A DNA stretch of 64,000 nt, from positions 1 to 64,000 of IMG/VR virus record IMGVR_UViG_3300030117_007612; one strand, written 5' to 3'. Below are positions 1-64,000 of this stretch, in pieces (the stretch's first letter is position 1; every line of letters begins with the position of its first letter). The translations under genes were made by a program, and so were the position numbers. Source of the DNA: a virus. The notes under the pieces are model-generated. The model saw only the letters and a list, made by a program, of their open reading frames with translations. It was not told the DNA's origin and made no database searches.

Positions 1-75
1 GAGATTGAGGGCGAAATCGAGAGGATGAGTGCCCTAATCGTTAAACTTGAGGATGAGGTAAGCCATGAACATTGA
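1..75 (+). CDS. C-terminal end of a gene entering from the left
   Basis: Frame 1 is open from the first base to a TGA at 73-75 and encodes 24 residues rich in Glu and Leu with a coiled-coil character (EIEGEIERMSALIVKLEDEV). The next gene starts at 65 inside it, the overlap style used through the window. Too little remains to name the protein. Confidence 0.55.
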   Translation, partial: EIEGEIERMSALIVKLEDEVSHEH

Positions 76-475
76 TTTAACTGAACGCGAGATTGAACTT
101 TTGATGATGTGCATTGAAACCAACATTGAAACTATCAAGCGCCGCCATGACGAGAACGATCCAGAAATTGCTGATTTGATTTTTGAATTGCAGGATTTGG
201 ACACTGACCTTTGGGAGTTGACGGCCCGACCTTGCCAGACTCGGCCCGATCCAGACCTCGATACCACCGATCTGGATTTGGTTGGCCGCACTTTTGAAGT
301 CGCAGAAGAACACTTTATTGACGCAGGCATCCAAGCCCGCGAGAAGATGAAGGCGACCAGCAAGGCAGCGACCAGACGTGCGTTAAACTTTTCCGGTCGC
401 GTCCGGGCTGATGGCGACCTCTCCGAGACTCAGCGCATTGATGTTTGGAACCCTAACGATCCAAGCAACTGGTAG
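65..475 (+). CDS. hypothetical acidic helical protein
   Basis: 136 aa. The first 50 residues look like a long amphipathic helix rich in Glu, Ile and Leu. An Asp/Pro-rich middle and an Arg/Lys-rich segment near residues 95-110 follow. I recognise no domain. It overlaps the upstream partial gene and is followed within 10 bases by the next start, so it is probably one operon of small early genes. Its codons are visibly G+C richer than those after about 5 kb. Confidence 0.6.
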   Translation: MNIDLTEREIELLMMCIETNIETIKRRHDENDPEIADLIFELQDLDTDLWELTARPCQTRPDPDLDTTDLDLVGRTFEVAEEHFIDAGIQAREKMKATSKAATRRALNFSGRVRADGDLSETQRIDVWNPNDPSNW

Positions 476-484
476 GTGATTAAA

Positions 485-970
485 ATGAAGGTACGCAACG
501 CAATCAAGAAAGTAAAGACCCATTTTGCCAAGCAAGGCATTGACATTGATGTGCAGCTTGTTGGTCACCGCTGGACATTCGAGCATAATGGATATGTCGG
601 TTCGTTCTTGGCCAATGGTCGGTGCTCTGATGAGGATCAGATGGATGCCGACGCTCACAACTTCCACGTCCGAAGGTGCAACGATCACTCTGATCTGATG
701 TCCGACTATCACGCTGGTTCGTTCCGCGATAACATCACGCAGCTTTGTCACAGCATGTTACCACCACCGCCTAAGTTCCCTGTTGGCTCACTCGTGCGAG
801 GGCGAGATAACAAACGCTCCAGACGGCAGGGTTACGCTGGCCTCGTTGGACTCGTGACTAAAGCGAACCCCGGCGGCTATATCTTTATTGATTGGATTGG
901 CAACGGCCCACCACGAATCGGCACGTACCCAGTTTCTTACCCAGAGCGCGACCTTGAACTCGCCTCTTGA
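485..970 (+). CDS. hypothetical protein with C-terminal GDLV-type SH3-like domain
   Basis: 161 aa from the ATG at 485, preferred over the GTG at 476 because a TAGGTGAT stretch precedes it at ribosome-binding distance. Residues 1-100 are basic then His/Asp rich with no recognised fold. Roughly residues 100-160 carry 'FPVGSLVRGRD', 'GLVGLVTKA' and 'YIFIDWIG', the strand pattern shared by the small GDLV proteins of this window (1951, 2216, 2693, 3705, 5799, 6081, 7981, 20939). I infer an SH3-like barrel. Ligand unknown. Confidence 0.6.
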   Translation: MKVRNAIKKVKTHFAKQGIDIDVQLVGHRWTFEHNGYVGSFLANGRCSDEDQMDADAHNFHVRRCNDHSDLMSDYHAGSFRDNITQLCHSMLPPPPKFPVGSLVRGRDNKRSRRQGYAGLVGLVTKANPGGYIFIDWIGNGPPRIGTYPVSYPERDLELAS

Positions 971-1021
971 CATTTCCTTGACAATTTAACCCTTGCGATC
1001 CATAGTCACCTGTGTTATATT
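967..1021 (+). promoter_or_regulatory. early promoter cassette, copy 1
   Basis: TTGACA elements lie at 967-972 and 978-983. A -35-like TTGCGA (993-998) is then followed by 17 bases and TATATT (1016-1021). GTATAGAAAGGA, which includes a ribosome-binding site, follows before the ATG at 1047. The whole string recurs near 2138-2192 and 2426-2480. Confidence 0.75.
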
Positions 1022-1046
1022 ATAAGTATAGAAAGGAAAGAACACT

Positions 1047-1178
1047 ATGAAACTTCGCGGACAGTCAGGGCTTCATCCTCTCGCACTTCACGCGGTATCG
1101 CCTGAGTTCGTTCGCCTGCTAATCAAGTTTGATGTGATCATGCTAGTAGGCTTGCTCTTCCTGTGTCAAACTGTCTGA
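1047..1178 (+). CDS. small membrane protein, 43 aa
   Basis: ATG at 1047 sits seven bases after GAAAGGAAAG and directly downstream of promoter copy 1. The product has a short basic N-terminus and one hydrophobic helix at about residues 22-41 (FVRLLIKFDVIMLVGLLFLC). No family is recognised. Promoter and ribosome-binding site position are the main evidence that it is real. Confidence 0.5.
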   Translation: MKLRGQSGLHPLALHAVSPEFVRLLIKFDVIMLVGLLFLCQTV

Positions 1179-1182
1179 CATT

Positions 1183-1268
1183 TTAGCGTGTGTTGACGCT
1201 AACCCGGTGCATCGGGTAAACTGAACGGTTGCAAACGGCAGAAAACACTACGGAGAGCGCGGCGCTCT
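1183..1268 (+). other. structured intergenic region, candidate small RNA
   Basis: The gene-free stretch 1179-1328 holds three consecutive hairpins. They are TTAGCGT/ACGCTAA (1183-1189 with 1196-1202), ACCCG/CGGGT (1202-1206 with 1213-1217) and AGAGCG/CGCTCT (1254-1259 with 1263-1268). No poly-T tract follows, so a simple terminator is unlikely. It lies between a promoter-driven small gene and the next promoter cassette. Confidence 0.35.
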
Positions 1269-1328
1269 GGAATACACGGGTCTAATGCACTAATAAGATC
1301 AAAGCCGCTACATTTACCTGACATTCTC

Positions 1329-1372
1329 TTGACAACTTAGTTGTTGACTTTTCCCCATTTTTCAAGTATAAT
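1329..1372 (+). promoter_or_regulatory. early promoter cassette, copy 2
   Basis: TTGACA at 1329-1334 is followed by the likely -35 TTGACT (1344-1349), a 17-base spacer and the perfect TATAAT at 1367-1372. AAGGAG follows ahead of the ATG at 1401. The layout matches the other three cassettes, but the sequence is more diverged. Confidence 0.8.
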
Positions 1373-1400
1373 ATAGTATATCAAGTAAGGAGATATATCA

Positions 1401-1781
1401 ATGCCTCAGACACAACTCGACGACACTCTGACCTTCAAGCCCAACCCGATGATCAATAACATTGAGATCGGATCTTCACGCAAGAAAGAATATAAGCCAC
1501 AACCTGCACCGCCAACGCGGAAGCAACTGACAGGCTGGACCGTCGAGCAGGTTGGCCCGAAAATGTGGCGGGTGTTTCGCAACTCGACCACGCAAGGCAA
1601 GCAAGCCATCATCGACTACAACACTCGCGAAGGCGCACAGTCTTTTGCTGATGGCTGCAACGCAGAATACAAGAGCCCCACCAAGATGAGTGCGGCTAGC
1701 CTGCGTCGTAAGAACGCGGAGCACTTGACTGACGAAGAGAAGGCTGATCTGGCTGCAATCATGGAAGGGGAGGGCCTCTAA
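1401..1781 (+). CDS. hypothetical early protein
   Basis: 126 aa, first gene of the 1401-2160 operon behind promoter copy 2, with AAGGAG ahead of the ATG. A Pro/Lys-rich N-terminus (about 1-40) precedes a compact segment 'GWTVEQVGPKMWRVFRNS', possibly a small alpha/beta fold, and a charged helical C-terminus with 'LTDEEKADLAAIMEGEG'. No known family. Strong promoter and ribosome-binding site suggest high early expression. Confidence 0.65.
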   Translation: MPQTQLDDTLTFKPNPMINNIEIGSSRKKEYKPQPAPPTRKQLTGWTVEQVGPKMWRVFRNSTTQGKQAIIDYNTREGAQSFADGCNAEYKSPTKMSAASLRRKNAEHLTDEEKADLAAIMEGEGL

Positions 1782-1865
1782 ATGTATTCAATCGAAGATA
1801 GGTTCGTTGATGCTGTTGGATCGCTAATTGTGGTCGCATTTTTTATCGGATTGATGGCACTATGA
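1782..1865 (+). CDS. tiny membrane peptide, 27 aa
   Basis: ATG at 1782 follows the preceding stop directly, and its ATGA overlaps the next start. The product is a single hydrophobic helix (about residues 13-27) after a short acidic N-terminus. Evidence is the chain of start-stop overlaps and the preceding GGGGAGGG purine run, which could be a ribosome-binding site. Confidence 0.45.
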   Translation: MYSIEDRFVDAVGSLIVVAFFIGLMAL

Positions 1866-1954
1866 CATTCATTGAGCAAAAGATTTTAGTGGCTGTCCTG
1901 TCTGTCGTCGTCTTCTGCATTCTTACGCAGGTAGTCAAAGCGAGACAAGCATGA
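1862..1954 (+). CDS. tiny membrane peptide, 30 aa
   Basis: Starts in the ATGA overlap at 1862 and ends in an ATGA overlap with the next gene at 1951. One transmembrane helix (about residues 8-22, ILVAVLSVVVFCIL) is followed by a short basic tail (VKARQA), giving a predicted N-out/C-in topology. With its neighbour it forms a pair of very small membrane peptides. A holin-like or superinfection-exclusion role is possible but not shown. Confidence 0.45.
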   Translation: MTFIEQKILVAVLSVVVFCILTQVVKARQA

Positions 1955-2160
1955 GCGCATTTGTGCCCGGTGATCTGGTGACATACCACTTTCAACGCGC
2001 CCGATGGCGTAAAGGTTTATCTGTTCATGTTGGCTTGATTGTCGAGACTGGTAAGTATACCGGTAACCGTGACGTTAAAGTTTTGTGGAAGGGCAAAACA
2101 GAGCCAGCAACCGAAGCAAGCCAGCACCTTTCACCAGTTGACATTTCCTTGACAACTTAA
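1951..2160 (+). CDS. GDLV-family small protein (SH3-like barrel inferred)
   Basis: 69 aa. Motifs in order are 'VPGDLVTYHF' (5-14), 'HVGLIVETG' and 'DVKVLWKGK', a strand-turn-strand pattern shared with the product at 2216. It is translationally coupled to the two tiny membrane genes by ATGA overlaps. Its 3' end overlaps promoter copy 3. Function unknown; a nucleic-acid- or protein-binding SH3/KOW-like barrel is my inference. Confidence 0.65.
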   Translation: MSAFVPGDLVTYHFQRARWRKGLSVHVGLIVETGKYTGNRDVKVLWKGKTEPATEASQHLSPVDISLTT

Positions 2161-2192
2161 TCCTTGCGTTTCAGTGTCCCCTATGTTATATT
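2138..2192 (+). promoter_or_regulatory. early promoter cassette, copy 3
   Basis: TTGACA at 2138-2143 and 2149-2154, -35-like TTGCGT at 2164-2169, 17-base spacer, TATATT at 2187-2192, then GTATAGAAAGGAGA before the ATG at 2216. Nearly identical in layout to copy 1, and embedded in the end of the upstream gene. Confidence 0.8.
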
Positions 2193-2215
2193 ATATGTAT
2201 AGAAAGGAGAAAGCT

Positions 2216-2440
2216 ATGAACCACGATCTTCAACCCGGTGACCTCGTTCGCAGCAACGCCACTGTATACAATCGCGCAGGCAAGATCCGCAAGCCCACCG
2301 TTGGGCTTGTTCTCAAGAAGCTGATGACGCGAGATCACGGATCTGGATCGGGACTCGTTAAAGTATTGTGGCCGCACACTGGCAACACTGGCGTTTGTTC
2401 AGTGCAGGATCTTGACAAAGTGGACTTGACAACTCCTTGA
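2216..2440 (+). CDS. GDLV-family small protein (SH3-like barrel inferred)
   Basis: 74 aa from the ATG at 2216, six bases after AAAGGAGA; the earlier in-frame ATG at 2174 lies before the -10 and is not credible. Motifs are 'LQPGDLVRSN', 'TVGLVLKKL' and 'LVKVLWPH'. Its closest relative in the window is the product at 1951. Each copy has its own promoter cassette, which suggests duplication of a promoter-gene unit. Confidence 0.7.
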   Translation: MNHDLQPGDLVRSNATVYNRAGKIRKPTVGLVLKKLMTRDHGSGSGLVKVLWPHTGNTGVCSVQDLDKVDLTTP

Positions 2441-2480
2441 CAACTCAACCCTTGACTTTTGCCCCTGTGGGTGTTATATT
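2412..2480 (+). promoter_or_regulatory. early promoter cassette, copy 4
   Basis: Three TTGACA boxes (2412-2417, 2426-2431, 2437-2442) precede the -35 TTGACT at 2452-2457. A 17-base spacer and TATATT (2475-2480) follow, then GTATAGAAAGGAGA and the ATG at 2505. It has the most upstream TTGACA repeats of the four cassettes. Confidence 0.8.
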
Positions 2481-2504
2481 ATATGTATAGAAAGGAGAAA
2501 GCAA

Positions 2505-2681
2505 ATGCTTCGCACTCAAGACCTGCCCACCAAGACCTTCCGCGTCACCTTCACCCTTCGCGAGCCAATGCGCCCGCGTCAAACTCGCATTGTCAAGGCG
2601 CGCGATGAGTACGAAGCTGCTCGCCTCGTTGTACTTCCGGCTAACGCCATGCGAACCCTGAACATCAAAGAGATCAAGTAG
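2505..2681 (+). CDS. hypothetical small basic protein, 58 aa
   Basis: ATG at 2505 is well placed after AAAGGAGA of promoter copy 4. The product is Arg/Thr rich with a probable beta hairpin ('KTFRVTFTLREP') followed by a helix ('ARDEYEAARLVV'). The closing KEIK overlaps a GTAGGAG ribosome-binding site for the next gene. No family recognised. Confidence 0.55.
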   Translation: MLRTQDLPTKTFRVTFTLREPMRPRQTRIVKARDEYEAARLVVLPANAMRTLNIKEIK

Positions 2682-2692
2682 GAGATATATTT

Positions 2693-2863
2693 ATGTTCGC
2701 AATCGGTAACATAGTTAAAGTACACACCAAGCTCAACGGCTGGAAAACTGGCACCATCATCGGCAAAGCCGACTGGGACAGCAGCATGTGGCTTGTGAAG
2801 ATCCCCGGCCATTGGTCTAAGCAGACCGCCGCCCTTGAGATTGACATGAAGAATGTGGCTTAA
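2693..2863 (+). CDS. GDLV-family small protein, 56 aa
   Basis: ATG at 2693 follows TAGGAGATATATTT. Motifs are 'FAIGNIVKVH' (2-11), 'KTGTIIGK' and 'MWLVKIPG', the shortest version of the SH3-like strand pattern seen in this window. It is co-transcribed with the gene at 2505. Confidence 0.6.
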   Translation: MFAIGNIVKVHTKLNGWKTGTIIGKADWDSSMWLVKIPGHWSKQTAALEIDMKNVA

Positions 2864-3101
2864 TCCACCCAACCCGAACAGCGCCCATCGCCGCGAGAGG
2901 TCAAGATAATGAAAACCCCCAACTACATAGCGCCGGACTGTGGCGGGCTTGGATAAGTCACAGAGGGATCCTGTTCAACCCTAATCAAGAGAACAATATA
3001 ATGCGATAGCGTTACCTCCACTGCTCAGTGAGGTTAAGAGAGCAAATAACAATAGAGCCGAGAGGGAGCGCGGGCATAAATAAAGACTCTCCCATTTTCC
3101 T
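2864..3101 (+). other. non-coding spacer
   Basis: No convincing gene. A 15-codon reading frame at 2909 is too short to support. One imperfect hairpin built on ACCTC/GAGGT lies around 3026-3045. No sigma70-like promoter is evident ahead of the ATG at 3102. Confidence 0.3.
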
Positions 3102-3377
3102 ATGAAATACTACGTTACCAAAATCGAATTGCAATTAGCTGACAGCAAATTGATCAGCACCGAGACAATTCTAACTAAGCCCAGCGACAAAGCCGCCGCC
3201 GTGGAGGGTAAGCGCAGATATTCAGCCCTTGGTATTGATAACCTGTGTGTTGTCAAGTACAAGAAGAAGCACTATAACAAAGTTCTCCGCGCTCAAAACA
3301 AGCGCCGCAAGGAGAAGGCTTTGACGGTTGCTGATATTGCTAAAATGACAGAAGAAGCCCGCGAGGAAGGAATATAA
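3102..3377 (+). CDS. hypothetical basic protein
   Basis: 91 aa. The first 45 residues look beta-rich ('YYVTKIELQLADSK'), followed by a strongly basic helix (KYKKKHYNKVLRAQNKRRKEK, about 50-71) and an acidic tail. The basic patch suggests nucleic-acid binding, but there is no recognised domain. It is followed after one base by the next start. Confidence 0.55.
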   Translation: MKYYVTKIELQLADSKLISTETILTKPSDKAAAVEGKRRYSALGIDNLCVVKYKKKHYNKVLRAQNKRRKEKALTVADIAKMTEEAREEGI

Positions 3378-3378
3378 T

Positions 3379-3705
3379 ATGATTACAGGACCAAGAGTGA
3401 CAAACGATAAAGTTATTGTTGCATGGACGCACGGACTGAGCGCCCAAAATCATAACGGCACGTTGGGGAGCATATCATATCCGAACGGTCGGGCCGAATT
3501 GTTCAGCTATGAATTGAAGATCGGAGAGCGAACACCTGCCGGTGTGTTGGTGCTTGCCGACTACACCGCGCCCGCTAACGGCTTCAAGACAATGACCACT
3601 TCTCAACATGTTTGTTTAGTAAAGCATACCATCCGTGAGAAGCTGGTGGTTATGAACCCGCGAGTTTGGCAGTGCTCACCACTAAGCGAGGATAAGCCTT
3701 TTTAA
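3379..3705 (+). CDS. hypothetical protein
   Basis: 108 aa, mixed alpha/beta, with a beta-rich centre ('AELFSYELKIGERTPAGVLVL'). No motif or family recognised. Its stop overlaps the start of the GDLV protein at 3705 (TAATG), so the two are translationally coupled. Confidence 0.55.
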   Translation: MITGPRVTNDKVIVAWTHGLSAQNHNGTLGSISYPNGRAELFSYELKIGERTPAGVLVLADYTAPANGFKTMTTSQHVCLVKHTIREKLVVMNPRVWQCSPLSEDKPF

Positions 3706-3911
3706 TGCCAGTGTTTCGCCCCGGTGATCTTGTACGAGTTAAGGATGGTACGCACGATCCTTTGATGCCCGATCATCGCGTCGGCGTAATCATTGAGGAC
3801 TCAGCAAGTCCGAGAGCACTAACAAAAACATTTAAGATTCTTTTCCTTGGCACTTATGAAGTGCTGCACTTCCATGAAATGTTTTTAGAACACTTCAGCA
3901 CAGGACCATAA
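3705..3911 (+). CDS. GDLV-family small protein (SH3-like barrel inferred)
   Basis: 68 aa with 'FRPGDLVRVKDG' (4-15), 'RVGVIIEDS' and 'TFKILFLGTYEVLHFHEMFLEHF'. This is the canonical layout of the family: a GDLV first strand, a GVII second strand, and a hydrophobic fourth strand followed by a short helix. Coupled to the upstream gene by a TAATG overlap. Confidence 0.65.
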   Translation: MPVFRPGDLVRVKDGTHDPLMPDHRVGVIIEDSASPRALTKTFKILFLGTYEVLHFHEMFLEHFSTGP

Positions 3912-3933
3912 CACTTTGCCTATTCATGTAACC

Positions 3934-4248
3934 ATGCCGCCGCTGCTCTATAACCGTTATGACGGTAAGCGGTTCGCTGTATCTGGTCAGCATTGGGTTG
4001 AGGTTCCCAAGAACACAACGCTGGAGGATATAGATAAATATATGGTAGTTGAGAGTCGACCCGAGCCTAAGAATTCGGAGGGTGATCACAATTGGATTGT
4101 AGAGGGTAGTAAAGGAAATAAATATACAGTAACCCTTAGTGATAACCAATGGTCATGTACTTGTGTAGGGTTTAACTATCGTCGTAAGTGTAAGCACATC
4201 CAGTTAAAGAAAGATAATATATACAATGTGGGGGAGAATGGTAGTTAG
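3934..4248 (+). CDS. small SWIM-type zinc-finger protein
   Basis: 104 aa from the ATG at 3934; a TTG at 3916 is an alternative start. The C-terminal half has the SWIM signature C-x-C-x8-C-x-H ('WSCTCVGFNYRRKCKHIQ') preceded by 'YTVTLSDNQ'. SWIM domains bind zinc and usually DNA or protein. As a stand-alone 104-aa phage protein it may be an early regulator; its target is unknown. Confidence 0.65.
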   Translation: MPPLLYNRYDGKRFAVSGQHWVEVPKNTTLEDIDKYMVVESRPEPKNSEGDHNWIVEGSKGNKYTVTLSDNQWSCTCVGFNYRRKCKHIQLKKDNIYNVGENGS

Positions 4249-4546
4249 TGGGACATAGTGGATCGCTATGTAATGTTTAAGGAGCGTTATTATATGCTTG
4301 CATTACATTAGGTAATTGATTTAATTGTTTATGCGTGATTGTCTTAGTATATACACGATGCACAACTTGTCAAGTGTCAAGTCAATTATTGTCCGCTTCG
4401 GTGTTAATTTGCATGCGACAAGAAAGCTCAATGTATCCGACCACTTACAATGCCGTGTATCATCAACAATTTCAACTACTTAGCGCATGCAATTGTCGCA
4501 CACATGCGACAGCGAGAACACTTAACATATACTTTACACAATGCCC
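4249..4546 (+). other. gene-free stretch before an early promoter
   Basis: About 300 bases with no credible gene. A 79-codon frame at 4335-4574 begins at a poor start, is Cys/Ser/Thr rich and runs through the next promoter. The stretch is A+T richer than the genes before it and contains several GCATGCGAC-like repeats (around 4411 and 4502). Confidence 0.35.
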
Positions 4547-4575
4547 TTGCCTTTTAGCGCGAGAGTGGTTATAAT
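4547..4575 (+). promoter_or_regulatory. sigma70-like promoter
   Basis: TTGCCT (4547-4552), 17-base spacer, TATAAT (4570-4575), followed by GTATAAACTAG and an AGGAG ribosome-binding site before the ATG at 4609. The TATATGTATA extension resembles the early cassettes. Confidence 0.7.
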
Positions 4576-4608
4576 ATATGTATAAACTAGTTACTACAGG
4601 AGTGACAT

Positions 4609-4857
4609 ATGGAACTGACTCAGCTATCCGGCTCATCACTAACACCCTTCGAGCGCTCTGCCTTCAATGCGCTCTGCTTGTCCGATGGACTTACGCAGCT
4701 AGCGCACATGGAGAAGCTCGTCGACATCATGCAAGGCATTGACGTGCAACTTGCGGAGGCCCGCGAAGCAGGTGATGATGAACTGGCCGAGCAGATTGAC
4801 AAAACCTTTACGCTGTTGTTCGCGAGCTACGTCGACGGCTATGCATCGGACTCGTAA
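4609..4857 (+). CDS. hypothetical small helical acidic protein
   Basis: 82 aa, preceded by ACAGGAG and a promoter. Helical prediction by eye, with 'AHMEKLVDIMQGIDVQLAEAREAGDDELAEQIDKTFTLLF' split over two amphipathic helices. The net negative charge is high. No family recognised. Last gene of the high-G+C segment. Confidence 0.6.
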   Translation: MELTQLSGSSLTPFERSAFNALCLSDGLTQLAHMEKLVDIMQGIDVQLAEAREAGDDELAEQIDKTFTLLFASYVDGYASDS

Positions 4858-4922
4858 TCTATGCGAGAGTAGTAATAATAATTAACATATCTTTAACAGT
4901 TGACTATAGAGTTGACAAACAA

Positions 4923-4952
4923 TTGACAGTTGTAAAAGATATGTGATATAGT
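4923..4952 (+). promoter_or_regulatory. sigma70-like promoter
   Basis: TTGACA (4923-4928), 18-base spacer, TATAGT (4947-4952). Another TTGAC lies just upstream (4911). The presumed transcript start falls in or next to the G/C hairpin at 4956-4974. Confidence 0.6.
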
Positions 4953-4955
4953 AGA

Positions 4956-4974
4956 GGGGGGACCACTACCCCCC
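4956..4974 (+). other. G6/C6 hairpin at a transcript start
   Basis: Six G (4956-4961), loop ACCACTA, six C (4969-4974), then TA and a second C7 run. It sits immediately downstream of the -10 at 4947-4952, so it would be the 5' end of the transcript, or a blocking hairpin. No T-tract follows. Confidence 0.4.
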
Positions 4975-5074
4975 TACCCCCCCACCGGAATCTATGTCTC
5001 TATAAACGGATGTGCTGTGTGAGGGGTGCTAGATACATTCGCGCTGCGCGCCTAATTTTTTGAGATATGGAAAT

Positions 5075-5281
5075 ATGTGGAAATTATACAAATACGATGG
5101 CCATTACATTCAGGGAAAACTAGTTAGCAAACACTCAACAGAAAAGGCCGCATTAAACAAAGCGGAAAAAGAATTGAAGTACACATACACAGAGAAGATT
5201 AAGAGAAATAAAGAAATCATTATATGGCTAGATGACGAAAACCATAGCCCAATTGGCATGATCGTCAAAAAGACCAAATAA
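5075..5281 (+). CDS. hypothetical small basic protein
   Basis: 68 aa from the ATG at 5075; a TTG at 5060 would add five residues. Begins 'MWKLYKYDGHYIQGKLVS', then a Lys/Glu-rich helix, then a strand pair 'IIIWLDDENHSPIGMIVKK'. It looks like a compact alpha/beta domain but no family is recognised. From here on the sequence is A+T richer. Confidence 0.5.
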   Translation: MWKLYKYDGHYIQGKLVSKHSTEKAALNKAEKELKYTYTEKIKRNKEIIIWLDDENHSPIGMIVKKTK

Positions 5282-5331
5282 TAGCAAGGTTAAAAAAATC
5301 CACAGAACAAATTTTAGGAATTGGAGTATTA

Positions 5332-5775
5332 ATGAAGAATAAAAGATATACATGTTGGCATTGTAGGACGGGAATTGTGCATAGACTGCCGGCTACATGT
5401 CCAGAATGTGATAGAAGATTGGAGAAGGAAGTGAAAAAGGGCGAGAGAAAAAAGCGCCGGCGCATGGCAGCTAGCGCAATTACCGCGCTTCTAGTAGGCT
5501 GTGGGCAGCCCTACGCTGAAGATACGGCTGTGGGTACCTATAGGGTCAACGAGGTCTGTATACAGCAATTAGACGGGGCCCTGTATACACTACAGGCATA
5601 TGCTTCTAATAAATATACGGGGGTTACAGCGGCCATCTCCGCGCGCGGGGAACTCGGCGCGGTATATATCGACTTGGCGCCAACGAATATATCGACATAT
5701 TACACAGCAGATATAAAATTTGTCAACATGAGCTGTGAATCTGATATGCTCTTTAGGTATAGACCAATGATATAG
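5332..5775 (+). CDS. zinc-ribbon segment fused in frame to a lipobox-containing domain
   Basis: 147 aa. Residues 8-26 form a Cys4 ribbon (C-x2-C, then C-x2-C: 'CWHC', 'CPEC'). A very basic stretch (KKGERKKRRR, about 35-44) leads into 'MAASAITALLVGCGQ', a hydrophobic run ending in a lipobox-like LVGC. The remaining 85 residues look like a secreted beta domain with two Cys. An ATG at 5464 could make the lipoprotein part alone, giving two products from one frame. Function unknown. Confidence 0.5.
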   Translation: MKNKRYTCWHCRTGIVHRLPATCPECDRRLEKEVKKGERKKRRRMAASAITALLVGCGQPYAEDTAVGTYRVNEVCIQQLDGALYTLQAYASNKYTGVTAAISARGELGAVYIDLAPTNISTYYTADIKFVNMSCESDMLFRYRPMI

Positions 5776-5798
5776 TCATCTAAGCACCTAATTACTAT

Positions 5799-6077
5799 GT
5801 GGTGCTAGACTATAACGTTAATATTGTTTTAGAGCGCGGTGATATGATCGTCGACATGGTTAGCAATGAAGTTGGCTTGCTAATCGAAAGATATAAGGTA
5901 TTATCCGAAAACACATTCACCAATGGATTCGTTACTGAACCTGTTTGGGGCTGGCGTATATCGTGGTCAGGCGCTAATATGCATGATGTTAATCGATTTG
6001 CCGCGTTTACTGAAAACGGATTAAAAAATCAAATTATCGAAGGCCGCGTTAAATTGATAAAAGTAGATGATACTTAG
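5799..6077 (+). CDS. GDLV-family-related protein
   Basis: 92 aa, GTG start. 'LERGDMIVDMV', 'EVGLLIERYKVL' and 'WGWRISWSG' repeat the strand pattern of the small GDLV proteins with longer loops. The next gene (6081) has the same order (GDLVVD, FLISYE, WLWELYW), so the two look like tandem paralogues. Confidence 0.55.
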   Translation: MVLDYNVNIVLERGDMIVDMVSNEVGLLIERYKVLSENTFTNGFVTEPVWGWRISWSGANMHDVNRFAAFTENGLKNQIIEGRVKLIKVDDT

Positions 6078-6080
6078 GGT

Positions 6081-6395
6081 ATGCACTCTTTTAACGGCCG
6101 GTTCAAAAACATTAATTTGAACATTGGGGATCTGGTTGTAGATCCTTCGACAAATCACCGAGCTTTTCTTATTTCATATGAACGTCATATCGATATGTTT
6201 GATGACGATATATGGCTATGGGAGCTTTACTGGTTTACGCATGGCTCTAAGAGTGCGCTTAAAAATCCCATCAATTCTGTTACAATATTAGAAGAAGATA
6301 GTCTTAAGTTCTCAATATTAGTAGGTAGACTTGAGTGGTATTCAATCAAAGGAGATACATGGAATGCCGAAACAGCACAACTGGAATGCATATAA
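6081..6395 (+). CDS. GDLV-family-related protein, paralogue of the upstream gene
   Basis: 104 aa. 'LNIGDLVVDPSTNHRAFLISYERH' is followed by 'DIWLWELYWFTHG', which aligns by eye with the product at 5799. The C-terminus ends 'KFSILVGRLEWYSI'. Overlaps the next gene by about 30 bases. Probably a barrel-like domain of unknown ligand. Confidence 0.55.
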   Translation: MHSFNGRFKNINLNIGDLVVDPSTNHRAFLISYERHIDMFDDDIWLWELYWFTHGSKSALKNPINSVTILEEDSLKFSILVGRLEWYSIKGDTWNAETAQLECI

Positions 6396-6801
6396 AATAT
6401 TCAAAAATGGTCGTCGCGCTAAGCAACCTATATGCAAAATAAGAGCTATTAATGCGATAGAAGCAGAAAAAAATTTTTTAAACGAAATTTTGCCGAAATT
6501 ATCGGAGAGTTTTGCCAACTACAAGTGGGTCTTTATTCATGAAAACGTAAAACCACGACGTATAACAAAAAAGGATATTGCATCGTTTGCGCGCAATAGA
6601 GAAAAGAGAAAAAAAATTTTCGTTGACATTTTTTCGGGAGTGGAAGATGGTCAAGTTTTACTCCGCAACAATTCTGGATCAAGCTGGGAGTGGGCCGTGT
6701 GCCAACCTACGACTCTAGAGAAACTTAAAAGCTTGTCGCCACAATTTAAAGAAAAACACGATGCGTTTAAATGGTTAGATAATTATTTATATAATGAATG
6801 A
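6364..6801 (+). CDS. hypothetical protein
   Basis: 145 aa from the ATG at 6364, chosen because AAAGGAGA lies about ten bases upstream; the frame opens earlier at 6331. Begins 'MPKQHNWNAYKIFKNGRRAK', a beta-hairpin then helix arrangement. Central basic helix around 'RRITKKDIASFARNREKRKK'. No recognised motif. Confidence 0.5.
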   Translation: MPKQHNWNAYKIFKNGRRAKQPICKIRAINAIEAEKNFLNEILPKLSESFANYKWVFIHENVKPRRITKKDIASFARNREKRKKIFVDIFSGVEDGQVLLRNNSGSSWEWAVCQPTTLEKLKSLSPQFKEKHDAFKWLDNYLYNE

Positions 6802-6823
6802 CTAATTAATTTGAGGATATTTT

Positions 6824-7978
6824 ATGGGTATTGTAAAGGTTGACGGAATTGAATGGGATAGTGTTGTAAAAGTAAGCGGAGTGGCCAAGGCGTCTATTGT
6901 GAAATTTGGAGGCGTTGAAGGTGGGCCGGCCGCAGCGACTCGCTGGGTGACCGTTCATGCTGATACAATTGTTGCTCACGCAGGGGCTAGCGCCAGAAAT
7001 CCATGGACATCATACGATTCCATTACCGGAAGTAAACCCGGCAGTTCCGTCGATCAAATATTTGTTGCATACGGAAAAGATGGAGACGGCAACGGTAGAT
7101 GGGTTCAAAGCCACGCCGCAGACAACGCTGAGCTTTCTTGGACAGACGATCCAACTGCCGGCGCTGACCCCGGATGGAACCCTTTAACTCAGATATCCGG
7201 CGCGAACGAATCTGCCGGCCCCGAGGTTACGATACCAAATCGTCAATTTGCCATTCAGTGGGGCGCAGACTATTGGGTTGCCGTCGGTACAATGAGGTCT
7301 GGAAAGCAGTCTGTTATGAGATCTCAAGATGGCAACAACTGGTTTACATCCAGTCTAGCCGGCCTCGTTACTGACGGCTCAATAAACACTCAATCTTGCT
7401 ATGGATTGGCAAGTGATGGCGCCGGAACTTGGTGGTTCGCTCAACAGAATAGAATTTTCAAAAGTACAAATCATGGTGAAACATGGTCATTAAATCACAC
7501 ATTAGTAGATGATGCCAACAACGACCCGGGCGATATTCGCGCTTTAACTTTTACAAACAATACTCTTGTGTGTTATATCAAAGGCGGGAACGGCGCGATA
7601 TATGCCGCGGCCGCAGCTGATACAACTGATTGGGCATCCGCTTCATGGAATGGCGCCGGCAACGTCAACAATCAAATGAGAGTGTGCAGCGCCAACGGCA
7701 GAGTGTTTATGGCATATAGCGGAAAATATTGGGCTGCTGATGTTGATGGCAAGAGCATCACTATTGTGCATGACAATCAAACCATAACGACCGGCAGCCA
7801 TGGTACTGCTAATGCTTGCGCGACAGATGGTACTACGTTTGTTATTGCCTGTGATACAGGCGACATCATCGTAAACGAAAATAACCTTGCCACCGACGGG
7901 TGGTACATCGAAGCCGAGAACGTTGGTTCGAAAAATATTGAACATATTGCACATGATGTGTACCTGCCAATTGGATAG
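6824..7978 (+). CDS. beta-propeller / Asp-box-like virion or adhesin protein
   Basis: 384 aa. After a short repeated N-terminus ('VDGIEWDSVVKVSGVAKASIVKFGGV') the protein is built of repeats rich in Gly, Trp, Asn and Asp. Asp-box-like turns 'SQDGNNW' and 'STNHGETW' are typical of BNR/sialidase-type propellers, but no catalytic set is visible. The type is common among marine phage structural or tail-fibre-associated proteins. Preceded by TTGAGGATATTTT as a weak ribosome-binding site. Role in host-surface binding is inferred. Confidence 0.6.
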   Translation: MGIVKVDGIEWDSVVKVSGVAKASIVKFGGVEGGPAAATRWVTVHADTIVAHAGASARNPWTSYDSITGSKPGSSVDQIFVAYGKDGDGNGRWVQSHAADNAELSWTDDPTAGADPGWNPLTQISGANESAGPEVTIPNRQFAIQWGADYWVAVGTMRSGKQSVMRSQDGNNWFTSSLAGLVTDGSINTQSCYGLASDGAGTWWFAQQNRIFKSTNHGETWSLNHTLVDDANNDPGDIRALTFTNNTLVCYIKGGNGAIYAAAAADTTDWASASWNGAGNVNNQMRVCSANGRVFMAYSGKYWAADVDGKSITIVHDNQTITTGSHGTANACATDGTTFVIACDTGDIIVNENNLATDGWYIEAENVGSKNIEHIAHDVYLPIG

Positions 7979-7980
7979 AT

Positions 7981-8211
7981 GTGGTAACCAATAGCAATGT
8001 ATGTCGTGGCGATATTGTTTTCCAAGCATGGAGCGGAAGACTTGGAATTATTTTGGAATCAAGCGCTAAAATAGACGGAGACGACACCCCGCAGCAGCAA
8101 TTTGACTGGCATGCCAAAGTTGTGTGGTTTTCCAATAAGATAAATAATGGACACCCACTTGGTCAAGAATATGCACTATTGAATTCGCTTAATTTGATTT
8201 CTAGGGCATAA
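7981..8211 (+). CDS. GDLV-family-related small protein
   Basis: 76 aa from a GTG three bases after the preceding stop. 'VCRGDIVFQAW', 'RLGIILESS' and 'AKVVWFSN' match the family strand order. A hairpin with a T-run follows it (8225-8250). Confidence 0.55.
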   Translation: MVTNSNVCRGDIVFQAWSGRLGIILESSAKIDGDDTPQQQFDWHAKVVWFSNKINNGHPLGQEYALLNSLNLISRA

Positions 8212-8224
8212 AACATGTTGAGCG

Positions 8225-8250
8225 ACCTATAATACTATAGGTGCGTTTTT
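8225..8250 (+). terminator. probable intrinsic terminator
   Basis: ACCTATA (8225-8231), loop ATAC, TATAGGT (8236-8242), then GCGTTTTT. The stem is A+T rich and only seven base pairs, so termination may be partial. Confidence 0.5.
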
Positions 8251-8252
8251 AA

Positions 8253-8429
8253 ATGTCAAAATTGCGAAAATTTTTAAAATACACATTTGCTGTTGCCTTT
8301 ATGACCAATGTGTGTGTCTTTTGTATCGGTTTAGCATTAGGTCAGCTTGAGATTCTTGTCATGCCGGCATTGTGCATGCCCCTGTGTTTGTGGGGTGTGG
8401 AATTACACAGCGAAAAAGAACAACTATAA
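8253..8429 (+). CDS. small two-helix membrane protein
   Basis: 58 aa, ATG at 8253. Basic N-terminus (SKLRKFLKY), hydrophobic helix about 11-29 and a second about 33-48, then a charged C-terminus. The size and topology would suit a small class II holin, but nothing else supports that. No lysis genes are adjacent except possibly the protease at 8633. Confidence 0.45.
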   Translation: MSKLRKFLKYTFAVAFMTNVCVFCIGLALGQLEILVMPALCMPLCLWGVELHSEKEQL

Positions 8430-8451
8430 GATATGACAACTATTTACATCT

Positions 8452-8655
8452 ATGGAACAATTTTCGGTAACAGATGTTGAATTGTCTATTTTAGAAAAAC
8501 TATATGATTCATGGGCCGTGTCTCATAAATCAGACAACAAGCACGACTCCTTAAAAGCTAGGGAGATATCGTATATTATATGTTCTATGTTGCCAAGATT
8601 AATAAATGAAATTAGATCTCATAAAAAACAAAATGTTAACAAAAATAATCAATAA
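8452..8655 (+). CDS. hypothetical helical protein
   Basis: 67 aa, all-helical by composition, ending in a basic Asn-rich tail. Overlaps the next gene by 23 bases. No recognised family. Confidence 0.45.
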   Translation: MEQFSVTDVELSILEKLYDSWAVSHKSDNKHDSLKAREISYIICSMLPRLINEIRSHKKQNVNKNNQ

Positions 8656-9220
8656 ACTTTATATACTTCTTTTTATAGTGTCTTGTACAACACTGGCTGC
8701 TGCTGCGGAATATAAAATCAATAAAGTGTTACAATCAGCCGTAAAGATTGATGTGCATAAAAAGGGTCCCGCTAAAAATGGCCACTGGACAGTTGCGCCA
8801 AATATTTATGTATGCGTACATGCCCCTGTTTCTCAACATCGCCTTGAACGAGCGTTAGATTTCTGGAAAAAGCTTGGGTATTCATTTGGTGACGTTTATT
8901 ATAATGATGAATCGTTTGGGTGTGTTAATGAAAGATTGGGTTATGGTGGAATTACAATTGATTTGATAGGTCAAAAATTCAAAGAACCCAATATTGGAAT
9001 GACGTGGAATTGGAAAGACAACAAAACCAACGAAATCGTTAAATCAAGAATTGAAATGAAAAATAGCTGGGGTAGATCTCCTCGGGTGCTTGAACATGAA
9101 ATTGGTCACGCACTGGGGTGGCTTGATTTTAAAAAACGCAACCATATAATGAATCATAGCTGGATTGATGGCGGCATTGACACCCATGGACTGAGGCATA
9201 CCGATGAATGCGCTGAATGA
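8633..9220 (+). CDS. exported metzincin-type zinc metalloprotease
   Basis: 195 aa from the ATG at 8633 (an upstream ATG at 8606 is in frame). Residues 1-24 form a signal sequence, with a hydrophobic core ending in IVSC followed by an Ala-rich AAAA stretch. The C-terminal part has the long zinc motif H-E-I-G-H-A-L-G-W-x-D and, about ten residues later, a Met-turn-like 'HIMNHSW', which together define metzincins. Targets could be envelope proteins of the host or the phage's own virion proteins. Not a canonical lysin family. Confidence 0.75.
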   Translation: MLTKIINKLYILLFIVSCTTLAAAAEYKINKVLQSAVKIDVHKKGPAKNGHWTVAPNIYVCVHAPVSQHRLERALDFWKKLGYSFGDVYYNDESFGCVNERLGYGGITIDLIGQKFKEPNIGMTWNWKDNKTNEIVKSRIEMKNSWGRSPRVLEHEIGHALGWLDFKKRNHIMNHSWIDGGIDTHGLRHTDECAE

Positions 9221-10424
9221 AAACATATCACCCAACGAGGCCAAATGTTTAAGCTTGCTAAGTTTTGAATTTTTAAATTATATGAGATTAATGACTACTG
9301 AAAAGGGAAAATATTTTCATAGCGTTGAAAATGAGTTATTAGCATTAGTGCGAGATGAGGCGCCCAATGTCGACGCAGAGTATTCCAAATTTGAAAAATT
9401 ATCTCAAAAAAAAGAATTTTTAAAAGAATTGCTGTTGGAATATCTTGTGGGAGCTTTTGTTGATAATTATAAGAAGAGAAATAGAACAATTGACGACTTT
9501 ATAGCGGATCATGAAAAATCAGCAAAAAAATACTCTGAGGGCACTCCCGACGTGGCTAAGAAAATTAAAAAATGTTTAGAAAATCCAAAACAATTTGAAC
9601 CATCATTTCATTACGATGTTGAATCAGCTAGCACAAGTGTACGATCGCCCCCTCCCCCTGTTGACACGACAGCAGCACTTCAGGAAAAAAGAAAATTAAC
9701 AAAAAAACCAAGTTCAGAGACATCGCTTAGAGACTGGTTTGGAAGAAAGGGCGCCCCGGGCAAAAAAGGTGGCTGGGTAGACTGTAATACATGTCGCAAG
9801 GGAAAATGTAAACCTTGCGGCAGATCGAAGGGAGAAAAAAGATCTAAATATCCCAAATGTCGACCAACGCCGGCTGCATGCAAGGGATTTAAAAAACCAA
9901 AAAAAGCAAAAAAAGAGGAATTATCAATGGACCTTGATCAGATAATAATGCAGGAGCTTTCTTCTGTTATTGACGAGAAGAAGAAAAAGAAAAAGAAAGG
10001 CAAAAAGGATGCTTGCTATCATAAAGTAAAGGCGCGCTATAAAGTGTGGCCGAGTGCATATGCCTCCGGTGCTTTAAGCAAATGCCGCAAAGTTGGTGCT
10101 AAAAATTGGGGTAACTCTAAAAAAGAGTCTCTGCAGATCATGATCGAAGATGAGTTATCTCAGGTCTTAAGCGAAAAGAAAAAGAAGCCATGCAAGCCAT
10201 CCAAGGGTAAGCGTTTTGCCAAGCGCGTTAATGGCAAATGTCGCTCATTTGGGCAGGCAGGAAAGGCAAAAAGTGGTGGTGATCGAATTCGGCCGGGCAC
10301 AAAGAAGGGTGACGCGTACTGTGCGCGTTCAGCAAAGATTAAAAAATGTAAAAATCCGCCATGTGCTAATGATTTATCGCGCAAAAAATGGAAATGCCGC
10401 GGATCTAAATCGATGAAGGAGTAA
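9204..10424 (+). CDS. Lys/Cys-rich DUF5872-like protein with duplicated cleavage-like motifs
   Basis: 406 aa. The N-terminal 150 residues are helical. Around 175-230 a Cys-rich, very basic block carries 'SLRDWFGRKGAPGKKGGWVDC' and several C-x2-C pairs. Around 270-300 'YKVWPSAYASGALSKCRK' resembles DUF5872 domains known from phages and large algal viruses. Before that block ('QELSSVIDEKKKK', about 258) and after it ('EDELSQVLSEKKKK', about 322) an acidic helix ends in [I/L]-x-E followed by a Lys run. Cleavage there would release very basic fragments, which hints at a head-internal DNA-associated protein. Confidence 0.65.
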   Translation: MNALNENISPNEAKCLSLLSFEFLNYMRLMTTEKGKYFHSVENELLALVRDEAPNVDAEYSKFEKLSQKKEFLKELLLEYLVGAFVDNYKKRNRTIDDFIADHEKSAKKYSEGTPDVAKKIKKCLENPKQFEPSFHYDVESASTSVRSPPPPVDTTAALQEKRKLTKKPSSETSLRDWFGRKGAPGKKGGWVDCNTCRKGKCKPCGRSKGEKRSKYPKCRPTPAACKGFKKPKKAKKEELSMDLDQIIMQELSSVIDEKKKKKKKGKKDACYHKVKARYKVWPSAYASGALSKCRKVGAKNWGNSKKESLQIMIEDELSQVLSEKKKKPCKPSKGKRFAKRVNGKCRSFGQAGKAKSGGDRIRPGTKKGDAYCARSAKIKKCKNPPCANDLSRKKWKCRGSKSMKE

Positions 10425-10426
10425 AA

Positions 10427-12811
10427 ATGCGCTCAGATGAACAAATTCTATATGAAACGAGGGATTTTCTTCAAAAAATTGAAGAAAATTTGACAAAAAA
10501 TCATAAAAAGCCTGAAAAAGTGCTCCGAGAAGTCACCGAAGACGAAATGCGAGTGCTTGAAGACGTGTTGGATGACTTAAATCCAGCAAATTTGCCTCTA
10601 AATGACCTTTTTAGCGGCAAAATGCGTGTTGTTATACCATTTCCGACCATAGATACTGGTTCAGAGCTTGGAAAGTTCTCAGAATTCTTCAGATCTCAAG
10701 AATATGACGTAGACTGGGAGAAAGGTATGGTGTATGCCGAGCGTGATCTGCGCACATCCGACGAATTTCTTGATACTTTGATGGGCGGACCTCAACCAAA
10801 GAAGAAAATTAAGAAGATTCAGATGAAAATCGGCAAACTTTTCTCTAAATTAGCTGATTTAAGCAGAAGAAAAGACGCATTGTACCAAAAAGTCTATGAT
10901 TACTTATCTGATAAATATATCGGGCCAGATGGCAAAAAAGTTAACACACCACGAAGAGTTACCGGAAAAATGCTGAAAGCAGCACTCGATGAGAAAGAAT
11001 ATGAGAATTTTCAGAGAATTAACACTCAAATTTACTTATATGTCGTAAATCCGGGTGTTGCAGGCCCAGCAGGCTATGATTTAACCGATTTAGCGACTGA
11101 ATACGGTGAATATTGGAAAAAGAACGCTGGATTCATCAAAAAAGAGATTAATAGAATTGATAATGACAAATATTCTATTATTATTACTCGACATCCGATA
11201 GATGTGCTCAGAATGAGTGATTTTGAGACTATTTTCTCTTGTCACTCTCCAGCTAGTCGCCAAAGTGCTTATCAATCGTTCTATAAGTGCGCTGTAGCCG
11301 AAGCTCAGGGACACGGAGCGGTAGCATACGTGGTAAAGACAGAAGACCTTCTGAGCACCACCAACACGGGGAATATTGATAGTGCAGAGCAAGAAATTCA
11401 AGAGGGCGAGATATTTTATGACGATAAGCGCCCATTTGCTGGGGATATTGACCCAATTTCTCGCACACGTATACGTCATGTTAGATATTACCGAGGAATA
11501 AGCCCTCCGAAGCGTTGGGATGACGGACAAGACGTTGGAATGCCTGAAATACGTGTTTACGGCATGGATATTCCCGGTTTAGCTAATAAAGTTGGAGATT
11601 GGGCCAGATCAAATCAAGAAGAAGTCATTGCCAACATGCCAAAAGAGGACGGTAAGCTTGATTTAAGTAGATTTATACAATTTGGTGGTTCTTACGAAGA
11701 TCATGGTGGAGGACCGAGTGTTCGAGCAATGCTTATGTCCAAATTTTTAAAAATTCCAACTTCAGATATGGTCGGCGCAATGAAACAAAATACAGAAACT
11801 GAAGATAACTTGGATGCTAATTTGGTTGGTGATATTATCGCACAATACGAAGGAGAGTGTGAACAAATAATGAATGAGTTCAACAACAAGATGGCTCAAA
11901 CATACTCTGATTATGAAGTTCAAGATGATGGCGGTGAGGGTGCTTATATTGCTCCTTTCGCAGCATTTATTGCAAAGTGGCCGGTTGATGAATGGAAAAG
12001 GCTTCCCGGCAACCAAGAAGAAGTTGTGTGGAACTCTGTTGACGAAATAATTGCCATATATGGTGATATATTTGTTGATTCTAACAACTATACTCCCATT
12101 ATTCGTCGAATTCGTGAAGAAATACACTTAACTATGAAGATTAACTTTGAACACCCTGACATTCATGGCAGTAGCTATCTTGTTATGCCAGAAGAATACC
12201 GAGAGGCACTTGAAAACATTAATGCCATAATTGATGATAGAAGAGATCAGTTTGAAGCTGTCCTCACAGAGTACTTCAAGCGTGAAGGTCAGATGGAAGG
12301 TGGTAAATATATGAATCTTGCCATGGCAATCGAAGATGGAGATTTCACTTCATATGAATGGGATCTCGAAACTGATGGGGATTACTCCGAATCATATGAA
12401 TCCACGGCGCGCTACTCATTCTATTATGATCCAGAGGAATTTGGTCTAGACATTCGTGTATTGGCTCAGATTCTTGATTCTCGCGACTTTAAGATTGAAT
12501 TGAGGAAACAGCTGCTTGAAGAGCCCAGAAAAGAGCAAAACACCGAATATTACCTGCAAATGAACGCTACAACGGTAGAGGTTGGTGGTGAGATTAAATA
12601 TACTTCTATATTCTCGATTAATGCTGACGAGCCTGATATTATGGCTGGATTGTTCCAAGAGCTTGTAGAGGGCGAGATGGACGATGAAGACAACCTTAAC
12701 GTGGTATTCAATAGAGTATTAGCTCAATTTGTAAAATCACGTCAGCCTGCATTTATGCAAACAAACGAAAACCTCGTAAAAACGTGGAAAGGATTTTTAG
12801 AAAAAAAATGA
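10427..12811 (+). CDS. large phage protein of unknown function
   Basis: 794 aa, one of the two longest genes in the window, starting two bases after the preceding stop. No recognisable domain. The first 150 residues are helical with basic patches. A central alpha/beta region holds 'IIITRHPIDVLRMSDFETIFSCHSP', with Cys-His, and 'GAVAYVVKTEDLL'. The C-terminal third is very acidic. Similar large proteins occur in marine T4-like phages. An enzyme is possible because of conserved-looking His and Cys, but I cannot name one. Confidence 0.6.
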   Translation: MRSDEQILYETRDFLQKIEENLTKNHKKPEKVLREVTEDEMRVLEDVLDDLNPANLPLNDLFSGKMRVVIPFPTIDTGSELGKFSEFFRSQEYDVDWEKGMVYAERDLRTSDEFLDTLMGGPQPKKKIKKIQMKIGKLFSKLADLSRRKDALYQKVYDYLSDKYIGPDGKKVNTPRRVTGKMLKAALDEKEYENFQRINTQIYLYVVNPGVAGPAGYDLTDLATEYGEYWKKNAGFIKKEINRIDNDKYSIIITRHPIDVLRMSDFETIFSCHSPASRQSAYQSFYKCAVAEAQGHGAVAYVVKTEDLLSTTNTGNIDSAEQEIQEGEIFYDDKRPFAGDIDPISRTRIRHVRYYRGISPPKRWDDGQDVGMPEIRVYGMDIPGLANKVGDWARSNQEEVIANMPKEDGKLDLSRFIQFGGSYEDHGGGPSVRAMLMSKFLKIPTSDMVGAMKQNTETEDNLDANLVGDIIAQYEGECEQIMNEFNNKMAQTYSDYEVQDDGGEGAYIAPFAAFIAKWPVDEWKRLPGNQEEVVWNSVDEIIAIYGDIFVDSNNYTPIIRRIREEIHLTMKINFEHPDIHGSSYLVMPEEYREALENINAIIDDRRDQFEAVLTEYFKREGQMEGGKYMNLAMAIEDGDFTSYEWDLETDGDYSESYESTARYSFYYDPEEFGLDIRVLAQILDSRDFKIELRKQLLEEPRKEQNTEYYLQMNATTVEVGGEIKYTSIFSINADEPDIMAGLFQELVEGEMDDEDNLNVVFNRVLAQFVKSRQPAFMQTNENLVKTWKGFLEKK

Positions 12812-13056
12812 GTAAATTTTTGAGCGATCCCGAGTATCTTTTTAGTATTATAACAATGCTAGTAAAGAAAAATGGTGGTAAAATAGTCATAACTGAAGAA
12901 GAAATAAAAGATGTATCAAAGGGCGATCTAATTGGCATGTATTACGAGCCAAAAACTGGAAGTATTGTACTTAAAGAAGTCGAACCTCAAGACATGTTAC
13001 AGGCGACAACAATTGTACGAGACAAAAAGAAAGATGATGAGGCATACGAAAATTAA
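12808..13056 (+). CDS. hypothetical small protein
   Basis: 82 aa from the ATGA overlap at 12808. N-terminal helix ('LSDPEYLFSIITMLVKKNGG') then a beta segment 'VSKGDLIGMYYEPKTGSIVLKEV' that faintly resembles the GDLV pattern, and a charged tail. Stops directly against the next ATG (13057). Confidence 0.55.
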   Translation: MSKFLSDPEYLFSIITMLVKKNGGKIVITEEEIKDVSKGDLIGMYYEPKTGSIVLKEVEPQDMLQATTIVRDKKKDDEAYEN

Positions 13057-13488
13057 ATGGAACATATTTCTACACACATCTGCAAAGGTCAGAACATTGG
13101 TGTGCACGGGAATCTTTTCGGGGGAATAATGCTGTCGTGGCTTGATGAAGCCGGCGGCGCATTTGCCGGCCAATGTTGTGATACCCCTCGCATGGTAACC
13201 CTTAAGCTGTCGGAAACAGTTTTTAAAAAGCCTGTTAGGCCCGGGCATCTTATAAAAATATATGGCAAAGTTGTGAAGATGGGGAATACCACGGTTACGA
13301 TTAAGCTCGAAGCTAGGAGACACAGCGTATACAACGGCACTCAAAAATCTGTATGTGAGACTGAAATTACATATGTGCGTGTTGATGGGGACGGAGATGC
13401 TATACCACTAAGCAACAAAGTAAAAGAAAAGTTCAAAAACGATGGTAAAAAAGAAGACGACCTTTATGAGGTGTATGGTGGCGATTGA
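13057..13488 (+). CDS. hotdog-fold acyl-CoA thioesterase
   Basis: 143 aa, the usual length for single-domain hotdog thioesterases. 'GNLFGGIMLSWLDEAGGAFAG' (about 22-42) matches the central hotdog helix, with the catalytic-type Asp in 'WLDEAG'. The beta strands 'VTLKLSETVFKKPVRPGHLIKIYGKVVKMGNTTVTIKLEA' follow the YciA/acyl-CoA hydrolase pattern. Expected activity is hydrolysis of acyl-CoA. In a phage it could alter host lipid metabolism. Coupled to the small membrane gene at 13475. Confidence 0.8.
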   Translation: MEHISTHICKGQNIGVHGNLFGGIMLSWLDEAGGAFAGQCCDTPRMVTLKLSETVFKKPVRPGHLIKIYGKVVKMGNTTVTIKLEARRHSVYNGTQKSVCETEITYVRVDGDGDAIPLSNKVKEKFKNDGKKEDDLYEVYGGD

Positions 13489-13612
13489 TCTATTTATAAT
13501 ATGGTTTGCTTGTGCTAGTGTGATTGCATTTACAACCAGCAATAAGCAAAATAAAGCTAAAAAAGCTTGTGAAGTTGAAAATTGTGAAGAAACAGAGGAG
13601 AATGCGGAATGA
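13475..13612 (+). CDS. small single-span membrane protein, 45 aa
   Basis: Starts 14 bases inside the end of the thioesterase and ends in an ATGA overlap with 13609. One transmembrane helix (about residues 3-20), then a Lys-rich stretch and an acidic Cys-containing tail. An inner-membrane spanin-like role is conceivable next to an exported partner at 13609, but the soluble part is short. Confidence 0.45.
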   Translation: MVAIDLFIIWFACASVIAFTTSNKQNKAKKACEVENCEETEENAE

Positions 13613-13854
13613 AATATTTATTATTATTTTTACTTTCTGGGGTCGTGCATGCCAATGAACCAAAAGAAGAACCCCGTGTGGTTTACAAACAAAAAACTGA
13701 GATTGACTTTGAGGGCGTTGAGGTTTCTGGCGAATTAGTCAGGCCGCAAGGTTCGCTTGTTTTAGAGCGAAAGCGCGCACAATTTAATTCAATGATTAAG
13801 TTGCGTACTGATTTCGATGATTTGATGGAAGATTCTGTCGAGGAAATAAAATGA
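13609..13854 (+). CDS. exported small protein resembling deltaproteobacterial envelope proteins
   Basis: 81 aa. Signal peptide about 1-15 (MKYLLLFLLSGVVHA). The mature part has 'KQKTEIDFEGVEVSGELVRPQGSLVLERKRAQFNSMIKLR', cut here as 'TEIDFEGVEVSGEL' and 'RPQGSLVLERKRAQFNSMI'. I associate this pattern with envelope or gliding-motility-associated proteins of Myxococcota and Bdellovibrionota. That link is from memory and uncertain. Translationally coupled on both sides. Confidence 0.55.
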   Translation: MKYLLLFLLSGVVHANEPKEEPRVVYKQKTEIDFEGVEVSGELVRPQGSLVLERKRAQFNSMIKLRTDFDDLMEDSVEEIK

Positions 13855-14003
13855 GCACACCAAGAGATTTAATAAAAAGCACATGGGCAAGGTATAAAGA
13901 ATATATGTTACTAAATGGTCGCTTAGAAGACTATGTGTTATTTACAATTGCAAAACTTCTATCTTTTAGTGCAGGAATAGGAATAGGATATTATTATTTA
14001 TGA
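13851..14003 (+). CDS. small membrane protein, 50 aa
   Basis: ATG overlaps the preceding stop and its TGA overlaps the start of the first leader-bearing gene (14000). Soluble basic N-terminus, then a hydrophobic helix about 28-49. No family recognised. Confidence 0.5.
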   Translation: MSTPRDLIKSTWARYKEYMLLNGRLEDYVLFTIAKLLSFSAGIGIGYYYL

Positions 14004-14506
14004 AACTTATAATGGAAAATTGGAACAATTATTTGCAAGAAGAAGAAAGTTTGAATGAAGGAATTGGACAAAAATTTGCCATGGCTGCGGCATTGATTGC
14101 ATCGATGGTCGGTGGTTCACCCGACGCTAATGCCGCAATACAAGTTAGCCAAGATACAATTGAAGATGCCGGCAAAGTGCCGATCGCCAACGCGGCTGGT
14201 CTTCTAACAGACACTACAGCTAGAGTTATCTACGGTGGATTATTGGCCTTAGACCCGGTAGAATTTCCGGGAGCTAAACAGGCAGCAGATATATTTGCGA
14301 AAGCTCACAAATCTAAAGATATTCAACAATTTGAAAATATGCCGCCATTGGCACAAAAAGCTTTACAAATAATAGTAACTCAAATGCATACCGCTGCAGC
14401 GTCGGGTGATCCTGAAAAAGTTAAACAAACAATAGACACATATAGAGGCTTTGAGGCATCGGCGCCGAAAGGAATGAAATTAAAGAAAAAGTTTAGAGAC
14501 AAATGA
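14000..14506 (+). CDS. leader-bearing probable internal virion protein with export-like segment
   Basis: 168 aa. Residues 1-14 are the shared leader (MKLIMENWNNYLQE) with L-x-E at 12-14 and a second L-x-E at 18-20. Immediately after, residues 24-46 form a hydrophobic, Ala-rich run ending 'PDANAA', which looks like a Sec signal peptide. The rest is helical and Ala-rich with a basic C-terminus. No enzyme motif. The arrangement suggests packaging into the head, removal of the leader, and membrane or periplasm insertion after injection; this is inference. ATGA overlap with 14503. Confidence 0.65.
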   Translation: MKLIMENWNNYLQEEESLNEGIGQKFAMAAALIASMVGGSPDANAAIQVSQDTIEDAGKVPIANAAGLLTDTTARVIYGGLLALDPVEFPGAKQAADIFAKAHKSKDIQQFENMPPLAQKALQIIVTQMHTAAASGDPEKVKQTIDTYRGFEASAPKGMKLKKKFRDK

Positions 14507-15522
14507 AATTATTATTTGAAAATTGGCGAAAATTTATAGATGAAGAGATTGAGATCCCTGCGCACCTTAAAAGAACTGTATATCGATTAGATGATGATCT
14601 TGACAAGGCTGAATATCAAGAAATAAAGGATGCTGTAAGTTATTTTATTGATTTAGCAAATGAATCCGCGCCATTAAAAAAGTACGAAGAGCTTACCGGT
14701 GCTCAACAAAAAATTGTGCAAGCTATGGGACTATGGACCGGAGGATATTACAGTGTATTAAGAAATCTGGATAGCCCTGAAGAAAGGATGTTTATGACTC
14801 AATCTCCCACGATTAGCAAAAGAAAAATGCAAAGAATGCAAGACGAAACACAACAGGTGCCTGTTCAATTTGGTAATTTCTCGGTTCAACAATCAGCGAA
14901 ATTTAAAATTACGCCGAGGTCACTAGATCAATCTTTTAAATTATTATACATTATTGCTCAATTAGAAATTCCAGAATCATTTCGAAAGCCATTATATAGA
15001 GGGCTAAGCCTTAATAAAAAACAATTTCGTAATTTCATTAACAGCAAAAAACCAATATTTCACGGTAACCTTCAATCGTGGACAACCGAGGGCAAAAGAG
15101 CCATTGATTATTCGAACCCTAAAGTAGCCGCCGAACACAATCGTGTTGCTGTGGTGCTTGAAATTGAAAGTCCAATCACCGGTACGCCAATAATGGGAGT
15201 TTCACATTTTAAAAGAGAAGCTGAAATTTTAAAAGCCGGTTCATTAAGTGTTTTAAGCTATAGTGAAGAAAAAAATAAAGATGGGCTTCCCTATTATCGT
15301 GTTAAAGTAAAGGAGGTTAATATACCTCCTGAAAAAACTATCTTAGATAAAATAAAAACAACAGCGAAGAATCTCTTTACCTCTAAAAGAAAATTTGGTG
15401 GGGGCGCAGGCGCTGAAGAGTATATTGCACCAAAATACGGAATGCAGATAAGTAACATTCTTAGTCCTAAATATTTAAAAGAGCTAAATACTGGAGATTG
15501 TACAAATGAAACTTATAATTGA
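14503..15522 (+). CDS. leader-bearing ADP-ribosyltransferase (Alt-like in concept)
   Basis: 339 aa. Leader [14 protein letters not shown] with I-x-E at 12-14. The C-terminal half carries the R-S-ExE triad of arginine-type ADP-ribosyltransferases: 'LYRGLS' (Arg near 167), 'LQSWTTE' (Ser near 192) and 'KREAEILKAGS' (E-x-E near 240-242), the last in the expected position before a beta strand. T4 Alt is also head-packaged, carries a capsid-targeting sequence and ADP-ribosylates host RNA polymerase. The same injected-toxin role is inferred here. The target is unknown. Its last 17 bases overlap the next gene. Confidence 0.8.
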   Translation: MKLLFENWRKFIDEEIEIPAHLKRTVYRLDDDLDKAEYQEIKDAVSYFIDLANESAPLKKYEELTGAQQKIVQAMGLWTGGYYSVLRNLDSPEERMFMTQSPTISKRKMQRMQDETQQVPVQFGNFSVQQSAKFKITPRSLDQSFKLLYIIAQLEIPESFRKPLYRGLSLNKKQFRNFINSKKPIFHGNLQSWTTEGKRAIDYSNPKVAAEHNRVAVVLEIESPITGTPIMGVSHFKREAEILKAGSLSVLSYSEEKNKDGLPYYRVKVKEVNIPPEKTILDKIKTTAKNLFTSKRKFGGGAGAEEYIAPKYGMQISNILSPKYLKELNTGDCTNETYN

Positions 15523-16639
15523 AAACTGGCGAACGTTCGCAAATAACCGATCGGGCGACGATCAAATTATTAACGAAGCCATGGAATTATGTAGAACGTA
15601 TAAAAAAGGTCTACTGATCCCTAAAAACAAAAATCAAAGAATGTTTTTAGAACAATTGCAGGAAATGTTAACTCTTCTTGAGCAAGGCGAAATTACGCGT
15701 CGTCAATTTGCTAAAGGTATGGCCGGCGGTGCTGCTATTGGTTTAGGAGGTTCCGCCATGGCAGGACTTGCCCGGGCAGGCGGAAAGGAAAAAACAAAAG
15801 CAGCCCCGGCCGCTAGCGGCGATATAGGGAGCACCGGAGCGAAAGTCGCCAAAGGCGCAGTTGGACTAGCCATTCAAGGAATCGTTGGAGCATTTGATCT
15901 TATTACAATGGGCGTTGAAAATTTTGTAACTCAATGTTACATTGATTTTTTGAGACGAAGAAAGGCCCCGCTTACTAAGTCAGACTTAGATCAAGATTTA
16001 ATCGACTGTCTTAAAATTATTGCGGAAGACTTTAAAAGATCTAGGAAATCCCGAAGAGACCAGTGGGGATCTGACAGGGATTACGCGAGGGTTGCTAAAT
16101 CTAAAATGTATATTGAAAGATTTGGTGAGGAAAGCCCGGGCACCTATAACATGCAAAAAAATATGGAAGGAGCTTGGTCGATTGCGGATAGCTTGACGTC
16201 TACCGATCCTTTAAATAACATTTTTAATACCCTCACTCACGTTAATATTACTCTAAAAGGAGAAACGGTCCAGTTTAGAGATATATACGATTTTAATCCA
16301 GCTGTTAACATACTGGGTGCCGACCAAGCAAAAAAAACCCGGGGCGCCCGTGAAAATAAAGCTTTTTTTCAAAATCCTGATAATTTCGTCGAATTTGCAA
16401 AAAGCGCTGTTAAGGGGAATTTGAGAGTTTATCGTGGTAGAAGACAAGGATGGATTGAGGTGGGTTTTTTCTCGCGCGCCGCAATTGAGAATTTGTCAAG
16501 ATTTTATATTGGCTTGTTTAATTATCCCGGATATAAAGTAAATATTGAAATACCAACTCTACAAGCTGAGCCATTCAGGGGTCGCGGCATGGTAGCGAAA
16601 GCGATGGACTGGTGGCAGGATGAAGGCGGAAAAATTTAA
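15506..16639 (+). CDS. leader-bearing protein with internal Tat-like hydrophobic segment
   Basis: 377 aa. The leader is MKLIIENWRTFAN, but the residue 12-14 cleavage motif is missing. I-N-E at 22-24 and L-L-E at 57-59 are alternative sites. Residues 64-90 read 'TRRQFAKGMAGGAAIGLG' plus an Ala/Gly run, a good match to a twin-arginine (RRxFxK) signal. A second glycophobic stretch lies about 110-135. The remaining 240 residues are alpha/beta with no recognised enzyme. A membrane-active or exported injected protein is my inference. Confidence 0.6.
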   Translation: MKLIIENWRTFANNRSGDDQIINEAMELCRTYKKGLLIPKNKNQRMFLEQLQEMLTLLEQGEITRRQFAKGMAGGAAIGLGGSAMAGLARAGGKEKTKAAPAASGDIGSTGAKVAKGAVGLAIQGIVGAFDLITMGVENFVTQCYIDFLRRRKAPLTKSDLDQDLIDCLKIIAEDFKRSRKSRRDQWGSDRDYARVAKSKMYIERFGEESPGTYNMQKNMEGAWSIADSLTSTDPLNNIFNTLTHVNITLKGETVQFRDIYDFNPAVNILGADQAKKTRGARENKAFFQNPDNFVEFAKSAVKGNLRVYRGRRQGWIEVGFFSRAAIENLSRFYIGLFNYPGYKVNIEIPTLQAEPFRGRGMVAKAMDWWQDEGGKI

Positions 16640-16646
16640 ATATTTG

Positions 16647-16675
16647 TTGCACTTTATCTAATACAGTGTTATAAT
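16647..16675 (+). promoter_or_regulatory. sigma70-like promoter
   Basis: TTGCAC (16647-16652), 17-base spacer, TATAAT (16670-16675), then GTATAGCTATACAGGGAGG before the ATG at 16704. The TATAGCTATA is an inverted repeat that overlaps the likely transcript start and could be an operator. Confidence 0.75.
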
Positions 16676-16703
16676 GATTGTATAGCTATACAGGGAGGCT
16701 ATT

Positions 16704-17513
16704 ATGATCAAAAAATGCATGTTTTTTCTAGCTCTAGGTTTTGCAGCGCTAGCGGCTAGTTCACCATTTATTGTGCACGATTTGGCACAGTTGGGACATA
16801 AAAGCAGATGGTCGACTTTTGACAAAGTCAGAGTTAAATCTTATTTTGAACCTCTTGGACTTGCAGGGTCACTTGTTCCTCCGATTGGGCCGGCCAAGGG
16901 TATTCACCATGTTTCAAGCTTGGGTGACGCATACTTTGATGGTGACTTACCAAAAAAATCAACCATGAATTTTCTTCGAGAAGTGGTCATGACATCGCCG
17001 GGAAACGGAAAAGCCGGCAACGACTTCAAAAGTCGATTTATGCGCCACGAACAAATTGCCGTTTCATCTGGGAAAAAAGTACACATCAGCAATATTACAC
17101 AAGCGGTACCTTTTCATAGATATGGTCTTCCGTTTGTCGATCATTTTGCTATTACAATGAGAACTGACATCATCGATGGCAAACCAAAGAGTTCATTTAT
17201 AGTGTGGGGTCTGGGTGTGATTGCCGATCATCGCAACCCTAGCAATCTGGGGCCGCAATATGATCATGTTGCTAAAATTTTAAACCTTGAAGGCGGAGAT
17301 CTTATTAGGTGGACATGTAATCTTGAGCGCGAGGGTCTCGCTAAGCCTTATTGGGTTTTAATTACAGAAAACGATGAGACCTCCAAATTCAGTCACGAAG
17401 CAGTTCGAAAAAGGCCTAGTCAACGAAAAGGTGAATGGCACACCACGACTCGTTTGTTACACAAATCAGGCAAAGGCATGTCCGTAAGTCAGCTTTATAA
17501 TACGCTCTTTTAG
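16704..17513 (+). CDS. exported protein of unknown function
   Basis: 269 aa with its own promoter and a GGGAGG ribosome-binding site. Signal peptide about 1-20 (basic KK then hydrophobic FFLALGFAALAAS). The mature domain is rich in His and Gly, with 'AKGIHHVSSLGDAYFDGD', 'SRFMRHEQIAVSS' and 'VWGLGVIADHRN', which could bind metal, but no family is recognised. It lacks the leader of its neighbours and interrupts their series, so it is probably a separately regulated early gene. Confidence 0.6.
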   Translation: MIKKCMFFLALGFAALAASSPFIVHDLAQLGHKSRWSTFDKVRVKSYFEPLGLAGSLVPPIGPAKGIHHVSSLGDAYFDGDLPKKSTMNFLREVVMTSPGNGKAGNDFKSRFMRHEQIAVSSGKKVHISNITQAVPFHRYGLPFVDHFAITMRTDIIDGKPKSSFIVWGLGVIADHRNPSNLGPQYDHVAKILNLEGGDLIRWTCNLEREGLAKPYWVLITENDETSKFSHEAVRKRPSQRKGEWHTTTRLLHKSGKGMSVSQLYNTLF

Positions 17514-17535
17514 TATTTAAAAACTATATATTATC

Positions 17536-18306
17536 ATGAAACTCTTATTTGAAAATTGGCGAGAGTTCTTGGTAGAACGAGCCACATATATATCAAGTCT
17601 TCAACAAGCTTATCAAGTTTTAGGTCTTGAACCCGGATCTTCAGAATCTGAAGTTAAGAAAGCGTATCGTAAGTTAGCCATGGCCAATCATCCGGATCTC
17701 AATCCTTCACCAGAAGCAAGGGAGACCTTCGAAAAAGCATCAGAGGCTTATGAGGCAATTACATTTAAGGGCCCCGGTAGCTTTCCGTACAAGAGGGGTG
17801 GCGCTGGTGGCCCTGCCGGCGGAACAGATATAGCTAGCATGTGGAAAAACACAGGGCCCGAAGGAATATCAGTGCTAGCTAGTATCAGACAAATAATGAA
17901 CATTGTTTCTCAAGCAATTGAAACTAATCAATCTGTTAAAGTTGCAGGTATTAGTGTACCAGCTAAATTAATAATTGATCGTAATGACTATAGCAATCTT
18001 CTAAACTTTATGCGAAATTATCAATATGAATATTTAAGGGGTATGATGGGCGCTCAAGATTTTGTCAATAATAAAATACTAAATACCCTTAAAACTGTTT
18101 CAATAAGCCCAAAATTTGGATCAGGAAAGCAAGATTTACAAAATTTTGTGGACGTGATGAAAAGAATTGTCCCAGCAGAAGAAACAAAGAAAGAGCCAAC
18201 AGCTGCAGATACTCCCAAACCAAAAACGACAACTTCTCAAAAAACTAAAAGTGCTGATATACCGCCCGAAGACATTGAAATGATGAGAAATATGGGAATT
18301 CTTTAA
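17536..18306 (+). CDS. leader-bearing J-domain (DnaJ-like) protein
   Basis: 256 aa. Leader [14 protein letters not shown] (L-x-E at 12-14). Residues 23-78 are a J domain: '[23 protein letters not shown]' with the invariant H-P-D at 52-54 and a helix IV '[11 protein letters not shown]'. A Gly-rich linker (about 80-95) follows, as in DnaJ, but no zinc-finger or C-terminal DnaJ domains. The C-terminal 150 residues are unknown. J domains stimulate Hsp70 ATPase. A head-packaged copy could engage host DnaK at once after injection. Confidence 0.85.
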
Positions 18307-18312
18307 TGTCTT

Positions 18313-18795
18313 ATGAAGCTATTACTTGAAAATTGGCGAAAGTATTTAGACGAAGTTGAGAGATTTCCAGATATCGCTACAGCGCAAGACGAGATCCAGC
18401 AAAGTCTAGACTATTTTTATCAAGATCACGCACCAAGTAAAGGTCAGCGAAGAGAGTTAGGCGAGTGGAAAGGGCACCAAATGGTAGCCTTTGATTTGCC
18501 GGGAGATACTATACTTTTCTTTGCAGTTGACAAACAAGACAGGGCAAGAGCCTATGTCGGCGTAGATCCCTTTCAGGATAGTTATTCTGTGGGCAATGTT
18601 CGTAAAACCAAGGGTGGTGGATTTTACACAACCGATCTGTACAAATGGTTAGTCGAACAGTTTGGAACATTATACAGTGATAATAAACAAACCACCGCCG
18701 GTGAAGGTATTTGGCGAAGACTGCAACAAGATCCAGAGGTAAATGTTGAAGAACCAAGCGAAGAAACTGGCGGGCGGTGGAGATTAACCAAATGA
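18313..18795 (+). CDS. leader-bearing protein with possible acetyltransferase-like fold
   Basis: 160 aa. Leader MKLLLENWRKYLDE (L-x-E at 12-14). The body is alpha/beta: 'MVAFDLPGDTILFFAVDKQDRARAYVGVDPF' followed by 'WLVEQFGTLYSDNKQTTAGEGIWRRLQQDPEV'. The 'SDxxQTxxGxxIWxRL' end recalls GNAT-like phage proteins that modify or copy host factors. I cannot see the full acetyl-CoA loop, so the class is tentative. ATGA overlap with 18792. Confidence 0.6.
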   Translation: MKLLLENWRKYLDEVERFPDIATAQDEIQQSLDYFYQDHAPSKGQRRELGEWKGHQMVAFDLPGDTILFFAVDKQDRARAYVGVDPFQDSYSVGNVRKTKGGGFYTTDLYKWLVEQFGTLYSDNKQTTAGEGIWRRLQQDPEVNVEEPSEETGGRWRLTK

Positions 18796-19481
18796 AACTC
18801 CTATTTGAAAATTGGAGAAAGTTTATTACGGAGGTGGAAGAACCCATCACAACCCTTCGTATATTCGACTTCGATGAAACAATAGCCCATACGAGGTCAG
18901 AAACGCGCGTTACAGCGCCTAATGGCTCAAGTGCCACCCTACGTGACCAAAAAGAATTTGAAAGCTACATGCAGGCTGCAGCAAAGAAAGAGGGGATATC
19001 TACTTTTGACCCCGTTTCTGAACTACAAAGAGTTGGCTATCAAATAGATTTAAGTGATTTTGCAATTGTTAAAGATCCGGATGAAATCACTGTTGTTACA
19101 AGCATTATTAAAGATTTTCCGGCTGATTCTAAAACATATATTATGACAGCAAGACGAGGACAATCGCTTGGTCCAATTATGGAGTATCTTGATGAAATTG
19201 GTATTGATTCGTCAAACGTTAGACCAATTGCAACACAAGGGGAGTCTAAGGGCGATGTAATGGTAACGATGCTTAGACAAAAAATTATGCCCGATGGCAA
19301 ATCAAACATTAATCGAATTGAATACTATGAAGATTCTCAAAAAAATATTGATGATGTTTTACAAAAAGTTTGTTCAAATAAAGATATCGACCATCTTAAG
19401 CCTGACAATTTTGAATTAATAATTTATAAAGTCAAAAATGTTGCTGGTCAATATGTGCTGCAAAAGATTGAATGCGAATAA
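18792..19481 (+). CDS. leader-bearing HAD-superfamily phosphatase
   Basis: 229 aa from the ATG at 18792, which places the leader [14 protein letters not shown] (I-x-E at 12-14) at the N-terminus; the frame itself opens five codons earlier. HAD motif I 'IFDFDETIAHT' (about 24-34), motif II 'YIMTARRG' (about 115), and motif IV 'YYEDSQKNID' (about 180) are present, so it is a complete Mg-dependent phosphohydrolase core. Similar domains occur as 3'-phosphatases in phage polynucleotide kinases. Substrate unknown. Confidence 0.8.
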   Translation: MKLLFENWRKFITEVEEPITTLRIFDFDETIAHTRSETRVTAPNGSSATLRDQKEFESYMQAAAKKEGISTFDPVSELQRVGYQIDLSDFAIVKDPDEITVVTSIIKDFPADSKTYIMTARRGQSLGPIMEYLDEIGIDSSNVRPIATQGESKGDVMVTMLRQKIMPDGKSNINRIEYYEDSQKNIDDVLQKVCSNKDIDHLKPDNFELIIYKVKNVAGQYVLQKIECE

Positions 19482-19498
19482 AGAAACTAATTATTGTT

Positions 19499-19945
19499 AT
19501 GCACTACATCTCCAAGTGGAAACAATTTTTAATGGTTGAAGACGACATGGATAGCCACGAGGTCGCAAAAGCTGTTATCATTACTTCGGATAACAAAGTA
19601 TTGATACTTAAAAGATCCGAATATATGGCTGAGTATGCAGAGGAGTGGGATTTGCCCGGAGGGCATCTAAAAGAATCAGAAAAGATGGAAATTGGTCTAG
19701 ACCGCGAAGTTGAAGAAGAGACTGGGTTAAAGATTGGACCCTTCGATCATGAAAAAATAATTACAATAGATAATTTACATTTTTATTTAATACGTTATAA
19801 TAAATCCAGCGATCAAATTAATATTGAAATTAGCGATGAGCACACTGATTTTGCCTTTATAAGTCAAGAAGAATTACAAAATTTCAACATTTCAGACAAA
19901 TTTATGGGAGTGATAAATAAATCAATGGGCTTTGATGATGAATGA
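19499..19945 (+). CDS. Nudix hydrolase with variant leader
   Basis: 148 aa from the ATG at 19499. The N-terminus MHYISKWKQFLMVE is a diverged form of the neighbouring leaders, with Glu at position 14 but Met in place of Ile/Leu at 12. The full Nudix box G-x5-E-x7-R-E-V-x-E-E-T-G-L is present at about residues 56-78 ('GGHLKESEK', 'REVEEETGL'). Nudix enzymes cleave nucleoside diphosphate-linked compounds such as ADP-ribose, NADH or capped RNA. Pairing with the ADP-ribosyltransferase at 14503 is suggestive. Confidence 0.85.
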   Translation: MHYISKWKQFLMVEDDMDSHEVAKAVIITSDNKVLILKRSEYMAEYAEEWDLPGGHLKESEKMEIGLDREVEEETGLKIGPFDHEKIITIDNLHFYLIRYNKSSDQINIEISDEHTDFAFISQEELQNFNISDKFMGVINKSMGFDDE

Positions 19946-19991
19946 TGTCTGATATCACTATTTAATATTAGTTTATTGGAGGACATATACC

Positions 19992-20321
19992 ATGCCGAAC
20001 AATTCAAATAATGGATGGAATGAATATTCCAGACTCGTTCTTGAACAACTCGAAGCTTTAAGTATGGGAATTGATTCAATTAGGCTTGAACTTCAGGCTG
20101 TAAATCAAGAGTTAATAATCATAAAAGCCAAAGAAGATAAGGTAACTGAATTGAGAATATGGAAAGATAAGATTGACGAAGTGACTTCGCCGTCACAATT
20201 AAAGTCTTATCTCGATGACATTCAAGAACTAAAGGATTTTAAAACAAGGGCCATAACTATTTTCGCAGCTGCGCAAGCAGGGATGTTAGCCATACTCTCC
20301 TTGATGAAATACATGGGATAG
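19992..20321 (+). CDS. coiled-coil protein with C-terminal membrane anchor
   Basis: 109 aa, preceded by GGAGG. Coiled coil about 15-60 with regular Leu/Ile heptads, then a hydrophobic C-terminal helix about 86-107 (AITIFAAAQAGMLAILSLM). The layout resembles Xre-independent haemolysin/holin-like XhlA proteins and other small tail-anchored phage proteins. Function not established. Confidence 0.55.
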   Translation: MPNNSNNGWNEYSRLVLEQLEALSMGIDSIRLELQAVNQELIIIKAKEDKVTELRIWKDKIDEVTSPSQLKSYLDDIQELKDFKTRAITIFAAAQAGMLAILSLMKYMG

Positions 20322-20325
20322 CTCT

Positions 20326-20619
20326 ATGTCATCAAGAAAAAAAAAGTACGACTCTAAAAGGTTGCAACAAATTATTAATCAAATATCCGGAGATATTGAT
20401 CCTGATGCCGAAGAAATATTCCCAACTTATATCGTCAAAGGCACTGGCTATATGTGGTGCTATTCTCCTACTGCAAAAACAATGGTGAGAATACTTCGCG
20501 GCAGCAAAGCATACTTATTGCATGATTCATTGGATGATGAGGCACAAGCCATGGTCTTCGTCCCGTACGAAATTGTTAAAATTGATTTGGAAGATTTAGA
20601 AGAAATAGGATATAACTAA
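20326..20619 (+). CDS. hypothetical protein
   Basis: 97 aa. Basic N-terminal helix, then 'YIVKGTGYMWCYSPTAKTMVRILRGSKAYLLHD', cut here to 'YIVKGTGYMWCYSPTAKT', a probable beta-rich core, ending in an acidic tail. No family. TAATG overlap with the next gene. Confidence 0.5.
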   Translation: MSSRKKKYDSKRLQQIINQISGDIDPDAEEIFPTYIVKGTGYMWCYSPTAKTMVRILRGSKAYLLHDSLDDEAQAMVFVPYEIVKIDLEDLEEIGYN

Positions 20620-20747
20620 TGTTTTTTTCATTAAATGATTATTGGAAAGGAATTGCTCTTTTCTTATCGGCTTGGGTTTTTTATAACTTTACCGGTTTTG
20701 AGTTTACGGTTATAACGTTGTTAACGTTAATCTGGCTTAAAAAATAA
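20619..20747 (+). CDS. small membrane protein, 42 aa
   Basis: Starts within the TAATG overlap at 20619. Two short hydrophobic segments (about 10-22 and 27-40) end in WLKK. Likely an inner-membrane peptide. Confidence 0.45.
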   Translation: MFFSLNDYWKGIALFLSAWVFYNFTGFEFTVITLLTLIWLKK

Positions 20748-20750
20748 AAA

Positions 20751-20900
20751 ATGGCTAAAAAAAGAAAAAAGAGTAAAGAGAGAAACAATAAAGTCATTGT
20801 TGTGAACGTCACTAAAAACAAAACAAGAAAAATAAGAATCCTTGATTTTGACGAAAAAAAAAGTGAACCAAAACATGACAAAACAAATATTAATCAATAA
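20751..20900 (+). CDS. very basic small protein, 49 aa
   Basis: ATG at 20751, three bases after the previous stop. About one third Lys/Arg (MAKKRKKSKERNNK...TKNKTRKIRI), with one beta-like stretch VIVVNV. Probably nucleic-acid binding. Coding by position and overlap style only. Confidence 0.4.
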   Translation: MAKKRKKSKERNNKVIVVNVTKNKTRKIRILDFDEKKSEPKHDKTNINQ

Positions 20901-20938
20901 TCACGCCTAGTTATATAGCTTAATTAAGGTTTCTGGTT

Positions 20939-21205
20939 TTGATAAAGAAAGAATCATTTGGTAACGTCGCGGCGAAAGATATCGATCCCGGCGACTTGGT
21001 GCAGTGGTCTAAGTGGGATGATGATAAAAAGACTTACGATGAAAAATTTGGAATTGTCGTTTCTATTAACGAGCAAGTCCGCGGCAGTAGAATGGTTTCT
21101 GTTGCACGTGTTGTTCCACTTAATAACCCGAACGTTGAGCAAGATTTTTTTACTATGAGCCTTAAACTTGTATCAAAAGGTTCAAAAGGCACCAAAAAGA
21201 ACTAA
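20939..21205 (+). CDS. GDLV-family protein (SH3-like barrel inferred)
   Basis: 88 aa with a TTG start preceded by TTAAGG. 'DIDPGDLVQWSKW' (about 15-27), 'KFGIVVSINEQVRGSRMVSVARVVPL' and 'SLKLVSKGSKG' reproduce the family pattern with a longer middle loop. This is the only member in the A+T-rich central part. It lies next to the metallopeptidase gene. Confidence 0.6.
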   Translation: MIKKESFGNVAAKDIDPGDLVQWSKWDDDKKTYDEKFGIVVSINEQVRGSRMVSVARVVPLNNPNVEQDFFTMSLKLVSKGSKGTKKN

Positions 21206-21230
21206 TTATATTTGAATTTGAGGACAATTC

Positions 21231-21725
21231 ATGACCACTGATAAACATAATGACCTAAAGGAATTGATAAAGGATTTTTTACCATATGCACAAAAACGAA
21301 TGGGCTTTACAAAGAAGCCACGCGTACTCTTTAGAAGAGATAAAGAAAATGCGCAAAATGTACTTGGAAAAACCGCACACTATGATCCTCAATCTTTTAC
21401 TGTTGTTCTATACGTTCATGGTCGTCATCCAAAAGATATAATGAGGTCACTATCTCATGAATTAGTGCATCATGCACAAAATTGCCGCGGAGAGTTTGAT
21501 AAGCCCTCTATAGCCGGCGAACAAGGCTACGCACAGAAAGATCCACACTTGCGAGAAATGGAACGAGAAGCATACGAAGTAGGAAATATGTGTTTTAGAG
21601 ACTGGGAAGATAATTATAAGGTATCAGTGACTAATTATAGTGTTACTCAAGTGTCTTTATCTGAGTGGCGAAATCTGGAATTGAACAAACTAGTTACAGA
21701 AAGATTAGTAAAAGGAGTAAAATAA
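21231..21725 (+). CDS. zinc metallopeptidase-like protein
   Basis: 164 aa, preceded by TGAGGAC. 'SLSHELVHHAQN' at about residues 75-86 is an H-E-x-x-H zinc motif, and 'LREMEREAYEVG' about 30 residues later supplies a likely third Glu ligand, as in gluzincin-type peptidases. No signal peptide, so it acts inside the infected cell or virion. Its C-terminus ends 'LSEWRNLELNKLVTERL', a helix of the [L]-x-E type. Stop overlaps the next start. Confidence 0.75.
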   Translation: MTTDKHNDLKELIKDFLPYAQKRMGFTKKPRVLFRRDKENAQNVLGKTAHYDPQSFTVVLYVHGRHPKDIMRSLSHELVHHAQNCRGEFDKPSIAGEQGYAQKDPHLREMEREAYEVGNMCFRDWEDNYKVSVTNYSVTQVSLSEWRNLELNKLVTERLVKGVK

Positions 21726-22324
21726 TGAGTAACTTTGAGGATTGGAAAAATAAAGAGAGGGGTCAAATTTTAGCCAAAAAATTTGGATTAAAATTTGATT
21801 TAGACGCTCTTAGTGAAAACAAAAAGGAGTATGATTTAGATGAAAATGCAACAGATCGCGTTTTTGCACCTAATCATTATTGCGCGCATCATGTTAGATA
21901 TGAAGGGCGCGCCGGTCAAACTGTTGACCATAATTGGAATGAAGAACTCCAAGAAGTTACTCAATATGATATTAAATTTGAAGATGGGACTGTTGTCAGA
22001 GACGTGCCGGTTTCGGAGCTTGAAATCGTAGAGGCTAATTTGCCAGAGGGCCACGGAGGTGGTGGTCACCCACCCGCCAAGAGAGATTCCAAAAAGAAAA
22101 AGCCAATGGTTCAGGACAAGGATGATGTCGATGGCGATGGAGATACAGATGAAAAGGTTCCAGCATACGTCAAAAAAGGCGATGACAAAAAGAAGAAAAA
22201 GAAAAGTGGCAAGGTACCACCACAGTTTCAAAAACATGTAAAAGAAGAAACCGAATTAAAAGATTTAATCAGACAGCAAATTAAAATTGCTTTAGAGGAG
22301 ATAAAAAATGAACCCCAGACGTAG
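21725..22324 (+). CDS. hypothetical protein with SH3/Tudor-like segment and charged tail
   Basis: 199 aa from the ATG at 21725. 'DHNWNEELQEVTQYDIKFED' (about 60-82) and 'DVPVSELEIVEA' suggest a small beta barrel. Residues 115-185 are low-complexity with Gly/His, then Lys/Asp runs including 'DKDDVDGDGDTDEKVP', a Ca-binding-like D-x-D-x-D loop. The C-terminal helix 'ELKDLIRQQIKIALEEI' resembles those near cleavage motifs at 9204. A head-internal or scaffold-linked role is possible. Confidence 0.55.
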   Translation: MSNFEDWKNKERGQILAKKFGLKFDLDALSENKKEYDLDENATDRVFAPNHYCAHHVRYEGRAGQTVDHNWNEELQEVTQYDIKFEDGTVVRDVPVSELEIVEANLPEGHGGGGHPPAKRDSKKKKPMVQDKDDVDGDGDTDEKVPAYVKKGDDKKKKKKSGKVPPQFQKHVKEETELKDLIRQQIKIALEEIKNEPQT

Positions 22325-22541
22325 ACTATGGCTGCGTAGAAGAGCAGCAGAAAACAGAAGGAAACAGGAAGAGGCCTCAGTCACAACGTTGGCTAAGGAC
22401 GTGGATGTCAAAGAACAGCCCGCAAAAGAAACCGCCGTGCCGGAGCTTAAGCAGACTACTCCCAAGACATCAAATTCAAAAGTTACCACAAAGAAGAAAT
22501 TAGCTAACAAAAAATCTAAAACAACAAAAAAAGGCAAGTAA
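22308..22541 (+). CDS. small highly basic protein
   Basis: 77 aa. Arg-rich N-terminus (RRRLWLRRRAAENRRK) and a Lys/Ser/Thr-rich C-terminus similar to histone H1 tails. Overlaps the previous gene by 17 bases. Probably a DNA-binding packaging or condensation protein; composition is the only evidence. Confidence 0.5.
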   Translation: MNPRRRLWLRRRAAENRRKQEEASVTTLAKDVDVKEQPAKETAVPELKQTTPKTSNSKVTTKKKLANKKSKTTKKGK

Positions 22542-22544
22542 TCC

Positions 22545-22808
22545 GTGTCAGTTGATTTGGACAAAATAACCAGACAATTTTTGTTGGGTGAAGAAAAAAC
22601 ACCAGAGGATGTTTTTACGTTCATTCAAGGCCTTGGTGATGTTTTAGAAAATTTTGCTCCAAGAACAATGGCAGAAAAAAGACGCATTAACGTGGCAAGA
22701 AAACAATTGAAAGAAATTAAACGTCACGCTAGAAAGATGTATAATAAGATATCAATTCTAGAAGAAAAGATAAATGTTTTAGAAGAAAACTTACAAGAAG
22801 GTAACTAA
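22545..22808 (+). CDS. hypothetical coiled-coil protein
   Basis: 87 aa, GTG start three bases after the previous stop. N-terminal 'DLDKITRQFLLGEEKTPEDVFTFIQG', cut here to 'DLDKITRQFLLGEE', then a long coiled coil about 40-85 ending 'ILEEKINVLEENLQEG'. No known family. Confidence 0.55.
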   Translation: MSVDLDKITRQFLLGEEKTPEDVFTFIQGLGDVLENFAPRTMAEKRRINVARKQLKEIKRHARKMYNKISILEEKINVLEENLQEGN

Positions 22809-22812
22809 AATA

Positions 22813-25134
22813 ATGTTGTTGTTGGAAGGACCTGTTGGCCACATGGCCCACCCATATGAAAGTCACGATTTAACTTTCCGCGAGCTAATTGAAATATTTA
22901 AAGTGGCCTCTCAGGGCTTTCCCAAGCTAAAAGTAACAGAGAAGCTTGATGGTCAAAATATTCTTATTACTTATGATCCTGAGCGTCGACAAGCGCTAGC
23001 TGTTAGGGCAATGAGTGCGCACGCTGCTGTCGGCGGTATAAATAAGGAACAGCTTAAAAGCTATTTTACTATCGATCGTGAAAGAAAGAAATATGAGTCG
23101 ATGTTGAAAAAGGGCGCCTCTAAACAAGAGGCGGCGCGCGAAGCTAAATTGGCGCGCTTAGATTCATCGAAACAAGGCGCCGGCGTAGTTGCGGCGTTTT
23201 TTGATGCAATGCAAAATTTTGAAGAAGTCGCTCAGGGTCTACCTAGTGACATGTTTATATCTCCAGATGGAAATAAAATATTTTATAATGGAGAGGTTAT
23301 GGACCCAAGAAGCCCCAATGTCGTTGATTATGACACTAGAGTTTTAGCACTCCATCGTACTGGCCTCCAAGAACTGGTCGACGACAAACTAGTGCCCTAT
23401 AAAAGCGAACAGGCTGAAGAACTAGCAGGAAGACTCGAAACCGAACTCAGCAACATACAAAGGGACGACTTACCGCCAATCTCTGTTAATGCAATAACAG
23501 ATTTTACAGACTTTATTGAAAATCGTGAAGCCTACCAAACCGCCATTCGCAAATTAAGATTGCTTGGGCGACCCGGTGAAACAATTGGTGAGTTTTTAAG
23601 AAAAAGAATTACTGAATATCTTTCACAAAGACTGAACACTTATATGGGTGAGGATACAATAGCGGCAATTGTTGATGCTGCTTTATATGTTTCGAAAACA
23701 AATAGAAATCCTAGAAAAACGAAAGAAATTGCGAGAGTTCTAGCAACAATTCCAGAGCATGAAGTTGAAAATAAAAATTTGGCTATTGAGTTATTGACAA
23801 ACGTCAAAGAAGTTAAAAACATTCTTCGATTTGCAATTAACCCTTTAGAGCAAGTTATACATGATTTCGCAGTATCGATACTTGATAATATGAGTAGTGC
23901 TTATATTGTACAATCGGGAATTGCAGTAAGTCGACTTAAAGGAAAGGTTGCCCAACAAATTTCAAGAGTCCGCAAGGGTGCCACTAAGGCAGATTTGGAA
24001 GTGTTAAAGAGAAGTATCAAAAAGATCTTAGGAGGTGAAGAAGTTGGGGATGTTCTTTCTGATGAAAACCTGCAAGCTGCTGTCGAACGAATAACCACGG
24101 CTGTCGAAGGCCTTGTGTTTGACTTTAACGGGAAAACCTATAAGCTTACCGGTAACTTTGCACCCATTAATCAAATTATGGGCTTAGGGCGATATTCTAG
24201 GGGTGGCGACGACTCAAAACCAACTATGGGCGAAAGCGATATTGACGTTGAGGAACCAATATACGAAGAAGAAGACAGCAACATCAGGCAAATTGTTGTA
24301 ATTTATCCCGGACGGTTTCAACCCATGGGCCGACACCACTTGGCAACATTTGAAAGCCTACAAGCATTTTTTGGTGATGCTAATGTTTATATAGCCACTT
24401 CGAATCCAGCCGAAAAGGAGCGCCAAGATAAAAAAGTTAACCGTTCTCAAAATCCTTTAGACTTTGATGAAAAGAAAGCGATCATGATGAGACACGGCAT
24501 TGACCCTGAGCATATTGTGGAAACTGACAACCCCTACAAACCAATTGAAATTTTGCAGAATTACGATCCCGACACAACAGCAGCCATTTTTGTTTATGGC
24601 GCCAAAGATGCCGGCCGATTACCCTACACTAAGGTCGACGGAACTCCCGGCTATTTTCAGAAATATGATCAGAACGAAGATAATCTCAGAGGATTTGAGC
24701 AGCATGGATATGTCTATGTTGCGCCGCATGTCTCTCTTGGAATTCCGGGCTTTGATGAGATGTCAGGCACAACCATTAGAGCTGTTTTGGGTACTGGAAA
24801 CCGTGAACATTTTGAAAATATAATGGGATGGTATGATGAGGATATCTTTAACATGTTAGTTGCTAAATTACGCTCTCTTTCGGAGTCCAAAGACAATGAA
24901 CTTGTCGATTTTATCCTTAAGACCGTTGAAGACAATTTAGATGAAATTACTGTTGCCGGCAACGTTGCTGGATACGGCGGAGGATTTGGTGATTCAAAAA
25001 CTGTTAGGCGATTTAACAAGAAACAAGAAAAAGATTCTAGACTCAAAAAGAAGAAAAAAACAAAAAAGAAGGTGAACGAAGAAATCGTTGACTCCATTAT
25101 GGACTATTTAGTTAATAAAGGTATGGCCCAATGA
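22813..25134 (+). CDS. fusion of a ligase-like (KxDG) domain and a HxGH-type nucleotidylyltransferase
   Basis: 773 aa. The N-terminal domain begins 'LLLEGPVGHMAHPYES' and has 'TEKLDGQNILITYD' (about 45-58), which fits motif I K-x-D-G of covalent nucleotidyltransferases (ligase/capping family), and 'FYNGEVMDP' (about 157-165) as motif III. A helical middle of about 250 residues follows. The C-terminal domain, about 495-670, is a cytidylyltransferase-like Rossmann fold with 'YPGRFQPMGRHHL' and 'SGTTIRA'. A Lys-rich tail closes it. Similar fusions occur in marine T4-like phages. Possible RNA or NAD end chemistry; substrate unknown. Confidence 0.7.
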   Translation: MLLLEGPVGHMAHPYESHDLTFRELIEIFKVASQGFPKLKVTEKLDGQNILITYDPERRQALAVRAMSAHAAVGGINKEQLKSYFTIDRERKKYESMLKKGASKQEAAREAKLARLDSSKQGAGVVAAFFDAMQNFEEVAQGLPSDMFISPDGNKIFYNGEVMDPRSPNVVDYDTRVLALHRTGLQELVDDKLVPYKSEQAEELAGRLETELSNIQRDDLPPISVNAITDFTDFIENREAYQTAIRKLRLLGRPGETIGEFLRKRITEYLSQRLNTYMGEDTIAAIVDAALYVSKTNRNPRKTKEIARVLATIPEHEVENKNLAIELLTNVKEVKNILRFAINPLEQVIHDFAVSILDNMSSAYIVQSGIAVSRLKGKVAQQISRVRKGATKADLEVLKRSIKKILGGEEVGDVLSDENLQAAVERITTAVEGLVFDFNGKTYKLTGNFAPINQIMGLGRYSRGGDDSKPTMGESDIDVEEPIYEEEDSNIRQIVVIYPGRFQPMGRHHLATFESLQAFFGDANVYIATSNPAEKERQDKKVNRSQNPLDFDEKKAIMMRHGIDPEHIVETDNPYKPIEILQNYDPDTTAAIFVYGAKDAGRLPYTKVDGTPGYFQKYDQNEDNLRGFEQHGYVYVAPHVSLGIPGFDEMSGTTIRAVLGTGNREHFENIMGWYDEDIFNMLVAKLRSLSESKDNELVDFILKTVEDNLDEITVAGNVAGYGGGFGDSKTVRRFNKKQEKDSRLKKKKKTKKKVNEEIVDSIMDYLVNKGMAQ

Positions 25135-25937
25135 ACCAAATTGATAGAATAAAATATTTTGAACAAATTGAAGAAGAAAAAACTCTTAGAGAGAATATAC
25201 GACAAATTATAAGATTTGTCAAGCAAAAAAGATTAGATGAAGCCAATAAAAATGAGGAAGAAATTGAGCAATTACGAAATATAATTCGTGATATTGTTAT
25301 CGATGAAAAAACCAATTTACAAGAAGTCTCAACTCCTGATAACGATCCGGCGCCAAATAAAACAACCGGGATTAATGTACTTGAAGATTTGCTCAAAAAG
25401 ATAATACCAATTTTAGAAGACGATTACAAGCTTTTAACGACAAGCCCAGAACAGAGAGAGTCGTTCCGGGCGCACATTATTAACGGTGTTGTTAGCTCTC
25501 TAGCTCCCGCTAAAGCAAACGATAGCGCGGAGATGTCAGAAGCCGTTGAAATTGATATCGAGGATGAGGGCGATCCACCTGAGTTTATTGATATCAACAA
25601 AGATGATCCTGCACCAGAAGACAACGTTAGTCCTGAAGAAGAATTTGGCGCTGGCCTTGAAGGGCAAGATGAAACTGGCAGAAACATGGCTTTTCAATCA
25701 TTTAAGAAAATTGAAAAAGGCGTTCTTGATGCTTATGAATTACTGCAAAATATGGATGATAAGAAGCTTTTTTACGATTATCTCTTGGCCAATTTAAAGC
25801 TATACTTTGATAGATTCGAATCAGAATTATCACCTGATGTAAGCGAACCTGAAAGCGAGGAGTATAATCAAGCAAAAGAAATGACACCGCCGCCCGGTGA
25901 TGAAGATCCTGCAGGTGATCTAGACTTGGGAATTTAA
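25131..25937 (+). CDS. hypothetical acidic coiled-coil protein
   Basis: 268 aa, ATGA overlap with the preceding gene. Residues 1-70 are coiled coil containing 'IIRDIVIDEKTNLQEVS', with two [I/L]-x-E sites. The middle (about 130-190) is very acidic with Pro. A second helical part follows. The acidic, helical composition is like phage scaffold or internal-core proteins, but no homology is claimed. Confidence 0.55.
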   Translation: MNQIDRIKYFEQIEEEKTLRENIRQIIRFVKQKRLDEANKNEEEIEQLRNIIRDIVIDEKTNLQEVSTPDNDPAPNKTTGINVLEDLLKKIIPILEDDYKLLTTSPEQRESFRAHIINGVVSSLAPAKANDSAEMSEAVEIDIEDEGDPPEFIDINKDDPAPEDNVSPEEEFGAGLEGQDETGRNMAFQSFKKIEKGVLDAYELLQNMDDKKLFYDYLLANLKLYFDRFESELSPDVSEPESEEYNQAKEMTPPPGDEDPAGDLDLGI

Positions 25938-25947
25938 TAAATTTTAC

Positions 25948-25976
25948 TTGACAACAGTGTAATCTTGTATTATGCT
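25948..25976 (+). promoter_or_regulatory. sigma70-like promoter
   Basis: TTGACA (25948-25953), 17-base spacer, TATGCT (25971-25976). It drives the HTH gene at 26012. Confidence 0.7.
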
Positions 25977-26011
25977 AAAGCTGTGACAGCGATTGCTAGC
26001 TAAATAATATT

Positions 26012-26362
26012 ATGAATAGTAAATATAAGTCATATTCTATATCTAATCACTTAAGAAGTAATAATAGATCATCAGATGAATTTGAGATCGCTTTAAATGC
26101 TTTATCGTTAGAAGAAGTAATAGCTTTAAAACTAGAACTATCTTCTAGGATACTTAACTCTAAAATGTATGGATTCAATTTATGGAAAAACGTTCCGACA
26201 ATCATCAGAGATGCAGTATTAAAATACGCTCTGAGTGCTACAAAATCTAAAAAAGACGCTAGCAGATATTTAGGAATTAACCTAAGAACTCTGAATAATT
26301 TGATAAAAAAACATAAAATCGATAATTATTTTGAGAATAAATTTGACAATCTTATAGATTAG
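26012..26362 (+). CDS. Fis-type helix-turn-helix protein
   Basis: 116 aa. The C-terminal 45 residues 'DAVLKYALSATKSKKDASRYLG' followed by 'INLRTLNNLIKKHKI' match the Fis/NtrC C-terminal HTH, with helix-turn-helix 'KKDASRYLGINLRTLNNLI'. The N-terminal half is a helical region of unknown role. It has its own promoter and lies directly upstream of the tmRNA promoter, which overlaps its end, so it may regulate this region or bend DNA. Confidence 0.75.
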   Translation: MNSKYKSYSISNHLRSNNRSSDEFEIALNALSLEEVIALKLELSSRILNSKMYGFNLWKNVPTIIRDAVLKYALSATKSKKDASRYLGINLRTLNNLIKKHKIDNYFENKFDNLID

Positions 26363-26370
26363 TGTATAGT
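26343..26370 (+). promoter_or_regulatory. probable promoter for the tmRNA
   Basis: TTGACA (26343-26348), 16-base spacer, TATAGT (26365-26370). It lies within the end of the HTH gene, about 160 bases before the mature 5' end of the tmRNA. The leader 26371-26532 has no gene. Confidence 0.5.
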
Positions 26371-26532
26371 GATAATAGATCTTTAAAATATAAAACGTCA
26401 TGCGAAATATGTAATTTATTTATAACACGTGCTCCATTTCTCTCATTGAGCGCAAACACATCGCAACCAAAAATAAACTGGAGAATAGCAGGGTGTGAGC
26501 AAAAGATCACCAACGCATGACAACATTAAAAT

Positions 26533-26865
26533 GGGGATGATATGGATTCGACAGGGCAAAAAAGAGGAAAAGTGCAAGCAGGTTAGATACGACCATAACA
26601 GTTCAACAAACTTAGTTGCAAATAACAACTTACATTTCGAACAGCGCTTAGCCGCTTAGTAGGGAGGCCGCTCAAAGCCTTCTATCCAATTTGAGCAAAA
26701 CAACAGATAAGTTGTAAAAATCAAACCATTTATCGTTCGCGTGATGGGGGCGATATCTTATTTCCATCTATCTTTGTCAGTATGTGATAGTAAACTGACT
26801 AAGCTTGTGAATGACTACAATTGGATTTGTTTTGGACGCGGGTTCGACTCCCGCCATCTCCACCA
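26533..26865 (+). ncRNA. ssrA: transfer-messenger RNA (one-piece tmRNA)
   Basis: The 5' end GGGGATGATATGGATTCGAC is nearly the canonical tmRNA start, and the 3' end (26840-26865) gives a T-arm with GGTTCGACTCC and an acceptor strand CATCTCC-A-CCA pairing with GGGGATG. Length 333 nt and no permutation. The tag frame resumes at GCA 26618-26620 after TTAGTT and reads ANNNLHFEQRLAA before TAG at 26657-26659. The LAA end is the ClpXP-type degron. It would rescue stalled ribosomes and tag products in phage-infected cells. The CCA is encoded. Confidence 0.95.
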
Positions 26866-26875
26866 TTCAAAAAAT

Positions 26876-26904
26876 TTTACATTTAATAAAAAAGAGAGTA
26901 TAAT
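26876..26904 (+). promoter_or_regulatory. sigma70-like promoter for the Hsp20 gene
   Basis: TTTACA (26876-26881), 17-base spacer, TATAAT (26899-26904), 11 bases after the tmRNA 3' end. A 64-base leader precedes the ATG at 26969, with AAGGAG as ribosome-binding site. Confidence 0.75.
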
Positions 26905-26968
26905 TATTATGTGAGCAGAGCACTGTGCCTGTTCACTGACTTAAACTTAACTGATAAGGAGAAATAAA

Positions 26969-27454
26969 ATGGCTAGTTTAATTCGCAGAGGTGCGCATCC
27001 CGCTCGCACAATTTCAAAGCGGGAATTCCTGACACCATTTGATGAGTTGTTTAATACTTTTATGGGAGATATGTTTCCCACATTTCATCAAGAGTTTGGA
27101 CAGGATTTTTTTGTACAGGGATCATATCCAAAGTGCAACGTTGTTAATTTCGACGATCGTATTGAAATTGAGGCGGCGATTCCGGGTCTCACGAAGGAAG
27201 ACGTCAACGTTGAAATAGCTGATGGAGTCTTGACAATCAAAGCAGAGAGCAATCAGCGTGATGACGTTGAGGATTCTCAATACGTCAAGCGTGAGGTGAA
27301 ACGTTCGGCATTCGCGCGCTCTTTCAGGCTTGGTGAAAATCTTGATGAATCAAGAATTGCTGGCGCGCACAAAAACGGTGTATTAACAATTAGTATTCCA
27401 AAGGTGTTGCCAACCACCGCGGAGCCCGTTGTACGCAAAATAGAAATCAAATAA
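26969..27454 (+). CDS. small heat-shock protein, Hsp20/alpha-crystallin family
   Basis: 161 aa, the normal length for bacterial Hsp20. An N-terminal arm of about 50 residues precedes an alpha-crystallin domain (about 53-150) with 'DDRIEIEAAIPGLTKEDVNVEI' shortened here to 'AAIPGLTKEDVNVEI', 'GVLTIKAES' and the conserved 'AGAHKNGVLTISIPK' (A-x-x-x-N-G-V-L). ATP-independent holdase. Hsp20 genes are typical of T4-like cyanophages and marine myoviruses and may assist capsid assembly. Own promoter. Confidence 0.93.
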   Translation: MASLIRRGAHPARTISKREFLTPFDELFNTFMGDMFPTFHQEFGQDFFVQGSYPKCNVVNFDDRIEIEAAIPGLTKEDVNVEIADGVLTIKAESNQRDDVEDSQYVKREVKRSAFARSFRLGENLDESRIAGAHKNGVLTISIPKVLPTTAEPVVRKIEIK

Positions 27455-27463
27455 AGGATAATT

Positions 27464-27661
27464 ATGGGACACTTAACAGACATTATCGATTGGATTCGCA
27501 ACAAGACTACATCCGACGCATGTTCCACCGATTCCGCAGAGAGTATCACTGATTTTAGTGCTTATACTGTCAGCGAATTGAAGGATATTGCAAAGGACCG
27601 TGGCCTTAAGGGATATTCATCGTTAAGAAAAGCTGATTTAGTTAAATTACTAAGCAGTTAA
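27464..27661 (+). CDS. small protein with SAP/Rho-N-like motif
   Basis: 65 aa. The C-terminal 35 residues 'YTVSELKDIAKDRGLKGYSS' plus 'LRKADLVKLL' match the SAP/Rho N-terminal helix-extended-helix pattern, which binds nucleic acid. Ten bases after the Hsp20 gene, so co-transcribed. A hairpin follows. Confidence 0.7.
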   Translation: MGHLTDIIDWIRNKTTSDACSTDSAESITDFSAYTVSELKDIAKDRGLKGYSSLRKADLVKLLSS

Positions 27662-27675
27662 AATAAATACAACAC

Positions 27676-27701
27676 CATATGGCCCGAAAGCGGGCCATAT
27701 G
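27676..27701 (+). terminator. perfect 11-bp hairpin, probable terminator
   Basis: CATATGGCCCG (27676-27686), loop AAAG, CGGGCCATATG (27691-27701). A+T-rich CATATATATTAATG follows rather than a clean T-run, so it may terminate weakly or protect the 3' end of the Hsp20 message. Confidence 0.55.
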
Positions 27702-27719
27702 CATATATATTAATGTAGT

Positions 27720-28268
27720 ATGATGGTAAAGATAGCATTTTATAAGGGCGAAGGTACTTTAATTAATCGGATTGTACGCCGATGGACCAGCAGTCCATAT
27801 AGTCATGCTGAATTAGTGATGCCTGACAATAAAACATGGATTGGAATTAGTCCATTTTTAAACTCAGAAGTATCGGCCAGAAATGTTTTGAAAGATCCCA
27901 ATCTTAATTTAGAAGATTGGGATTTTCTTAATTTTGATGTAACTGACGAACAAGCTTCCATTATAATGGAGTTTTACGAGCAAACAAAAGGCAATAGATA
28001 TGATTGGATAGGCATGCTTTTATCACAGGTGGGCCCCTTCGTTATCAAACAAGAAAAGAAATGGTATTGTAGCGAATGGATAGCATATGCCTTAAGGATT
28101 GCGGGCGTGTTTGATTGGAGAACAATTAAAATTTACGATCAACACGATCTTTCGCCGGCGACTCTTTACCGCATTGCAAGAGAAGCTCAAGCTTATAATG
28201 AAAATAAGAAATTAATCGATGATAATACCAACCAACAAACTCTTCGTGGCCAATATACAAAGACTTGA
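27720..28268 (+). CDS. YiiX/NlpC-like papain-fold protein
   Basis: 182 aa. 'IVRRWTSSPYSHAELVMPD' carries the His of permuted NlpC/P60 (YaeF/YiiX) proteins, and 'EKKWYCSEWIAYALRIAGV' the catalytic Cys in the usual 'YCSEW' context. The order His then Cys marks the permuted form. No signal peptide. Members are thought to act on lipids or amide bonds. Such genes recur in phages without known role. Confidence 0.75.
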   Translation: MMVKIAFYKGEGTLINRIVRRWTSSPYSHAELVMPDNKTWIGISPFLNSEVSARNVLKDPNLNLEDWDFLNFDVTDEQASIIMEFYEQTKGNRYDWIGMLLSQVGPFVIKQEKKWYCSEWIAYALRIAGVFDWRTIKIYDQHDLSPATLYRIAREAQAYNENKKLIDDNTNQQTLRGQYTKT

Positions 28269-28764
28269 TATAGTTGTTGGTATGCTGTTTATCGAGCATT
28301 ATTATAAAAAAAATGATTATGGGTATAGATTATATGAATTATCAAAACAACATGGGCCATCAAAATTCATTAGATTAATTAAGAGCTTTGAACACGAAAT
28401 TCGCTCCAATGAGCGTGGATTTAAAAAAAACTACCTTCCAATAACTAAAGATTATTATTTGAATGGAGACGGTGCACACAGGTTGGCATGTTGTTTACAT
28501 TTCAATATCAAAACTGTTCCTGTCAAAATTATAGAAAAACAATATAAGTATATGGCTCACCGTGGTTTGAAATGGTTACAGGACACATATTGTGAAAAGG
28601 ATATTGAAAGAATAGTTGATTTCTATTGCAAGTTATATTTTGCTGAATCAGAAAAAGTAAAAAATAGAATAAATTATCTATTATATAATCACTACGATGA
28701 CACAAAAATCAACAGTGTAGATAAATATGTTAATCTAATTTTTACAACCAATAATGACGATTAA
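28219..28764 (+). CDS. ParB/sulfiredoxin-like small protein
   Basis: 181 aa, overlapping the previous gene by 50 bases. 'RLDIVVGMLFIEHYYKKNDYG' near the start and 'YLNGDGAHRLACCLHFNIKTVPVKII', cut here to 'NGDGAHRLACCLHF', are present. The second is the G-x-H-R box found in ParB-like nuclease/sulfiredoxin folds. Proteins of this kind are often encoded in surface-glycan clusters. Biochemical role unknown. Confidence 0.6.
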   Translation: MIIPTNKLFVANIQRLDIVVGMLFIEHYYKKNDYGYRLYELSKQHGPSKFIRLIKSFEHEIRSNERGFKKNYLPITKDYYLNGDGAHRLACCLHFNIKTVPVKIIEKQYKYMAHRGLKWLQDTYCEKDIERIVDFYCKLYFAESEKVKNRINYLLYNHYDDTKINSVDKYVNLIFTTNNDD

Positions 28765-28799
28765 TCAAGAAAGAATCTAATTAATAAGAGGTTCAAGTT

Positions 28800-29309
28800 A
28801 TGAAAATTGTTATTCGTAAAAAAATGAGCACATGTGAAGATCTTGATGAGCAAAGCAGAAGCAAGCTTTTTTCACGTCCAAGCGGCGAAGTGCCAGAGGT
28901 TCCACCACAAAGAAAAAGAAGAGCCCCCGGAACAGCAACATCAGATAGAGTAACCTCAAGCGTTAAATTATCAGATTTGGAGCAATCGGTCGATGGGCTA
29001 GCAACAGATATCGTCGATAAGATTGGTCCTGCAATACGGTCACTTCGTTCTGCACAATTAAAAAGTAATAAGAGACAACAACAATTTAATCAGCTTATAG
29101 CACAAGAATTAGCAGATATTGTTGGCCAGATTGAGGCAATTAAAGATTCGCCAAGACTACCAGAGCTTGACAGTTTACCACCTTTAGAACTCGATCTTCT
29201 GGAGCCGCTGTCTCCGATGACCGACCCGCGCGCGCCCCGATCGGCTTCACCGGCGACACAAGCTAGAATAAATGAAATTAGGATTAGAATAGAAAAAAAT
29301 AAAAATTAA
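28800..29309 (+). CDS. hypothetical Pro-rich coiled-coil protein
   Basis: 169 aa, preceded by AAGAGG. Basic/Pro-rich N-terminus, helix about 60-115 with heptads ('LEQSVDGLATDIVDKIGPAI'), Pro/Leu-rich linker ('LDSLPPLELDLLEPLSP') and a basic C-terminal helix. Looks like a structural linker. No family. Confidence 0.55.
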   Translation: MKIVIRKKMSTCEDLDEQSRSKLFSRPSGEVPEVPPQRKRRAPGTATSDRVTSSVKLSDLEQSVDGLATDIVDKIGPAIRSLRSAQLKSNKRQQQFNQLIAQELADIVGQIEAIKDSPRLPELDSLPPLELDLLEPLSPMTDPRAPRSASPATQARINEIRIRIEKNKN

Positions 29310-29350
29310 TAATTTATTGCATAGTTACTTATAGAAGGAATCAATATGTA

Positions 29351-30106
29351 ATGTTTAAAAAAATGACATTTTTGATGACAGCCCTGTTCTTTTTAACAGG
29401 TGCTCAGACTCTTCAAAACCCTGTCGTTGATTTAAGCACAAACATCAAATCAGAATCAGCAGAAACTTTAAAAGTATCCGAGACCACACTTAAAACGAAT
29501 AAATCAAGAAACAAGGTCAGGAACGCTGCTGTTTCGGTAGTTACACAATATGGCTCTGGATCTGGAACATATTTTAAAATTGGTGAATATCACATTGTTA
29601 TTACCGCTTACCATGTTGTTGAGGGCGAGCAGGTTGTAATTGTGGTAGGTAGAAACAGCGAGCAGGTGATGGCCCAGCCAATAATTAAATCAATAAAAGG
29701 AGACATTGCAGTGCTATTGGTACCTAAATTAGCAAGCTGCCAACCCTTGAAATTGAAAAGCTTGCCAAATAGATTAAAAAACAATATCGACAAACTTGTA
29801 GGAACAGTTGTAACGTACACAGGTTTTCCGGCACATCACGAACTTCTGACAGTTGATGGCAAAATAGCGAATATTGAACATAATTTCATTATAATGCACT
29901 CATATGCATGGCCCGGATCATCAGGCTCAGGTGTGTTTGACTCAAAGGGCAGGTTTATAGGGGTTGTTAGTGCTGTTGACGTTGGTAGATGGCACCCATC
30001 AGTCCCGCCGGCGCTTGTCGAAGATATAGTTTGGGTTTCTCCGGGCTGGGATATATCACCAAAAGAAATAGAATTATATCTGCACAATCGAGGATTTAGA
30101 GAATGA
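29351..30106 (+). CDS. exported trypsin-like serine protease
   Basis: 251 aa. Signal peptide about 1-19 (MFKKMTFLMTALFFLTGAQT). The catalytic triad is readable: His in 'VITAYHVVEG' (about 84), Asp in 'SIKGDIAVLLV' (about 119) and Ser in 'WPGSSGSGVFDSKG' (G-x-S-G, about 196), spaced as in the S1/S46 chymotrypsin fold. No PDZ domain, so it is a minimal protease rather than DegP. It would act in the periplasm or envelope. ATGA overlap with the VWA lipoprotein gene. Confidence 0.88.
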   Translation: MFKKMTFLMTALFFLTGAQTLQNPVVDLSTNIKSESAETLKVSETTLKTNKSRNKVRNAAVSVVTQYGSGSGTYFKIGEYHIVITAYHVVEGEQVVIVVGRNSEQVMAQPIIKSIKGDIAVLLVPKLASCQPLKLKSLPNRLKNNIDKLVGTVVTYTGFPAHHELLTVDGKIANIEHNFIIMHSYAWPGSSGSGVFDSKGRFIGVVSAVDVGRWHPSVPPALVEDIVWVSPGWDISPKEIELYLHNRGFRE

Positions 30107-31158
30107 AAAAAGCACTTATAGCTTTATTGTCTATTATGATGAGCTATTCGTGCACCTATGATTATGCGATTGTAACCGGTAAAACTGAAACAATTGTTGA
30201 AACTGAAACAATCACCGAGACAATAACAGTAACAGAAGAGGTTGAAGTAGAGGTACCAATATATATTGAAGTCGAAGTACCAGTATATATTGACACCGGA
30301 TTTGATGATCCGGGTCTAGTGTGGGTTGATTCTTTTACTCAACCAAACACAGTTGACGGAATAGATATTTTATGGGTAATTGACACCTCTGGTTCAATGG
30401 GTAGATTTGATGCACAATTATTATTAGGTATCGAAGCTATGTTGGCTGCTCTACCGCCTACAAGTTGGAGGTTGGCAATGATGTCAAACGATCCTTCGCG
30501 CGCTGTATTAGAAAATCAGTTCCCTCTTGTACCGGGAGACGACATACTCGATGCTGAGGCAATGTATTCTTCTATGGGCCGCGGCCCCTTTGAGGAGGGT
30601 TTTGATGCTGTATATGAGTATATTATTAACAACTCATATTCTTCCACGTGGATGCGCCCAGACGCCGGATTGTTAGTCGTTTTTGTATCAGATGAGCAAG
30701 AACAAAGCGACGATCATTTCTCAGATTTAGCAGACTTTATATCATGGTACCGCAGCCTCCGCGGAGGTTCGGTATTTTTAGCTAGCATAGTTAATCACGA
30801 TTCTACTGAGACATTGTGCGATTATCCCCCAACTCCAATAGATGTGGGCACTCGTTATATGGACGCAACAAACTCTTTTGGAGGCAACATAATTGATATC
30901 TGTGCTGAAGATTGGTCGCCGGGAGTGGCCGATGCCGCAGCATCAGTTGAACCTCACGAAGCGTGGCTACTTACCCACAGTGCAATTCCCGATTCTGTCC
31001 GCGTGTTCATAAATGGAGAAGTACAGGACTCCAGCATGACAACATGGACCTACTCGGAATCCGACAATACAGTATATTTTCACACCATACCTGCTGGTAG
31101 TACTTTGGTGGAGATAGGATACCGATATTATGAAGCCGAACCTGACACCGGAGCGTAA
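30103..31158 (+). CDS. von Willebrand factor A-domain lipoprotein
   Basis: 351 aa. Lipoprotein signal 'ALLSIMMSYSC' (Cys 17). A repetitive Thr/Glu/Val linker (about 25-65, repeats of ETETIT and VEVEVP) precedes a VWA domain beginning 'IDILWVIDTSGSMGRF' with the MIDAS D-x-S-G-S. A later 'FVSDEQEQSDDHF' contributes a second acidic site. The C-terminal 70 residues are a separate beta domain ending near 'DTGA'. Such lipoproteins are common in Myxococcota-type hosts, so it may be a captured host gene. Coupled to the protease gene. Confidence 0.85.
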   Translation: MKKALIALLSIMMSYSCTYDYAIVTGKTETIVETETITETITVTEEVEVEVPIYIEVEVPVYIDTGFDDPGLVWVDSFTQPNTVDGIDILWVIDTSGSMGRFDAQLLLGIEAMLAALPPTSWRLAMMSNDPSRAVLENQFPLVPGDDILDAEAMYSSMGRGPFEEGFDAVYEYIINNSYSSTWMRPDAGLLVVFVSDEQEQSDDHFSDLADFISWYRSLRGGSVFLASIVNHDSTETLCDYPPTPIDVGTRYMDATNSFGGNIIDICAEDWSPGVADAAASVEPHEAWLLTHSAIPDSVRVFINGEVQDSSMTTWTYSESDNTVYFHTIPAGSTLVEIGYRYYEAEPDTGA

Positions 31159-31327
31159 GCGCACAAAAGTTTATCCCGGCGCCGACCTGCCTTTGCAAAG
31201 CAATTTCTATATTATTAGAAAAATTGACGAAAAGAATATTTCGGTGGGCGCTGTTGTTGTTTCGTCCACTTGTCTTGGGTGGCTTTTACTGCTAGCATAT
31301 GCGGGAATTGCTGCTAGCTTTTCTTGA
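31130..31327 (+). CDS. small membrane protein
   Basis: 65 aa, starting 29 bases inside the preceding gene. Basic N-terminus, one transmembrane helix about 40-62 (VGAVVVSSTCLGWLLLLAYA). No family. Its stop lies within the tRNA promoter. Confidence 0.45.
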   Translation: MKPNLTPERKRTKVYPGADLPLQSNFYIIRKIDEKNISVGAVVVSSTCLGWLLLLAYAGIAASFS

Positions 31328-31352
31328 CATTATCTATATGTTAAGTTATAAT
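31324..31352 (+). promoter_or_regulatory. consensus sigma70 promoter of the tRNA cluster
   Basis: TTGACA (31324-31329), 17-base spacer, TATAAT (31347-31352), starting eight bases before the tRNA-Arg. A perfect match to both hexamers. Confidence 0.88.
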
Positions 31353-31360
31353 AGGACGAT

Positions 31361-31437
31361 GCACCCGTAGCTCAGCTGGATAGAGCATCGGCCTTCTAAG
31401 CCGAGGGTCATAGGTTCGAATCCTATCGGGTGTGCCA
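31361..31437 (+). tRNA. tRNA-Arg (anticodon TCT)
   Basis: Cloverleaf is complete: acceptor GCACCCG/CGGGTGT (G1-U72 wobble), D-arm TAGCTCAGCTGGATAGAGC, anticodon stem TCGGC/GCCGA with loop CTTCTAA, T-arm with GGTTCGAATCC, encoded CCA. Reads AGA, a codon frequent in these A+T-rich phage genes. Confidence 0.95.
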
Positions 31438-31459
31438 TAACAATCAATAGGAAAAAATT

Positions 31460-31894
31460 ATGAAAACCAAAACACCTTATGATACCGTTGTTGTTAGCGG
31501 CGGGTTTGATCCTGTTCATGTTGGACATGTTAGGATGATTACTGAAGCTGCTGAGCATGGAGATGTAATTGTAGTAGCCAATTCTGATGAGTGGCTTTTA
31601 AACAAGAAAGGATACGTATTTATGAAATGGGAGGAAAGGGCTGAGATCTTGTCCTCGTTTAAGGGGGTCATCCGCGTTGAGAGAGTGGATGATAGTGATG
31701 GCACAGTATGCGAAGCTTTAGAAAGAATCGAGCCGACATACTTTGCCAACGGCGGCGACAGAAAAGAGACAAACACACCAGAAATGAAGGTATGCAACGA
31801 TAAGGGTATTGAATTGTTGTGGAATATTGGCGGCGGCAAAATACAAAGCAGTTCCGACTTAGTTAAAAATTATGAAGAAAAAAGATTACAATAA
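31460..31894 (+). CDS. HxGH cytidylyltransferase (TagD/RfaE-C-like)
   Basis: 144 aa, typical single-domain length. 'VSGGFDPVHVGHVRMI' (about 12-27) contains the H-x-G-H nucleotide-binding motif, and 'KWEERAEILSSF' the conserved 'ER' helix. The usual C-terminal I-S-S-T-x-x-R is replaced by 'IQSSSDLV'. Family members transfer CMP or AMP to phosphorylated sugars or polyols (glycerol-3-P, heptose-P). It may supply an activated sugar to the glycan genes downstream. It lies between tRNA-Arg and tRNA-Asn. Confidence 0.85.
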   Translation: MKTKTPYDTVVVSGGFDPVHVGHVRMITEAAEHGDVIVVANSDEWLLNKKGYVFMKWEERAEILSSFKGVIRVERVDDSDGTVCEALERIEPTYFANGGDRKETNTPEMKVCNDKGIELLWNIGGGKIQSSSDLVKNYEEKRLQ

Positions 31895-31900
31895 AATTAA

Positions 31901-31977
31901 TGGGGCGAAGCGCCACAGGCAGGTGCACCGGGTTGTTACCCCGGCCGTTGCTGGTTCGAGTCCAGCCGCCCCAGCCA
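31901..31977 (+). tRNA. tRNA-Asn (anticodon GTT)
   Basis: Acceptor TGGGGCG/CGCCCCA, discriminator G, encoded CCA. Anticodon stem CCGGG/CCCGG with loop TTGTTAC. T-arm GGTTCGAGTCC. The acceptor starts with an unusual U1-A72 pair. Confidence 0.9.
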
Positions 31978-31981
31978 TTAC

Positions 31982-32056
31982 GCGGGAGTAGCTCAGTGGT
32001 AGAGCCCCACGTTGCCAACGTGGATGTCGCGGGTTCGAATCCCGTCTCCCGCTCCA
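31982..32056 (+). tRNA. tRNA-Gly (anticodon GCC)
   Basis: Acceptor GCGGGAG/CTCCCGC, D-arm TAGCTCAGTGGTAGAGC, anticodon stem CCACG/CGTGG with loop TTGCCAA, T-arm GGGTTCGAATCCC, discriminator T, encoded CCA. Four bases after tRNA-Asn. Confidence 0.95.
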
Positions 32057-32096
32057 TTTTTTTTGTTGAACTTCTATATACTATAGAGAGGTTTTA

Positions 32097-32699
32097 ATGA
32101 AAAATATATTTTTTCTACTTTTTCTTATAGGTTGCAGCAATCCAGCAGAATTAAAAGTAAGTGAGCTTGATACCTCCCAACAGGAGCAAGTAGATCCACC
32201 AGAACCGCCAGTTTTTGGTGTAATTGCAAATGAGGATTGCTCCCATGTAAATGTGGGAGATAAAGCATGCAATTTAAGATTACTTGATCAAAACGGTGAA
32301 ATTTGGGAATTATATGATTTGATTGGAAATGTGGTAGTCTTGGATTTTTCAACTTCGTGGTGCGGGCCATGCCAAACGGTAGGTCATTATTTACAGCCTT
32401 TGCAAGACGATTATCAGTCAATGGATGTTAGTATTGTTACGATTTTAATCGATGGATATGTGCCGGGTACCCCACCTAGCGAATACGACATGAATGATTG
32501 GGTTAGTTCCCACAATGTTACATCGGTCTCTGTTCTACAAGGCGCCCGCGACTTAGTCATGGATCCAACAGGTGTAGAAGGATATATAATATCTTCTTTT
32601 CCTACATTCTTTTATATCGACAGGAATATGAAATTCTATTCTGGGCATTCGGGATACAACGATCAATATGTGAGAGAAAAAATTGATGAAGCTTTATAA
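32097..32699 (+). CDS. TlpA/thioredoxin-like lipoprotein
   Basis: 200 aa. Lipoprotein signal with Cys in 'FFLLFLIGCSNP' (residue 13). A Pro/Glu-rich linker precedes a thioredoxin fold of the TlpA/ResA type: 'VVLDFSTSWCGPCQTV' has the W-C-G-P-C redox motif (about 88-92), and 'SSFPTFFYIDRNMKFYSG' the cis-Pro loop. It would act as a periplasmic thiol-disulfide oxidoreductase. Like the VWA lipoprotein it looks host-derived. Confidence 0.88.
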   Translation: MKNIFFLLFLIGCSNPAELKVSELDTSQQEQVDPPEPPVFGVIANEDCSHVNVGDKACNLRLLDQNGEIWELYDLIGNVVVLDFSTSWCGPCQTVGHYLQPLQDDYQSMDVSIVTILIDGYVPGTPPSEYDMNDWVSSHNVTSVSVLQGARDLVMDPTGVEGYIISSFPTFFYIDRNMKFYSGHSGYNDQYVREKIDEAL

Positions 32700-32728
32700 T
32701 TGATTTTATTGTGATATAGTGTTAATAT
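32700..32728 (+). promoter_or_regulatory. possible promoter upstream of phoH
   Basis: TTGATT (32700-32705), 17-base spacer, TAATAT (32723-32728). Weaker than the other promoters. The 32729-32791 leader is A+T rich. Confidence 0.45.
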
Positions 32729-32791
32729 TATCTATAATTGAGGCTTAAACAAATAATTATATAACTAATTATAACAACCAACTAATGTTTT

Positions 32792-34129
32792 ATGAGAAAG
32801 AAAAATTACGTAATTGACACCAGTGTTTATTTAACAGATTCTGAGTCAATAAAAAGTTTTGGAAACAATGACATCATCATCCCCCTGAAGGTCTTGGAAG
32901 AGATTGATTGTCACAAGAAAAGGCAAGATAATGTTGGCGCGAATGCGCGTCGAATTATAAGGTTTTTGGATAATTTGTGTCAAAAGGGAGACCTTAGCAA
33001 GGGTGTAAGAATTGAAAAAGGAAAGGGAATCGTATCTGTAAAATCCCTAAACGATGTAGAGTTAAAGTTAAATTCTCTGACACCCAACCTTAACCAAGAT
33101 GTACCAGACCATATTATTGTCGCGACGGCACTTACTGTAAAAAGTGAACAGCCAAATCGAAAAACTGTTATGGTGACAAATGATATTAATATGAGAGTTA
33201 TATGCAACTCTTTAGGATTAGAGTGTGAAGAATATAACCCCGCACAAGTTGTTGAAAACATAGAAAGATTATACACAGGATTTTCGTCCATCTTAGTTGA
33301 CGAACAGACAGTTGATCAACTTTATTCGGGTGAAGAATTAATTTTAGATCAGGAATTAAAGAATGTGTGCCCAAATGAATATTTAATGCTGATTTCAAAC
33401 ACAAATGAAAAAAAGACAGCTCTTGCTCGATATTTGGGGCCTGAAACAGCCTTGAGAAGAATTTCAAAGTTCAAAAAAGGAATATGGGGAGTTACGTCTA
33501 GAAACAAAGAGCAATTATTTGCCCTAGATTTGCTTATGGACCCCACTGTGCCAATAGTCACTCTGGTGGGTAAGGCTGGCTCCGGCAAGACGCTCTGCGC
33601 CATAGCAGCCGGCCTTGAGCAGGTAATGAGTAGTGCCGGCGATTCTAAAGCATATAAAAGAATGATTGTGTCCCGACCGGTCCAACCTTTAGGAAAGGAC
33701 ATAGGATTTCTTCCGGGCACTCTCGAAGACAAGATGACCCCATGGTTGACTCCAATTCAAGACAATTTGAAATTTTTAATGGGCGACGATCGTGCAACAT
33801 TAGATATGTATATGCAAAAAGGCATGATAGAAATTGAAGCACTAACATATATTCGAGGAAGATCTATATCAAACGCATTTATTATTATAGATGAGGCTCA
33901 GAATCTATCTAGTCACGAATTAAAAACAATTATTACGCGCGTCGGAGAAGGAACAAAAATTGTCTTAACCGGCGACATCGAACAGATTGATAGTCCATTC
34001 GTTGATGAAACTACGAATGGCTTGACATATGCAATTGAAAAATTTAAAAATCATACGTTAGCTGGTCACGTAACCTTACATAAGGGAGAGCGCTCCAAGG
34101 TTGCATCACTGGCGGCGAGAATACTATAA
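32792..34129 (+). CDS. phoH: PhoH family ATPase with N-terminal PIN domain
   Basis: 445 aa. Residues 1-150 are a PIN RNase domain with 'YVIDTSVYLTD' (Asp at about 7), 'KVLEEIDCHKK' and 'DVPDHIIVATA' plus 'MVTNDINMR' supplying the acidic sites. The PhoH ATPase follows from about 225, with Walker A 'GKAGSGKT' (about 256-263) and Walker B 'AFIIIDEAQNL' (about 355-365). This is the PhoH2 arrangement, a proposed RNA helicase-nuclease; many phage PhoH proteins lack the PIN part. Preceded by an uncertain promoter. Confidence 0.93.
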   Translation: MRKKNYVIDTSVYLTDSESIKSFGNNDIIIPLKVLEEIDCHKKRQDNVGANARRIIRFLDNLCQKGDLSKGVRIEKGKGIVSVKSLNDVELKLNSLTPNLNQDVPDHIIVATALTVKSEQPNRKTVMVTNDINMRVICNSLGLECEEYNPAQVVENIERLYTGFSSILVDEQTVDQLYSGEELILDQELKNVCPNEYLMLISNTNEKKTALARYLGPETALRRISKFKKGIWGVTSRNKEQLFALDLLMDPTVPIVTLVGKAGSGKTLCAIAAGLEQVMSSAGDSKAYKRMIVSRPVQPLGKDIGFLPGTLEDKMTPWLTPIQDNLKFLMGDDRATLDMYMQKGMIEIEALTYIRGRSISNAFIIIDEAQNLSSHELKTIITRVGEGTKIVLTGDIEQIDSPFVDETTNGLTYAIEKFKNHTLAGHVTLHKGERSKVASLAARIL

Positions 34130-34141
34130 AAAGAGGTTAAT

Positions 34142-34435
34142 ATGGAAAATGATATCACCGAGGAAGAAACTCCTCAAGTTAAAAAAGTGGTCTTTAAAGA
34201 CACAGAATTGAAAAAGCTCATTGTTGATTTTGTCGGAAATTCTCACGATAATGAAAACGTAACAGTTGAGATGATAGTTGAGACAATGGCAAAAGAATTC
34301 CCAGAATTTCTCCTAGCCATTGCTGAGGAAAACTGGATTAGAGGATACCAACAAGCCCTGATTGACGCTGAACAAGACGAACACTTTTTTACAAACGCAG
34401 AAAGCTCACTTGAAAATGAAGAACTACATAGTTGA
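34142..34435 (+). CDS. hypothetical acidic protein
   Basis: 97 aa, 12 bases after phoH with AGAGG ribosome-binding site. 'FKDTELKKLIVDFVGNSHDNENVTVEMIVETMAKEFPEFLLAIAEENWIRGYQQAL', cut here to 'VEMIVETMAKEFPEFLLAIA', suggests two helices. No family. Probably co-transcribed with phoH. Confidence 0.55.
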   Translation: MENDITEEETPQVKKVVFKDTELKKLIVDFVGNSHDNENVTVEMIVETMAKEFPEFLLAIAEENWIRGYQQALIDAEQDEHFFTNAESSLENEELHS

Positions 34436-35120
34436 AAATCAGAAAAAACTAAACTCCGAACAAAAAGAATTCTATAGCATCAACAACACTCACGTTTATA
34501 TAAAAAACAAAATTGTATCACCAAATGGTACAAAAATAAATATTAAAAATGTTGTAGCAAAAATCGAAGAAATTATACCAGCACACTTATTGATGTATGT
34601 TGAATTTATACTTGTTGGCTGGTTTGAAGAATTTGAAAAAAGGGACATAAATTCTTTCTATCAGGATGGAACACTGTATATAAGCAATTTTCAAGATAAT
34701 GAAGACGACATGATCGATGATATTGTACATGAAATAGCACACTCCTTAGAAACTCCTCTTGGTAGGGAAATTTATGGAGATGGTAAAATTGAACAAGAAT
34801 TTATTGGAAAAAGAACAACTTTATATAGAATAATAGAAGAAGAAGGTTATGACGTAAATATTGTTGATTTTTTAAATACTGAGTACAATGAGGAGCTGGA
34901 TAATTTCTTACACAAAACTGTTGGCTACGAAAGATTATCCAACTACATTGCTGGGCTGATGATAAGCCCTTATTCTGCCACATCCATAAGAGAGTACTTC
35001 GCTGAAGTATTCCAAGAATTTTACCTAAGACCAGAACTAGACTTCACTCAGAGGATATCCCCGGCCGCACATGAAAAAATAACTGAACTTCATGTTGGCT
35101 TTTTTCTTGACGAACAATGA
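34416..35120 (+). CDS. HExxH metallopeptidase-like protein
   Basis: 234 aa from the ATG at 34416, near the end of the upstream gene; the frame opens at 34362. 'DIVHEIAHSLETPLG' (about 105-119) is a zinc-binding H-E-x-x-H. About 100 residues later 'IREYFAEVFQEFY' offers the third Glu ligand, a pattern like anthrax-toxin-lethal-factor or SprT-type peptidases. The N-terminus MKNYIVENQKKL loosely resembles the capsid leader at 14-20 kb, but the match is weak. Confidence 0.7.
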   Translation: MKNYIVENQKKLNSEQKEFYSINNTHVYIKNKIVSPNGTKINIKNVVAKIEEIIPAHLLMYVEFILVGWFEEFEKRDINSFYQDGTLYISNFQDNEDDMIDDIVHEIAHSLETPLGREIYGDGKIEQEFIGKRTTLYRIIEEEGYDVNIVDFLNTEYNEELDNFLHKTVGYERLSNYIAGLMISPYSATSIREYFAEVFQEFYLRPELDFTQRISPAAHEKITELHVGFFLDEQ

Positions 35121-35135
35121 TTTTGTTGTTATAAT
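35107..35135 (+). promoter_or_regulatory. sigma70-like promoter
   Basis: TTGACG (35107-35112), 17-base spacer, TATAAT (35130-35135), seven bases before the nuclease ATG at 35142. The transcript would be nearly leaderless. Confidence 0.7.
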
Positions 35136-35141
35136 ATAGCT

Positions 35142-35915
35142 ATGACACAAAAATCACATATTTCCTTTTCCGAATTAAAAGAATGGACACAATGCCCGTT
35201 CTACCACAAATTAGTAAGAGTTGACCGTCTCAGCGGATTCAAGGGCAATGAATACACAGCGTTTGGCTCGGCAATTCATTCGGTGTGTGAGAAGAAATTG
35301 CTCTCTGAAGAGGTTGATAATAATTTTTTTATTAAAGAGTTTCAAAAGAATATAGCCGAACTTGATGATGATGTAGAAATCAACAAAAAGATGGTTGTTG
35401 ACATGATGGGGCAAGGAAAGCGCATAATTCCTGAAATTGATGATGCGTTGAAAGATTATTTTGAGTCCTATGAGGTCGTATCCGTAGAAGAATCATTAAT
35501 GGAGCCATTCGATGAAGATTATAATTTTAAAGGATTCATTGATGCTGTTTTGAAAACCCCTGATGGAAAGTATCACATTGTTGATTGGAAGACGTGCTCT
35601 TGGGGTTGGGATGCTCGCCGGCGCTCTGAGCCAATGGTCACTTATCAATTAACCTTTTATAAACATTTTTATGCGAAGAAGCACGGTATTGATCCAAAAA
35701 ATATCGAAACGCACTTCGCACTACTTAAAAGAACTGCAAAATCGGATCGTGTAGAATTTTTTAGGGTCACCTCTGGTCCTCGAAAAACAGAAAATGCAAT
35801 CAAATTATTGCACAAAGCACTATACAATATTAAAAATAAACGATATATTAAGAACCGATTATCTTGCACATCCGGATATGGGTGCAAATTTTATAAGACA
35901 GAACACTGTCCTTGA
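35142..35915 (+). CDS. RecB-like PD-(D/E)XK nuclease with C-terminal Cys cluster
   Basis: 257 aa. 'SFSELKEWTQCPFYHKL' and 'FGSAIHSVCEKKL' form the RecB/Cas4-like N-terminal part, and 'FKGFIDAVLKTPDGKYHIVDWKT', shown here as 'GFIDAV' and 'HIVDWKTC', gives the D...D-x-K core with catalytic Asp, Asp and Lys. Cys at about 26 plus the C-terminal 'CTSGYGCKFYKTEHC' make four Cys, probably an iron-sulfur cluster as in Cas4/AddB. Such exonucleases occur in marine T4-like phages and may act in recombination or host DNA breakdown. Confidence 0.88.
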   Translation: MTQKSHISFSELKEWTQCPFYHKLVRVDRLSGFKGNEYTAFGSAIHSVCEKKLLSEEVDNNFFIKEFQKNIAELDDDVEINKKMVVDMMGQGKRIIPEIDDALKDYFESYEVVSVEESLMEPFDEDYNFKGFIDAVLKTPDGKYHIVDWKTCSWGWDARRRSEPMVTYQLTFYKHFYAKKHGIDPKNIETHFALLKRTAKSDRVEFFRVTSGPRKTENAIKLLHKALYNIKNKRYIKNRLSCTSGYGCKFYKTEHCP

Positions 35916-35924
35916 GGAACATAT

Positions 35925-37214
35925 ATGGAAAATAAAAAACTTAAGATTCTAACAATTTCTGATCATCCGCTATCTCCATCTGGCGTAGGGACACAGACAA
36001 AATATTTTATTGAATCTTTAATTAAAACTGGAAATTATAGATTTATCTGCCTAGGCGGCGCTATTAAACATCATGACTATACCCCTGTTAAAGTGGCGCC
36101 ATACAATGAAGATTGGCTTATTTACCCTGTTGATGGATATGGTGATCACGAAAAAATTCGTTCTATTATTAGAAATGAAAAACCAGACGTATTGTGGTTT
36201 ATGACTGACCCAAGATTTTTTACGTGGCTGTGGGAAATTGAAGATGAAATTAGAGCCTTGATGCCAATGGTATACTATCACGTGTGGGATAATTACCCTG
36301 CTCCACATTTTAACAGGCAGTTTTACGAATCAAACGATGTTATCGTGACAATCTCCAAAGTAACAGATGATATTGTTTCAAAAGTTGCTCCGGATGTTGA
36401 TCGCGTATACATACCTCACGCGGTTGATCCTTCAATCTTTAGACCAACCGATGGTACTGACGAGCTTTTTAAGAACAGCATAACCGTAAGAGAAAGAGTA
36501 TTTAATGCCAGCTATGAAGAAACCAAAGATAAATTGCTTTTCTTCTGGAACAATAGAAACGCTAGACGAAAACAAAGTGGATCACTAATTTGGTGGTTTA
36601 AGAAATATCTAGACGTTGTTGGTCATGACAAAGCATCACTCTTGATGCACACAGACCCCAAAGATCCAAATGGGCAAGACTTGACGCATATAATGGAGCA
36701 TCTTGGGTTAAATAAGGGTCAAGTGATGATTTCCAACAACAAAATCTCGCCCCATGACCTAGCAGCTATGTATAATGCTGCAGATTGTACGCTTAACATT
36801 TCCGACGCTGAAGGATTTGGGTTGGCAACGCTTGAGTCTCTGTCATGTGAAACACCGATTATCGTGTGCATGACGGGCGGATTGCAAGAGCAGGTTACTG
36901 ATGGTGAAAATTGGTTTGGTTTTGGTATTGAACCAACATCAAAAGCAGTTATCGGCTCGCAACAAGTACCTTATATTTGCGAAGACAGAATATCAGAGCA
37001 AGACTTTGTCGACACGCTTGTTAAACTTACAAATCTGACAAGCGAGCAGCGAAAAGAATTAGGCCAAGCCGGCCGTCAGCATGTAATGAAAAATTATAGC
37101 TTTGAGGAATTTGAAAAAAGTTGGGTAAACACCATGAGTTCAATTGTTGAAAAGTATGGCTCATGGGAAGATAGACAAAATTATGAACGTTGGAGGCTTC
37201 TGGAGGTAGCATGA
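35925..37214 (+). CDS. GT4-type (GT-B) glycosyltransferase
   Basis: 429 aa; first gene of the glycan cassette, with AGGAAC upstream. N-terminal acceptor domain starts 'ILTISDHPLSPSGVGTQTKYF'. The C-terminal donor domain carries 'DAEGFGLATLESLSCETPII', the E-x7-E motif of retaining GT4 enzymes. Uses a nucleotide-sugar donor to extend a glycan; the sugar cannot be told. ATGA overlap with the next GT4 suggests a coordinated pair. Confidence 0.85.
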   Translation: MENKKLKILTISDHPLSPSGVGTQTKYFIESLIKTGNYRFICLGGAIKHHDYTPVKVAPYNEDWLIYPVDGYGDHEKIRSIIRNEKPDVLWFMTDPRFFTWLWEIEDEIRALMPMVYYHVWDNYPAPHFNRQFYESNDVIVTISKVTDDIVSKVAPDVDRVYIPHAVDPSIFRPTDGTDELFKNSITVRERVFNASYEETKDKLLFFWNNRNARRKQSGSLIWWFKKYLDVVGHDKASLLMHTDPKDPNGQDLTHIMEHLGLNKGQVMISNNKISPHDLAAMYNAADCTLNISDAEGFGLATLESLSCETPIIVCMTGGLQEQVTDGENWFGFGIEPTSKAVIGSQQVPYICEDRISEQDFVDTLVKLTNLTSEQRKELGQAGRQHVMKNYSFEEFEKSWVNTMSSIVEKYGSWEDRQNYERWRLLEVA

Positions 37215-38476
37215 AAAAGAAGATATTAGTTAAGGCGCCCGTTTTAACACGAAGTGGATATGGCGAGCATTCTAGATTTATATTACAAGCACTTCGCTCG
37301 CGTGAAGATTTGTTTGATATATATGTTGTTCCCTTGAACTGGGGCCAAACAAGCTGGATTATTGAATCTGATGAAGATCGAGAATGGGTTGATAAAGCAA
37401 TTCTGGAGACCACCAAATACCTGCATGAATTCAACAACGATCATGGCAATCAAGGAAAAAAGCCATTCGATATATCCCTTCAGGTAACAATTCCAAACGA
37501 ATGGGAAGACTTAGCCACAAAAAATATTGGTGTTACTGCTGGAATTGAGACCACCAAAGTTGCGCCGGCTTGGATTGAAAAAGCAAAAATGATGGACAAG
37601 ATTATTGTTCCCTCGAAACACTCTAGAGATATTTACAACAACACAGCATACCAAGCGACCAATAATATCACTAAAGAAACTTTATTGTTTAAAAACGATA
37701 CCGAGATTTCAGTAGTGCCATACTCTTCTAGAAAATTTAAACCAGCTAAGATTAATCTAGACTTCGAAACAGATTTTAATTTTTTCACAGTATCACAGTG
37801 GTCTCCTAGAAAGAATATTGAAAACACTATTAAATGGTTTATTGAAGAATTTTATGACAACTCAAATGTTGGTCTTGTTGTTAAGACCAATCTGGCGAAA
37901 AATTGCTTGATGGACAGAGAGGTTTGTTTTGAGAGGATTAAATCCTTATTGTCAGAATATAAGGAACGTGAATGTAAGGTTTATTTATTACATGGTCACA
38001 TGTCTGACGAAGAATTGGCGGCTGTTTATAAACACCCGAAAGTTAAATCCTATTACACCTTAACTCATGGAGAGGGATTTGGTTTACCAATCTTTGAAGC
38101 TGCGTGTCAAGGCTTACCGGTAATAGCACCATCTTGGAGCGGGCACTGTGATTTCTTATTTGCACCATCATCGAGAGGCAAGAATAGCAGAGCAAAATCA
38201 CACTTCTTGAAAGTCGAGTATGATCTTGAGGTCATTCCCGAACATGTGGCGTGGGATGGTGTCATAGAGAAGGATTCAATGTGGTGCGTTCCGCGCCAAG
38301 GTAGTGCGAAGATGGCACTGAGAAACATGTACAAGAATCACGAAAAGCACAAAACTGCAGCAAAGAAACTGCAAAAGTGGGCATTGAAGGAATTTTCTCC
38401 TGAAAAGCTCTATAAAGAAGTTATAAACATTTTGGAGGTTGAGGACAATGACGACGACCTTGTTGTTGTCCAGTAA
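37211..38476 (+). CDS. GT4-type (GT-B) glycosyltransferase
   Basis: 421 aa from the ATG at 37211. 'KAPVLTRSGYGEHSRFI' resembles the acceptor-domain Gly loop, and 'THGEGFGLPIFEAACQGLPVI' is the E-x7-E donor motif. It diverges from its neighbour, so the two probably make different linkages. Eight bases separate it from the following GT2. Confidence 0.85.
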   Translation: MKKKILVKAPVLTRSGYGEHSRFILQALRSREDLFDIYVVPLNWGQTSWIIESDEDREWVDKAILETTKYLHEFNNDHGNQGKKPFDISLQVTIPNEWEDLATKNIGVTAGIETTKVAPAWIEKAKMMDKIIVPSKHSRDIYNNTAYQATNNITKETLLFKNDTEISVVPYSSRKFKPAKINLDFETDFNFFTVSQWSPRKNIENTIKWFIEEFYDNSNVGLVVKTNLAKNCLMDREVCFERIKSLLSEYKERECKVYLLHGHMSDEELAAVYKHPKVKSYYTLTHGEGFGLPIFEAACQGLPVIAPSWSGHCDFLFAPSSRGKNSRAKSHFLKVEYDLEVIPEHVAWDGVIEKDSMWCVPRQGSAKMALRNMYKNHEKHKTAAKKLQKWALKEFSPEKLYKEVINILEVEDNDDDLVVVQ

Positions 38477-38481
38477 TTATT

Positions 38482-39522
38482 ATGCAAGAATATTTTACAT
38501 GCAACATGTTCTCCGAGCAGAACATAGATTTTAACGGCAAATTCAAAGTAGTTCAAAAAGAACTAACGCCAGTTAATGAAAGCGAGTTAGGACCCCGCGA
38601 TATCACATATGATTGTGTGTGGGCCGGCTCAAAACAAATTGATAACACGAAGCCTTTTGTTGTTGTACCAATTAGGGATAATTCGAAATTGTTAAAATTT
38701 ACATTAAACAATTTTAAGAAAGCAAACTTTTTCAATTATGTTAATGTGATTATAGTCGATGATAGATCAGAAGAAGATCTGCATTCAATTTGTAAAGAAT
38801 ACAACACCAGCTATCTCAAGATGGATAACGATAAGGGATTTAGCTTTTCAATGCTCAACAATGTTGCTGCATACATCGCAAAGCGTTTGGGTGGCGAAAA
38901 GGTTATTTTTTGGAACAGCGATTTGTGGATTGACAAGATTTCTTATTTTAAGAAGCTTATCTCAAAACACGATTCATCCGGAGCTACAATATCAGGCTCC
39001 AAACTCCTATATCCACACAAGAGTTTACATGACGACGAACATAGTGTAAACATTAAGACACACTTTCCAAACAAGACAGACGGAAGCTATAAGGGCACTG
39101 TACAGTTTGGAAACTGTCGCTGGCTGCCAATGCAGATGCAAGCACAAGATGGAGCTTACAACGCATTTATTCCGATTCACTACAAACGATTTGCAGATAA
39201 AAGTGATCCATGTGTAAATTGTGACACCGGAACAGAATTTGTGACTGGAGCCTTGCAGGTGGTTGATTTGAATTGGTTTATTGAGAATGGCGGATACAAC
39301 CCCTCGTTGCCAAAGGTTTTTCAAGATGTTGACTTATGCTTGCGCGCAGTTACTCAAGGTAAAAAGGTAATGTATTTTGGCAAAGATATTCATTTCTTTC
39401 ACGATGAGTCATATAATCATTTCTCAAATAAAAATCAAGAAAAAATCGACACCCAGTTTCACGCCGACAGTACTTTGTTTGGTAGAATCTGGCGCGGCCG
39501 CATCGAAGCCTTAATTTTATAG
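38482..39522 (+). CDS. GT2-type (GT-A) glycosyltransferase
   Basis: 346 aa. The GT-A fold starts unusually late, at about residue 52 ('PFVVVPIRDNSKLLKFTLNN'). 'VIIVDDRSEED' is the nucleotide-binding strand and 'VIFWNSDLWID' a D-x-D-like metal site with Asn. 'KVFQDVDLCLRAV' matches the ED-x-D catalytic-base region. The 50-residue N-terminal extension is unknown. Inverting transfer expected. Confidence 0.8.
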   Translation: MQEYFTCNMFSEQNIDFNGKFKVVQKELTPVNESELGPRDITYDCVWAGSKQIDNTKPFVVVPIRDNSKLLKFTLNNFKKANFFNYVNVIIVDDRSEEDLHSICKEYNTSYLKMDNDKGFSFSMLNNVAAYIAKRLGGEKVIFWNSDLWIDKISYFKKLISKHDSSGATISGSKLLYPHKSLHDDEHSVNIKTHFPNKTDGSYKGTVQFGNCRWLPMQMQAQDGAYNAFIPIHYKRFADKSDPCVNCDTGTEFVTGALQVVDLNWFIENGGYNPSLPKVFQDVDLCLRAVTQGKKVMYFGKDIHFFHDESYNHFSNKNQEKIDTQFHADSTLFGRIWRGRIEALIL

Positions 39523-39530
39523 GTTACAGA

Positions 39531-40115
39531 ATGCAGAAATTTACTATTGAAGACACCAAGTTTGACGATGTCATTATAATTACTCCGCGAATTTTCACTG
39601 ATGAAAGAGGATATTTTTGTGAAACATACAATGTCGACAATCTAAAAGAGTTAGGGTTTGCTGTAGATATGGTCCAAGATAATCAATCCAAATCACAAAA
39701 AAATGTTATAAGAGGATTACATTATCAGTGGGACGAGCCCATGGGCAAATTAGTCAGAGTAATCAAAGGCTCAGTAAGAGATGTGATTGTTGATATTAGG
39801 AAATATTCCCCTACGTATGGTGAGTCTGCCTCGTTTCTACTAACAGAGGAAAACAACAAACAACTATGGGTGCCATCGGGCTTTGCCCACGGTATTTTAT
39901 CCCTTGAAGACAATACGATAGTTTCATATAAGTGTTCTAGTGTATATAATTCAAGCGGAGAATCAGGAATCAATCCTTTTGATGAATATTTGAATGTAGA
40001 TTGGGGTATTGATAAGGCAGAAGCAATTGTGTCCGAAAAGGATGCAGTTGCAAAATCATTTTTAGACTATGATCGAGATCCAAAATTCTTTAGCAAAAGA
40101 GAGGCCTCCAAATGA
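39531..40115 (+). CDS. rfbC: dTDP-4-dehydrorhamnose 3,5-epimerase family (RmlC-like)
   Basis: 194 aa, the normal RmlC length. 'VIRGLHYQ' holds the catalytic His, 'VIRGLHYQWDEPMGKLVRVI' and 'DVIVDIRKYSPTYG' the conserved strands with Asp, and 'VPSGFAHGILSL' the second His loop. Converts dTDP-4-keto-6-deoxyglucose to the L-series 4-keto sugar. No RmlA or RmlB is in the window, so the substrate must come from the host or from elsewhere in the phage. Confidence 0.92.
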   Translation: MQKFTIEDTKFDDVIIITPRIFTDERGYFCETYNVDNLKELGFAVDMVQDNQSKSQKNVIRGLHYQWDEPMGKLVRVIKGSVRDVIVDIRKYSPTYGESASFLLTEENNKQLWVPSGFAHGILSLEDNTIVSYKCSSVYNSSGESGINPFDEYLNVDWGIDKAEAIVSEKDAVAKSFLDYDRDPKFFSKREASK

Positions 40116-41068
40116 AGAAGGTGTTACTGGCTGGAGGCGCCGGATTTATTGGATCGCTGCTGACCAAAGAGTTGATGAAAAGAAGATACGATGTCACTGT
40201 TGCTGATTTGTTTTGGTTTGGTGATTATCTTCCAAAAAATACAAAGGTTATAAAGAAAAACGTTATTGATCTCAATGAAGATGAATTAAAAAATTACGAC
40301 GTTGTGGTTTTTATGGGAGGCGTATCTAATGATCCCATGGCTGATTATAGCCCATCTGTTAACTTTATAGAAAACTGCGCAGTGCCATCATATCTTGCAT
40401 ATATGACAAAGCGCGCCGGCGTCAAAAGATTTATATACGCATCATCGTGTAGTGTTTATGGATACACAGCCAATAAATTAATGGATGAAACTGCGCCCGT
40501 ATCTCCAAAGTATCCTTATGGAATTTCTAAATTAGCTGTTGAGAATTCTATTATGAACATGGAGGATGAAAATTTTAGACCCATCTCCTTGCGCAAAGGA
40601 ACAGTTGGTGGCTTCTCTCCAAGGATGAGATATGATTTAGTTGTTAACGCAATGACAAAGACAGCATTGACAAAGGGCAAGATTGTAGTAAACAATCCTT
40701 CTTTGTGGCGGCCGATTATTGATATTAGAGATGTGGTGACTGCGTATATTCGTTCTATTGAGGCGAACCTAGACATCACAGGAATATATAACATCTCATA
40801 TGATAATTACACTATTGGCAGATTAGCCGATGAGATTAAAGATGAGTTATTTAATTTTGGATATGAAATCAACATTGAAACAAAAAATGTACAAGATGTC
40901 AGAAATTATAAAGTTTCAAATGAAAAAGCTAGAATAGAATTGGATTTTGTTGCGAAATATTCTCCAAAAGATTCTGTTCGTGAAATACTGACAAATATTG
41001 ATTTAGAAAATGTTGACTTTTCTGATCAGAAGTATTATAATATTCAAGTGTTCAAGGAGCTGTTTTAA
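40112..41068 (+). CDS. extended SDR sugar-nucleotide epimerase/dehydratase
   Basis: 318 aa, ATGA overlap with the RmlC-like gene. 'LLAGGAGFIGSLL' is the NAD-binding G-x-x-G-x-x-G, 'SSCSVYGY' and 'YPYGISKLAVE' the Ser and Y-x3-K catalytic positions. 'RPIIDIRDVVTAYIRSIEA' is typical of the C-terminal substrate domain. May act after RmlC as a 4-ketoreductase or epimerase. Confidence 0.85.
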   Translation: MKKVLLAGGAGFIGSLLTKELMKRRYDVTVADLFWFGDYLPKNTKVIKKNVIDLNEDELKNYDVVVFMGGVSNDPMADYSPSVNFIENCAVPSYLAYMTKRAGVKRFIYASSCSVYGYTANKLMDETAPVSPKYPYGISKLAVENSIMNMEDENFRPISLRKGTVGGFSPRMRYDLVVNAMTKTALTKGKIVVNNPSLWRPIIDIRDVVTAYIRSIEANLDITGIYNISYDNYTIGRLADEIKDELFNFGYEINIETKNVQDVRNYKVSNEKARIELDFVAKYSPKDSVREILTNIDLENVDFSDQKYYNIQVFKELF

Positions 41069-41070
41069 TA

Positions 41071-41766
41071 GTGAAAATACTGCTCACTGGTGGTAGCGGC
41101 CTTTTGGGTGGCGAATTGCAAAAACTAGACAGCGCTATCGTTGCGCCCGGTAGGGCTTTGATGGATATCAACGATAAAGAATCTTGCCGGCACTGGATTG
41201 AAAAAGAAAAGCCTGATGTCTTGGTTCATGCCGCGGCATTTACCTCTCCCCCGATTTGCGAACAGGAGCCATCAAAGGCGCGCCAAACAAATATAACTGG
41301 CACCACAAATTTAGTAGATCTGTGCGAAGAGAAAAATATTAAATTTGTGTATGTCTCAACTGACTATGTTTTTGATGGCGCCCGTGGCTTATATAACACA
41401 GATGATGCCATTAATCCAATTAACAAGTATGCGTTAACGAAAGCAGCAGGAGAATTAGCCGCCAGAACTTATGAGAACAGCCTTGTCGTTAGGACTAGTT
41501 TTTGTCAAAGAGAATTTCCGTATGAGAAAGCCTTTACCGATCAATATACTAGTCGCGACTATGTTGATATTATTGCTCCAAAGATTTTAAATTGTATTAA
41601 GTCTGATTCTGTTGGAATCGTTCACATTGGCACTGAAAGAAAAACCGTTTTTGAATTAGCCAAGCGCCGAAAGCCAGACGTTGGCGAATTGAGCATAAAA
41701 GACGTCTCATTTAATCCGCCGAGAGATACATCATTTTCTGATAAGGATATGTACTGTGAACAATAA
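41071..41766 (+). CDS. RmlD-like dTDP-4-dehydrorhamnose reductase
   Basis: 231 aa, GTG start. 'ILLTGGSGLLGGELQ' (NAD(P) loop), 'VHAAAFTSPPICEQEPSKA', 'FVYVSTDYVFDG' and 'NKYALTKAAGELAA' (Y-x3-K) are RmlD hallmarks. About 60 residues shorter than typical RmlD at the C-terminus, where it ends 'DTSFSDKDMYCEQ'. Together with the RmlC-like enzyme it could finish an L-rhamnose-type dTDP-6-deoxy sugar. Confidence 0.82.
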   Translation: MKILLTGGSGLLGGELQKLDSAIVAPGRALMDINDKESCRHWIEKEKPDVLVHAAAFTSPPICEQEPSKARQTNITGTTNLVDLCEEKNIKFVYVSTDYVFDGARGLYNTDDAINPINKYALTKAAGELAARTYENSLVVRTSFCQREFPYEKAFTDQYTSRDYVDIIAPKILNCIKSDSVGIVHIGTERKTVFELAKRRKPDVGELSIKDVSFNPPRDTSFSDKDMYCEQ

Positions 41767-42445
41767 AGTAGTATATACAGCACTATATGGCAACAAGGAT
41801 GTATTGAAAGAACCTTTAGTGATAAGTGAAGGCTTCGATTATGTTTGTTTTACTGACGATAAAGAATTGAAATCTAATGTTTGGGAATGTAGGTATACTC
41901 CGCCGGAACATACAGATCCTGTTCGTAGTGCTAAGATATTTAAAGCCAAACCGCACGAATATTTTCCAGATCACGAAGTAAGTTTGTGGGTAGATGCTAA
42001 TTTTCTTATTAAATCGGATTTAAATTTGTTTCTAGAAATAACAAATAATCTTGAAGGTGCAAACATGTCGCTGTTTCAGCACGATCAGGGGCGCAATTGC
42101 ATCTATGACGAAGCAGAGATAATTATACACGACAAAAAAGACGATCCTGAGATAGTCAACAGCCAAATGGAAAAATATAAGTCAGAAAATTATCCCAAAA
42201 ATTATGGACTTACTGCAAATTCAATTTTACTTCGGCGCCATAATTCTGATGATATTACCGAATTATCTGATTTATGGTGGGAAGAGATTGACAACTACAG
42301 TAGACGAGATCAATTGAGTTTTTGCTATTGTTTGTGGAAAAAATCAGTGAAATATTACTTATTAAGATATCCAGATATAGATATCCGTAATAATGAATGG
42401 TTTCATTGGCTCCCTCACAATTACGAATTACAAAAATGGAGTTAA
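41756..42445 (+). CDS. TOD1/MUCI70-like (DUF616) glycosyltransferase
   Basis: 229 aa, GTG start overlapping the previous gene by 11 bases. 'VVYTALYGNKDVLKEP', 'FDYVCFTDD', 'KAKPHEYFPDHEVSLWVDANFLI', split here as 'KAKPHEYFP' and 'LWVDANF', are characteristic of the DUF616 family. Putative GT-A with 'DAN' in place of D-x-D. Acceptor unknown. Confidence 0.75.
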   Translation: MNNKVVYTALYGNKDVLKEPLVISEGFDYVCFTDDKELKSNVWECRYTPPEHTDPVRSAKIFKAKPHEYFPDHEVSLWVDANFLIKSDLNLFLEITNNLEGANMSLFQHDQGRNCIYDEAEIIIHDKKDDPEIVNSQMEKYKSENYPKNYGLTANSILLRRHNSDDITELSDLWWEEIDNYSRRDQLSFCYCLWKKSVKYYLLRYPDIDIRNNEWFHWLPHNYELQKWS

Positions 42446-42446
42446 A

Positions 42447-43157
42447 ATGCTATCAGTAGTAATAGCAACATATAACAGGGCTGAAGTCCTTAGACAAAAT
42501 TTAGAGAAATTTAATGAACAAACAGATAAAGATTTCGAAGTTGTTGTCGCGATGGATGGCTCTACTGATAATACAGTAGAAATGCTGGAAAATTTCAAAT
42601 CAGATTTCTCAATCAAGTGGGTTGACACCGAAGAGACTGAAAAGTATTGTTTAGCAAAAGCTAGAAACATGGGATTAGTAGAGTGCTCCGGTGAAGCCGT
42701 TGTTGTACTGGATGACGATAGTTTTCCGACGCCCGATTTTGTTAAGGCACACAAACAATCGGTACGCCAACGAGTACTAACCGGAGGATATAGAAACTCT
42801 CACGATCCCAACGATCCGATGCACTCTAAGATGCAAAATCTTTTAAACAAATACGGCAATTGCAATCCGCACCCTATCACTGAGCTGTTGGTAGAAAATA
42901 ACTGTTGCATGTTGAGAAAAGATTGGATAGGGTGCGGAATGTTCTCTGAGAGGTTTGAGGGGTACGGCGGTTGTGGACAAGAGTTTTTTCACAGATTAGC
43001 TTACCTTGGATATGGTTATCAGTTCAACCCTAGCGCAATGATTTACCATCACAAGGAATTTGAGGGCGATAACGGATTAACAAGAGAAATGAAAACAGAA
43101 CAGGCAAGGCAGATGTCTGAATTAATTTACAAACATGCATGGAGTTATAATAAATAA
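42447..43157 (+). CDS. GT2-type (GT-A) glycosyltransferase
   Basis: 236 aa from the ATG at 42447, the natural start of 'LSVVIATYNRAEVLRQNL'. 'VVAMDGSTDNT' and 'VVLDDDSFP' are the donor-binding and D-x-D sites, and 'GYGGCGQEFFHRL' the acceptor-side catalytic loop. Compact galactosyl/glucosyltransferase-type enzyme. Confidence 0.88.
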   Translation: MLSVVIATYNRAEVLRQNLEKFNEQTDKDFEVVVAMDGSTDNTVEMLENFKSDFSIKWVDTEETEKYCLAKARNMGLVECSGEAVVVLDDDSFPTPDFVKAHKQSVRQRVLTGGYRNSHDPNDPMHSKMQNLLNKYGNCNPHPITELLVENNCCMLRKDWIGCGMFSERFEGYGGCGQEFFHRLAYLGYGYQFNPSAMIYHHKEFEGDNGLTREMKTEQARQMSELIYKHAWSYNK

Positions 43158-43874
43158 ATGAGCAATGTAGACATATTTGATATGATAGGTGAAAAACTGG
43201 AAAATGTTATTCTACCTGAAGAATACCAACAATTGTGGGACGATATTAATCTCCCAATTCAATTAGAGAAAGCCCAAAGAATGGCTCCCTTGTGGGGCCC
43301 AGATATTAAGCAATCTATGGGGAGTGTTGAATATCTTTCCGAACGCGACAAAATTTTAGAAAAACTTTCCAAGAGAGCTTATTATTTAACTCAAATTGCA
43401 CAAAAATTTAATGCCAAGAATATTGTCGAAATCGGCACCGCCCAAGGCTGGCAGTTTTACAGCTTCGCAGAGTACTGCCAACAGAATGATGGACATGTTT
43501 GGAGTTGCGATATTGAAGATAAACATAGCAAAACACACGCAGAAATATACTCCAATTCAGCCACCTTTGTACATGGGGATAGTGCCAAGTTGGCAGATCA
43601 CATTGAAAGCCTTGGGGTTAAAATTGATATGTTTTATATCGATGGCTCACATGAGGAGGGCGCCGTTTTGCAAGACGTAAAGAATCTAAAGAAAATACAA
43701 ACCGATGAAAAAACACCAGTCTGGATTTTTGATGATTACGATGAAAGATTTGGCTGTTATAATGACATTCATAAAATTGCTAAAATGGCAGAACAATACA
43801 TGGTATACTCTCCGGGTAGGACAGCCAGCAACAACCCAACGCATCAAATGCTACTTTTAGGAAGGTTTAAGTGA
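43158..43874 (+). CDS. class I SAM-dependent methyltransferase (Methyltransf_24-like)
   Basis: 238 aa. 'NIVEIGTAQGWQFYSFAEYC' is motif I (E-x-G-x-x-x-G) of class I methyltransferases; 'VWSCDIED' and 'KIDMFYIDGSHEEGAVLQD', shown here as 'MFYIDGSHEE', are motifs II and IV as in family 24 and cephalosporin-hydroxylase-like enzymes. Probably O-methylates a sugar of the glycan. Overlaps the next gene (GTGA). Confidence 0.82.
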   Translation: MSNVDIFDMIGEKLENVILPEEYQQLWDDINLPIQLEKAQRMAPLWGPDIKQSMGSVEYLSERDKILEKLSKRAYYLTQIAQKFNAKNIVEIGTAQGWQFYSFAEYCQQNDGHVWSCDIEDKHSKTHAEIYSNSATFVHGDSAKLADHIESLGVKIDMFYIDGSHEEGAVLQDVKNLKKIQTDEKTPVWIFDDYDERFGCYNDIHKIAKMAEQYMVYSPGRTASNNPTHQMLLLGRFK

Positions 43875-44821
43875 GAATTTTATATCTTGAACGAAATCAC
43901 GGCAACTCTTACTCTTATTATAATGAAATACTGGCATCGCTCCAGAGACACGATAAGGTTGAAGGAGTGGCAAAATATTCAGATTGGCACCCTCAAGACC
44001 CCAACCCGCTGGATATAAGACAGGTAATTGAGAATTGCCCCGAAACGCCAGATGCTATTGTGGTTGGCTTTGGGTGGACCGACTGCAGCGAAGCACACCC
44101 AAAGCCAATCATTGGCGTTAAGGAGTCGTCTATTCCGACGTCAATAATCCTAAACAAAGAATATTCTGCACTTGATAAAAAGCTTTCATGGATCCGGGAT
44201 ATTGACCCGGTCGCAGCATTTACAGTACACCATGATTATAAGCTCTATGAAAAGGAGACTGGCGTACCGTTTTATAAGATACCGTTTGCTGTAAATGAAA
44301 CAGTGTTTAAAAACTATGGACAAAACTATAGTCACGACTTTGGATTTTCGGGTGTTATAAGACCCGAACAAGCCAACAATTGGAGATCTAAAATCCTAGA
44401 AAGCAGCAAAGAATGGCAAGACATCAAGTTCTTTTTCACAGAACACCGACACGATAGTTTGGAATCTTATGCAAAAAGAATCAATTCAACAAAAATCTGG
44501 CTCAGCACAACAGGTCCAGCCGACCTTGTTGGCACTAGGTATTATGAAGTAATGGCGTGCAACACAACTCTTTTAGCATGCAATCGTTTTAAGAATGTTT
44601 ATGATGGTCTTTTCGAAGAGGATAAACACTGCTTTATGTTTGACACGATACAGGAGCTAGAAGACAAAATCCACTACTATATCAACAACGATGATGAAAG
44701 GAACGCAATGATTGAACGCGCGTATAACCACGTGTTAGAAAATCACACATGGAACAATCGCGGCCAAGAAATGATAAAAGTATTAACCACAAAAACGGAG
44801 GAATCAAATGGGAAAGCATAA
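43871..44821 (+). CDS. CgeB-like GT-B glycosyltransferase
   Basis: 316 aa, GTG start. 'MRILYLERNHGNSYSYYNEI' and C-terminal 'GTRYYEVMACNTTLLACNRF', plus 'ERAYNHVLENHTWNNR', match the CgeB/GT1-like group found in spore-crust and phage glycan clusters. Lacks a clean E-x7-E but has 'RYYEVMAC'. Donor unknown. Confidence 0.75.
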   Translation: MRILYLERNHGNSYSYYNEILASLQRHDKVEGVAKYSDWHPQDPNPLDIRQVIENCPETPDAIVVGFGWTDCSEAHPKPIIGVKESSIPTSIILNKEYSALDKKLSWIRDIDPVAAFTVHHDYKLYEKETGVPFYKIPFAVNETVFKNYGQNYSHDFGFSGVIRPEQANNWRSKILESSKEWQDIKFFFTEHRHDSLESYAKRINSTKIWLSTTGPADLVGTRYYEVMACNTTLLACNRFKNVYDGLFEEDKHCFMFDTIQELEDKIHYYINNDDERNAMIERAYNHVLENHTWNNRGQEMIKVLTTKTEESNGKA

Positions 44822-45713
44822 CGCAGCAGTATATATTTTATCTTCTAGGACAGACTCGCTAAAGAAGGCCCTAGAATTATTTTATGAGAATTGGAATAAT
44901 GAGTATCAATATCCAGTTTACATCTACCACTTTGACGACATTTACTCTGATGAGTTTATTAATGATGTCAAAAATACTGTAAACGAGAATATTGAATTTA
45001 TTCAAATTGATTATGGTGTGCCCTCTCATATCGATGAGAGCGAATTATTTTACAACAGGCGCTACCTAAGATATGTCCAAACTTCCTTTCCTAAGTCCAG
45101 ATTAGGATATCTGCACATGGAGCATTTTTCATCTAATTTTCATAAATATGGTGAGAAAGGTTGCGTAGGTCGAGAATTAGAACAATACGATTATATCGCT
45201 AGAATCGATGATGATTCTTGGTTTAAAGAAAAGATCGATTTTGATTTCTTCGATTATGCTGAGGATTATCCGCTAGCCACCGGATTTACTTGGAATCACG
45301 TTGATTTGAACCATCTTGAAACAAGAGAGAATCTGTGGCAATTTTATAAAGATTATTTAGATAAGTATGATCTAGCGGCAGACAACATTAAAGATGAACA
45401 GTTAAGAACAGCAATTACAGACAACAACGAAATGCTAATGCACAGTCTTAAGTGGTCGTGCGGTAATTTTAATATCTATAATGTTAAAAAGTTTTTGGAG
45501 CACGGCTGGGAAGAATGGATGGAGGAGATTAATGAATATGGTGGCCTTTATAAACATCGATGGGGAGATCTTGAAGCCCTAGGTTTGTTTGCCTATACTC
45601 ATTTTGACAACCCACTATGTGATTTAGACTTAAGAAACAAAGAACTGTACGAACCCAAGCTGCCAGAGTGCCATTATGCGCCGTCAGTGCAAGATGAAAC
45701 AAAAAGAATTTGA
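44808..45713 (+). CDS. GT15-like (KRE2/MNT1-type) glycosyltransferase, copy 1
   Basis: 301 aa. 'AVYILSSRTDSLKKALELFY' and 'YPVYIYHFDDIYSDEFINDV' at the start, 'YLRYVQTSF', 'LEQYDYIARIDDDSWFKE' (acidic D-D-D metal site) and 'FNIYNVKKFLEHGWEEWMEEIN' with 'GGLYKHRWGDLEALGLFAY' mirror the order and motifs of yeast KRE2/MNT1 alpha-1,2-mannosyltransferases, including the diagnostic GG-x-Y-x-x-R-W-G-D. It would use GDP-mannose or a related GDP-sugar, the precursor of the epimerase at 47518. Paralogue at 46436. Confidence 0.72.
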   Translation: MGKHNAAVYILSSRTDSLKKALELFYENWNNEYQYPVYIYHFDDIYSDEFINDVKNTVNENIEFIQIDYGVPSHIDESELFYNRRYLRYVQTSFPKSRLGYLHMEHFSSNFHKYGEKGCVGRELEQYDYIARIDDDSWFKEKIDFDFFDYAEDYPLATGFTWNHVDLNHLETRENLWQFYKDYLDKYDLAADNIKDEQLRTAITDNNEMLMHSLKWSCGNFNIYNVKKFLEHGWEEWMEEINEYGGLYKHRWGDLEALGLFAYTHFDNPLCDLDLRNKELYEPKLPECHYAPSVQDETKRI

Positions 45714-45720
45714 GGTATAA

Positions 45721-46449
45721 ATGTCAAAAGCTTATATAACATATTTGTGTAACGACACCTTTATTCCGGGCGCCGTCGCTCTTGTGAAATCAGGTAAGTT
45801 TTTTGAAATTGAAGAGCCTTTTGTGTGCATGATAACTGAAGATGTAACGGAAGAGGGTCGTAAAATTTTATTAGAAAGCGGGTATTCTGATTTGCCGGTT
45901 GTTGACAAAATTGTACCTGAGCGGACTGACGGCATCAAAGATCGCTATAAAGATAACAGTTGGATGATGTACACTAAGCTAAATTTATGGAGCTTAACTC
46001 AATATGAAAAATTAGCGTTTCTTGACGCTGACTGTTTGATAGTTAGTCCCGAAATGGACATGCTTGATATGCCGGCAGTCTCGGCTGTTAAAGATATTGG
46101 ATATGGCGGAATCAGTGCCGGCGTTTTAGTGTTAGATCCGAACGAGGACATCTATAAAGACATGCTTGTCGAAATCAACAACACAGAATACGACAACACA
46201 TATAGCGATCAAAGTTTCTTAGACTGGTATCTTAAAAAGAACGAAATGTGGAATGAAATACCAATTCACTATAATGCACTACAAAAAAGAATTCAATTAA
46301 CTCATGAGTTGAAAGTGTATCACTATAACGGACAAAAGCCTTGGATCACTGATCAAAGCAACAGTTGCCACTGGCAACAGGGCGATAACAAAGAGTATAT
46401 CGCTTGGATGCATTTTTATAATTTAGAGGAAAACAATGAAAAAACATAA
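45721..46449 (+). CDS. GT8 family (glycogenin-like) glycosyltransferase
   Basis: 242 aa, sandwiched between the two GT15-like genes. 'MMYTKLNLWSLTQYEKLAFLDADCLIV', given here as 'TKLNLWSLTQYEKLAFLDAD', contains the D-x-D of GT8. 'SAGVLVLDP' and 'YHYNGQKPW' (H-x-x-G-x-K-P-W) are GT8 hallmarks. Retaining transfer from a UDP-sugar. Confidence 0.9.
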   Translation: MSKAYITYLCNDTFIPGAVALVKSGKFFEIEEPFVCMITEDVTEEGRKILLESGYSDLPVVDKIVPERTDGIKDRYKDNSWMMYTKLNLWSLTQYEKLAFLDADCLIVSPEMDMLDMPAVSAVKDIGYGGISAGVLVLDPNEDIYKDMLVEINNTEYDNTYSDQSFLDWYLKKNEMWNEIPIHYNALQKRIQLTHELKVYHYNGQKPWITDQSNSCHWQQGDNKEYIAWMHFYNLEENNEKT

Positions 46450-47521
46450 CGCAGCAATTTATATCCTATCATCAAGGGTTTGGGCTTTAAAATTCTCCCT
46501 GAAACACCTATATTGGGCATTTAACAAATATCACGATTACCCTATCTATATTTACCATTTTGATGATATTTACAGTGAAGAATACATTGCCGACATACAC
46601 AACACCGTAAGCAAAAATATCCACTTCATTCAAGTTGATTATGGTGTACCTATGCACATACCAGAGGAAGATCTTTTTTATAATAAAACTGATTTATTAT
46701 ATGTAAAATCACAAAGCTTTGGTAAAAACCGAATTGGTTTTTTACATATGTGTGATTTTGTTAGCAATATTCACAAACATGAAGAATTAAAACAATATGA
46801 TTATGTTATGAGATTAGATGACGATTCTCTTTTCATAAAGGAAATTAATGAATCAGATTTGTTTGACTCATTAGATCCTAGCCAAGCCGGCTCGGGTCCA
46901 TTTGCAACCGGCATCACGTGGTCCAGCACGGCACTGGAGACGCTTGAAACTAGAGTCGGCCTGTTTTCTTTAGTTAAGGAATATGTTAAAAAATACAATA
47001 TTCAAGTTAAAAACGACCAACTCCGCGAGGCTATTGAAGAAGACAACGAAAGAAAGATGCACAAACTGATATGGTCTTGCGGCAACTTAAATTTGTATAA
47101 TGTCCGACAGTTTCTTGATCACGGCTGGCTTAATTGGATTGACATGGTTAATGAATGTGGAGGCTGCTATAAACATAGATGGGGAGATATCGAGGTAATT
47201 GGATTGTTTGCTTATATGCACTTCGATGTTCCTCTTATTGATCTTGATTTAAAGAATTCCGGAAAATATCTTGATAAATGCAACAACACTTTTGGAGATA
47301 TGAGTCATATTTTGACATACTTTGTTCAAAACACTGATCCAGTAGTAGTGTATCAATATATGAAATTTATTGGCGCCCTTGATTGCCTGAAAGAAGATGA
47401 AGATGGTAAGTATTGGGATCTCGAAGAGGTCATTATGCCACGCGCAGCAATTTTTGCGTGGGCACCCCCTCCCGTTAAGTGGTCATCAGACAATGTATAC
47501 AAAGAGGAGAAAGAATTGTGA
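46436..47521 (+). CDS. GT15-like glycosyltransferase, copy 2 with C-terminal extension
   Basis: 361 aa. The first 290 residues parallel copy 1 closely: 'HNAAIYILSSRVWALKFSLK', 'YPIYIYHFDDIYSEEYIADI', 'YDYVMRLDDDSLFIK', 'LNLYNVRQFLDHGWLNWID', 'GGCYKHRWGDIEVIGLFAY'. Copy 2 adds about 60 residues ending 'WAPPPVKW'. The duplicates flank a GT8, so they probably add related sugars at successive positions. Confidence 0.72.
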   Translation: MKKHNAAIYILSSRVWALKFSLKHLYWAFNKYHDYPIYIYHFDDIYSEEYIADIHNTVSKNIHFIQVDYGVPMHIPEEDLFYNKTDLLYVKSQSFGKNRIGFLHMCDFVSNIHKHEELKQYDYVMRLDDDSLFIKEINESDLFDSLDPSQAGSGPFATGITWSSTALETLETRVGLFSLVKEYVKKYNIQVKNDQLREAIEEDNERKMHKLIWSCGNLNLYNVRQFLDHGWLNWIDMVNECGGCYKHRWGDIEVIGLFAYMHFDVPLIDLDLKNSGKYLDKCNNTFGDMSHILTYFVQNTDPVVVYQYMKFIGALDCLKEDEDGKYWDLEEVIMPRAAIFAWAPPPVKWSSDNVYKEEKEL

Positions 47522-48486
47522 AAAAAGCATTAGTATGTGGAGCCGGCGGATTTATCGGCGGCCATCTTGTAAAATTTTTAAAAGAGAAGGGATATTGGGT
47601 CCGCGGAGTAGATTTAAAATTAAATGAGTTTGCTCCGATTAGCGATATTGCCGATGATTTTGTCGTTGGTGATTTGCGCGACATAGAAGTCATCAGAGCA
47701 GTTATTGATGAAGATATGGATGAAGTATATCAACTGGCCGCTGACATGGGAGGAGCCGGTTTTGTATTTACTGGCGACAATGATGCTGATATTATGCATA
47801 ATTCTGCACTCATTAACTTGAATGTTGCTCATGAAGCAGTTAAAAAGAACGTCAAAAGAGTGTTCTATTCGTCATCGGCATGCATGTATCCAGAGCACAA
47901 TCAGTTGGACCCTGATAATCCCAATTGTACAGAAGACTCAGCATATCCAGCAGATCCGGACTCAGAATATGGTTGGGAGAAGTTGTTCAGTGAAAGAGTA
48001 TTCTTGGCGTTTATGAGAAACCATGATTTAGAAGTCCGTGTTGCTCGCTATCACAACATCTTTGGCCCAGAAGGCACATGGCAGGGAGGCCGCGAGAAAG
48101 CCCCTGCAGCGCTCTGTAGGAAGGTTGCCAACTGTGAAGACGGCGGAGAGATAGAAGTCTGGGGTGACGGAACACAGACGCGTTCTTTCTTATATGTCAG
48201 CGAGTGTGTTGAGGCCACATATCGCCTAATGCAATCAGAATTTACAGGCCCGGTAAATATTGGCTCTGAAGAAATGATTAGTATTAATGATTTTATTGAT
48301 ATGATTGCAGATATCGCCGGCAAAGAAGTAGTGAAAAAGCACATCCCCGGCCCAATTGGTGTTCGTGGTAGAAATTCCGACAACAAGCTATACGAAGAGA
48401 AAGTTGGCTGGGTTGTTTCTCAACCGTTGAGAGAAGGTATAGAAAAAACATACGCTTGGATACAAAAACAGATTGACAATTCATAG
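47518..48486 (+). CDS. GDP-mannose 3,5-epimerase-like SDR
   Basis: 322 aa from the GTG at 47518, preceded by GAGGAGA. It matches plant GDP-mannose 3,5-epimerase motif by motif: 'LAADMGGAGFVF', 'YSSSACMYPEHNQLDP' with the catalytic Cys, 'EYGWEKLFSE' (Y-x3-K), 'ARYHNIFGPEGTWQGGREKAP', split here as 'RYHNIFGPEGTW' and 'GGREKAPAALCRKV', 'GDGTQTRSF' and 'PGPIGVRGRNSDN'. Predicted product is GDP-L-galactose or GDP-L-gulose. Reaction assignment is from conserved catalytic motifs. Confidence 0.88.
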   Translation: MKKALVCGAGGFIGGHLVKFLKEKGYWVRGVDLKLNEFAPISDIADDFVVGDLRDIEVIRAVIDEDMDEVYQLAADMGGAGFVFTGDNDADIMHNSALINLNVAHEAVKKNVKRVFYSSSACMYPEHNQLDPDNPNCTEDSAYPADPDSEYGWEKLFSERVFLAFMRNHDLEVRVARYHNIFGPEGTWQGGREKAPAALCRKVANCEDGGEIEVWGDGTQTRSFLYVSECVEATYRLMQSEFTGPVNIGSEEMISINDFIDMIADIAGKEVVKKHIPGPIGVRGRNSDNKLYEEKVGWVVSQPLREGIEKTYAWIQKQIDNS

Positions 48487-48501
48487 AATTGTTATTATAA
48501 T
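48473..48501 (+). promoter_or_regulatory. consensus sigma70 promoter inside the glycan cassette
   Basis: TTGACA (48473-48478), 17-base spacer, TATAAT (48496-48501), then AAAAAGGAG before the ATG at 48520. It overlaps the end of the epimerase gene and splits the cassette into two transcription units. Confidence 0.85.
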
Positions 48502-48519
48502 ATATAAAAAGGAGATGTT

Positions 48520-49143
48520 ATGTCTAATGTATTAGTGTGTGGTCGTGGAGAATCTTTAAACACAATCGGAGAACTAAAGGGCGATTATGATTGTGTCATA
48601 TTGCTTAATGAATTTAATCGTTTCGCCCGAGAGAGCCCCCAGATAGCCGAATTTCTACAAGGTAAAAAAATTATCCAGTTCCTGAACATAACCGAGGGAG
48701 GTCTTGATCAAGAATTTATTAATTATTTTAATATTCGTGACGTGTATGTAACGCGCTTAGGTCCAGATGGTAAAGATTTTGCGTCGTGGTGGCGTCAGCC
48801 TAGGCACCACCGGGTACCCGAATCATTCGGAATACAGTGCAGGTACCAACCACCGGAACTGGAACCTTATATGAATATTGTTGAAAATTCCTCTGATGTT
48901 GCTTTGTTGTTTTCTTTGTTGTCTTTAAATGCTAAAAACATTGATATTATCGGTGTTGATTTCTATGAAGCAGAGTATTTCCTAGGACATAGCGAGCCAG
49001 ACATACAGGACGAAGACGATACAAAGCGCATCATGGGTGCTCACAAGAAGATAGTTTCTTTATTCCCAGAGACAAATTTTAGGTATTATACAAGATCTTC
49101 TTTTGATGCTGAAAAGGAAAATTGCGTTTCTGTGAGAGTGTGA
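48520..49143 (+). CDS. possible GT-A/GT42-like sugar-transfer protein
   Basis: 207 aa. 'VLVCGRGESLNTIGELKGDYDCVILLNEFNRF', split as 'VLVCGRGESLNTI' and 'DCVILLNEFNRF', and 'KNIDIIGVDFYEAEYF' recall the layout of GT42 sialyltransferases and DUF115-type proteins (G-x-G-x-S-L loop then N-x-F). The match is weak; it could also be another nucleotide-sugar-binding protein. Overlaps the first sulfotransferase (TGATG). Confidence 0.5.
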   Translation: MSNVLVCGRGESLNTIGELKGDYDCVILLNEFNRFARESPQIAEFLQGKKIIQFLNITEGGLDQEFINYFNIRDVYVTRLGPDGKDFASWWRQPRHHRVPESFGIQCRYQPPELEPYMNIVENSSDVALLFSLLSLNAKNIDIIGVDFYEAEYFLGHSEPDIQDEDDTKRIMGAHKKIVSLFPETNFRYYTRSSFDAEKENCVSVRV

Positions 49144-49754
49144 TGTCATTTGTCGATGAAGATCATAAATTGTGCTTCATACACGTCCCAAAGGCTGCTG
49201 GCACCAGTGTGTCTTCGGCGTTAAAAAAAAATTTACTGGCTGTGCATCGATGCAGCGCTGATCGGTGGTCGGGCAGCGGATGTAGTACATTATTAGACTA
49301 TCAGAAAGATTTCAACAGACTCCCTGACTGGTCGTTTGCGATAATTAGGAATCCTTACGAGAGGTGCTTGTCTGACTGGACTTTCACACGATGCGCCGTT
49401 CTTCCCGAACTTCGGTACCGAGATGACTGGAGAGAATATTTGGATAATTGTCAAAGTTTGAATTGGAGCGCTTTACATCTCGCCGGCGATGATTCCGCAT
49501 ATGTCGGTGCGTGCCCGTCTCATTGTTTTGTTTCTATTAATGGTGAAATAAAGGTTGACACATTAATCAAAATGGAAAATATAAACAAAGTGCCACAAAC
49601 TATATGGGAAAAAACTGGTATCAGATTAGGCAAGATTCCTAGTCTAAATATAACCAACTCAATTAGGTTTATGGAACTATTAATGGACGAGGAATCAAAA
49701 AGAATTATACGAGAGATATATGCAAAAGACTTTGAATTATATGAGGGCGTGTGA
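49143..49754 (+). CDS. sulfotransferase, copy 1
   Basis: 203 aa from the ATG at 49143, the start that matches copy 2. 'LCFIHVPKAAGTSVSSAL' is the 5'-phosphosulfate-binding loop of PAPS-dependent sulfotransferases, and 'WSFAIIRNPYERCLSDW' the 3'-phosphate-binding motif (R-x6-S). Catalytic His is probably in 'LAVHRCS'. Transfers sulfate from PAPS to carbohydrate hydroxyls. Shares start and end motifs ('EIYAKDFELYEG') with copy 2. Confidence 0.85.
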   Translation: MSFVDEDHKLCFIHVPKAAGTSVSSALKKNLLAVHRCSADRWSGSGCSTLLDYQKDFNRLPDWSFAIIRNPYERCLSDWTFTRCAVLPELRYRDDWREYLDNCQSLNWSALHLAGDDSAYVGACPSHCFVSINGEIKVDTLIKMENINKVPQTIWEKTGIRLGKIPSLNITNSIRFMELLMDEESKRIIREIYAKDFELYEGV

Positions 49755-50485
49755 TGTCATTTGTTTCCGAAGACCATAAATTGTGTTTTATTCACATTCC
49801 AAAGTCTGCCGGCACAAGTATATCTAATAGTTTAGTTTCATTGCTGCGGTGCCTTCCCGGACAATCCCCCCCATGGGGAAGCCGCGGAATTGATGCCATC
49901 TTTGCCGGTCGCGGCCATGCTACAATCGCCGATTATTATACCATGTTTGATTCGTTGCCCGGCTGGTCCTTTTCAATGATTAGAGATCCGCACAAAAGAT
50001 GTATCTCAGCCTTCATGGTGCATCCGGATTATGGCAGGAAAATGATGACGAAAAGTTTTGCAAATAATGAATCTATGCTGTATTTTGCATGGGAAAAGTA
50101 TCTAGACTATTGCGACGTGATCTGCAAAGGGGATCCCCTTCTCGGGGGTGTCAGTACTCAGCCGGAATTGCTTATGAAAAATAGCCTACTTAATCGCAAT
50201 GGTAACAGGGTGTCTAATTTGGGCCCCGCAATACATGCTTTGCCTTGCTCATATTTTCTTTCAATTGATAATAAGGTGGTTGTAAATAATCTTATTAAAA
50301 TGAAGAATATTGAAAAAGTACCAAAAATTATTTCGAAAAATACCGGCATTAAAATAGGCGATATTTCTCATGAAAATAAATCCAATTCAAGTGATTTTGT
50401 GAAACTTCTTTTGGATAAAAAATCTAAACAACGCATACAAGAAATATATGCAAAAGACTTTGAATTATACGAGGGGGCCGAATGA
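49754..50485 (+). CDS. sulfotransferase, copy 2
   Basis: 243 aa from the ATG at 49754 (a GTG at 49751 is in frame). 'LCFIHIPKSAGTSISNSL' (PAPS loop) and 'WSFSMIRDPHKRCISAF' (3'-phosphate motif) correspond to copy 1, and both copies end 'IYAKDFELYEG'. Longer by about 40 residues in the middle. A tandem duplication with diverged acceptor region, so probably two different sulfation sites. Confidence 0.85.
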   Translation: MSFVSEDHKLCFIHIPKSAGTSISNSLVSLLRCLPGQSPPWGSRGIDAIFAGRGHATIADYYTMFDSLPGWSFSMIRDPHKRCISAFMVHPDYGRKMMTKSFANNESMLYFAWEKYLDYCDVICKGDPLLGGVSTQPELLMKNSLLNRNGNRVSNLGPAIHALPCSYFLSIDNKVVVNNLIKMKNIEKVPKIISKNTGIKIGDISHENKSNSSDFVKLLLDKKSKQRIQEIYAKDFELYEGAE

Positions 50486-52179
50486 GTAATAGAATTTTAC
50501 ATCCAAATGAATACATAAAGGATTTTCCATATGATTCCTTTGATGGAATGAAGATCACGTTTATTAACATGCCGCTGCGAGAAACAGCGCTTCCAAATGT
50601 TCCGCCTGAAGGGCCGGGAATCTTGGCTGCAATTGCAAGACGCTACGGCGCCGAACCCCACATCCTCGATTTAAATGGATACAGAATCAAAGATGAGTTA
50701 GCCAAAAAGCGCGGCTTACCAAATGGTCGACATATGACCTATGCTGAAGCAGAGGCGCTGATTGTTAAGCATTTAAACAATGTGGGAGATCAAGATGTCA
50801 TTGCCTTCTCGGGCAAAATTACAACACTGAGATGGCAAGAAGAAGTTGCAAAGATTGTTAAGAGGCATCAGCCAGATTGCTTCTTGGTTTCCGGCAACGG
50901 CTTGGCAACAGAAATTAAAACAGGTCTTTTCAAATGGATTCCTGAACTCGATGCCATTGGCAGATCAGAGGGCGATGACATTATTTTGCTCATTCTAAAT
51001 GATGCCATGGCAATTAAGAAGTATGGATTCGCGAAGGCGCTGAATTCAGATAAGCTCAGTCCATATTATCTCGGCGAGATTGACGGCAAGCATCGATTTA
51101 GGTATGAAGGAAATAGGCCTATAAACCTAGATAGTTTGCCGTCTGCTGCATTAGATTTGCTGGAATCGGATCCTTATGGCCATAACGTTTTAGAAGATTA
51201 TATTAATGTTCCGGTATGGGGCTTGGGAGCAAATAATAGCTCGGCAACACCATTTACTATGAAGAGAAGCCTAACCACCGTAAGCAGTCGTGGCTGTCCA
51301 TACGCGTGTGCATTCTGCTATCGAGGCTCGCAGGGTGAAAGAAACTATGGCGTAAGAGCAGTGGAAGATATTGCAACACAAGTACTGGGATACGTTGATA
51401 AGTACAACCTTGATTTCATAGGATTTCCAGATGACAACTTCGCAGTTAGCAAAAGGCGAGTTGCACAATTTCCAAAAGTGTTTAAAGAGTACGGATTAGA
51501 AAACATGCGCTGGGGTACTCATACTCGAATGGATGAAGCCGATGCGCGCATATTTGATATGTCTGAGTCTGGCTGCATTTACATTGGCTTCGGCGCCGAG
51601 TCTGCATCTGAACATACCCTGACGCTGATGAAGAAGGGTGGGTTTATTCTTAAGAACGGCCTTGTAACAAAAAACGTTAATGGCCGAAATTACGAGTTTC
51701 CGAAGACAATGGTTGATGCAATTGTAAATTGTAAAGAAGCAAATATTCACCCGAACTGCACTTGGATCATGGCATACCCCGGAGAGGATCTACAACATTT
51801 CCAAACCAGTGCTGCTTTCATACTTTGGCAAAGAGAATTCTGGACCAAGGGTCTGGCGCCGGGAACTGCTGAATACGACAATGCCTTCGCGGCAGTCAAC
51901 AGTAAAATGTTCACAGCAACAGCATACCCCGGCACTGAAATGTGGAATGTAGTCAAGCCCCAACTACAGAAACACTTTGAGATATCCTTTGACTTTTTAG
52001 GTAATCCTGTTTGTGATGATAACTTTCATCGTTACGTTTTGGAACTAGATGATGCCACAAAAGTCTTGAACGATAAAGACGGCAATCCAGTGAATTTTGG
52101 AGAAATGCCGATGGACACTTTCTTGCAGGCCCGGGAATATGTTGATAATGATCAAATTGAAAAGGTATTAGACTTATGA
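50482..52179 (+). CDS. B12-binding-type radical SAM enzyme
   Basis: 565 aa. The N-terminal third resembles a B12-binding Rossmann domain ('ITFINMPLRETALPNVPPEGPGILAAIARRYG', cut here to 'VPPEGPGILAAIARRYG'). The radical SAM core follows with 'SSRGCPYACAFCYRGSQG' (C-x3-C-x2-C at about 275-282) and 'DFIGFPDDNFAVSKRR'. The lower-ligand His loop of cobalamin domains is not clear. Could methylate or rearrange a sugar carbon or phosphonate. Coupled to both neighbours. Confidence 0.85.
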   Translation: MSNRILHPNEYIKDFPYDSFDGMKITFINMPLRETALPNVPPEGPGILAAIARRYGAEPHILDLNGYRIKDELAKKRGLPNGRHMTYAEAEALIVKHLNNVGDQDVIAFSGKITTLRWQEEVAKIVKRHQPDCFLVSGNGLATEIKTGLFKWIPELDAIGRSEGDDIILLILNDAMAIKKYGFAKALNSDKLSPYYLGEIDGKHRFRYEGNRPINLDSLPSAALDLLESDPYGHNVLEDYINVPVWGLGANNSSATPFTMKRSLTTVSSRGCPYACAFCYRGSQGERNYGVRAVEDIATQVLGYVDKYNLDFIGFPDDNFAVSKRRVAQFPKVFKEYGLENMRWGTHTRMDEADARIFDMSESGCIYIGFGAESASEHTLTLMKKGGFILKNGLVTKNVNGRNYEFPKTMVDAIVNCKEANIHPNCTWIMAYPGEDLQHFQTSAAFILWQREFWTKGLAPGTAEYDNAFAAVNSKMFTATAYPGTEMWNVVKPQLQKHFEISFDFLGNPVCDDNFHRYVLELDDATKVLNDKDGNPVNFGEMPMDTFLQAREYVDNDQIEKVLDL

Positions 52180-52961
52180 AAAAAGGTATTTTTATAACTG
52201 TGCGCACAAATTCTTCTCGACTGCCCAACAAAGCTTTGATGAAGATATGTGGCAAGCCTACAATTCAATATGCAATTGATCGAGCAAAACAATCCTCATG
52301 TGCGGATGTAATCGTGTTGTGCACCAGTACATCAAACAATGATGACGCATTGTGCGAAATAGCCCACAAGAATGGAATTGAATGTTTTCGCGGAAGCCTG
52401 ATTGATAAGATTGATCGTTGGCTTCAGGCGGCACTTGAATACAAAGTGGATTACTTTGTTAACATCGATGGCGACGATCTTTTTTGCGAACCAGAATTGA
52501 TTGATATGGCATTCGAGCAGCACGATAAAGAAGATCACGACTTTGTAAAGTGCGACGAAGAGAATCTTGTAGTGGGGGCATTCACCCTTGGCGCCAAGAC
52601 AACTGCAATACAGAAAGTGTGTGATATAAAAGACACTGAGGACACCGAGGCCGCGTGGCTTTATTTTTCTGACATGGATATTTTTAAAACTTCCTTGCTA
52701 GAGAACGTTCCAGAATCCTACAACAGACCAGACATCAGAGCAACGTTGGATTATTATGATGACTTTCTTTTCTTTAGTAATATAATTGAATACTTTGGCG
52801 CGCAAAAAAAATCTAGATTTTCTTTATTAGATGTGGTAAAATATGTTGACGAAAACCCAAGAGTGTTGGATATCAACCGAAATTGCCAGCAAGAATATTT
52901 AAACAATCAACAAAAATTAACAAAGCTAATTGTAAAAAAGGAGTATAATGAACGAGCATAA
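52176..52961 (+). CDS. SpsF/NeuA-like cytidylyltransferase
   Basis: 261 aa. 'GIFITVRTNSSRLPNKALMKICGKPTIQYAIDRA', given here as 'VRTNSSRLPNKALMKICGKP', is the R-x-x-S-x-R-L-P-x-K nucleotide-binding loop of CMP-sugar synthetases and SpsF. 'DYFVNIDGDDLFCEPELIDM' supplies the metal-binding D-x-D-D. With NeuB at 54616 it is the natural activator of a nonulosonic acid to its CMP form. It is nearer SpsF than classical NeuA. Confidence 0.82.
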   Translation: MKKGIFITVRTNSSRLPNKALMKICGKPTIQYAIDRAKQSSCADVIVLCTSTSNNDDALCEIAHKNGIECFRGSLIDKIDRWLQAALEYKVDYFVNIDGDDLFCEPELIDMAFEQHDKEDHDFVKCDEENLVVGAFTLGAKTTAIQKVCDIKDTEDTEAAWLYFSDMDIFKTSLLENVPESYNRPDIRATLDYYDDFLFFSNIIEYFGAQKKSRFSLLDVVKYVDENPRVLDINRNCQQEYLNNQQKLTKLIVKKEYNERA

Positions 52962-53934
52962 ATTGAAAGAAAGGGTGACGTACCAGTCCGGAGAATGGGT
53001 TCCGGAATCGCAAGCTTCCCTCCATATTTATGATTCACAGTTCATGTTTGGTGACGGTGTCTTTGAGATGGCAAGAACTTTTAACCACAAGTTTTTCATT
53101 CTTGATGAACATATCGACAGACTATTTCGCAGCATGCGATATCTGCAGATCCCGATTACCAAGACCAAACAGGAAGTTCGAGATTTGTGTGAAGAGGCCC
53201 TTGAAAGAAACATAGAACATTTCAAGCAATCTGGCGGTGGATTTACCGAAGAGTGTCGTATATTAATAAATGTATCTAGAGGACCTTTATCGATTTATCG
53301 CGAAGTGTTTGAATTAACTAAGGGTGAGAAATGGAATGAACCAAATTGGATTATCAATGTTTGGCCACTTAGCCGAACTTCCAAGACTCTATCACATTAT
53401 TTCGAAACAGGGGCAAATGCAATTATACCCTCACAAAGACAGATCCCTTCGCGACTGCTTGAGAACAAAGTAAAAAATAGAAGTAGAATGCACTATCAAA
53501 TGGCAAACTTACAAGTTAAACCCTTCGGAAAAGATGCAATACCTCTGCTTTTAGATGAAGACGGCTTTGTAACTGAGAGCACCGGAGCAAACTTTTTGAT
53601 GATCAAGGACGGTAAGCTAATCGCACCTGAGTTAAGAAACATGTTGCGAGGCTCTAGTATGATGTATATTTTGGAAACGATCGCACCTCAAATTAATTTG
53701 GAGGTTGTGCACAAGAATTTTGAGCCTTACGATGTCATGCAGTGTGACGAGGCAATGTTTACAGGTACGTTCGTCAATTTGCTCCCTTGTAACCGTTTAA
53801 ACGGCGAATATTTCAATAATAACGTAAAAAACAGCCCAATTGGGCCAATAACACGCCAAATTTGCGACACTTGGTCAGAAAATGTGGGTCTAAATTTCAT
53901 CGAACAAATGCAATATTGGGCTAATAATTGGTAA
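52948..53934 (+). CDS. class IV PLP aminotransferase (IlvE/DAAT-like)
   Basis: 328 aa. 'HIYDSQFMFGDGVFEMART', 'LDEHIDRLFRSM' and 'TESTGANFLMIKDG' are fold-type IV hallmarks. The PLP Lys lies in 'LLENKVKNRSRMHYQMANLQ', as in 'K-x-x-x-Y' regions of the family. Normally transfers amino groups of branched-chain or D-amino acids. In a sugar cluster it may supply an amino acid amide or an amino donor. Unusual among sugar-cassette aminotransferases. Confidence 0.85.
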   Translation: MNEHKLKERVTYQSGEWVPESQASLHIYDSQFMFGDGVFEMARTFNHKFFILDEHIDRLFRSMRYLQIPITKTKQEVRDLCEEALERNIEHFKQSGGGFTEECRILINVSRGPLSIYREVFELTKGEKWNEPNWIINVWPLSRTSKTLSHYFETGANAIIPSQRQIPSRLLENKVKNRSRMHYQMANLQVKPFGKDAIPLLLDEDGFVTESTGANFLMIKDGKLIAPELRNMLRGSSMMYILETIAPQINLEVVHKNFEPYDVMQCDEAMFTGTFVNLLPCNRLNGEYFNNNVKNSPIGPITRQICDTWSENVGLNFIEQMQYWANNW

Positions 53935-53938
53935 ATTT

Positions 53939-54622
53939 ATGAATAAAAGAATCATCATTACAGGCTCAGAGGGCCTTTTAGGAACAGAAATAAGCAGATA
54001 TTTGGAAGAATCGGGCAACACTGTGATTCGGTGCGACCTACAATTGGGTCATGATCTAACTGATGAGCAATTTGTTAAAGATTTTTTTGAAAAAAACAAG
54101 GCAGACTGCCTAGTAAACACTTATGCTATTAATCCACATGTTGGTACTGAGGACGAATCGACAAATATGTTCAATATCGACCTAGAATCTTTGAATCAAT
54201 ACCTTCAAGTTAACCTACTTAGCTTGTTTTCTGTATGCAGGGAGTTTGCCAAGAGCAATGAGAATGGTTCGATAGTTAATTTTTCATCCACTTATGGTGT
54301 TGTTTCCCCCAATCCTGCGTTATATGATGAAGGAAAGGAAAAACACATCGGCTATTGCATATCAAAATCAGGTGTAATCCAAATGACACGATACCTAGCG
54401 GTGCATCTGGCGCCCAAGTTCCGTGTAAATTGTGTTGCGCCCGGAGGATGTGGCATGAACACTGGCGAAGAATTTGTAAAGTTGTATGCTGATAAGACGC
54501 CAATGAAAAGAATGATGAACGTCGATGAACTAAACGGAATAATTGAATATCTTTGCTCTGATAAATCAACCTATACCACGGGTGCAAACATTAACGTCGA
54601 CGGAGGCTGGACGATATGGTAA
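53939..54622 (+). CDS. classical SDR oxidoreductase
   Basis: 227 aa. 'IIITGSEGLLGTEISRYL' (G-x3-G-x-G), 'INPHVG' in place of NNAG, 'SIVNFSSTYGVV' and 'YCISKSGVIQMTRYLA' (Y-x3-K), and 'TTGANINVDGGW' at the end. SDRs of this type accompany NeuB in nonulosonic acid loci, probably reducing a keto-sugar intermediate. Its end overlaps the NeuB start by seven bases. Confidence 0.85.
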   Translation: MNKRIIITGSEGLLGTEISRYLEESGNTVIRCDLQLGHDLTDEQFVKDFFEKNKADCLVNTYAINPHVGTEDESTNMFNIDLESLNQYLQVNLLSLFSVCREFAKSNENGSIVNFSSTYGVVSPNPALYDEGKEKHIGYCISKSGVIQMTRYLAVHLAPKFRVNCVAPGGCGMNTGEEFVKLYADKTPMKRMMNVDELNGIIEYLCSDKSTYTTGANINVDGGWTIW

Positions 54623-55464
54623 ACTTTAAGGACATTCAAAAACCCTATTTTATTGGTGAGATTGGAATCAACCACAATGGAGATTTACAAATTGCAAAGA
54701 AGCTGATTGACGCTGTTTGCGCGTGTAGTTGGGATTGTGCAAAATTTCAAAAAAGAAATCCTGATGTTTGCGTACCAGAACATCAAAAGAGCGTACCGAG
54801 GGAAACACCTTGGGGCACAATGACATATCTGGATTATAAACATCGTATTGAATTTGAGAAAAAGGAATATGATTATATTGATAATTACTCAAAGCAAAAA
54901 CCAATTGACTGGACCGCGTCAGTGTGGGATTTAGATAGTCTAGATTTTATGACTCAATATGACGTACCCTTCTTAAAAATTCCATCTGCTAAGATCACAA
55001 GCTTGGATTTGTTGGCCGAGTCGGCAAAGTCTGGTATACCAATTATTATGTCTACTGGAATGTCAGAGCTTCGCGAGGTAGACACTGCCGTCAATGAAGT
55101 TTTAAAACACACCGACAACCTTGTCCTGATGCACACTAATTCAAGCTATCCTTCTCCAGAAAGTGAATTAAACTTGAGCTTGATCCCATTTTATAAAGAA
55201 AGATATGATTGTGTTATTGGTTATTCGGGCCACGAAATGGACCTAGAGCCAACAGTAGTGGCAGTAGTTTTGGGAGCAAAGGTGATTGAGCGACACATTA
55301 CACTGTCACATGACATGTGGGGAACAGATCAAAAATCAAGTTTGGAGGTTATTGCAATGGATATGCTATACAAAAGAATCAAAAACATTGATATAATGAT
55401 AGGTGAACCAATTAAGCATGTCACAAAAAGTGAAGTTCCAATCAAGAAAAAATTAAGAGGATAG
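54616..55464 (+). CDS. neuB: NeuB-family nonulosonic acid synthase, lacking the SAF domain
   Basis: 282 aa. 'PYFIGEIGINHNGDLQIAKK' (E-I-G-x-N-H-x-G), 'AKFQKRNPD', 'FLKIPSAKIT', 'MSTGMSELREVD' and 'VIGYSGHEMDLEP' are NeuB TIM-barrel motifs, with metal-binding His 'VIERHITL'. It ends after 'KSEVPIKKKLRG', so the C-terminal antifreeze-like SAF domain of about 60 residues is absent. Catalyses condensation of phosphoenolpyruvate with an N-acyl sugar. SAF-less members exist and may rely on dimers differently. Confidence 0.9.
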   Translation: MVNFKDIQKPYFIGEIGINHNGDLQIAKKLIDAVCACSWDCAKFQKRNPDVCVPEHQKSVPRETPWGTMTYLDYKHRIEFEKKEYDYIDNYSKQKPIDWTASVWDLDSLDFMTQYDVPFLKIPSAKITSLDLLAESAKSGIPIIMSTGMSELREVDTAVNEVLKHTDNLVLMHTNSSYPSPESELNLSLIPFYKERYDCVIGYSGHEMDLEPTVVAVVLGAKVIERHITLSHDMWGTDQKSSLEVIAMDMLYKRIKNIDIMIGEPIKHVTKSEVPIKKKLRG

Positions 55465-55465
55465 C

Positions 55466-55801
55466 ATGGTAATTTACGTAGATATTGATGAAACAATTTG
55501 CAATACCCCTGAGAGTAGGGACTATTCTGAAGCAAAACCAATTAAAGAAAACATCAACAAAATTAATGATTTATATGATGAAGGGCATGAAATTGTCTAT
55601 TGGACTGCTCGTGGCACGTTAACCGGGAAAGATTGGACAGAAGTAACCAAAAAGCAATTTAAAGAGTGGGGAGTTAAGTATCACGATTTAAAGCTCAAGA
55701 AGCCTTTCTACGATCTTTTTATTGATGACCGGGCAATTAATTCTGATATGTATTTTCAAAATAATAACAGAAAGGGAGACGTAAATTGGCAATGGACTTG
55801 A
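55466..55801 (+). CDS. HAD-like phosphatase of capsule-biosynthesis type
   Basis: 111 aa, small HAD. 'VIYVDIDETICNT' (D-x-D-x-T), 'IVYWTARGTLTG' (motif II Thr) and 'DLFIDDRAINSD' (motif IV) are intact. The length matches hydrolases of the BcbF/KdsC-like capsule group. It could dephosphorylate the nonulosonic acid 9-phosphate or a phospho-sugar precursor for NeuB. Confidence 0.85.
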   Translation: MVIYVDIDETICNTPESRDYSEAKPIKENINKINDLYDEGHEIVYWTARGTLTGKDWTEVTKKQFKEWGVKYHDLKLKKPFYDLFIDDRAINSDMYFQNNNRKGDVNWQWT

Positions 55802-56082
55802 GACAATACTACAAATATTATCTTACCCTCCACCAAAACATAAATTGCCGGCGACTTCACTTTGCGGGTCAATGGGTTACACTGTTCTTTTTATTTTGGG
55901 TATTGTATACAAATACTCTATACTTGTTGCCCTTGGCGTTGTTTGTGATATATCCATTTGCATGGACCGGTCATTTCTTTTTTGAAAAAAATGAGCCCGC
56001 TGCTTTTAAGGCGCCAGTCAAGGCCAAGATATGCGATTGGATTATGTTTAAAGATATCATCTTGGGGAGAATTAAAATATGA
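55786..56082 (+). CDS. Mpo1-like (DUF962) membrane protein
   Basis: 98 aa. 'YYLTLHQNINCRRLHFAGQW' and 'FAWTGHFFFEKNEPAAFKAP' are the paired H-x-x-x-N-x-x-x-x-H and G-H-x-x-x-E-x-N-x-P motifs of DUF962. Two hydrophobic segments (about 27-41, 45-62) lie between them. Yeast Mpo1 is an iron-dependent dioxygenase of 2-hydroxy fatty acids. A bacterial or phage function is not known; here lipid modification linked to the glycan is possible. Confidence 0.82.
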   Translation: MAMDLRQYYKYYLTLHQNINCRRLHFAGQWVTLFFLFWVLYTNTLYLLPLALFVIYPFAWTGHFFFEKNEPAAFKAPVKAKICDWIMFKDIILGRIKI

Positions 56083-56999
56083 TTAACCTGATGCACGTTA
56101 ACGATTACATCATCGACACCAGCAAATTCCGCCCGCTACTACATGATAAGATCGTTGATGAGTTTGAACAAAATATAGCGGACTTTGTTGGGGCTAAGTA
56201 TGCATGCTCATTTCACAGCGCCACAATGGCAATATTCTTAGCGTTGGTTGAAAAGTCTCGGGAGACAATTATAATCCCCAGTGTTATACCACCCGTTGTA
56301 GCAAACGCCATCCTGTGTTCTGGTCATGGTCTAGGCTATCGTGACGATGTAAATTGGGTCGGAAACTCCTACATCCTTCACCAATTTGAGGATCATAAAA
56401 TTATTGATTCTGCCCAGCAGCTTACAGAGAACCAGTTTAAAGAACAGGCTAATGATGAGGACTTAATGATTTTTAGTTTTTATCCTACAAAGCCTGTAGG
56501 TAGTAGCGATGGTGGCCTAATTGTGTCTAATGACAAGGAAAAGATTGACCGGTTGAGAATTTTATCTAGAAATGGAATGTCTCTTGAAAAGAATAGCTGG
56601 GAAAGAAACATACTTTTGCCCGGCTGGAAGATGTATATGAATTCAATTCAGGCTTATATTGCTTATGAAAACTTTAAGAAACTTGAATCAAAAACAAAAA
56701 GGTATAATGAAATTAGAGAAGAGTATAATAGCGCCTTTGACAAAAACAATACAAGTCTCCATCTTTATAGATTAAATGTTGAAGATAACGATTCCTTTGT
56801 TTTAGATATGAAAGAGAAAGGAATCCAGTGTGGAATTCATTATAAAGCAATTCACTTAATGGGCGCATACTCTCGGGCCGGCCTAGATTTGCCAAAATCC
56901 GAGCAAGAAAGTAGAACAACGATCAGTATTCCATACCATGAGATGCTCACGGATGAACAGGTGGAGACTGTTATTAAGGAGATTAAAAATGTTATCTGA
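56079..56999 (+). CDS. DegT/DnrJ/EryC1-type sugar aminotransferase
   Basis: 306 aa, shorter than the usual 370-390. 'ADFVGAKYACSFHSATMAIFLAL' (PLP phosphate region), 'IFSFYPTKPVGSSDGGLIVS' with the PLP Lys, and 'GWKMYMNSIQAYIAYENFKKLE' are diagnostic. It transfers an amino group to a keto-sugar nucleotide. Overlaps the FdtA-like cupin gene, its usual source of 3-keto substrate. Confidence 0.88.
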   Translation: MINLMHVNDYIIDTSKFRPLLHDKIVDEFEQNIADFVGAKYACSFHSATMAIFLALVEKSRETIIIPSVIPPVVANAILCSGHGLGYRDDVNWVGNSYILHQFEDHKIIDSAQQLTENQFKEQANDEDLMIFSFYPTKPVGSSDGGLIVSNDKEKIDRLRILSRNGMSLEKNSWERNILLPGWKMYMNSIQAYIAYENFKKLESKTKRYNEIREEYNSAFDKNNTSLHLYRLNVEDNDSFVLDMKEKGIQCGIHYKAIHLMGAYSRAGLDLPKSEQESRTTISIPYHEMLTDEQVETVIKEIKNVI

Positions 57000-57360
57000 G
57001 AACGGAACAAAAGAAACAGGCATCCTACGCTATATGGAACTGACCGATTTGAAATTTATCCCTAGAAGAATGTATTATATTACTGATACACCAAAGGGAG
57101 AAATTAGAGGAAAACATGGCCACTACGACGATCAGCAATATCTATTCTGCCTTCAAGGCGAGATAAAAGTAGAACTACACTCTATTAAAGAAGTGCGCAC
57201 GGTCTGGATGCGCGCCGGCGATGTTGTGTTTCTTGATAGAATGGTGTGGTCACAACAGCAGTATTTAACCGGCAACGACATTTTGTTGGTACTGTGTTCT
57301 ACGGCATTCGACAAAAAAGACTATATCACAGATATCAATGAGATAACGGGTGATAAATAA
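56989..57360 (+). CDS. FdtA/WxcM-like cupin sugar ketoisomerase
   Basis: 123 aa from the ATG at 56989, overlapping the DegT gene by 11 bases. 'PRRMYYITDTPKGEIRGKHGHYDDQQYLFCLQGEIKVEL', quoted as 'RGKHGHYDDQQYLFCLQGE', contains the H-x-H and the beta pattern of dTDP-4-oxo-6-deoxyglucose 3,4-ketoisomerases. With DegT it would give a 3-amino-3,6-dideoxy sugar. Confidence 0.85.
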   Translation: MLSENGTKETGILRYMELTDLKFIPRRMYYITDTPKGEIRGKHGHYDDQQYLFCLQGEIKVELHSIKEVRTVWMRAGDVVFLDRMVWSQQQYLTGNDILLVLCSTAFDKKDYITDINEITGDK

Positions 57361-58244
57361 TGGCGAGATGCATGGTCACAGGCCATAAAGGCTATATAGG
57401 TTCGAAATTATATCAAGCATTGCTGGATGATGGTCATGATGTAATAGGCATTGATTTAAAAAGTGAAATTCCTCATGACATCTTGGTGGACTTAAAAGAA
57501 GGATCCGACGGAAAATTTCATCCTTATTGGTATAATTTTAAACCAGAGTATATTTTTCATTTAGCTTGTTGGCCAAGAGTTGCATTTAGTATAGAGAAGC
57601 CAGTTGCAACAGCAATAAATAACATTCTTTCCAACTCTATAATGTTAAATTTTGCTAGAAAAGTTGGTTCGGTTAAAAGGTTTATTTATTCTAGCTCTTC
57701 TTCCGTTGTTGGGAATGGTTCTGGCCCCGAGAGTCCGTATGCATTACAAAAATATACAGCCGAGGTGGAGTGCACATTGTATTCTAAGCTTTACGATTTG
57801 GACACTGTCGCTCTTAGGTATTTCAACGTATACTCCCCTGATCAGAAGGTCGACGGGGCATATGCTACGGCTGTTGCGAATTGGATGAAGTTTATTAGAG
57901 AAGGCGAAGATCCCTATATTACCGGAGATGGGGAACAACGAAGAGATATGGTAAATGTTGCGGACGTTGTTTCCGCAAATATATTTGCCATGAATTACCC
58001 AGAGAGCCTTAATGGTCAAGTTTTTGACGTTGGTACAGGCGAGAATATATCGTTAAATGAGCTAAAAGATATCGTAGAAGAACTGCAGCCACATGTTAAT
58101 TTTGAATATAAACCTGAACGCCCGGGCGATGTGCAATTAACTAGGGCAAATACGGAGCCCTTAAAAAAAATAGGATGGCGTGCTAATATTAGTATACGTG
58201 ATGGCATGGTTGAATGCTTCAAGGATTTAGTGAAAGATGTCTGA
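57360..58244 (+). CDS. extended SDR, UDP-sugar 4-epimerase-like
   Basis: 294 aa, TAATG overlap. 'CMVTGHKGYIGSKLYQAL' (NAD loop), 'YSSSSSVVGNG', 'SPYALQKYTAEVE' (Y-x3-K) and 'YFNVYSPDQKVDGAYAT' plus 'RRDMVNVADVV' are GalE/WbpP-type. Likely 4-epimerises a UDP-(N-acetyl)hexose. Confidence 0.87.
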   Translation: MARCMVTGHKGYIGSKLYQALLDDGHDVIGIDLKSEIPHDILVDLKEGSDGKFHPYWYNFKPEYIFHLACWPRVAFSIEKPVATAINNILSNSIMLNFARKVGSVKRFIYSSSSSVVGNGSGPESPYALQKYTAEVECTLYSKLYDLDTVALRYFNVYSPDQKVDGAYATAVANWMKFIREGEDPYITGDGEQRRDMVNVADVVSANIFAMNYPESLNGQVFDVGTGENISLNELKDIVEELQPHVNFEYKPERPGDVQLTRANTEPLKKIGWRANISIRDGMVECFKDLVKDV

Positions 58245-59079
58245 TGTTGTTGGTATTGTTGGTCAAGGTTTTGTTGGCACAGCTATAAGAGAAGGCTTGT
58301 GTCACTTGTTCCAAATTGAAACTTATGATAAGTTCAAGAAAGAAGCGTCTACCTCTTATAGTGTAGAGGAGCTGTGCACGAAAACGAAAATCATATTTGT
58401 ATGCTTACCAACGCCAATGAAAAAAGACGGAACGTGTGATTTATCCCTTATACAAAACACAATTGAAAAAATAGACAAAGTATCAAACAAGCACGTAGCT
58501 GTTATAAAATCAACAGTGCCGCCGGGGACAACCAAGAAATTAAACAAGATGTGCAATGATTTGCAGGTAGTCTTTAATCCTGAATTTTTGACGGAAGCAA
58601 ATTACATTGATGATTTTAAGAATCAGAATAGAATTATTATAGGTGGACCCCGGCCGGCCTCAACAATTGTCAAGAATCTATACAGAAAAGCCTTCCAACA
58701 AACGCCAATAGTAAAAACAGGCTCAGATACTGCTGAGATGGTAAAGTACTTTACAAACTGTTTTCTTGCAATGAAGGTTAGTTTTGCTAATGAAATCAAA
58801 CAAGTATGTGATGCACACAGAATTGATTTTGACAAAGTGGTAGAATACGCTCTTTATGATCAAAGAATAGGAAATACACACTTATCAGTTCCCGGTCCTG
58901 ATGGCAAAAATGGATTTGGCGGCTCTTGTTTCCCCAAAGATTTAAACGCGTTGATACAGTTTGCGCTCGCTAGCGAGATTGATCCGAAAGTTTTGTCTGC
59001 AATTTGGAATAAAAATTTGGAAGTTAGACCCGAAAAAGATTGGGAATTGTTAAAGGGGAGGGCGGTATCTGATGCCTGA
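58237..59079 (+). CDS. UDP-glucose/GDP-mannose dehydrogenase family, truncated
   Basis: 280 aa. 'VVGIVGQGFVGTAI' (NAD loop), 'IIFVCLPTPMKKDGTCDLS', 'KSTVPPGTTKKL', 'NPEFLTEANYIDDF' and 'GFGGSCFPKDLNALI' with the catalytic Cys are all intact. The C-terminal UDP-binding domain (about 100 residues) is missing. Such short forms occur in phages. Would oxidise a nucleotide hexose to a uronate if it can still bind substrate. Confidence 0.88.
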   Translation: MSDVVGIVGQGFVGTAIREGLCHLFQIETYDKFKKEASTSYSVEELCTKTKIIFVCLPTPMKKDGTCDLSLIQNTIEKIDKVSNKHVAVIKSTVPPGTTKKLNKMCNDLQVVFNPEFLTEANYIDDFKNQNRIIIGGPRPASTIVKNLYRKAFQQTPIVKTGSDTAEMVKYFTNCFLAMKVSFANEIKQVCDAHRIDFDKVVEYALYDQRIGNTHLSVPGPDGKNGFGGSCFPKDLNALIQFALASEIDPKVLSAIWNKNLEVRPEKDWELLKGRAVSDA

Positions 59080-59428
59080 ATTGCCAATGAAGCACGTAGA
59101 TAAAGGTTGGGGCTGGGAACGCTGGATTGTCAATAATGAGGAATATTGTGGAAAGCTCCTGTTTTTTAATTCTGGCAAAAGATGCTCATGGCATTATCAT
59201 GTTTTAAAAGATGAGGTCTTTTACTTGCAATCCGGAAAAATGATGATTTATTATTCAGAACAGGATGATATTACAAAAGCAAAACAATTGATTTTGAAAG
59301 CCGGCGATAATTTTCATATATATCGCGGCTTGAGACACCAAATGGTAGCATTAGAAGACTCAGAATTATTTGAATTTTCAACACAACACTTTGATAGTGA
59401 TAGCCACAGAATATTAAAAGGAGATTAA
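59072..59428 (+). CDS. small cupin
   Basis: 118 aa. 'KHVDKGWGWERWIVNNEEY', 'CSWHYHVLKDEVFYLQSGK' (H-x-H-x4-E, metal site) and 'GDNFHIYRGLRHQM' are of the mannose-6-phosphate isomerase type II cupin kind. Last gene of the glycan cassette, overlapping the dehydrogenase by eight bases. Probably a sugar isomerase or binding protein. Confidence 0.8.
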   Translation: MPELPMKHVDKGWGWERWIVNNEEYCGKLLFFNSGKRCSWHYHVLKDEVFYLQSGKMMIYYSEQDDITKAKQLILKAGDNFHIYRGLRHQMVALEDSELFEFSTQHFDSDSHRILKGD

Positions 59429-59432
59429 TAAA

Positions 59433-59636
59433 ATGGCAGAAACAATAGTATACAACCTTTCAGATCAGGCCCTTGGCGCCGTCATGATGGCGCTGCAAAA
59501 ATCTTTGTTAGATCAATCTGACATCGTGCCGGTTTTAAAGAACTTTAAGTTTAGATTGTCGGATACGGGCCTCATGGTCATGAATCCTCCGATTGTCAAG
59601 TTTGAAGACGAAGAGCCAGACAGCGAGAGCGAGTGA
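59433..59636 (+). CDS. conserved-looking phage hypothetical protein
   Basis: 67 aa, preceded by AAAAGGAG. 'LSDQALGAVMMALQKSLLDQSDIVPVL', quoted as 'LGAVMMALQKSLLDQ', forms a helix, then 'FRLSDTGLMVMNPPIV' a beta hairpin and an acidic tail. Resembles small proteins of marine T4-like phages near gp55. Function unknown. Confidence 0.65.
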   Translation: MAETIVYNLSDQALGAVMMALQKSLLDQSDIVPVLKNFKFRLSDTGLMVMNPPIVKFEDEEPDSESE

Positions 59637-59641
59637 AGTAT

Positions 59642-59896
59642 ATGCCAAATTACACTTACAGATGTGATCACTGCGAAGTGCAATTTAGTATATTCCACAG
59701 CATTAATGATATTTTGGTAAAATGTCAGGAGTGCAATGAAGAATCTTTGGTGCGTGTGCCACAATCGATTATTAACACCACCAGTACAAAAAAACAAAAA
59801 ACAGGAACGATTGTTAAAGATTACATTAAAGATGCCAAGCTTGATCTTGAGCATCAAAAAAACGAAATGAAAAACGAAATTTATAAAGATGACTAG
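59642..59896 (+). CDS. FmdB-type zinc-ribbon protein
   Basis: 84 aa from the ATG at 59642, which gives the standard FmdB start 'MPNYTYRCDHC'; a GTG at 59633 is also in frame. 'CDHCEVQF' and 'CQECNEESLVRVP' make the Cys4 ribbon (about 8-36). A Lys-rich helix follows. Likely a regulator or transcription-associated protein. Overlaps the next gene. Confidence 0.82.
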   Translation: MPNYTYRCDHCEVQFSIFHSINDILVKCQECNEESLVRVPQSIINTTSTKKQKTGTIVKDYIKDAKLDLEHQKNEMKNEIYKDD

Positions 59897-60236
59897 ACTA
59901 GAAATAACATTGACATTAATAATGTCAGCTTCTTTGTTGGCAAACATAGGGCTGGTTTTATATTTACGCAGCGCTTTGGTAAGACTATTAAGCTTTTCTG
60001 ATGAATTGTATGATTTACAGGGAATGATAGATAATTTTTCCGATCATGTTAACAGTATTTACGAAATGGAGATGTTTTATGGAGATGAAACACTACAGTT
60101 TTTAATGGAACACGCAAAAGATTTTAAAGCGCAGTTATCTAATTTCGATTACATATACACCCTAGTAGAGAAAGAAGATGACGGAGAATCAGAGCAAGCC
60201 GAAACCGAAGAGAAGGAAGAGGCGGTCCAAGAATAA
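59889..60236 (+). CDS. membrane-anchored acidic coiled-coil phage protein
   Basis: 115 aa. One N-terminal transmembrane segment (about 5-27), then a helix 'LLSFSDELYDLQGMIDNFSDHVNSIYEME', quoted as 'ELYDLQGMIDNFSDHV', and 'DFKAQLSNFDYIY', and a Glu-rich tail. This type lies next to gp55 in marine T4-like phages. Overlaps the sigma gene by 59 bases. Confidence 0.65.
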   Translation: MTRLEITLTLIMSASLLANIGLVLYLRSALVRLLSFSDELYDLQGMIDNFSDHVNSIYEMEMFYGDETLQFLMEHAKDFKAQLSNFDYIYTLVEKEDDGESEQAETEEKEEAVQE

Positions 60237-60900
60237 AAAGCATTATTTTACCCAAGATCATGAAGATGCGATAGTTCAATATACAAAAACAAATTGCGTA
60301 AGAGAAAGAACGGAATTGTATGTAAAATGGATTGAACCAGCGTTTAATGAGATGGTGGATAAGATTGTTTTTACTTACAAATTTACAACCTTGCCAAATA
60401 TTCACGACTTGAGGTGTGAATGCAAGGTGTGGCTTACCACCATTCTTGATAAATATGATCCCAACAAGGGATCAAAGGCGTTTTCTTACTTTAGCGTTAT
60501 AACTAAAAATTGGTTTATTCATAAAGTTAAAAAACAGCAAAAACAAAACAAAAGAGAAGTTGACTTAGACAACATTTCTAAAGATTACGAAGAGCGGTAT
60601 CTCTCGACCACCATGCCTTATCTTGAGGATCGAGAGAAAGAGGAGTTTTGGAGACATTTATACAAAGAGATGGCATCATGGGATCCCGATATGATGAAGG
60701 AGAATGAAAGAAAAGTATACGAAGCCATAAAAATTCTTTTTGATAATAGCGAAAGCATAGAAATTTTTAACAAAAAAGCTATTTATTTATACCTGAGAGA
60801 GATCACGGGACTTAACACCAAGCAGGTTGTTAATAATTTAAACAAACTTAGAAAAAAATATAAAACTTTTAAAAGAAATTGGGACAAAGGCGACACATGA
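60178..60900 (+). CDS. T4 gp55-like late-transcription sigma factor
   Basis: 240 aa. Basic N-terminus, then a sigma-region-2-like core: 'DLRCECKVWLTTILDKYDPNKGSKAFSYFSVITKNWFIHKVKKQQK', quoted as 'YDPNKGSKAFSYFSVITKNW', with the F-D-P-x-K-G...F-x-Y-F signature of gp55 homologues. Later regions are poorly conserved, as in gp55. It would direct host RNA polymerase to late promoters together with a sliding clamp and gp33. Overlaps the upstream gene, ATGA with the next. Confidence 0.88.
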   Translation: MTENQSKPKPKRRKRRSKNKKHYFTQDHEDAIVQYTKTNCVRERTELYVKWIEPAFNEMVDKIVFTYKFTTLPNIHDLRCECKVWLTTILDKYDPNKGSKAFSYFSVITKNWFIHKVKKQQKQNKREVDLDNISKDYEERYLSTTMPYLEDREKEEFWRHLYKEMASWDPDMMKENERKVYEAIKILFDNSESIEIFNKKAIYLYLREITGLNTKQVVNNLNKLRKKYKTFKRNWDKGDT

Positions 60901-61199
60901 AAAAAACAGATATGGAAACATTGATGGACGAAGCTCTTGTTAATATTCGAGATGATCGAAAATTAGCACGTGAGCTTTTAAATGATGTTGCCAATCTGCT
61001 AGCTGACACGCCCAGCGAGAGTAAGTATTTGAGCCCCGTGGCTGCCAAACATATAGAAACCCTGCAACGTTCAAATGAACAACTGGTGAAGTTAATATCA
61101 ATTCGTCAAAAAGAAGTAAACGTGGATCAAAACCTTAGCGACAATGATAAAAATGAATTGTTTGAGCTAATAAAAGGCGATAAAACGGAGGAACTATAG
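60897..61199 (+). CDS. conserved phage helical protein
   Basis: 100 aa from the ATGA at 60897. All-helical: 'METLMDEALVNIRDDRKLAR', 'HIETLQRSNEQLVKLISI'. Similar small proteins sit beside gp55 in marine myoviruses. Packaging (terminase-small-like) and replication accessory roles have both been proposed for such genes; I cannot choose. Stop abuts the next ATG. Confidence 0.65.
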   Translation: MKKTDMETLMDEALVNIRDDRKLARELLNDVANLLADTPSESKYLSPVAAKHIETLQRSNEQLVKLISIRQKEVNVDQNLSDNDKNELFELIKGDKTEEL

Positions 61200-62336
61200 A
61201 TGTCGTGGCAAAAAAGACTTATCAATCACACAGAACTCGGCGGTCCCGAAGGCATACTGGACATATTAGCAGAGACCATAAAGGGCGTATTCAACCCAAA
61301 TACGAATGCAGGTAGAACTCAATTTAGGGCTTTAGTACTCGACGATTCGGTAAGCCTAAATATTTCTGATGTTGCGCAACTCGGCGGATTAAATATCGAC
61401 GGCGCCGAAGTTGAAAGTGTGTATGCAAATACTTTTCGTCAAGGCGTCCGCGTTAGAATTGTTGAAGAGGATTCGCCCCATGGATGCTTACCTTCACCAA
61501 AATCTATATTGCGACCAGATCAGGCCGACTTAAATTCAATTGCAATGCATCCATTGGCCATATCGCAAGTTGTTTATGAAGATTCACTTCAAAGCACTCT
61601 GCGACCCGGCGACATTGTTTGGTGCACCTACGAGCGCGGCCCTGACGGCTCGAAAACACGAAATTTACAGATTATGCCAAAGGAATATATTCAAAAAGCT
61701 GACAGCAGAGTAACAGGTTTATCTCACAGGCCGATGGCTATTACTGCGATGAGGGGTCCGTCTAAATCATTAGATGAAATGTATGGTGATCGCAGCGCCT
61801 TTACGACCCCCACTGCTCAAGAAACTTTAGACCACTTAAGATCAATTTATCCCGGCGCCTCAGAAGAATTTTTATTTGGACTTATGGGCAACATCAACTC
61901 TGAAAGTGCATTTGATAATATGATCGCCGGCGATCCGCCCAGAACCGAGTACGGCAGAGAAAGAGCCCTCCTCGGCCGCGGCCTACACGGTGTCGAAGGA
62001 GATTACTGTTCACATGGTCACTATCAAATGAATATCTGCGGCAAGACCTACGCCGGCAGCGAGTACATCAGGTGGGCTAGCAATGGCACAGTTGATCCTG
62101 CAAAGGATAAGGTTGAAACAGCTAAGCTAATGTGGAATTGGAAAGGTCAGAGTGAATATGTTAAATACTGGATGGAATCGCAAGGCGCAGATCCGACGAG
62201 CAGCCGACCCCCTCGCTATGGCAGCTGGACAGAATTTATTATGAGAGACTTTGAAAATTGCCTGACATGCGACCACGACGGCCATATTGCTAAACGGGAA
62301 GCCGCATCCAGACAATTACGAAATCAATTAAATTAG
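61200..62336 (+). CDS. baseplate hub protein with tail lysozyme domain
   Basis: 378 aa, preceded by GGAGG. Residues about 60-165 look OB-fold like, with 'RVRIVEEDSPHGCLPSPKSI' and 'LRPGDIVWCTYERGPDG', comparable to gp5 N-termini. About 210-370 is a phage tail lysozyme-like domain: 'EFLFGLMGNINSESAFDNMI' with the catalytic-type Glu, and 'HGHYQMNICGKTYAGSEYI'. It would cleave peptidoglycan at injection. Late gene expected. Confidence 0.8.
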   Translation: MSWQKRLINHTELGGPEGILDILAETIKGVFNPNTNAGRTQFRALVLDDSVSLNISDVAQLGGLNIDGAEVESVYANTFRQGVRVRIVEEDSPHGCLPSPKSILRPDQADLNSIAMHPLAISQVVYEDSLQSTLRPGDIVWCTYERGPDGSKTRNLQIMPKEYIQKADSRVTGLSHRPMAITAMRGPSKSLDEMYGDRSAFTTPTAQETLDHLRSIYPGASEEFLFGLMGNINSESAFDNMIAGDPPRTEYGRERALLGRGLHGVEGDYCSHGHYQMNICGKTYAGSEYIRWASNGTVDPAKDKVETAKLMWNWKGQSEYVKYWMESQGADPTSSRPPRYGSWTEFIMRDFENCLTCDHDGHIAKREAASRQLRNQLN

Positions 62337-62354
62337 AATAATAAGGAGTAAATT

Positions 62355-63365
62355 ATGAGCATTATTGGAGGAGACAAGCGCCCGATGCACGACGTCGGAG
62401 ACGCTAGCAAACTTCAACAAGAAAACCTTGCCATGGCCAAAACGGCAATGCAGAAAATGAATGCTGTGCCGGCAGGCTCTGGCCTCTTTCACACGAAGGG
62501 GGTAGAACCAACTTGCAACCCTGTGAGAGCACCGGCAGAGAAATGGCTGACGTCTCCCGGTGCACCAAATGCTGCAGTTAGAATAGGTAAAGACCGCCCA
62601 CACCATATTACATCGGGCTACGGCGCCAAGGGCGCCACTGGCTGTAGTACTATTGATATTGTTGCCGGCATGGGCGCTAAACATAACACAGCATCAGGCA
62701 CCGGCCCTAGAGACGGGGAGTATCTTAATCCTAGCCCGCATGGCGATGCAGCACGAATATTGTGTACTGCGATGACTGATGTTGATACAAACTTTAGATT
62801 AGATCCCGGCACAATTGGTAGTTCTGTAGCAAGATCAGCATGCGCCATGAAGGCGGACGCAATTAGGCTTATGGGCGCCGACGGCGGTATTAAACTTGTT
62901 ACTGGTAAAGATGATGGAGTTGAGGGTGCTGGATATAACGCCCGCGGCGGCAAGATTAAACAACCCGCCCCCGGTATTGAATTGATTGCTGGGAACAACT
63001 CAGAGCCTAAAAAAGCATACATTAGGATACCAGAGTTTAAAGTTGAAACAATCAGGTCTTTGCAGCCAGTAGCCATGGCTGACAACGTAAGGGATTGCCT
63101 TCAAGAATTATGCACCAATTTACAACAGTTTCAGAGTCATGTTTATTTGTTTATGACAAATCAAATAATTTACAATGCTAACAACAATATCGACCTTTTA
63201 AGACCATGGGTAGCTGCAGTTGGAACACCAGCGACTGTAGGACAAATTGTTAATGCTTGGGTGCCTGATGTCCCTACAAGATATAATTGGTTTGCTTGGG
63301 AGGCTAACTATTTAGTCGCCGGTTCATACAAATATGTTGGGAGCCATAATGTACGCGTTACGTAA
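62355..63365 (+). CDS. probable baseplate/spike structural protein
   Basis: 336 aa, preceded by AAGGAG. A Gly/Pro/Ala-rich body with short beta repeats such as 'DAIRLMGADGGIKLVTGKDD' and 'GIELIAGNN', like the triangular beta-helix at the end of gp5 spikes. C-terminal helices ('CLQELCTNLQQFQSHVYLF'). Position between the lysozyme and the next baseplate-type gene supports a structural role. Exact T4 counterpart not determined. Confidence 0.7.
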   Translation: MSIIGGDKRPMHDVGDASKLQQENLAMAKTAMQKMNAVPAGSGLFHTKGVEPTCNPVRAPAEKWLTSPGAPNAAVRIGKDRPHHITSGYGAKGATGCSTIDIVAGMGAKHNTASGTGPRDGEYLNPSPHGDAARILCTAMTDVDTNFRLDPGTIGSSVARSACAMKADAIRLMGADGGIKLVTGKDDGVEGAGYNARGGKIKQPAPGIELIAGNNSEPKKAYIRIPEFKVETIRSLQPVAMADNVRDCLQELCTNLQQFQSHVYLFMTNQIIYNANNNIDLLRPWVAAVGTPATVGQIVNAWVPDVPTRYNWFAWEANYLVAGSYKYVGSHNVRVT

Positions 63366-63379
63366 GCCCAGAGGAAGAA

Positions 63380-64000
63380 ATGGCAAAATTTTCTGATTTT
63401 CAAGATTTAAACAACGATGGATTAGTAGATAAATGCGTGGTGGAGCTTCCAATAAAGCAGGATCCATGCCCTACGTGTATTCCAAACCCGCATGCCATAA
63501 GGCCAGATTGGACTAAAAAATCACATCTTGAATCGTATTTAAACCAAAGAACATGTGAATATACGATTATTTTTAGGAGTAACTACAAAGATACCGGCGG
63601 TACCGGCAACTCAGTAAAAGACGAGCAAACTATAGTCGATCGCTGGGAGGAATACAAAGAAGATGCAGTAAAGGAGATACTGGAAGCATATGCAAAAGAC
63701 ACATCTCCCACATATGTGTCGACAACATCGTCGAGTGTAAAATACGATAAAAAAGATTGGTACCTATCCGTAATACCAAACTCTAGAATAAAGTTTAAAT
63801 ATAGAATACCCGCAGAAGTCCTCAATTCAATTCCGGAGGCCCCCCAGCATGCTGAGGCCCCGACAGCACCAATAGAGGTGGAATACGATGTCAATGAATT
63901 AAGATTGGCCTTAATAAGAATAAGCAAAGGTCTGCATCTGTATTCGAGATACATAAGAGTATTTCAGGCCGTTGAGGGAGGTAGGGTTACGTGGGCCCGC
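63380..64000 (+). CDS. structural protein, truncated by the window end
   Basis: 207 codons from the ATG at 63380 (AGAGGAAGAA upstream) without a stop to 64000. 'FQDLNNDGLVDKCVVEL' contains a D-x-N-x-D-G calcium-like loop; 'CPTCIPNPHAIRPDW' is a Cys pair typical of marine phage baseplate proteins. The rest is mixed. Likely a baseplate wedge or tail protein. Confidence 0.65.
   Translation, partial: MAKFSDFQDLNNDGLVDKCVVELPIKQDPCPTCIPNPHAIRPDWTKKSHLESYLNQRTCEYTIIFRSNYKDTGGTGNSVKDEQTIVDRWEEYKEDAVKEILEAYAKDTSPTYVSTTSSSVKYDKKDWYLSVIPNSRIKFKYRIPAEVLNSIPEAPQHAEAPTAPIEVEYDVNELRLALIRISKGLHLYSRYIRVFQAVEGGRVTWAR

Follow-up and report, generated by a model that had tools for sequence, protein, structure and literature searches.

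A one-piece tmRNA of an uncultured T4-like jumbo phage and an undescribed small protein family adjoining it in related phages

A complete one-piece tmRNA gene (ssrA) was found at positions 26533-26865 of the window, that is, of the whole 64,000-nucleotide stretch analysed here, which corresponds to the first 64 kb of a 203,368-base virus record. The gene is very probably a functional phage tmRNA that serves ordinary trans-translation together with the SmpB, EF-Tu and alanyl-tRNA synthetase of the host. Phage tmRNA is an already known kind of gene; what is new is a one-piece family hardly touched by earlier surveys, and an undescribed family of 69-residue proteins that, in related phages, adjoins the tmRNA and usually runs into it.

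Anatomy of the phage tmRNA

ARAGORN reported a single tmRNA in the 64-kb window, at 26533-26865 on the plus strand, with the tag ANNNLHFEQRLAA closed by two stop codons. The Rfam model RF00023 matched the same interval over its full length (model positions 1-374; 114.6 bits, E 5e-44), against a gathering score of 47 bits. The identical ends given by two independent programs support a functional phage tmRNA, although most full-length gammaproteobacterial tmRNAs score higher, at 138-240 bits. The permuted (two-piece) tmRNA model RF04321 stayed under threshold (40.9 versus 47 bits) and both one-piece ends are present, so the one-piece form was assigned. The following features, all on the plus strand, were recognized in the tmRNA and upstream of it.

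26533..26865, +: one-piece tmRNA (ssrA), from ARAGORN, RF00023 (114.6 bits) and covariation
26533..26539, +: 5' acceptor strand, partner 26855-26861; the third pair is G-U (alanine identity)
26573..26579, +: 5' strand of connector helix P2, partner 26803-26809; paired in every sequence, invariant
26618..26662, +: tag reading frame ANNNLHFEQRLAA with two stops and resume codon GCA, from ARAGORN (coding part 86-130 of the tmRNA)
26662..26696, +: pseudoknot 3' of the tag, 26662-26668/26677-26683 and 26670-26676/26690-26696; both stems covary
26732..26768, +: second pseudoknot, 26732-26736/26750-26754 and 26743-26747/26764-26768; the first stem covaries
26776..26799, +: hairpin 26776-26781/26794-26799; 6/6 pairs covary
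26838..26854, +: T-arm GCGGG-TTCGACT-CCCGC, from the RF00023 match, direct reading and covariation analysis
26343..26370, +: putative sigma-70-like promoter TTGACA-16-TATAGT (11/12) upstream of the tmRNA; a consensus-scan match, by itself no proof of function

The acceptor stem (GGGGAUG/CAUCUCC) is paired at all positions, G3-U70 included, and the CCA end is encoded. Directly before the resume codon GCA stands the context UUAGUU, and the tag ends in LAA followed by UAG UAG. Two of the features by which membership among tmRNAs was judged are thus present, namely the alanine identity pair G3-U70 with a CCA end, and a tag frame with a resume codon, an LAA-type end and a stop. The G3-U70 pair has been described as completely conserved in tmRNA, which further requires a 5' end made by RNase P, alanine, the -6 to +1 context and SmpB (PMC3985003).

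The initial annotation, which had been made from the sequence alone, was borne out in these respects: a phage-encoded one-piece tmRNA with the tag ANNNLHFEQRLAA was recovered by ARAGORN and RF00023 in a T4-like phage record, and both ends, the T-arm, the resume context and the LAA tag could be read directly. The covariance-model search that it had proposed returned a full-length match well above the gathering score, and two pseudoknots downstream of the tag were found with support from covariation, loss of pseudoknots on folding having been the other point to check. Of PK1, the pseudoknot on the 5' side of the tag frame, only a single stem of three pairs was resolved. For the second stem of the second pseudoknot, the strands read GATGG/CCATC, GATAG/CTATC and GGGAAGT/ACTTCCT in relatives.

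Relatives, selection and the phage record

A degenerate pattern of the tag led to 19 other viral contigs, in each of which the tmRNA carries this tag. That search is biased by design; with a second pattern, made of the connector strand and the T-arm with the tag left out, tmRNA relatives were obtained from 75 viral contigs. The tmRNA was called by ARAGORN in nearly all of them, and the rest, mostly cut at the end of the stretch, were still recognized by Rfam. Among 87 distinct fetched tmRNAs, which take in a few less certain tag calls, ANNN was found near the start of the tag in 81 and an LAA end in 84; the middle of the tag varied in both sequence and length, and the family form is ANNN-x-HF-...-LAA. 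The resume context [AT]TA[GA]TT occurred in most relatives, and G3-U70 was present in every relative with a readable CCA end (81/81).

Covariation was analyzed in 17 distinct close relatives with a structure that had been written from the window sequence, the two pseudoknots included. Pair changes on both sides numbered 27, compared with 12.7 in shuffles and 4-10 when the structure was slid, and the covariation score was 0.239, compared with 0.120 in shuffles and 0.079 at best when slid. The paired cells amounted to 90.5% versus 84.0% in shuffles, a percentage that is somewhat favoured because the structure came from one of the sequences; the double changes are thus the stronger part of this evidence. 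One helix scored poorly (41%), the alignment being out of register there, and the acceptor stem was likewise misaligned wherever a sequence starts with a fifth G. The covariation, the invariant G3-U70 pair and the conserved degron show selection for function. A passenger gene, acquired by chance and now decaying, for instance after arrival with an element that uses ssrA as its integration site, is therefore highly unlikely: imprecise excision of prophages is known to leave ssrA fragments (PMC9004378), but the gene is complete here, its covariation is strong, its tag is conserved across many contigs and its gene neighbourhood is conserved as well.

The proteins of the record match the T4-type portal, the gp23 capsid protein, the terminase large subunit and a baseplate wedge subunit, as well as phage DNA polymerase, GroEL and a B12-dependent ribonucleotide reductase. 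The gp23 capsid gene had no close relative in a set of 50,697 phage records (all below 60% identity) but 486 relatives in viral contigs, which points to an uncultured T4-like jumbo phage. A neighbouring protein of 794 aa had no match among isolate phages. The phage group is apparently marine, given the marine assemblies that carry the tmRNA motif and the sample numbers of the relatives' contigs, which we take to be marine samples. Over the whole 203,368 bases, only one tmRNA was above cut-off, and six tRNA genes were present. The phage tRNAs for Asn and Leu were considered as serving the tag and rejected, as they would read 5 of its 13 codons versus 24.7% expected (P ~0.20, not significant). 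The phage has two chaperones, Hsp20 (window 26969-27454) and GroEL (record 176611-178182), and two glycosyltransferases lie side by side at 35925-38476 of the window. The record ends (window 1-303; 203065-203368) share an imperfect repeat of ~300 bases, 77 bases of it exact; the record may be near-complete, or may terminate in a tandem gene repeat.

Contamination with bacterial DNA, or a chimeric contig in which the tmRNA belongs to the host, was also weighed, since the record is metagenomic. This explanation has next to no probability left, and the recurrence of the phage neighbourhood already refutes it in practice: the single tmRNA lies within a series of phage genes, the same neighbourhood recurs in dozens of independent contigs, gp23 was found in 6/6 large related viral records tested, and the tmRNA motif is absent from species genomes but for four contigs, of which one or more belong to phages.

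These four stretches were the only ones in the species-genome collection with the connector strand and T-arm motif. One of them, a contig of 306 kb, encodes gp23 and is thus a phage, although it was binned with a methylotroph assembly; the tag of that assembly itself is ANDDNYALAA. Another, 10 kb long, has the window's tag and was binned in a Marinimicrobia assembly, which for its part uses ADYGYAAAA. Comparison of the tag did not lead to the host, as the initial annotation had thought possible: these two assemblies, the ones in which an own tmRNA was found, have other tags, and none of the bacterial chromosomes in the species-genome collection was shown to carry the motif. Twenty-nine gammaproteobacterial tmRNAs mostly had tags like ANDDNYALAA (AN[DNES]DNYALAA); the phage tags ANNDNYEYALAA and ANDSNYTSYALAA look intermediate, and a proteobacterial origin would fit.

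SmpB (PF01668) had no match in the 203-kb record, which extends the earlier remark that the window holds no smpB, nor in 12 related records, all of which may be incomplete; the SmpB of the host would therefore be used. We infer expression, charging, tagging, degradation and a benefit to the phage as follows. During infection the tmRNA would be transcribed and trimmed, the host enzyme would load it with alanine, and host SmpB and EF-Tu would carry it into ribosomes stalled on broken mRNAs. A-ANNNLHFEQRLAA would then be added to the unfinished protein, which would be sent to host ClpXP-type proteases, and the ribosome would be freed for phage translation. A specialised role, in which the phage tag alters the fate of the tagged proteins through another adaptor or protease, for example for faster recycling of host protein fragments, is possible but rather unlikely, and it would refine ordinary trans-translation without excluding it. 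Such a role would suit a tag that differs from the sampled bacterial tags (AN[DNES]DNYALAA, ADYGYAAAA) and that keeps its ends while its middle varies, but the LAA end, recognized by ClpX, is retained. The strict tag ends and the invariant charging pair argue for use of the tmRNA by the phages, beyond mere carriage.

The small protein beside the tmRNA

In relatives, the gene order runs from a 268-aa protein through a 116-aa HTH-like protein and often a thioredoxin-like protein to the 69-residue protein, the tmRNA and further genes, the last often including tRNA-Asn and PhoH. The corresponding and neighbouring genes of the window are given below.

26012..26362, +: product of 116 aa, weakly similar to Fis/HTH (HTH_8, under cut-off); homologue present in 53/79 fetched loci
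26969..27454, +: small heat-shock protein Hsp20, encoded 3' of the tmRNA; close to the tmRNA in only 4 relatives
5060..5281, +: undescribed small protein of ~69 aa, ATG at 5075; detached member of the family that adjoins the tmRNA

The small-protein gene of the window lies 21 kb upstream of the tmRNA, with a promoter-like site at 4923-4952. The 69-residue family had no Pfam or PHROG assignment above threshold, and the protein had no match among isolate phages. Its fold was predicted confidently by AF2 (pLDDT 95.7); a search of the PDB with this fold gave no match at E <0.2, and a structure search returned one viral model, 60% identical and nameless.

When viral contigs were searched with the 69-residue protein alone, 80 loci were obtained, 73 of which had enough downstream sequence. 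A tmRNA was called downstream by ARAGORN in 66 of the 73, and a tmRNA with an unusual T-loop was seen in the sequence of six further loci, Rfam recognizing 3/3 of those tested. In total, the small protein stands directly upstream of the tmRNA in 72/73 loci, a linkage somewhat favoured by design, as all copies in the query alignment except the window's were linked to a tmRNA. At the one remaining locus the tmRNA lies elsewhere in the same record, as in the window phage. Since tmRNAs without the small protein exist, any dependence would be one-way.

The stop codon of the small protein was located 8-41 bases inside the mature tmRNA in 54/68 distinct loci, in all three frames. As a control, ORFs that precede tRNAs on these contigs were inspected, and the stop was inside the RNA in 5/28 (Fisher P 2e-8, with loci counted as unrelated). 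The 5' end of tmRNA is made by RNase P (PMC3985003), and a cut at this point would deprive the small-protein mRNA of its stop codon and make it a substrate of the tmRNA. Tentatively, and with more doubt than confidence, the 69-residue protein may be proposed to work together with the phage tmRNA, the overlap acting as a built-in feedback through a stop-less mRNA; the two genes are separated in the window phage. Under such feedback a shortage of rescue capacity would be needed for the small protein to accumulate, as with ArfA in E. coli. The pair of small protein and tmRNA is a more interesting lead than the tmRNA itself and deserves experiments.

Several other observations were made in the neighbourhood. 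At 29351-31158 of the window lie a trypsin-like protease and, after it, a protein that weakly matches VWA, and the VWA protein is kept near the tmRNA in relatives; a cytidylyltransferase-like protein (31460-31894) is found 3' of the tmRNA in most relatives. A 182-aa product was considered as a phage ClpP near the tmRNA and rejected: it matched phrog_1128 only and no Pfam family, and its SHAEL and YCSEW motifs, by eye, resemble a cysteine peptidase and not ClpP. In some tmRNAs (L256:2703-3036, L259:2703-3036, L275:2703-3073, also L329-L335), the T-arm is GGCGG-GGCAGTA-CCGCC, without the usual TTCRA loop; these were missed by ARAGORN and scored 86-91 bits with Rfam. An identical 32-base 3' end is common to otherwise diverged tmRNAs and is perhaps a footprint of recombination or integration.

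Comparison with known systems

The phage tmRNA shares with bacterial one-piece tmRNA (RF00023) the tRNA-like domain with G3-U70, the long connector helix, the tag frame ending in LAA and the pseudoknots. It differs in being encoded by a phage, with the tag ANNNLHFEQRLAA and no SmpB alongside, and in a connector and T-arm motif confined, within species genomes, to the four stretches described above.

The initial annotation had called phage tmRNAs uncommon, which stands for isolates, where they were reported in 402/18,146 phage genomes (PMC9004378), but not for viral contigs, where relatives of the ANNNLHFEQRLAA tmRNA are common. In that earlier phage-genome survey, the marine share of one-piece tmRNAs was only 2.5% (PMC9004378), and a literature search joining tmRNA, trans-translation and jumbo phage found no paper. 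The Methylophilales phage Melnitz and the pelagimyophages (PMC9004378) are likewise marine T4-like myophages with a tmRNA of their own; however, the Melnitz tmRNA is two-piece (permuted) with a glutamine riboswitch, whereas the window tmRNA is one-piece and no match to such a riboswitch was obtained for the window phage. Streptomyces phages of the BE cluster (Elmer, Genie2) also carry a tmRNA, but they are unrelated siphoviruses with the tag ANSNVASAYALAA, and the alignment is limited to the conserved 3' end (17% of the length, 85-86% identity). Translation-rescue genes are known as well from huge phages of >200 kb (PMC7162821), where SmpB was reported, in contrast to this record and the 12 related ones.

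For the small protein, the closest parallel is arfA of E. coli (PMC10107115), in which a small protein has a stop-less mRNA that is a tmRNA substrate. The likeness would apply to the gene pair of the relatives only; the phage protein has no Pfam match to ArfA, and the cut would be made by RNase P. A large uncultured, apparently marine group thus joins the phages that bring their own ribosome-rescue RNA, and its co-conserved small protein offers a testable lead on roles of phage tmRNA beyond copying that of the host.
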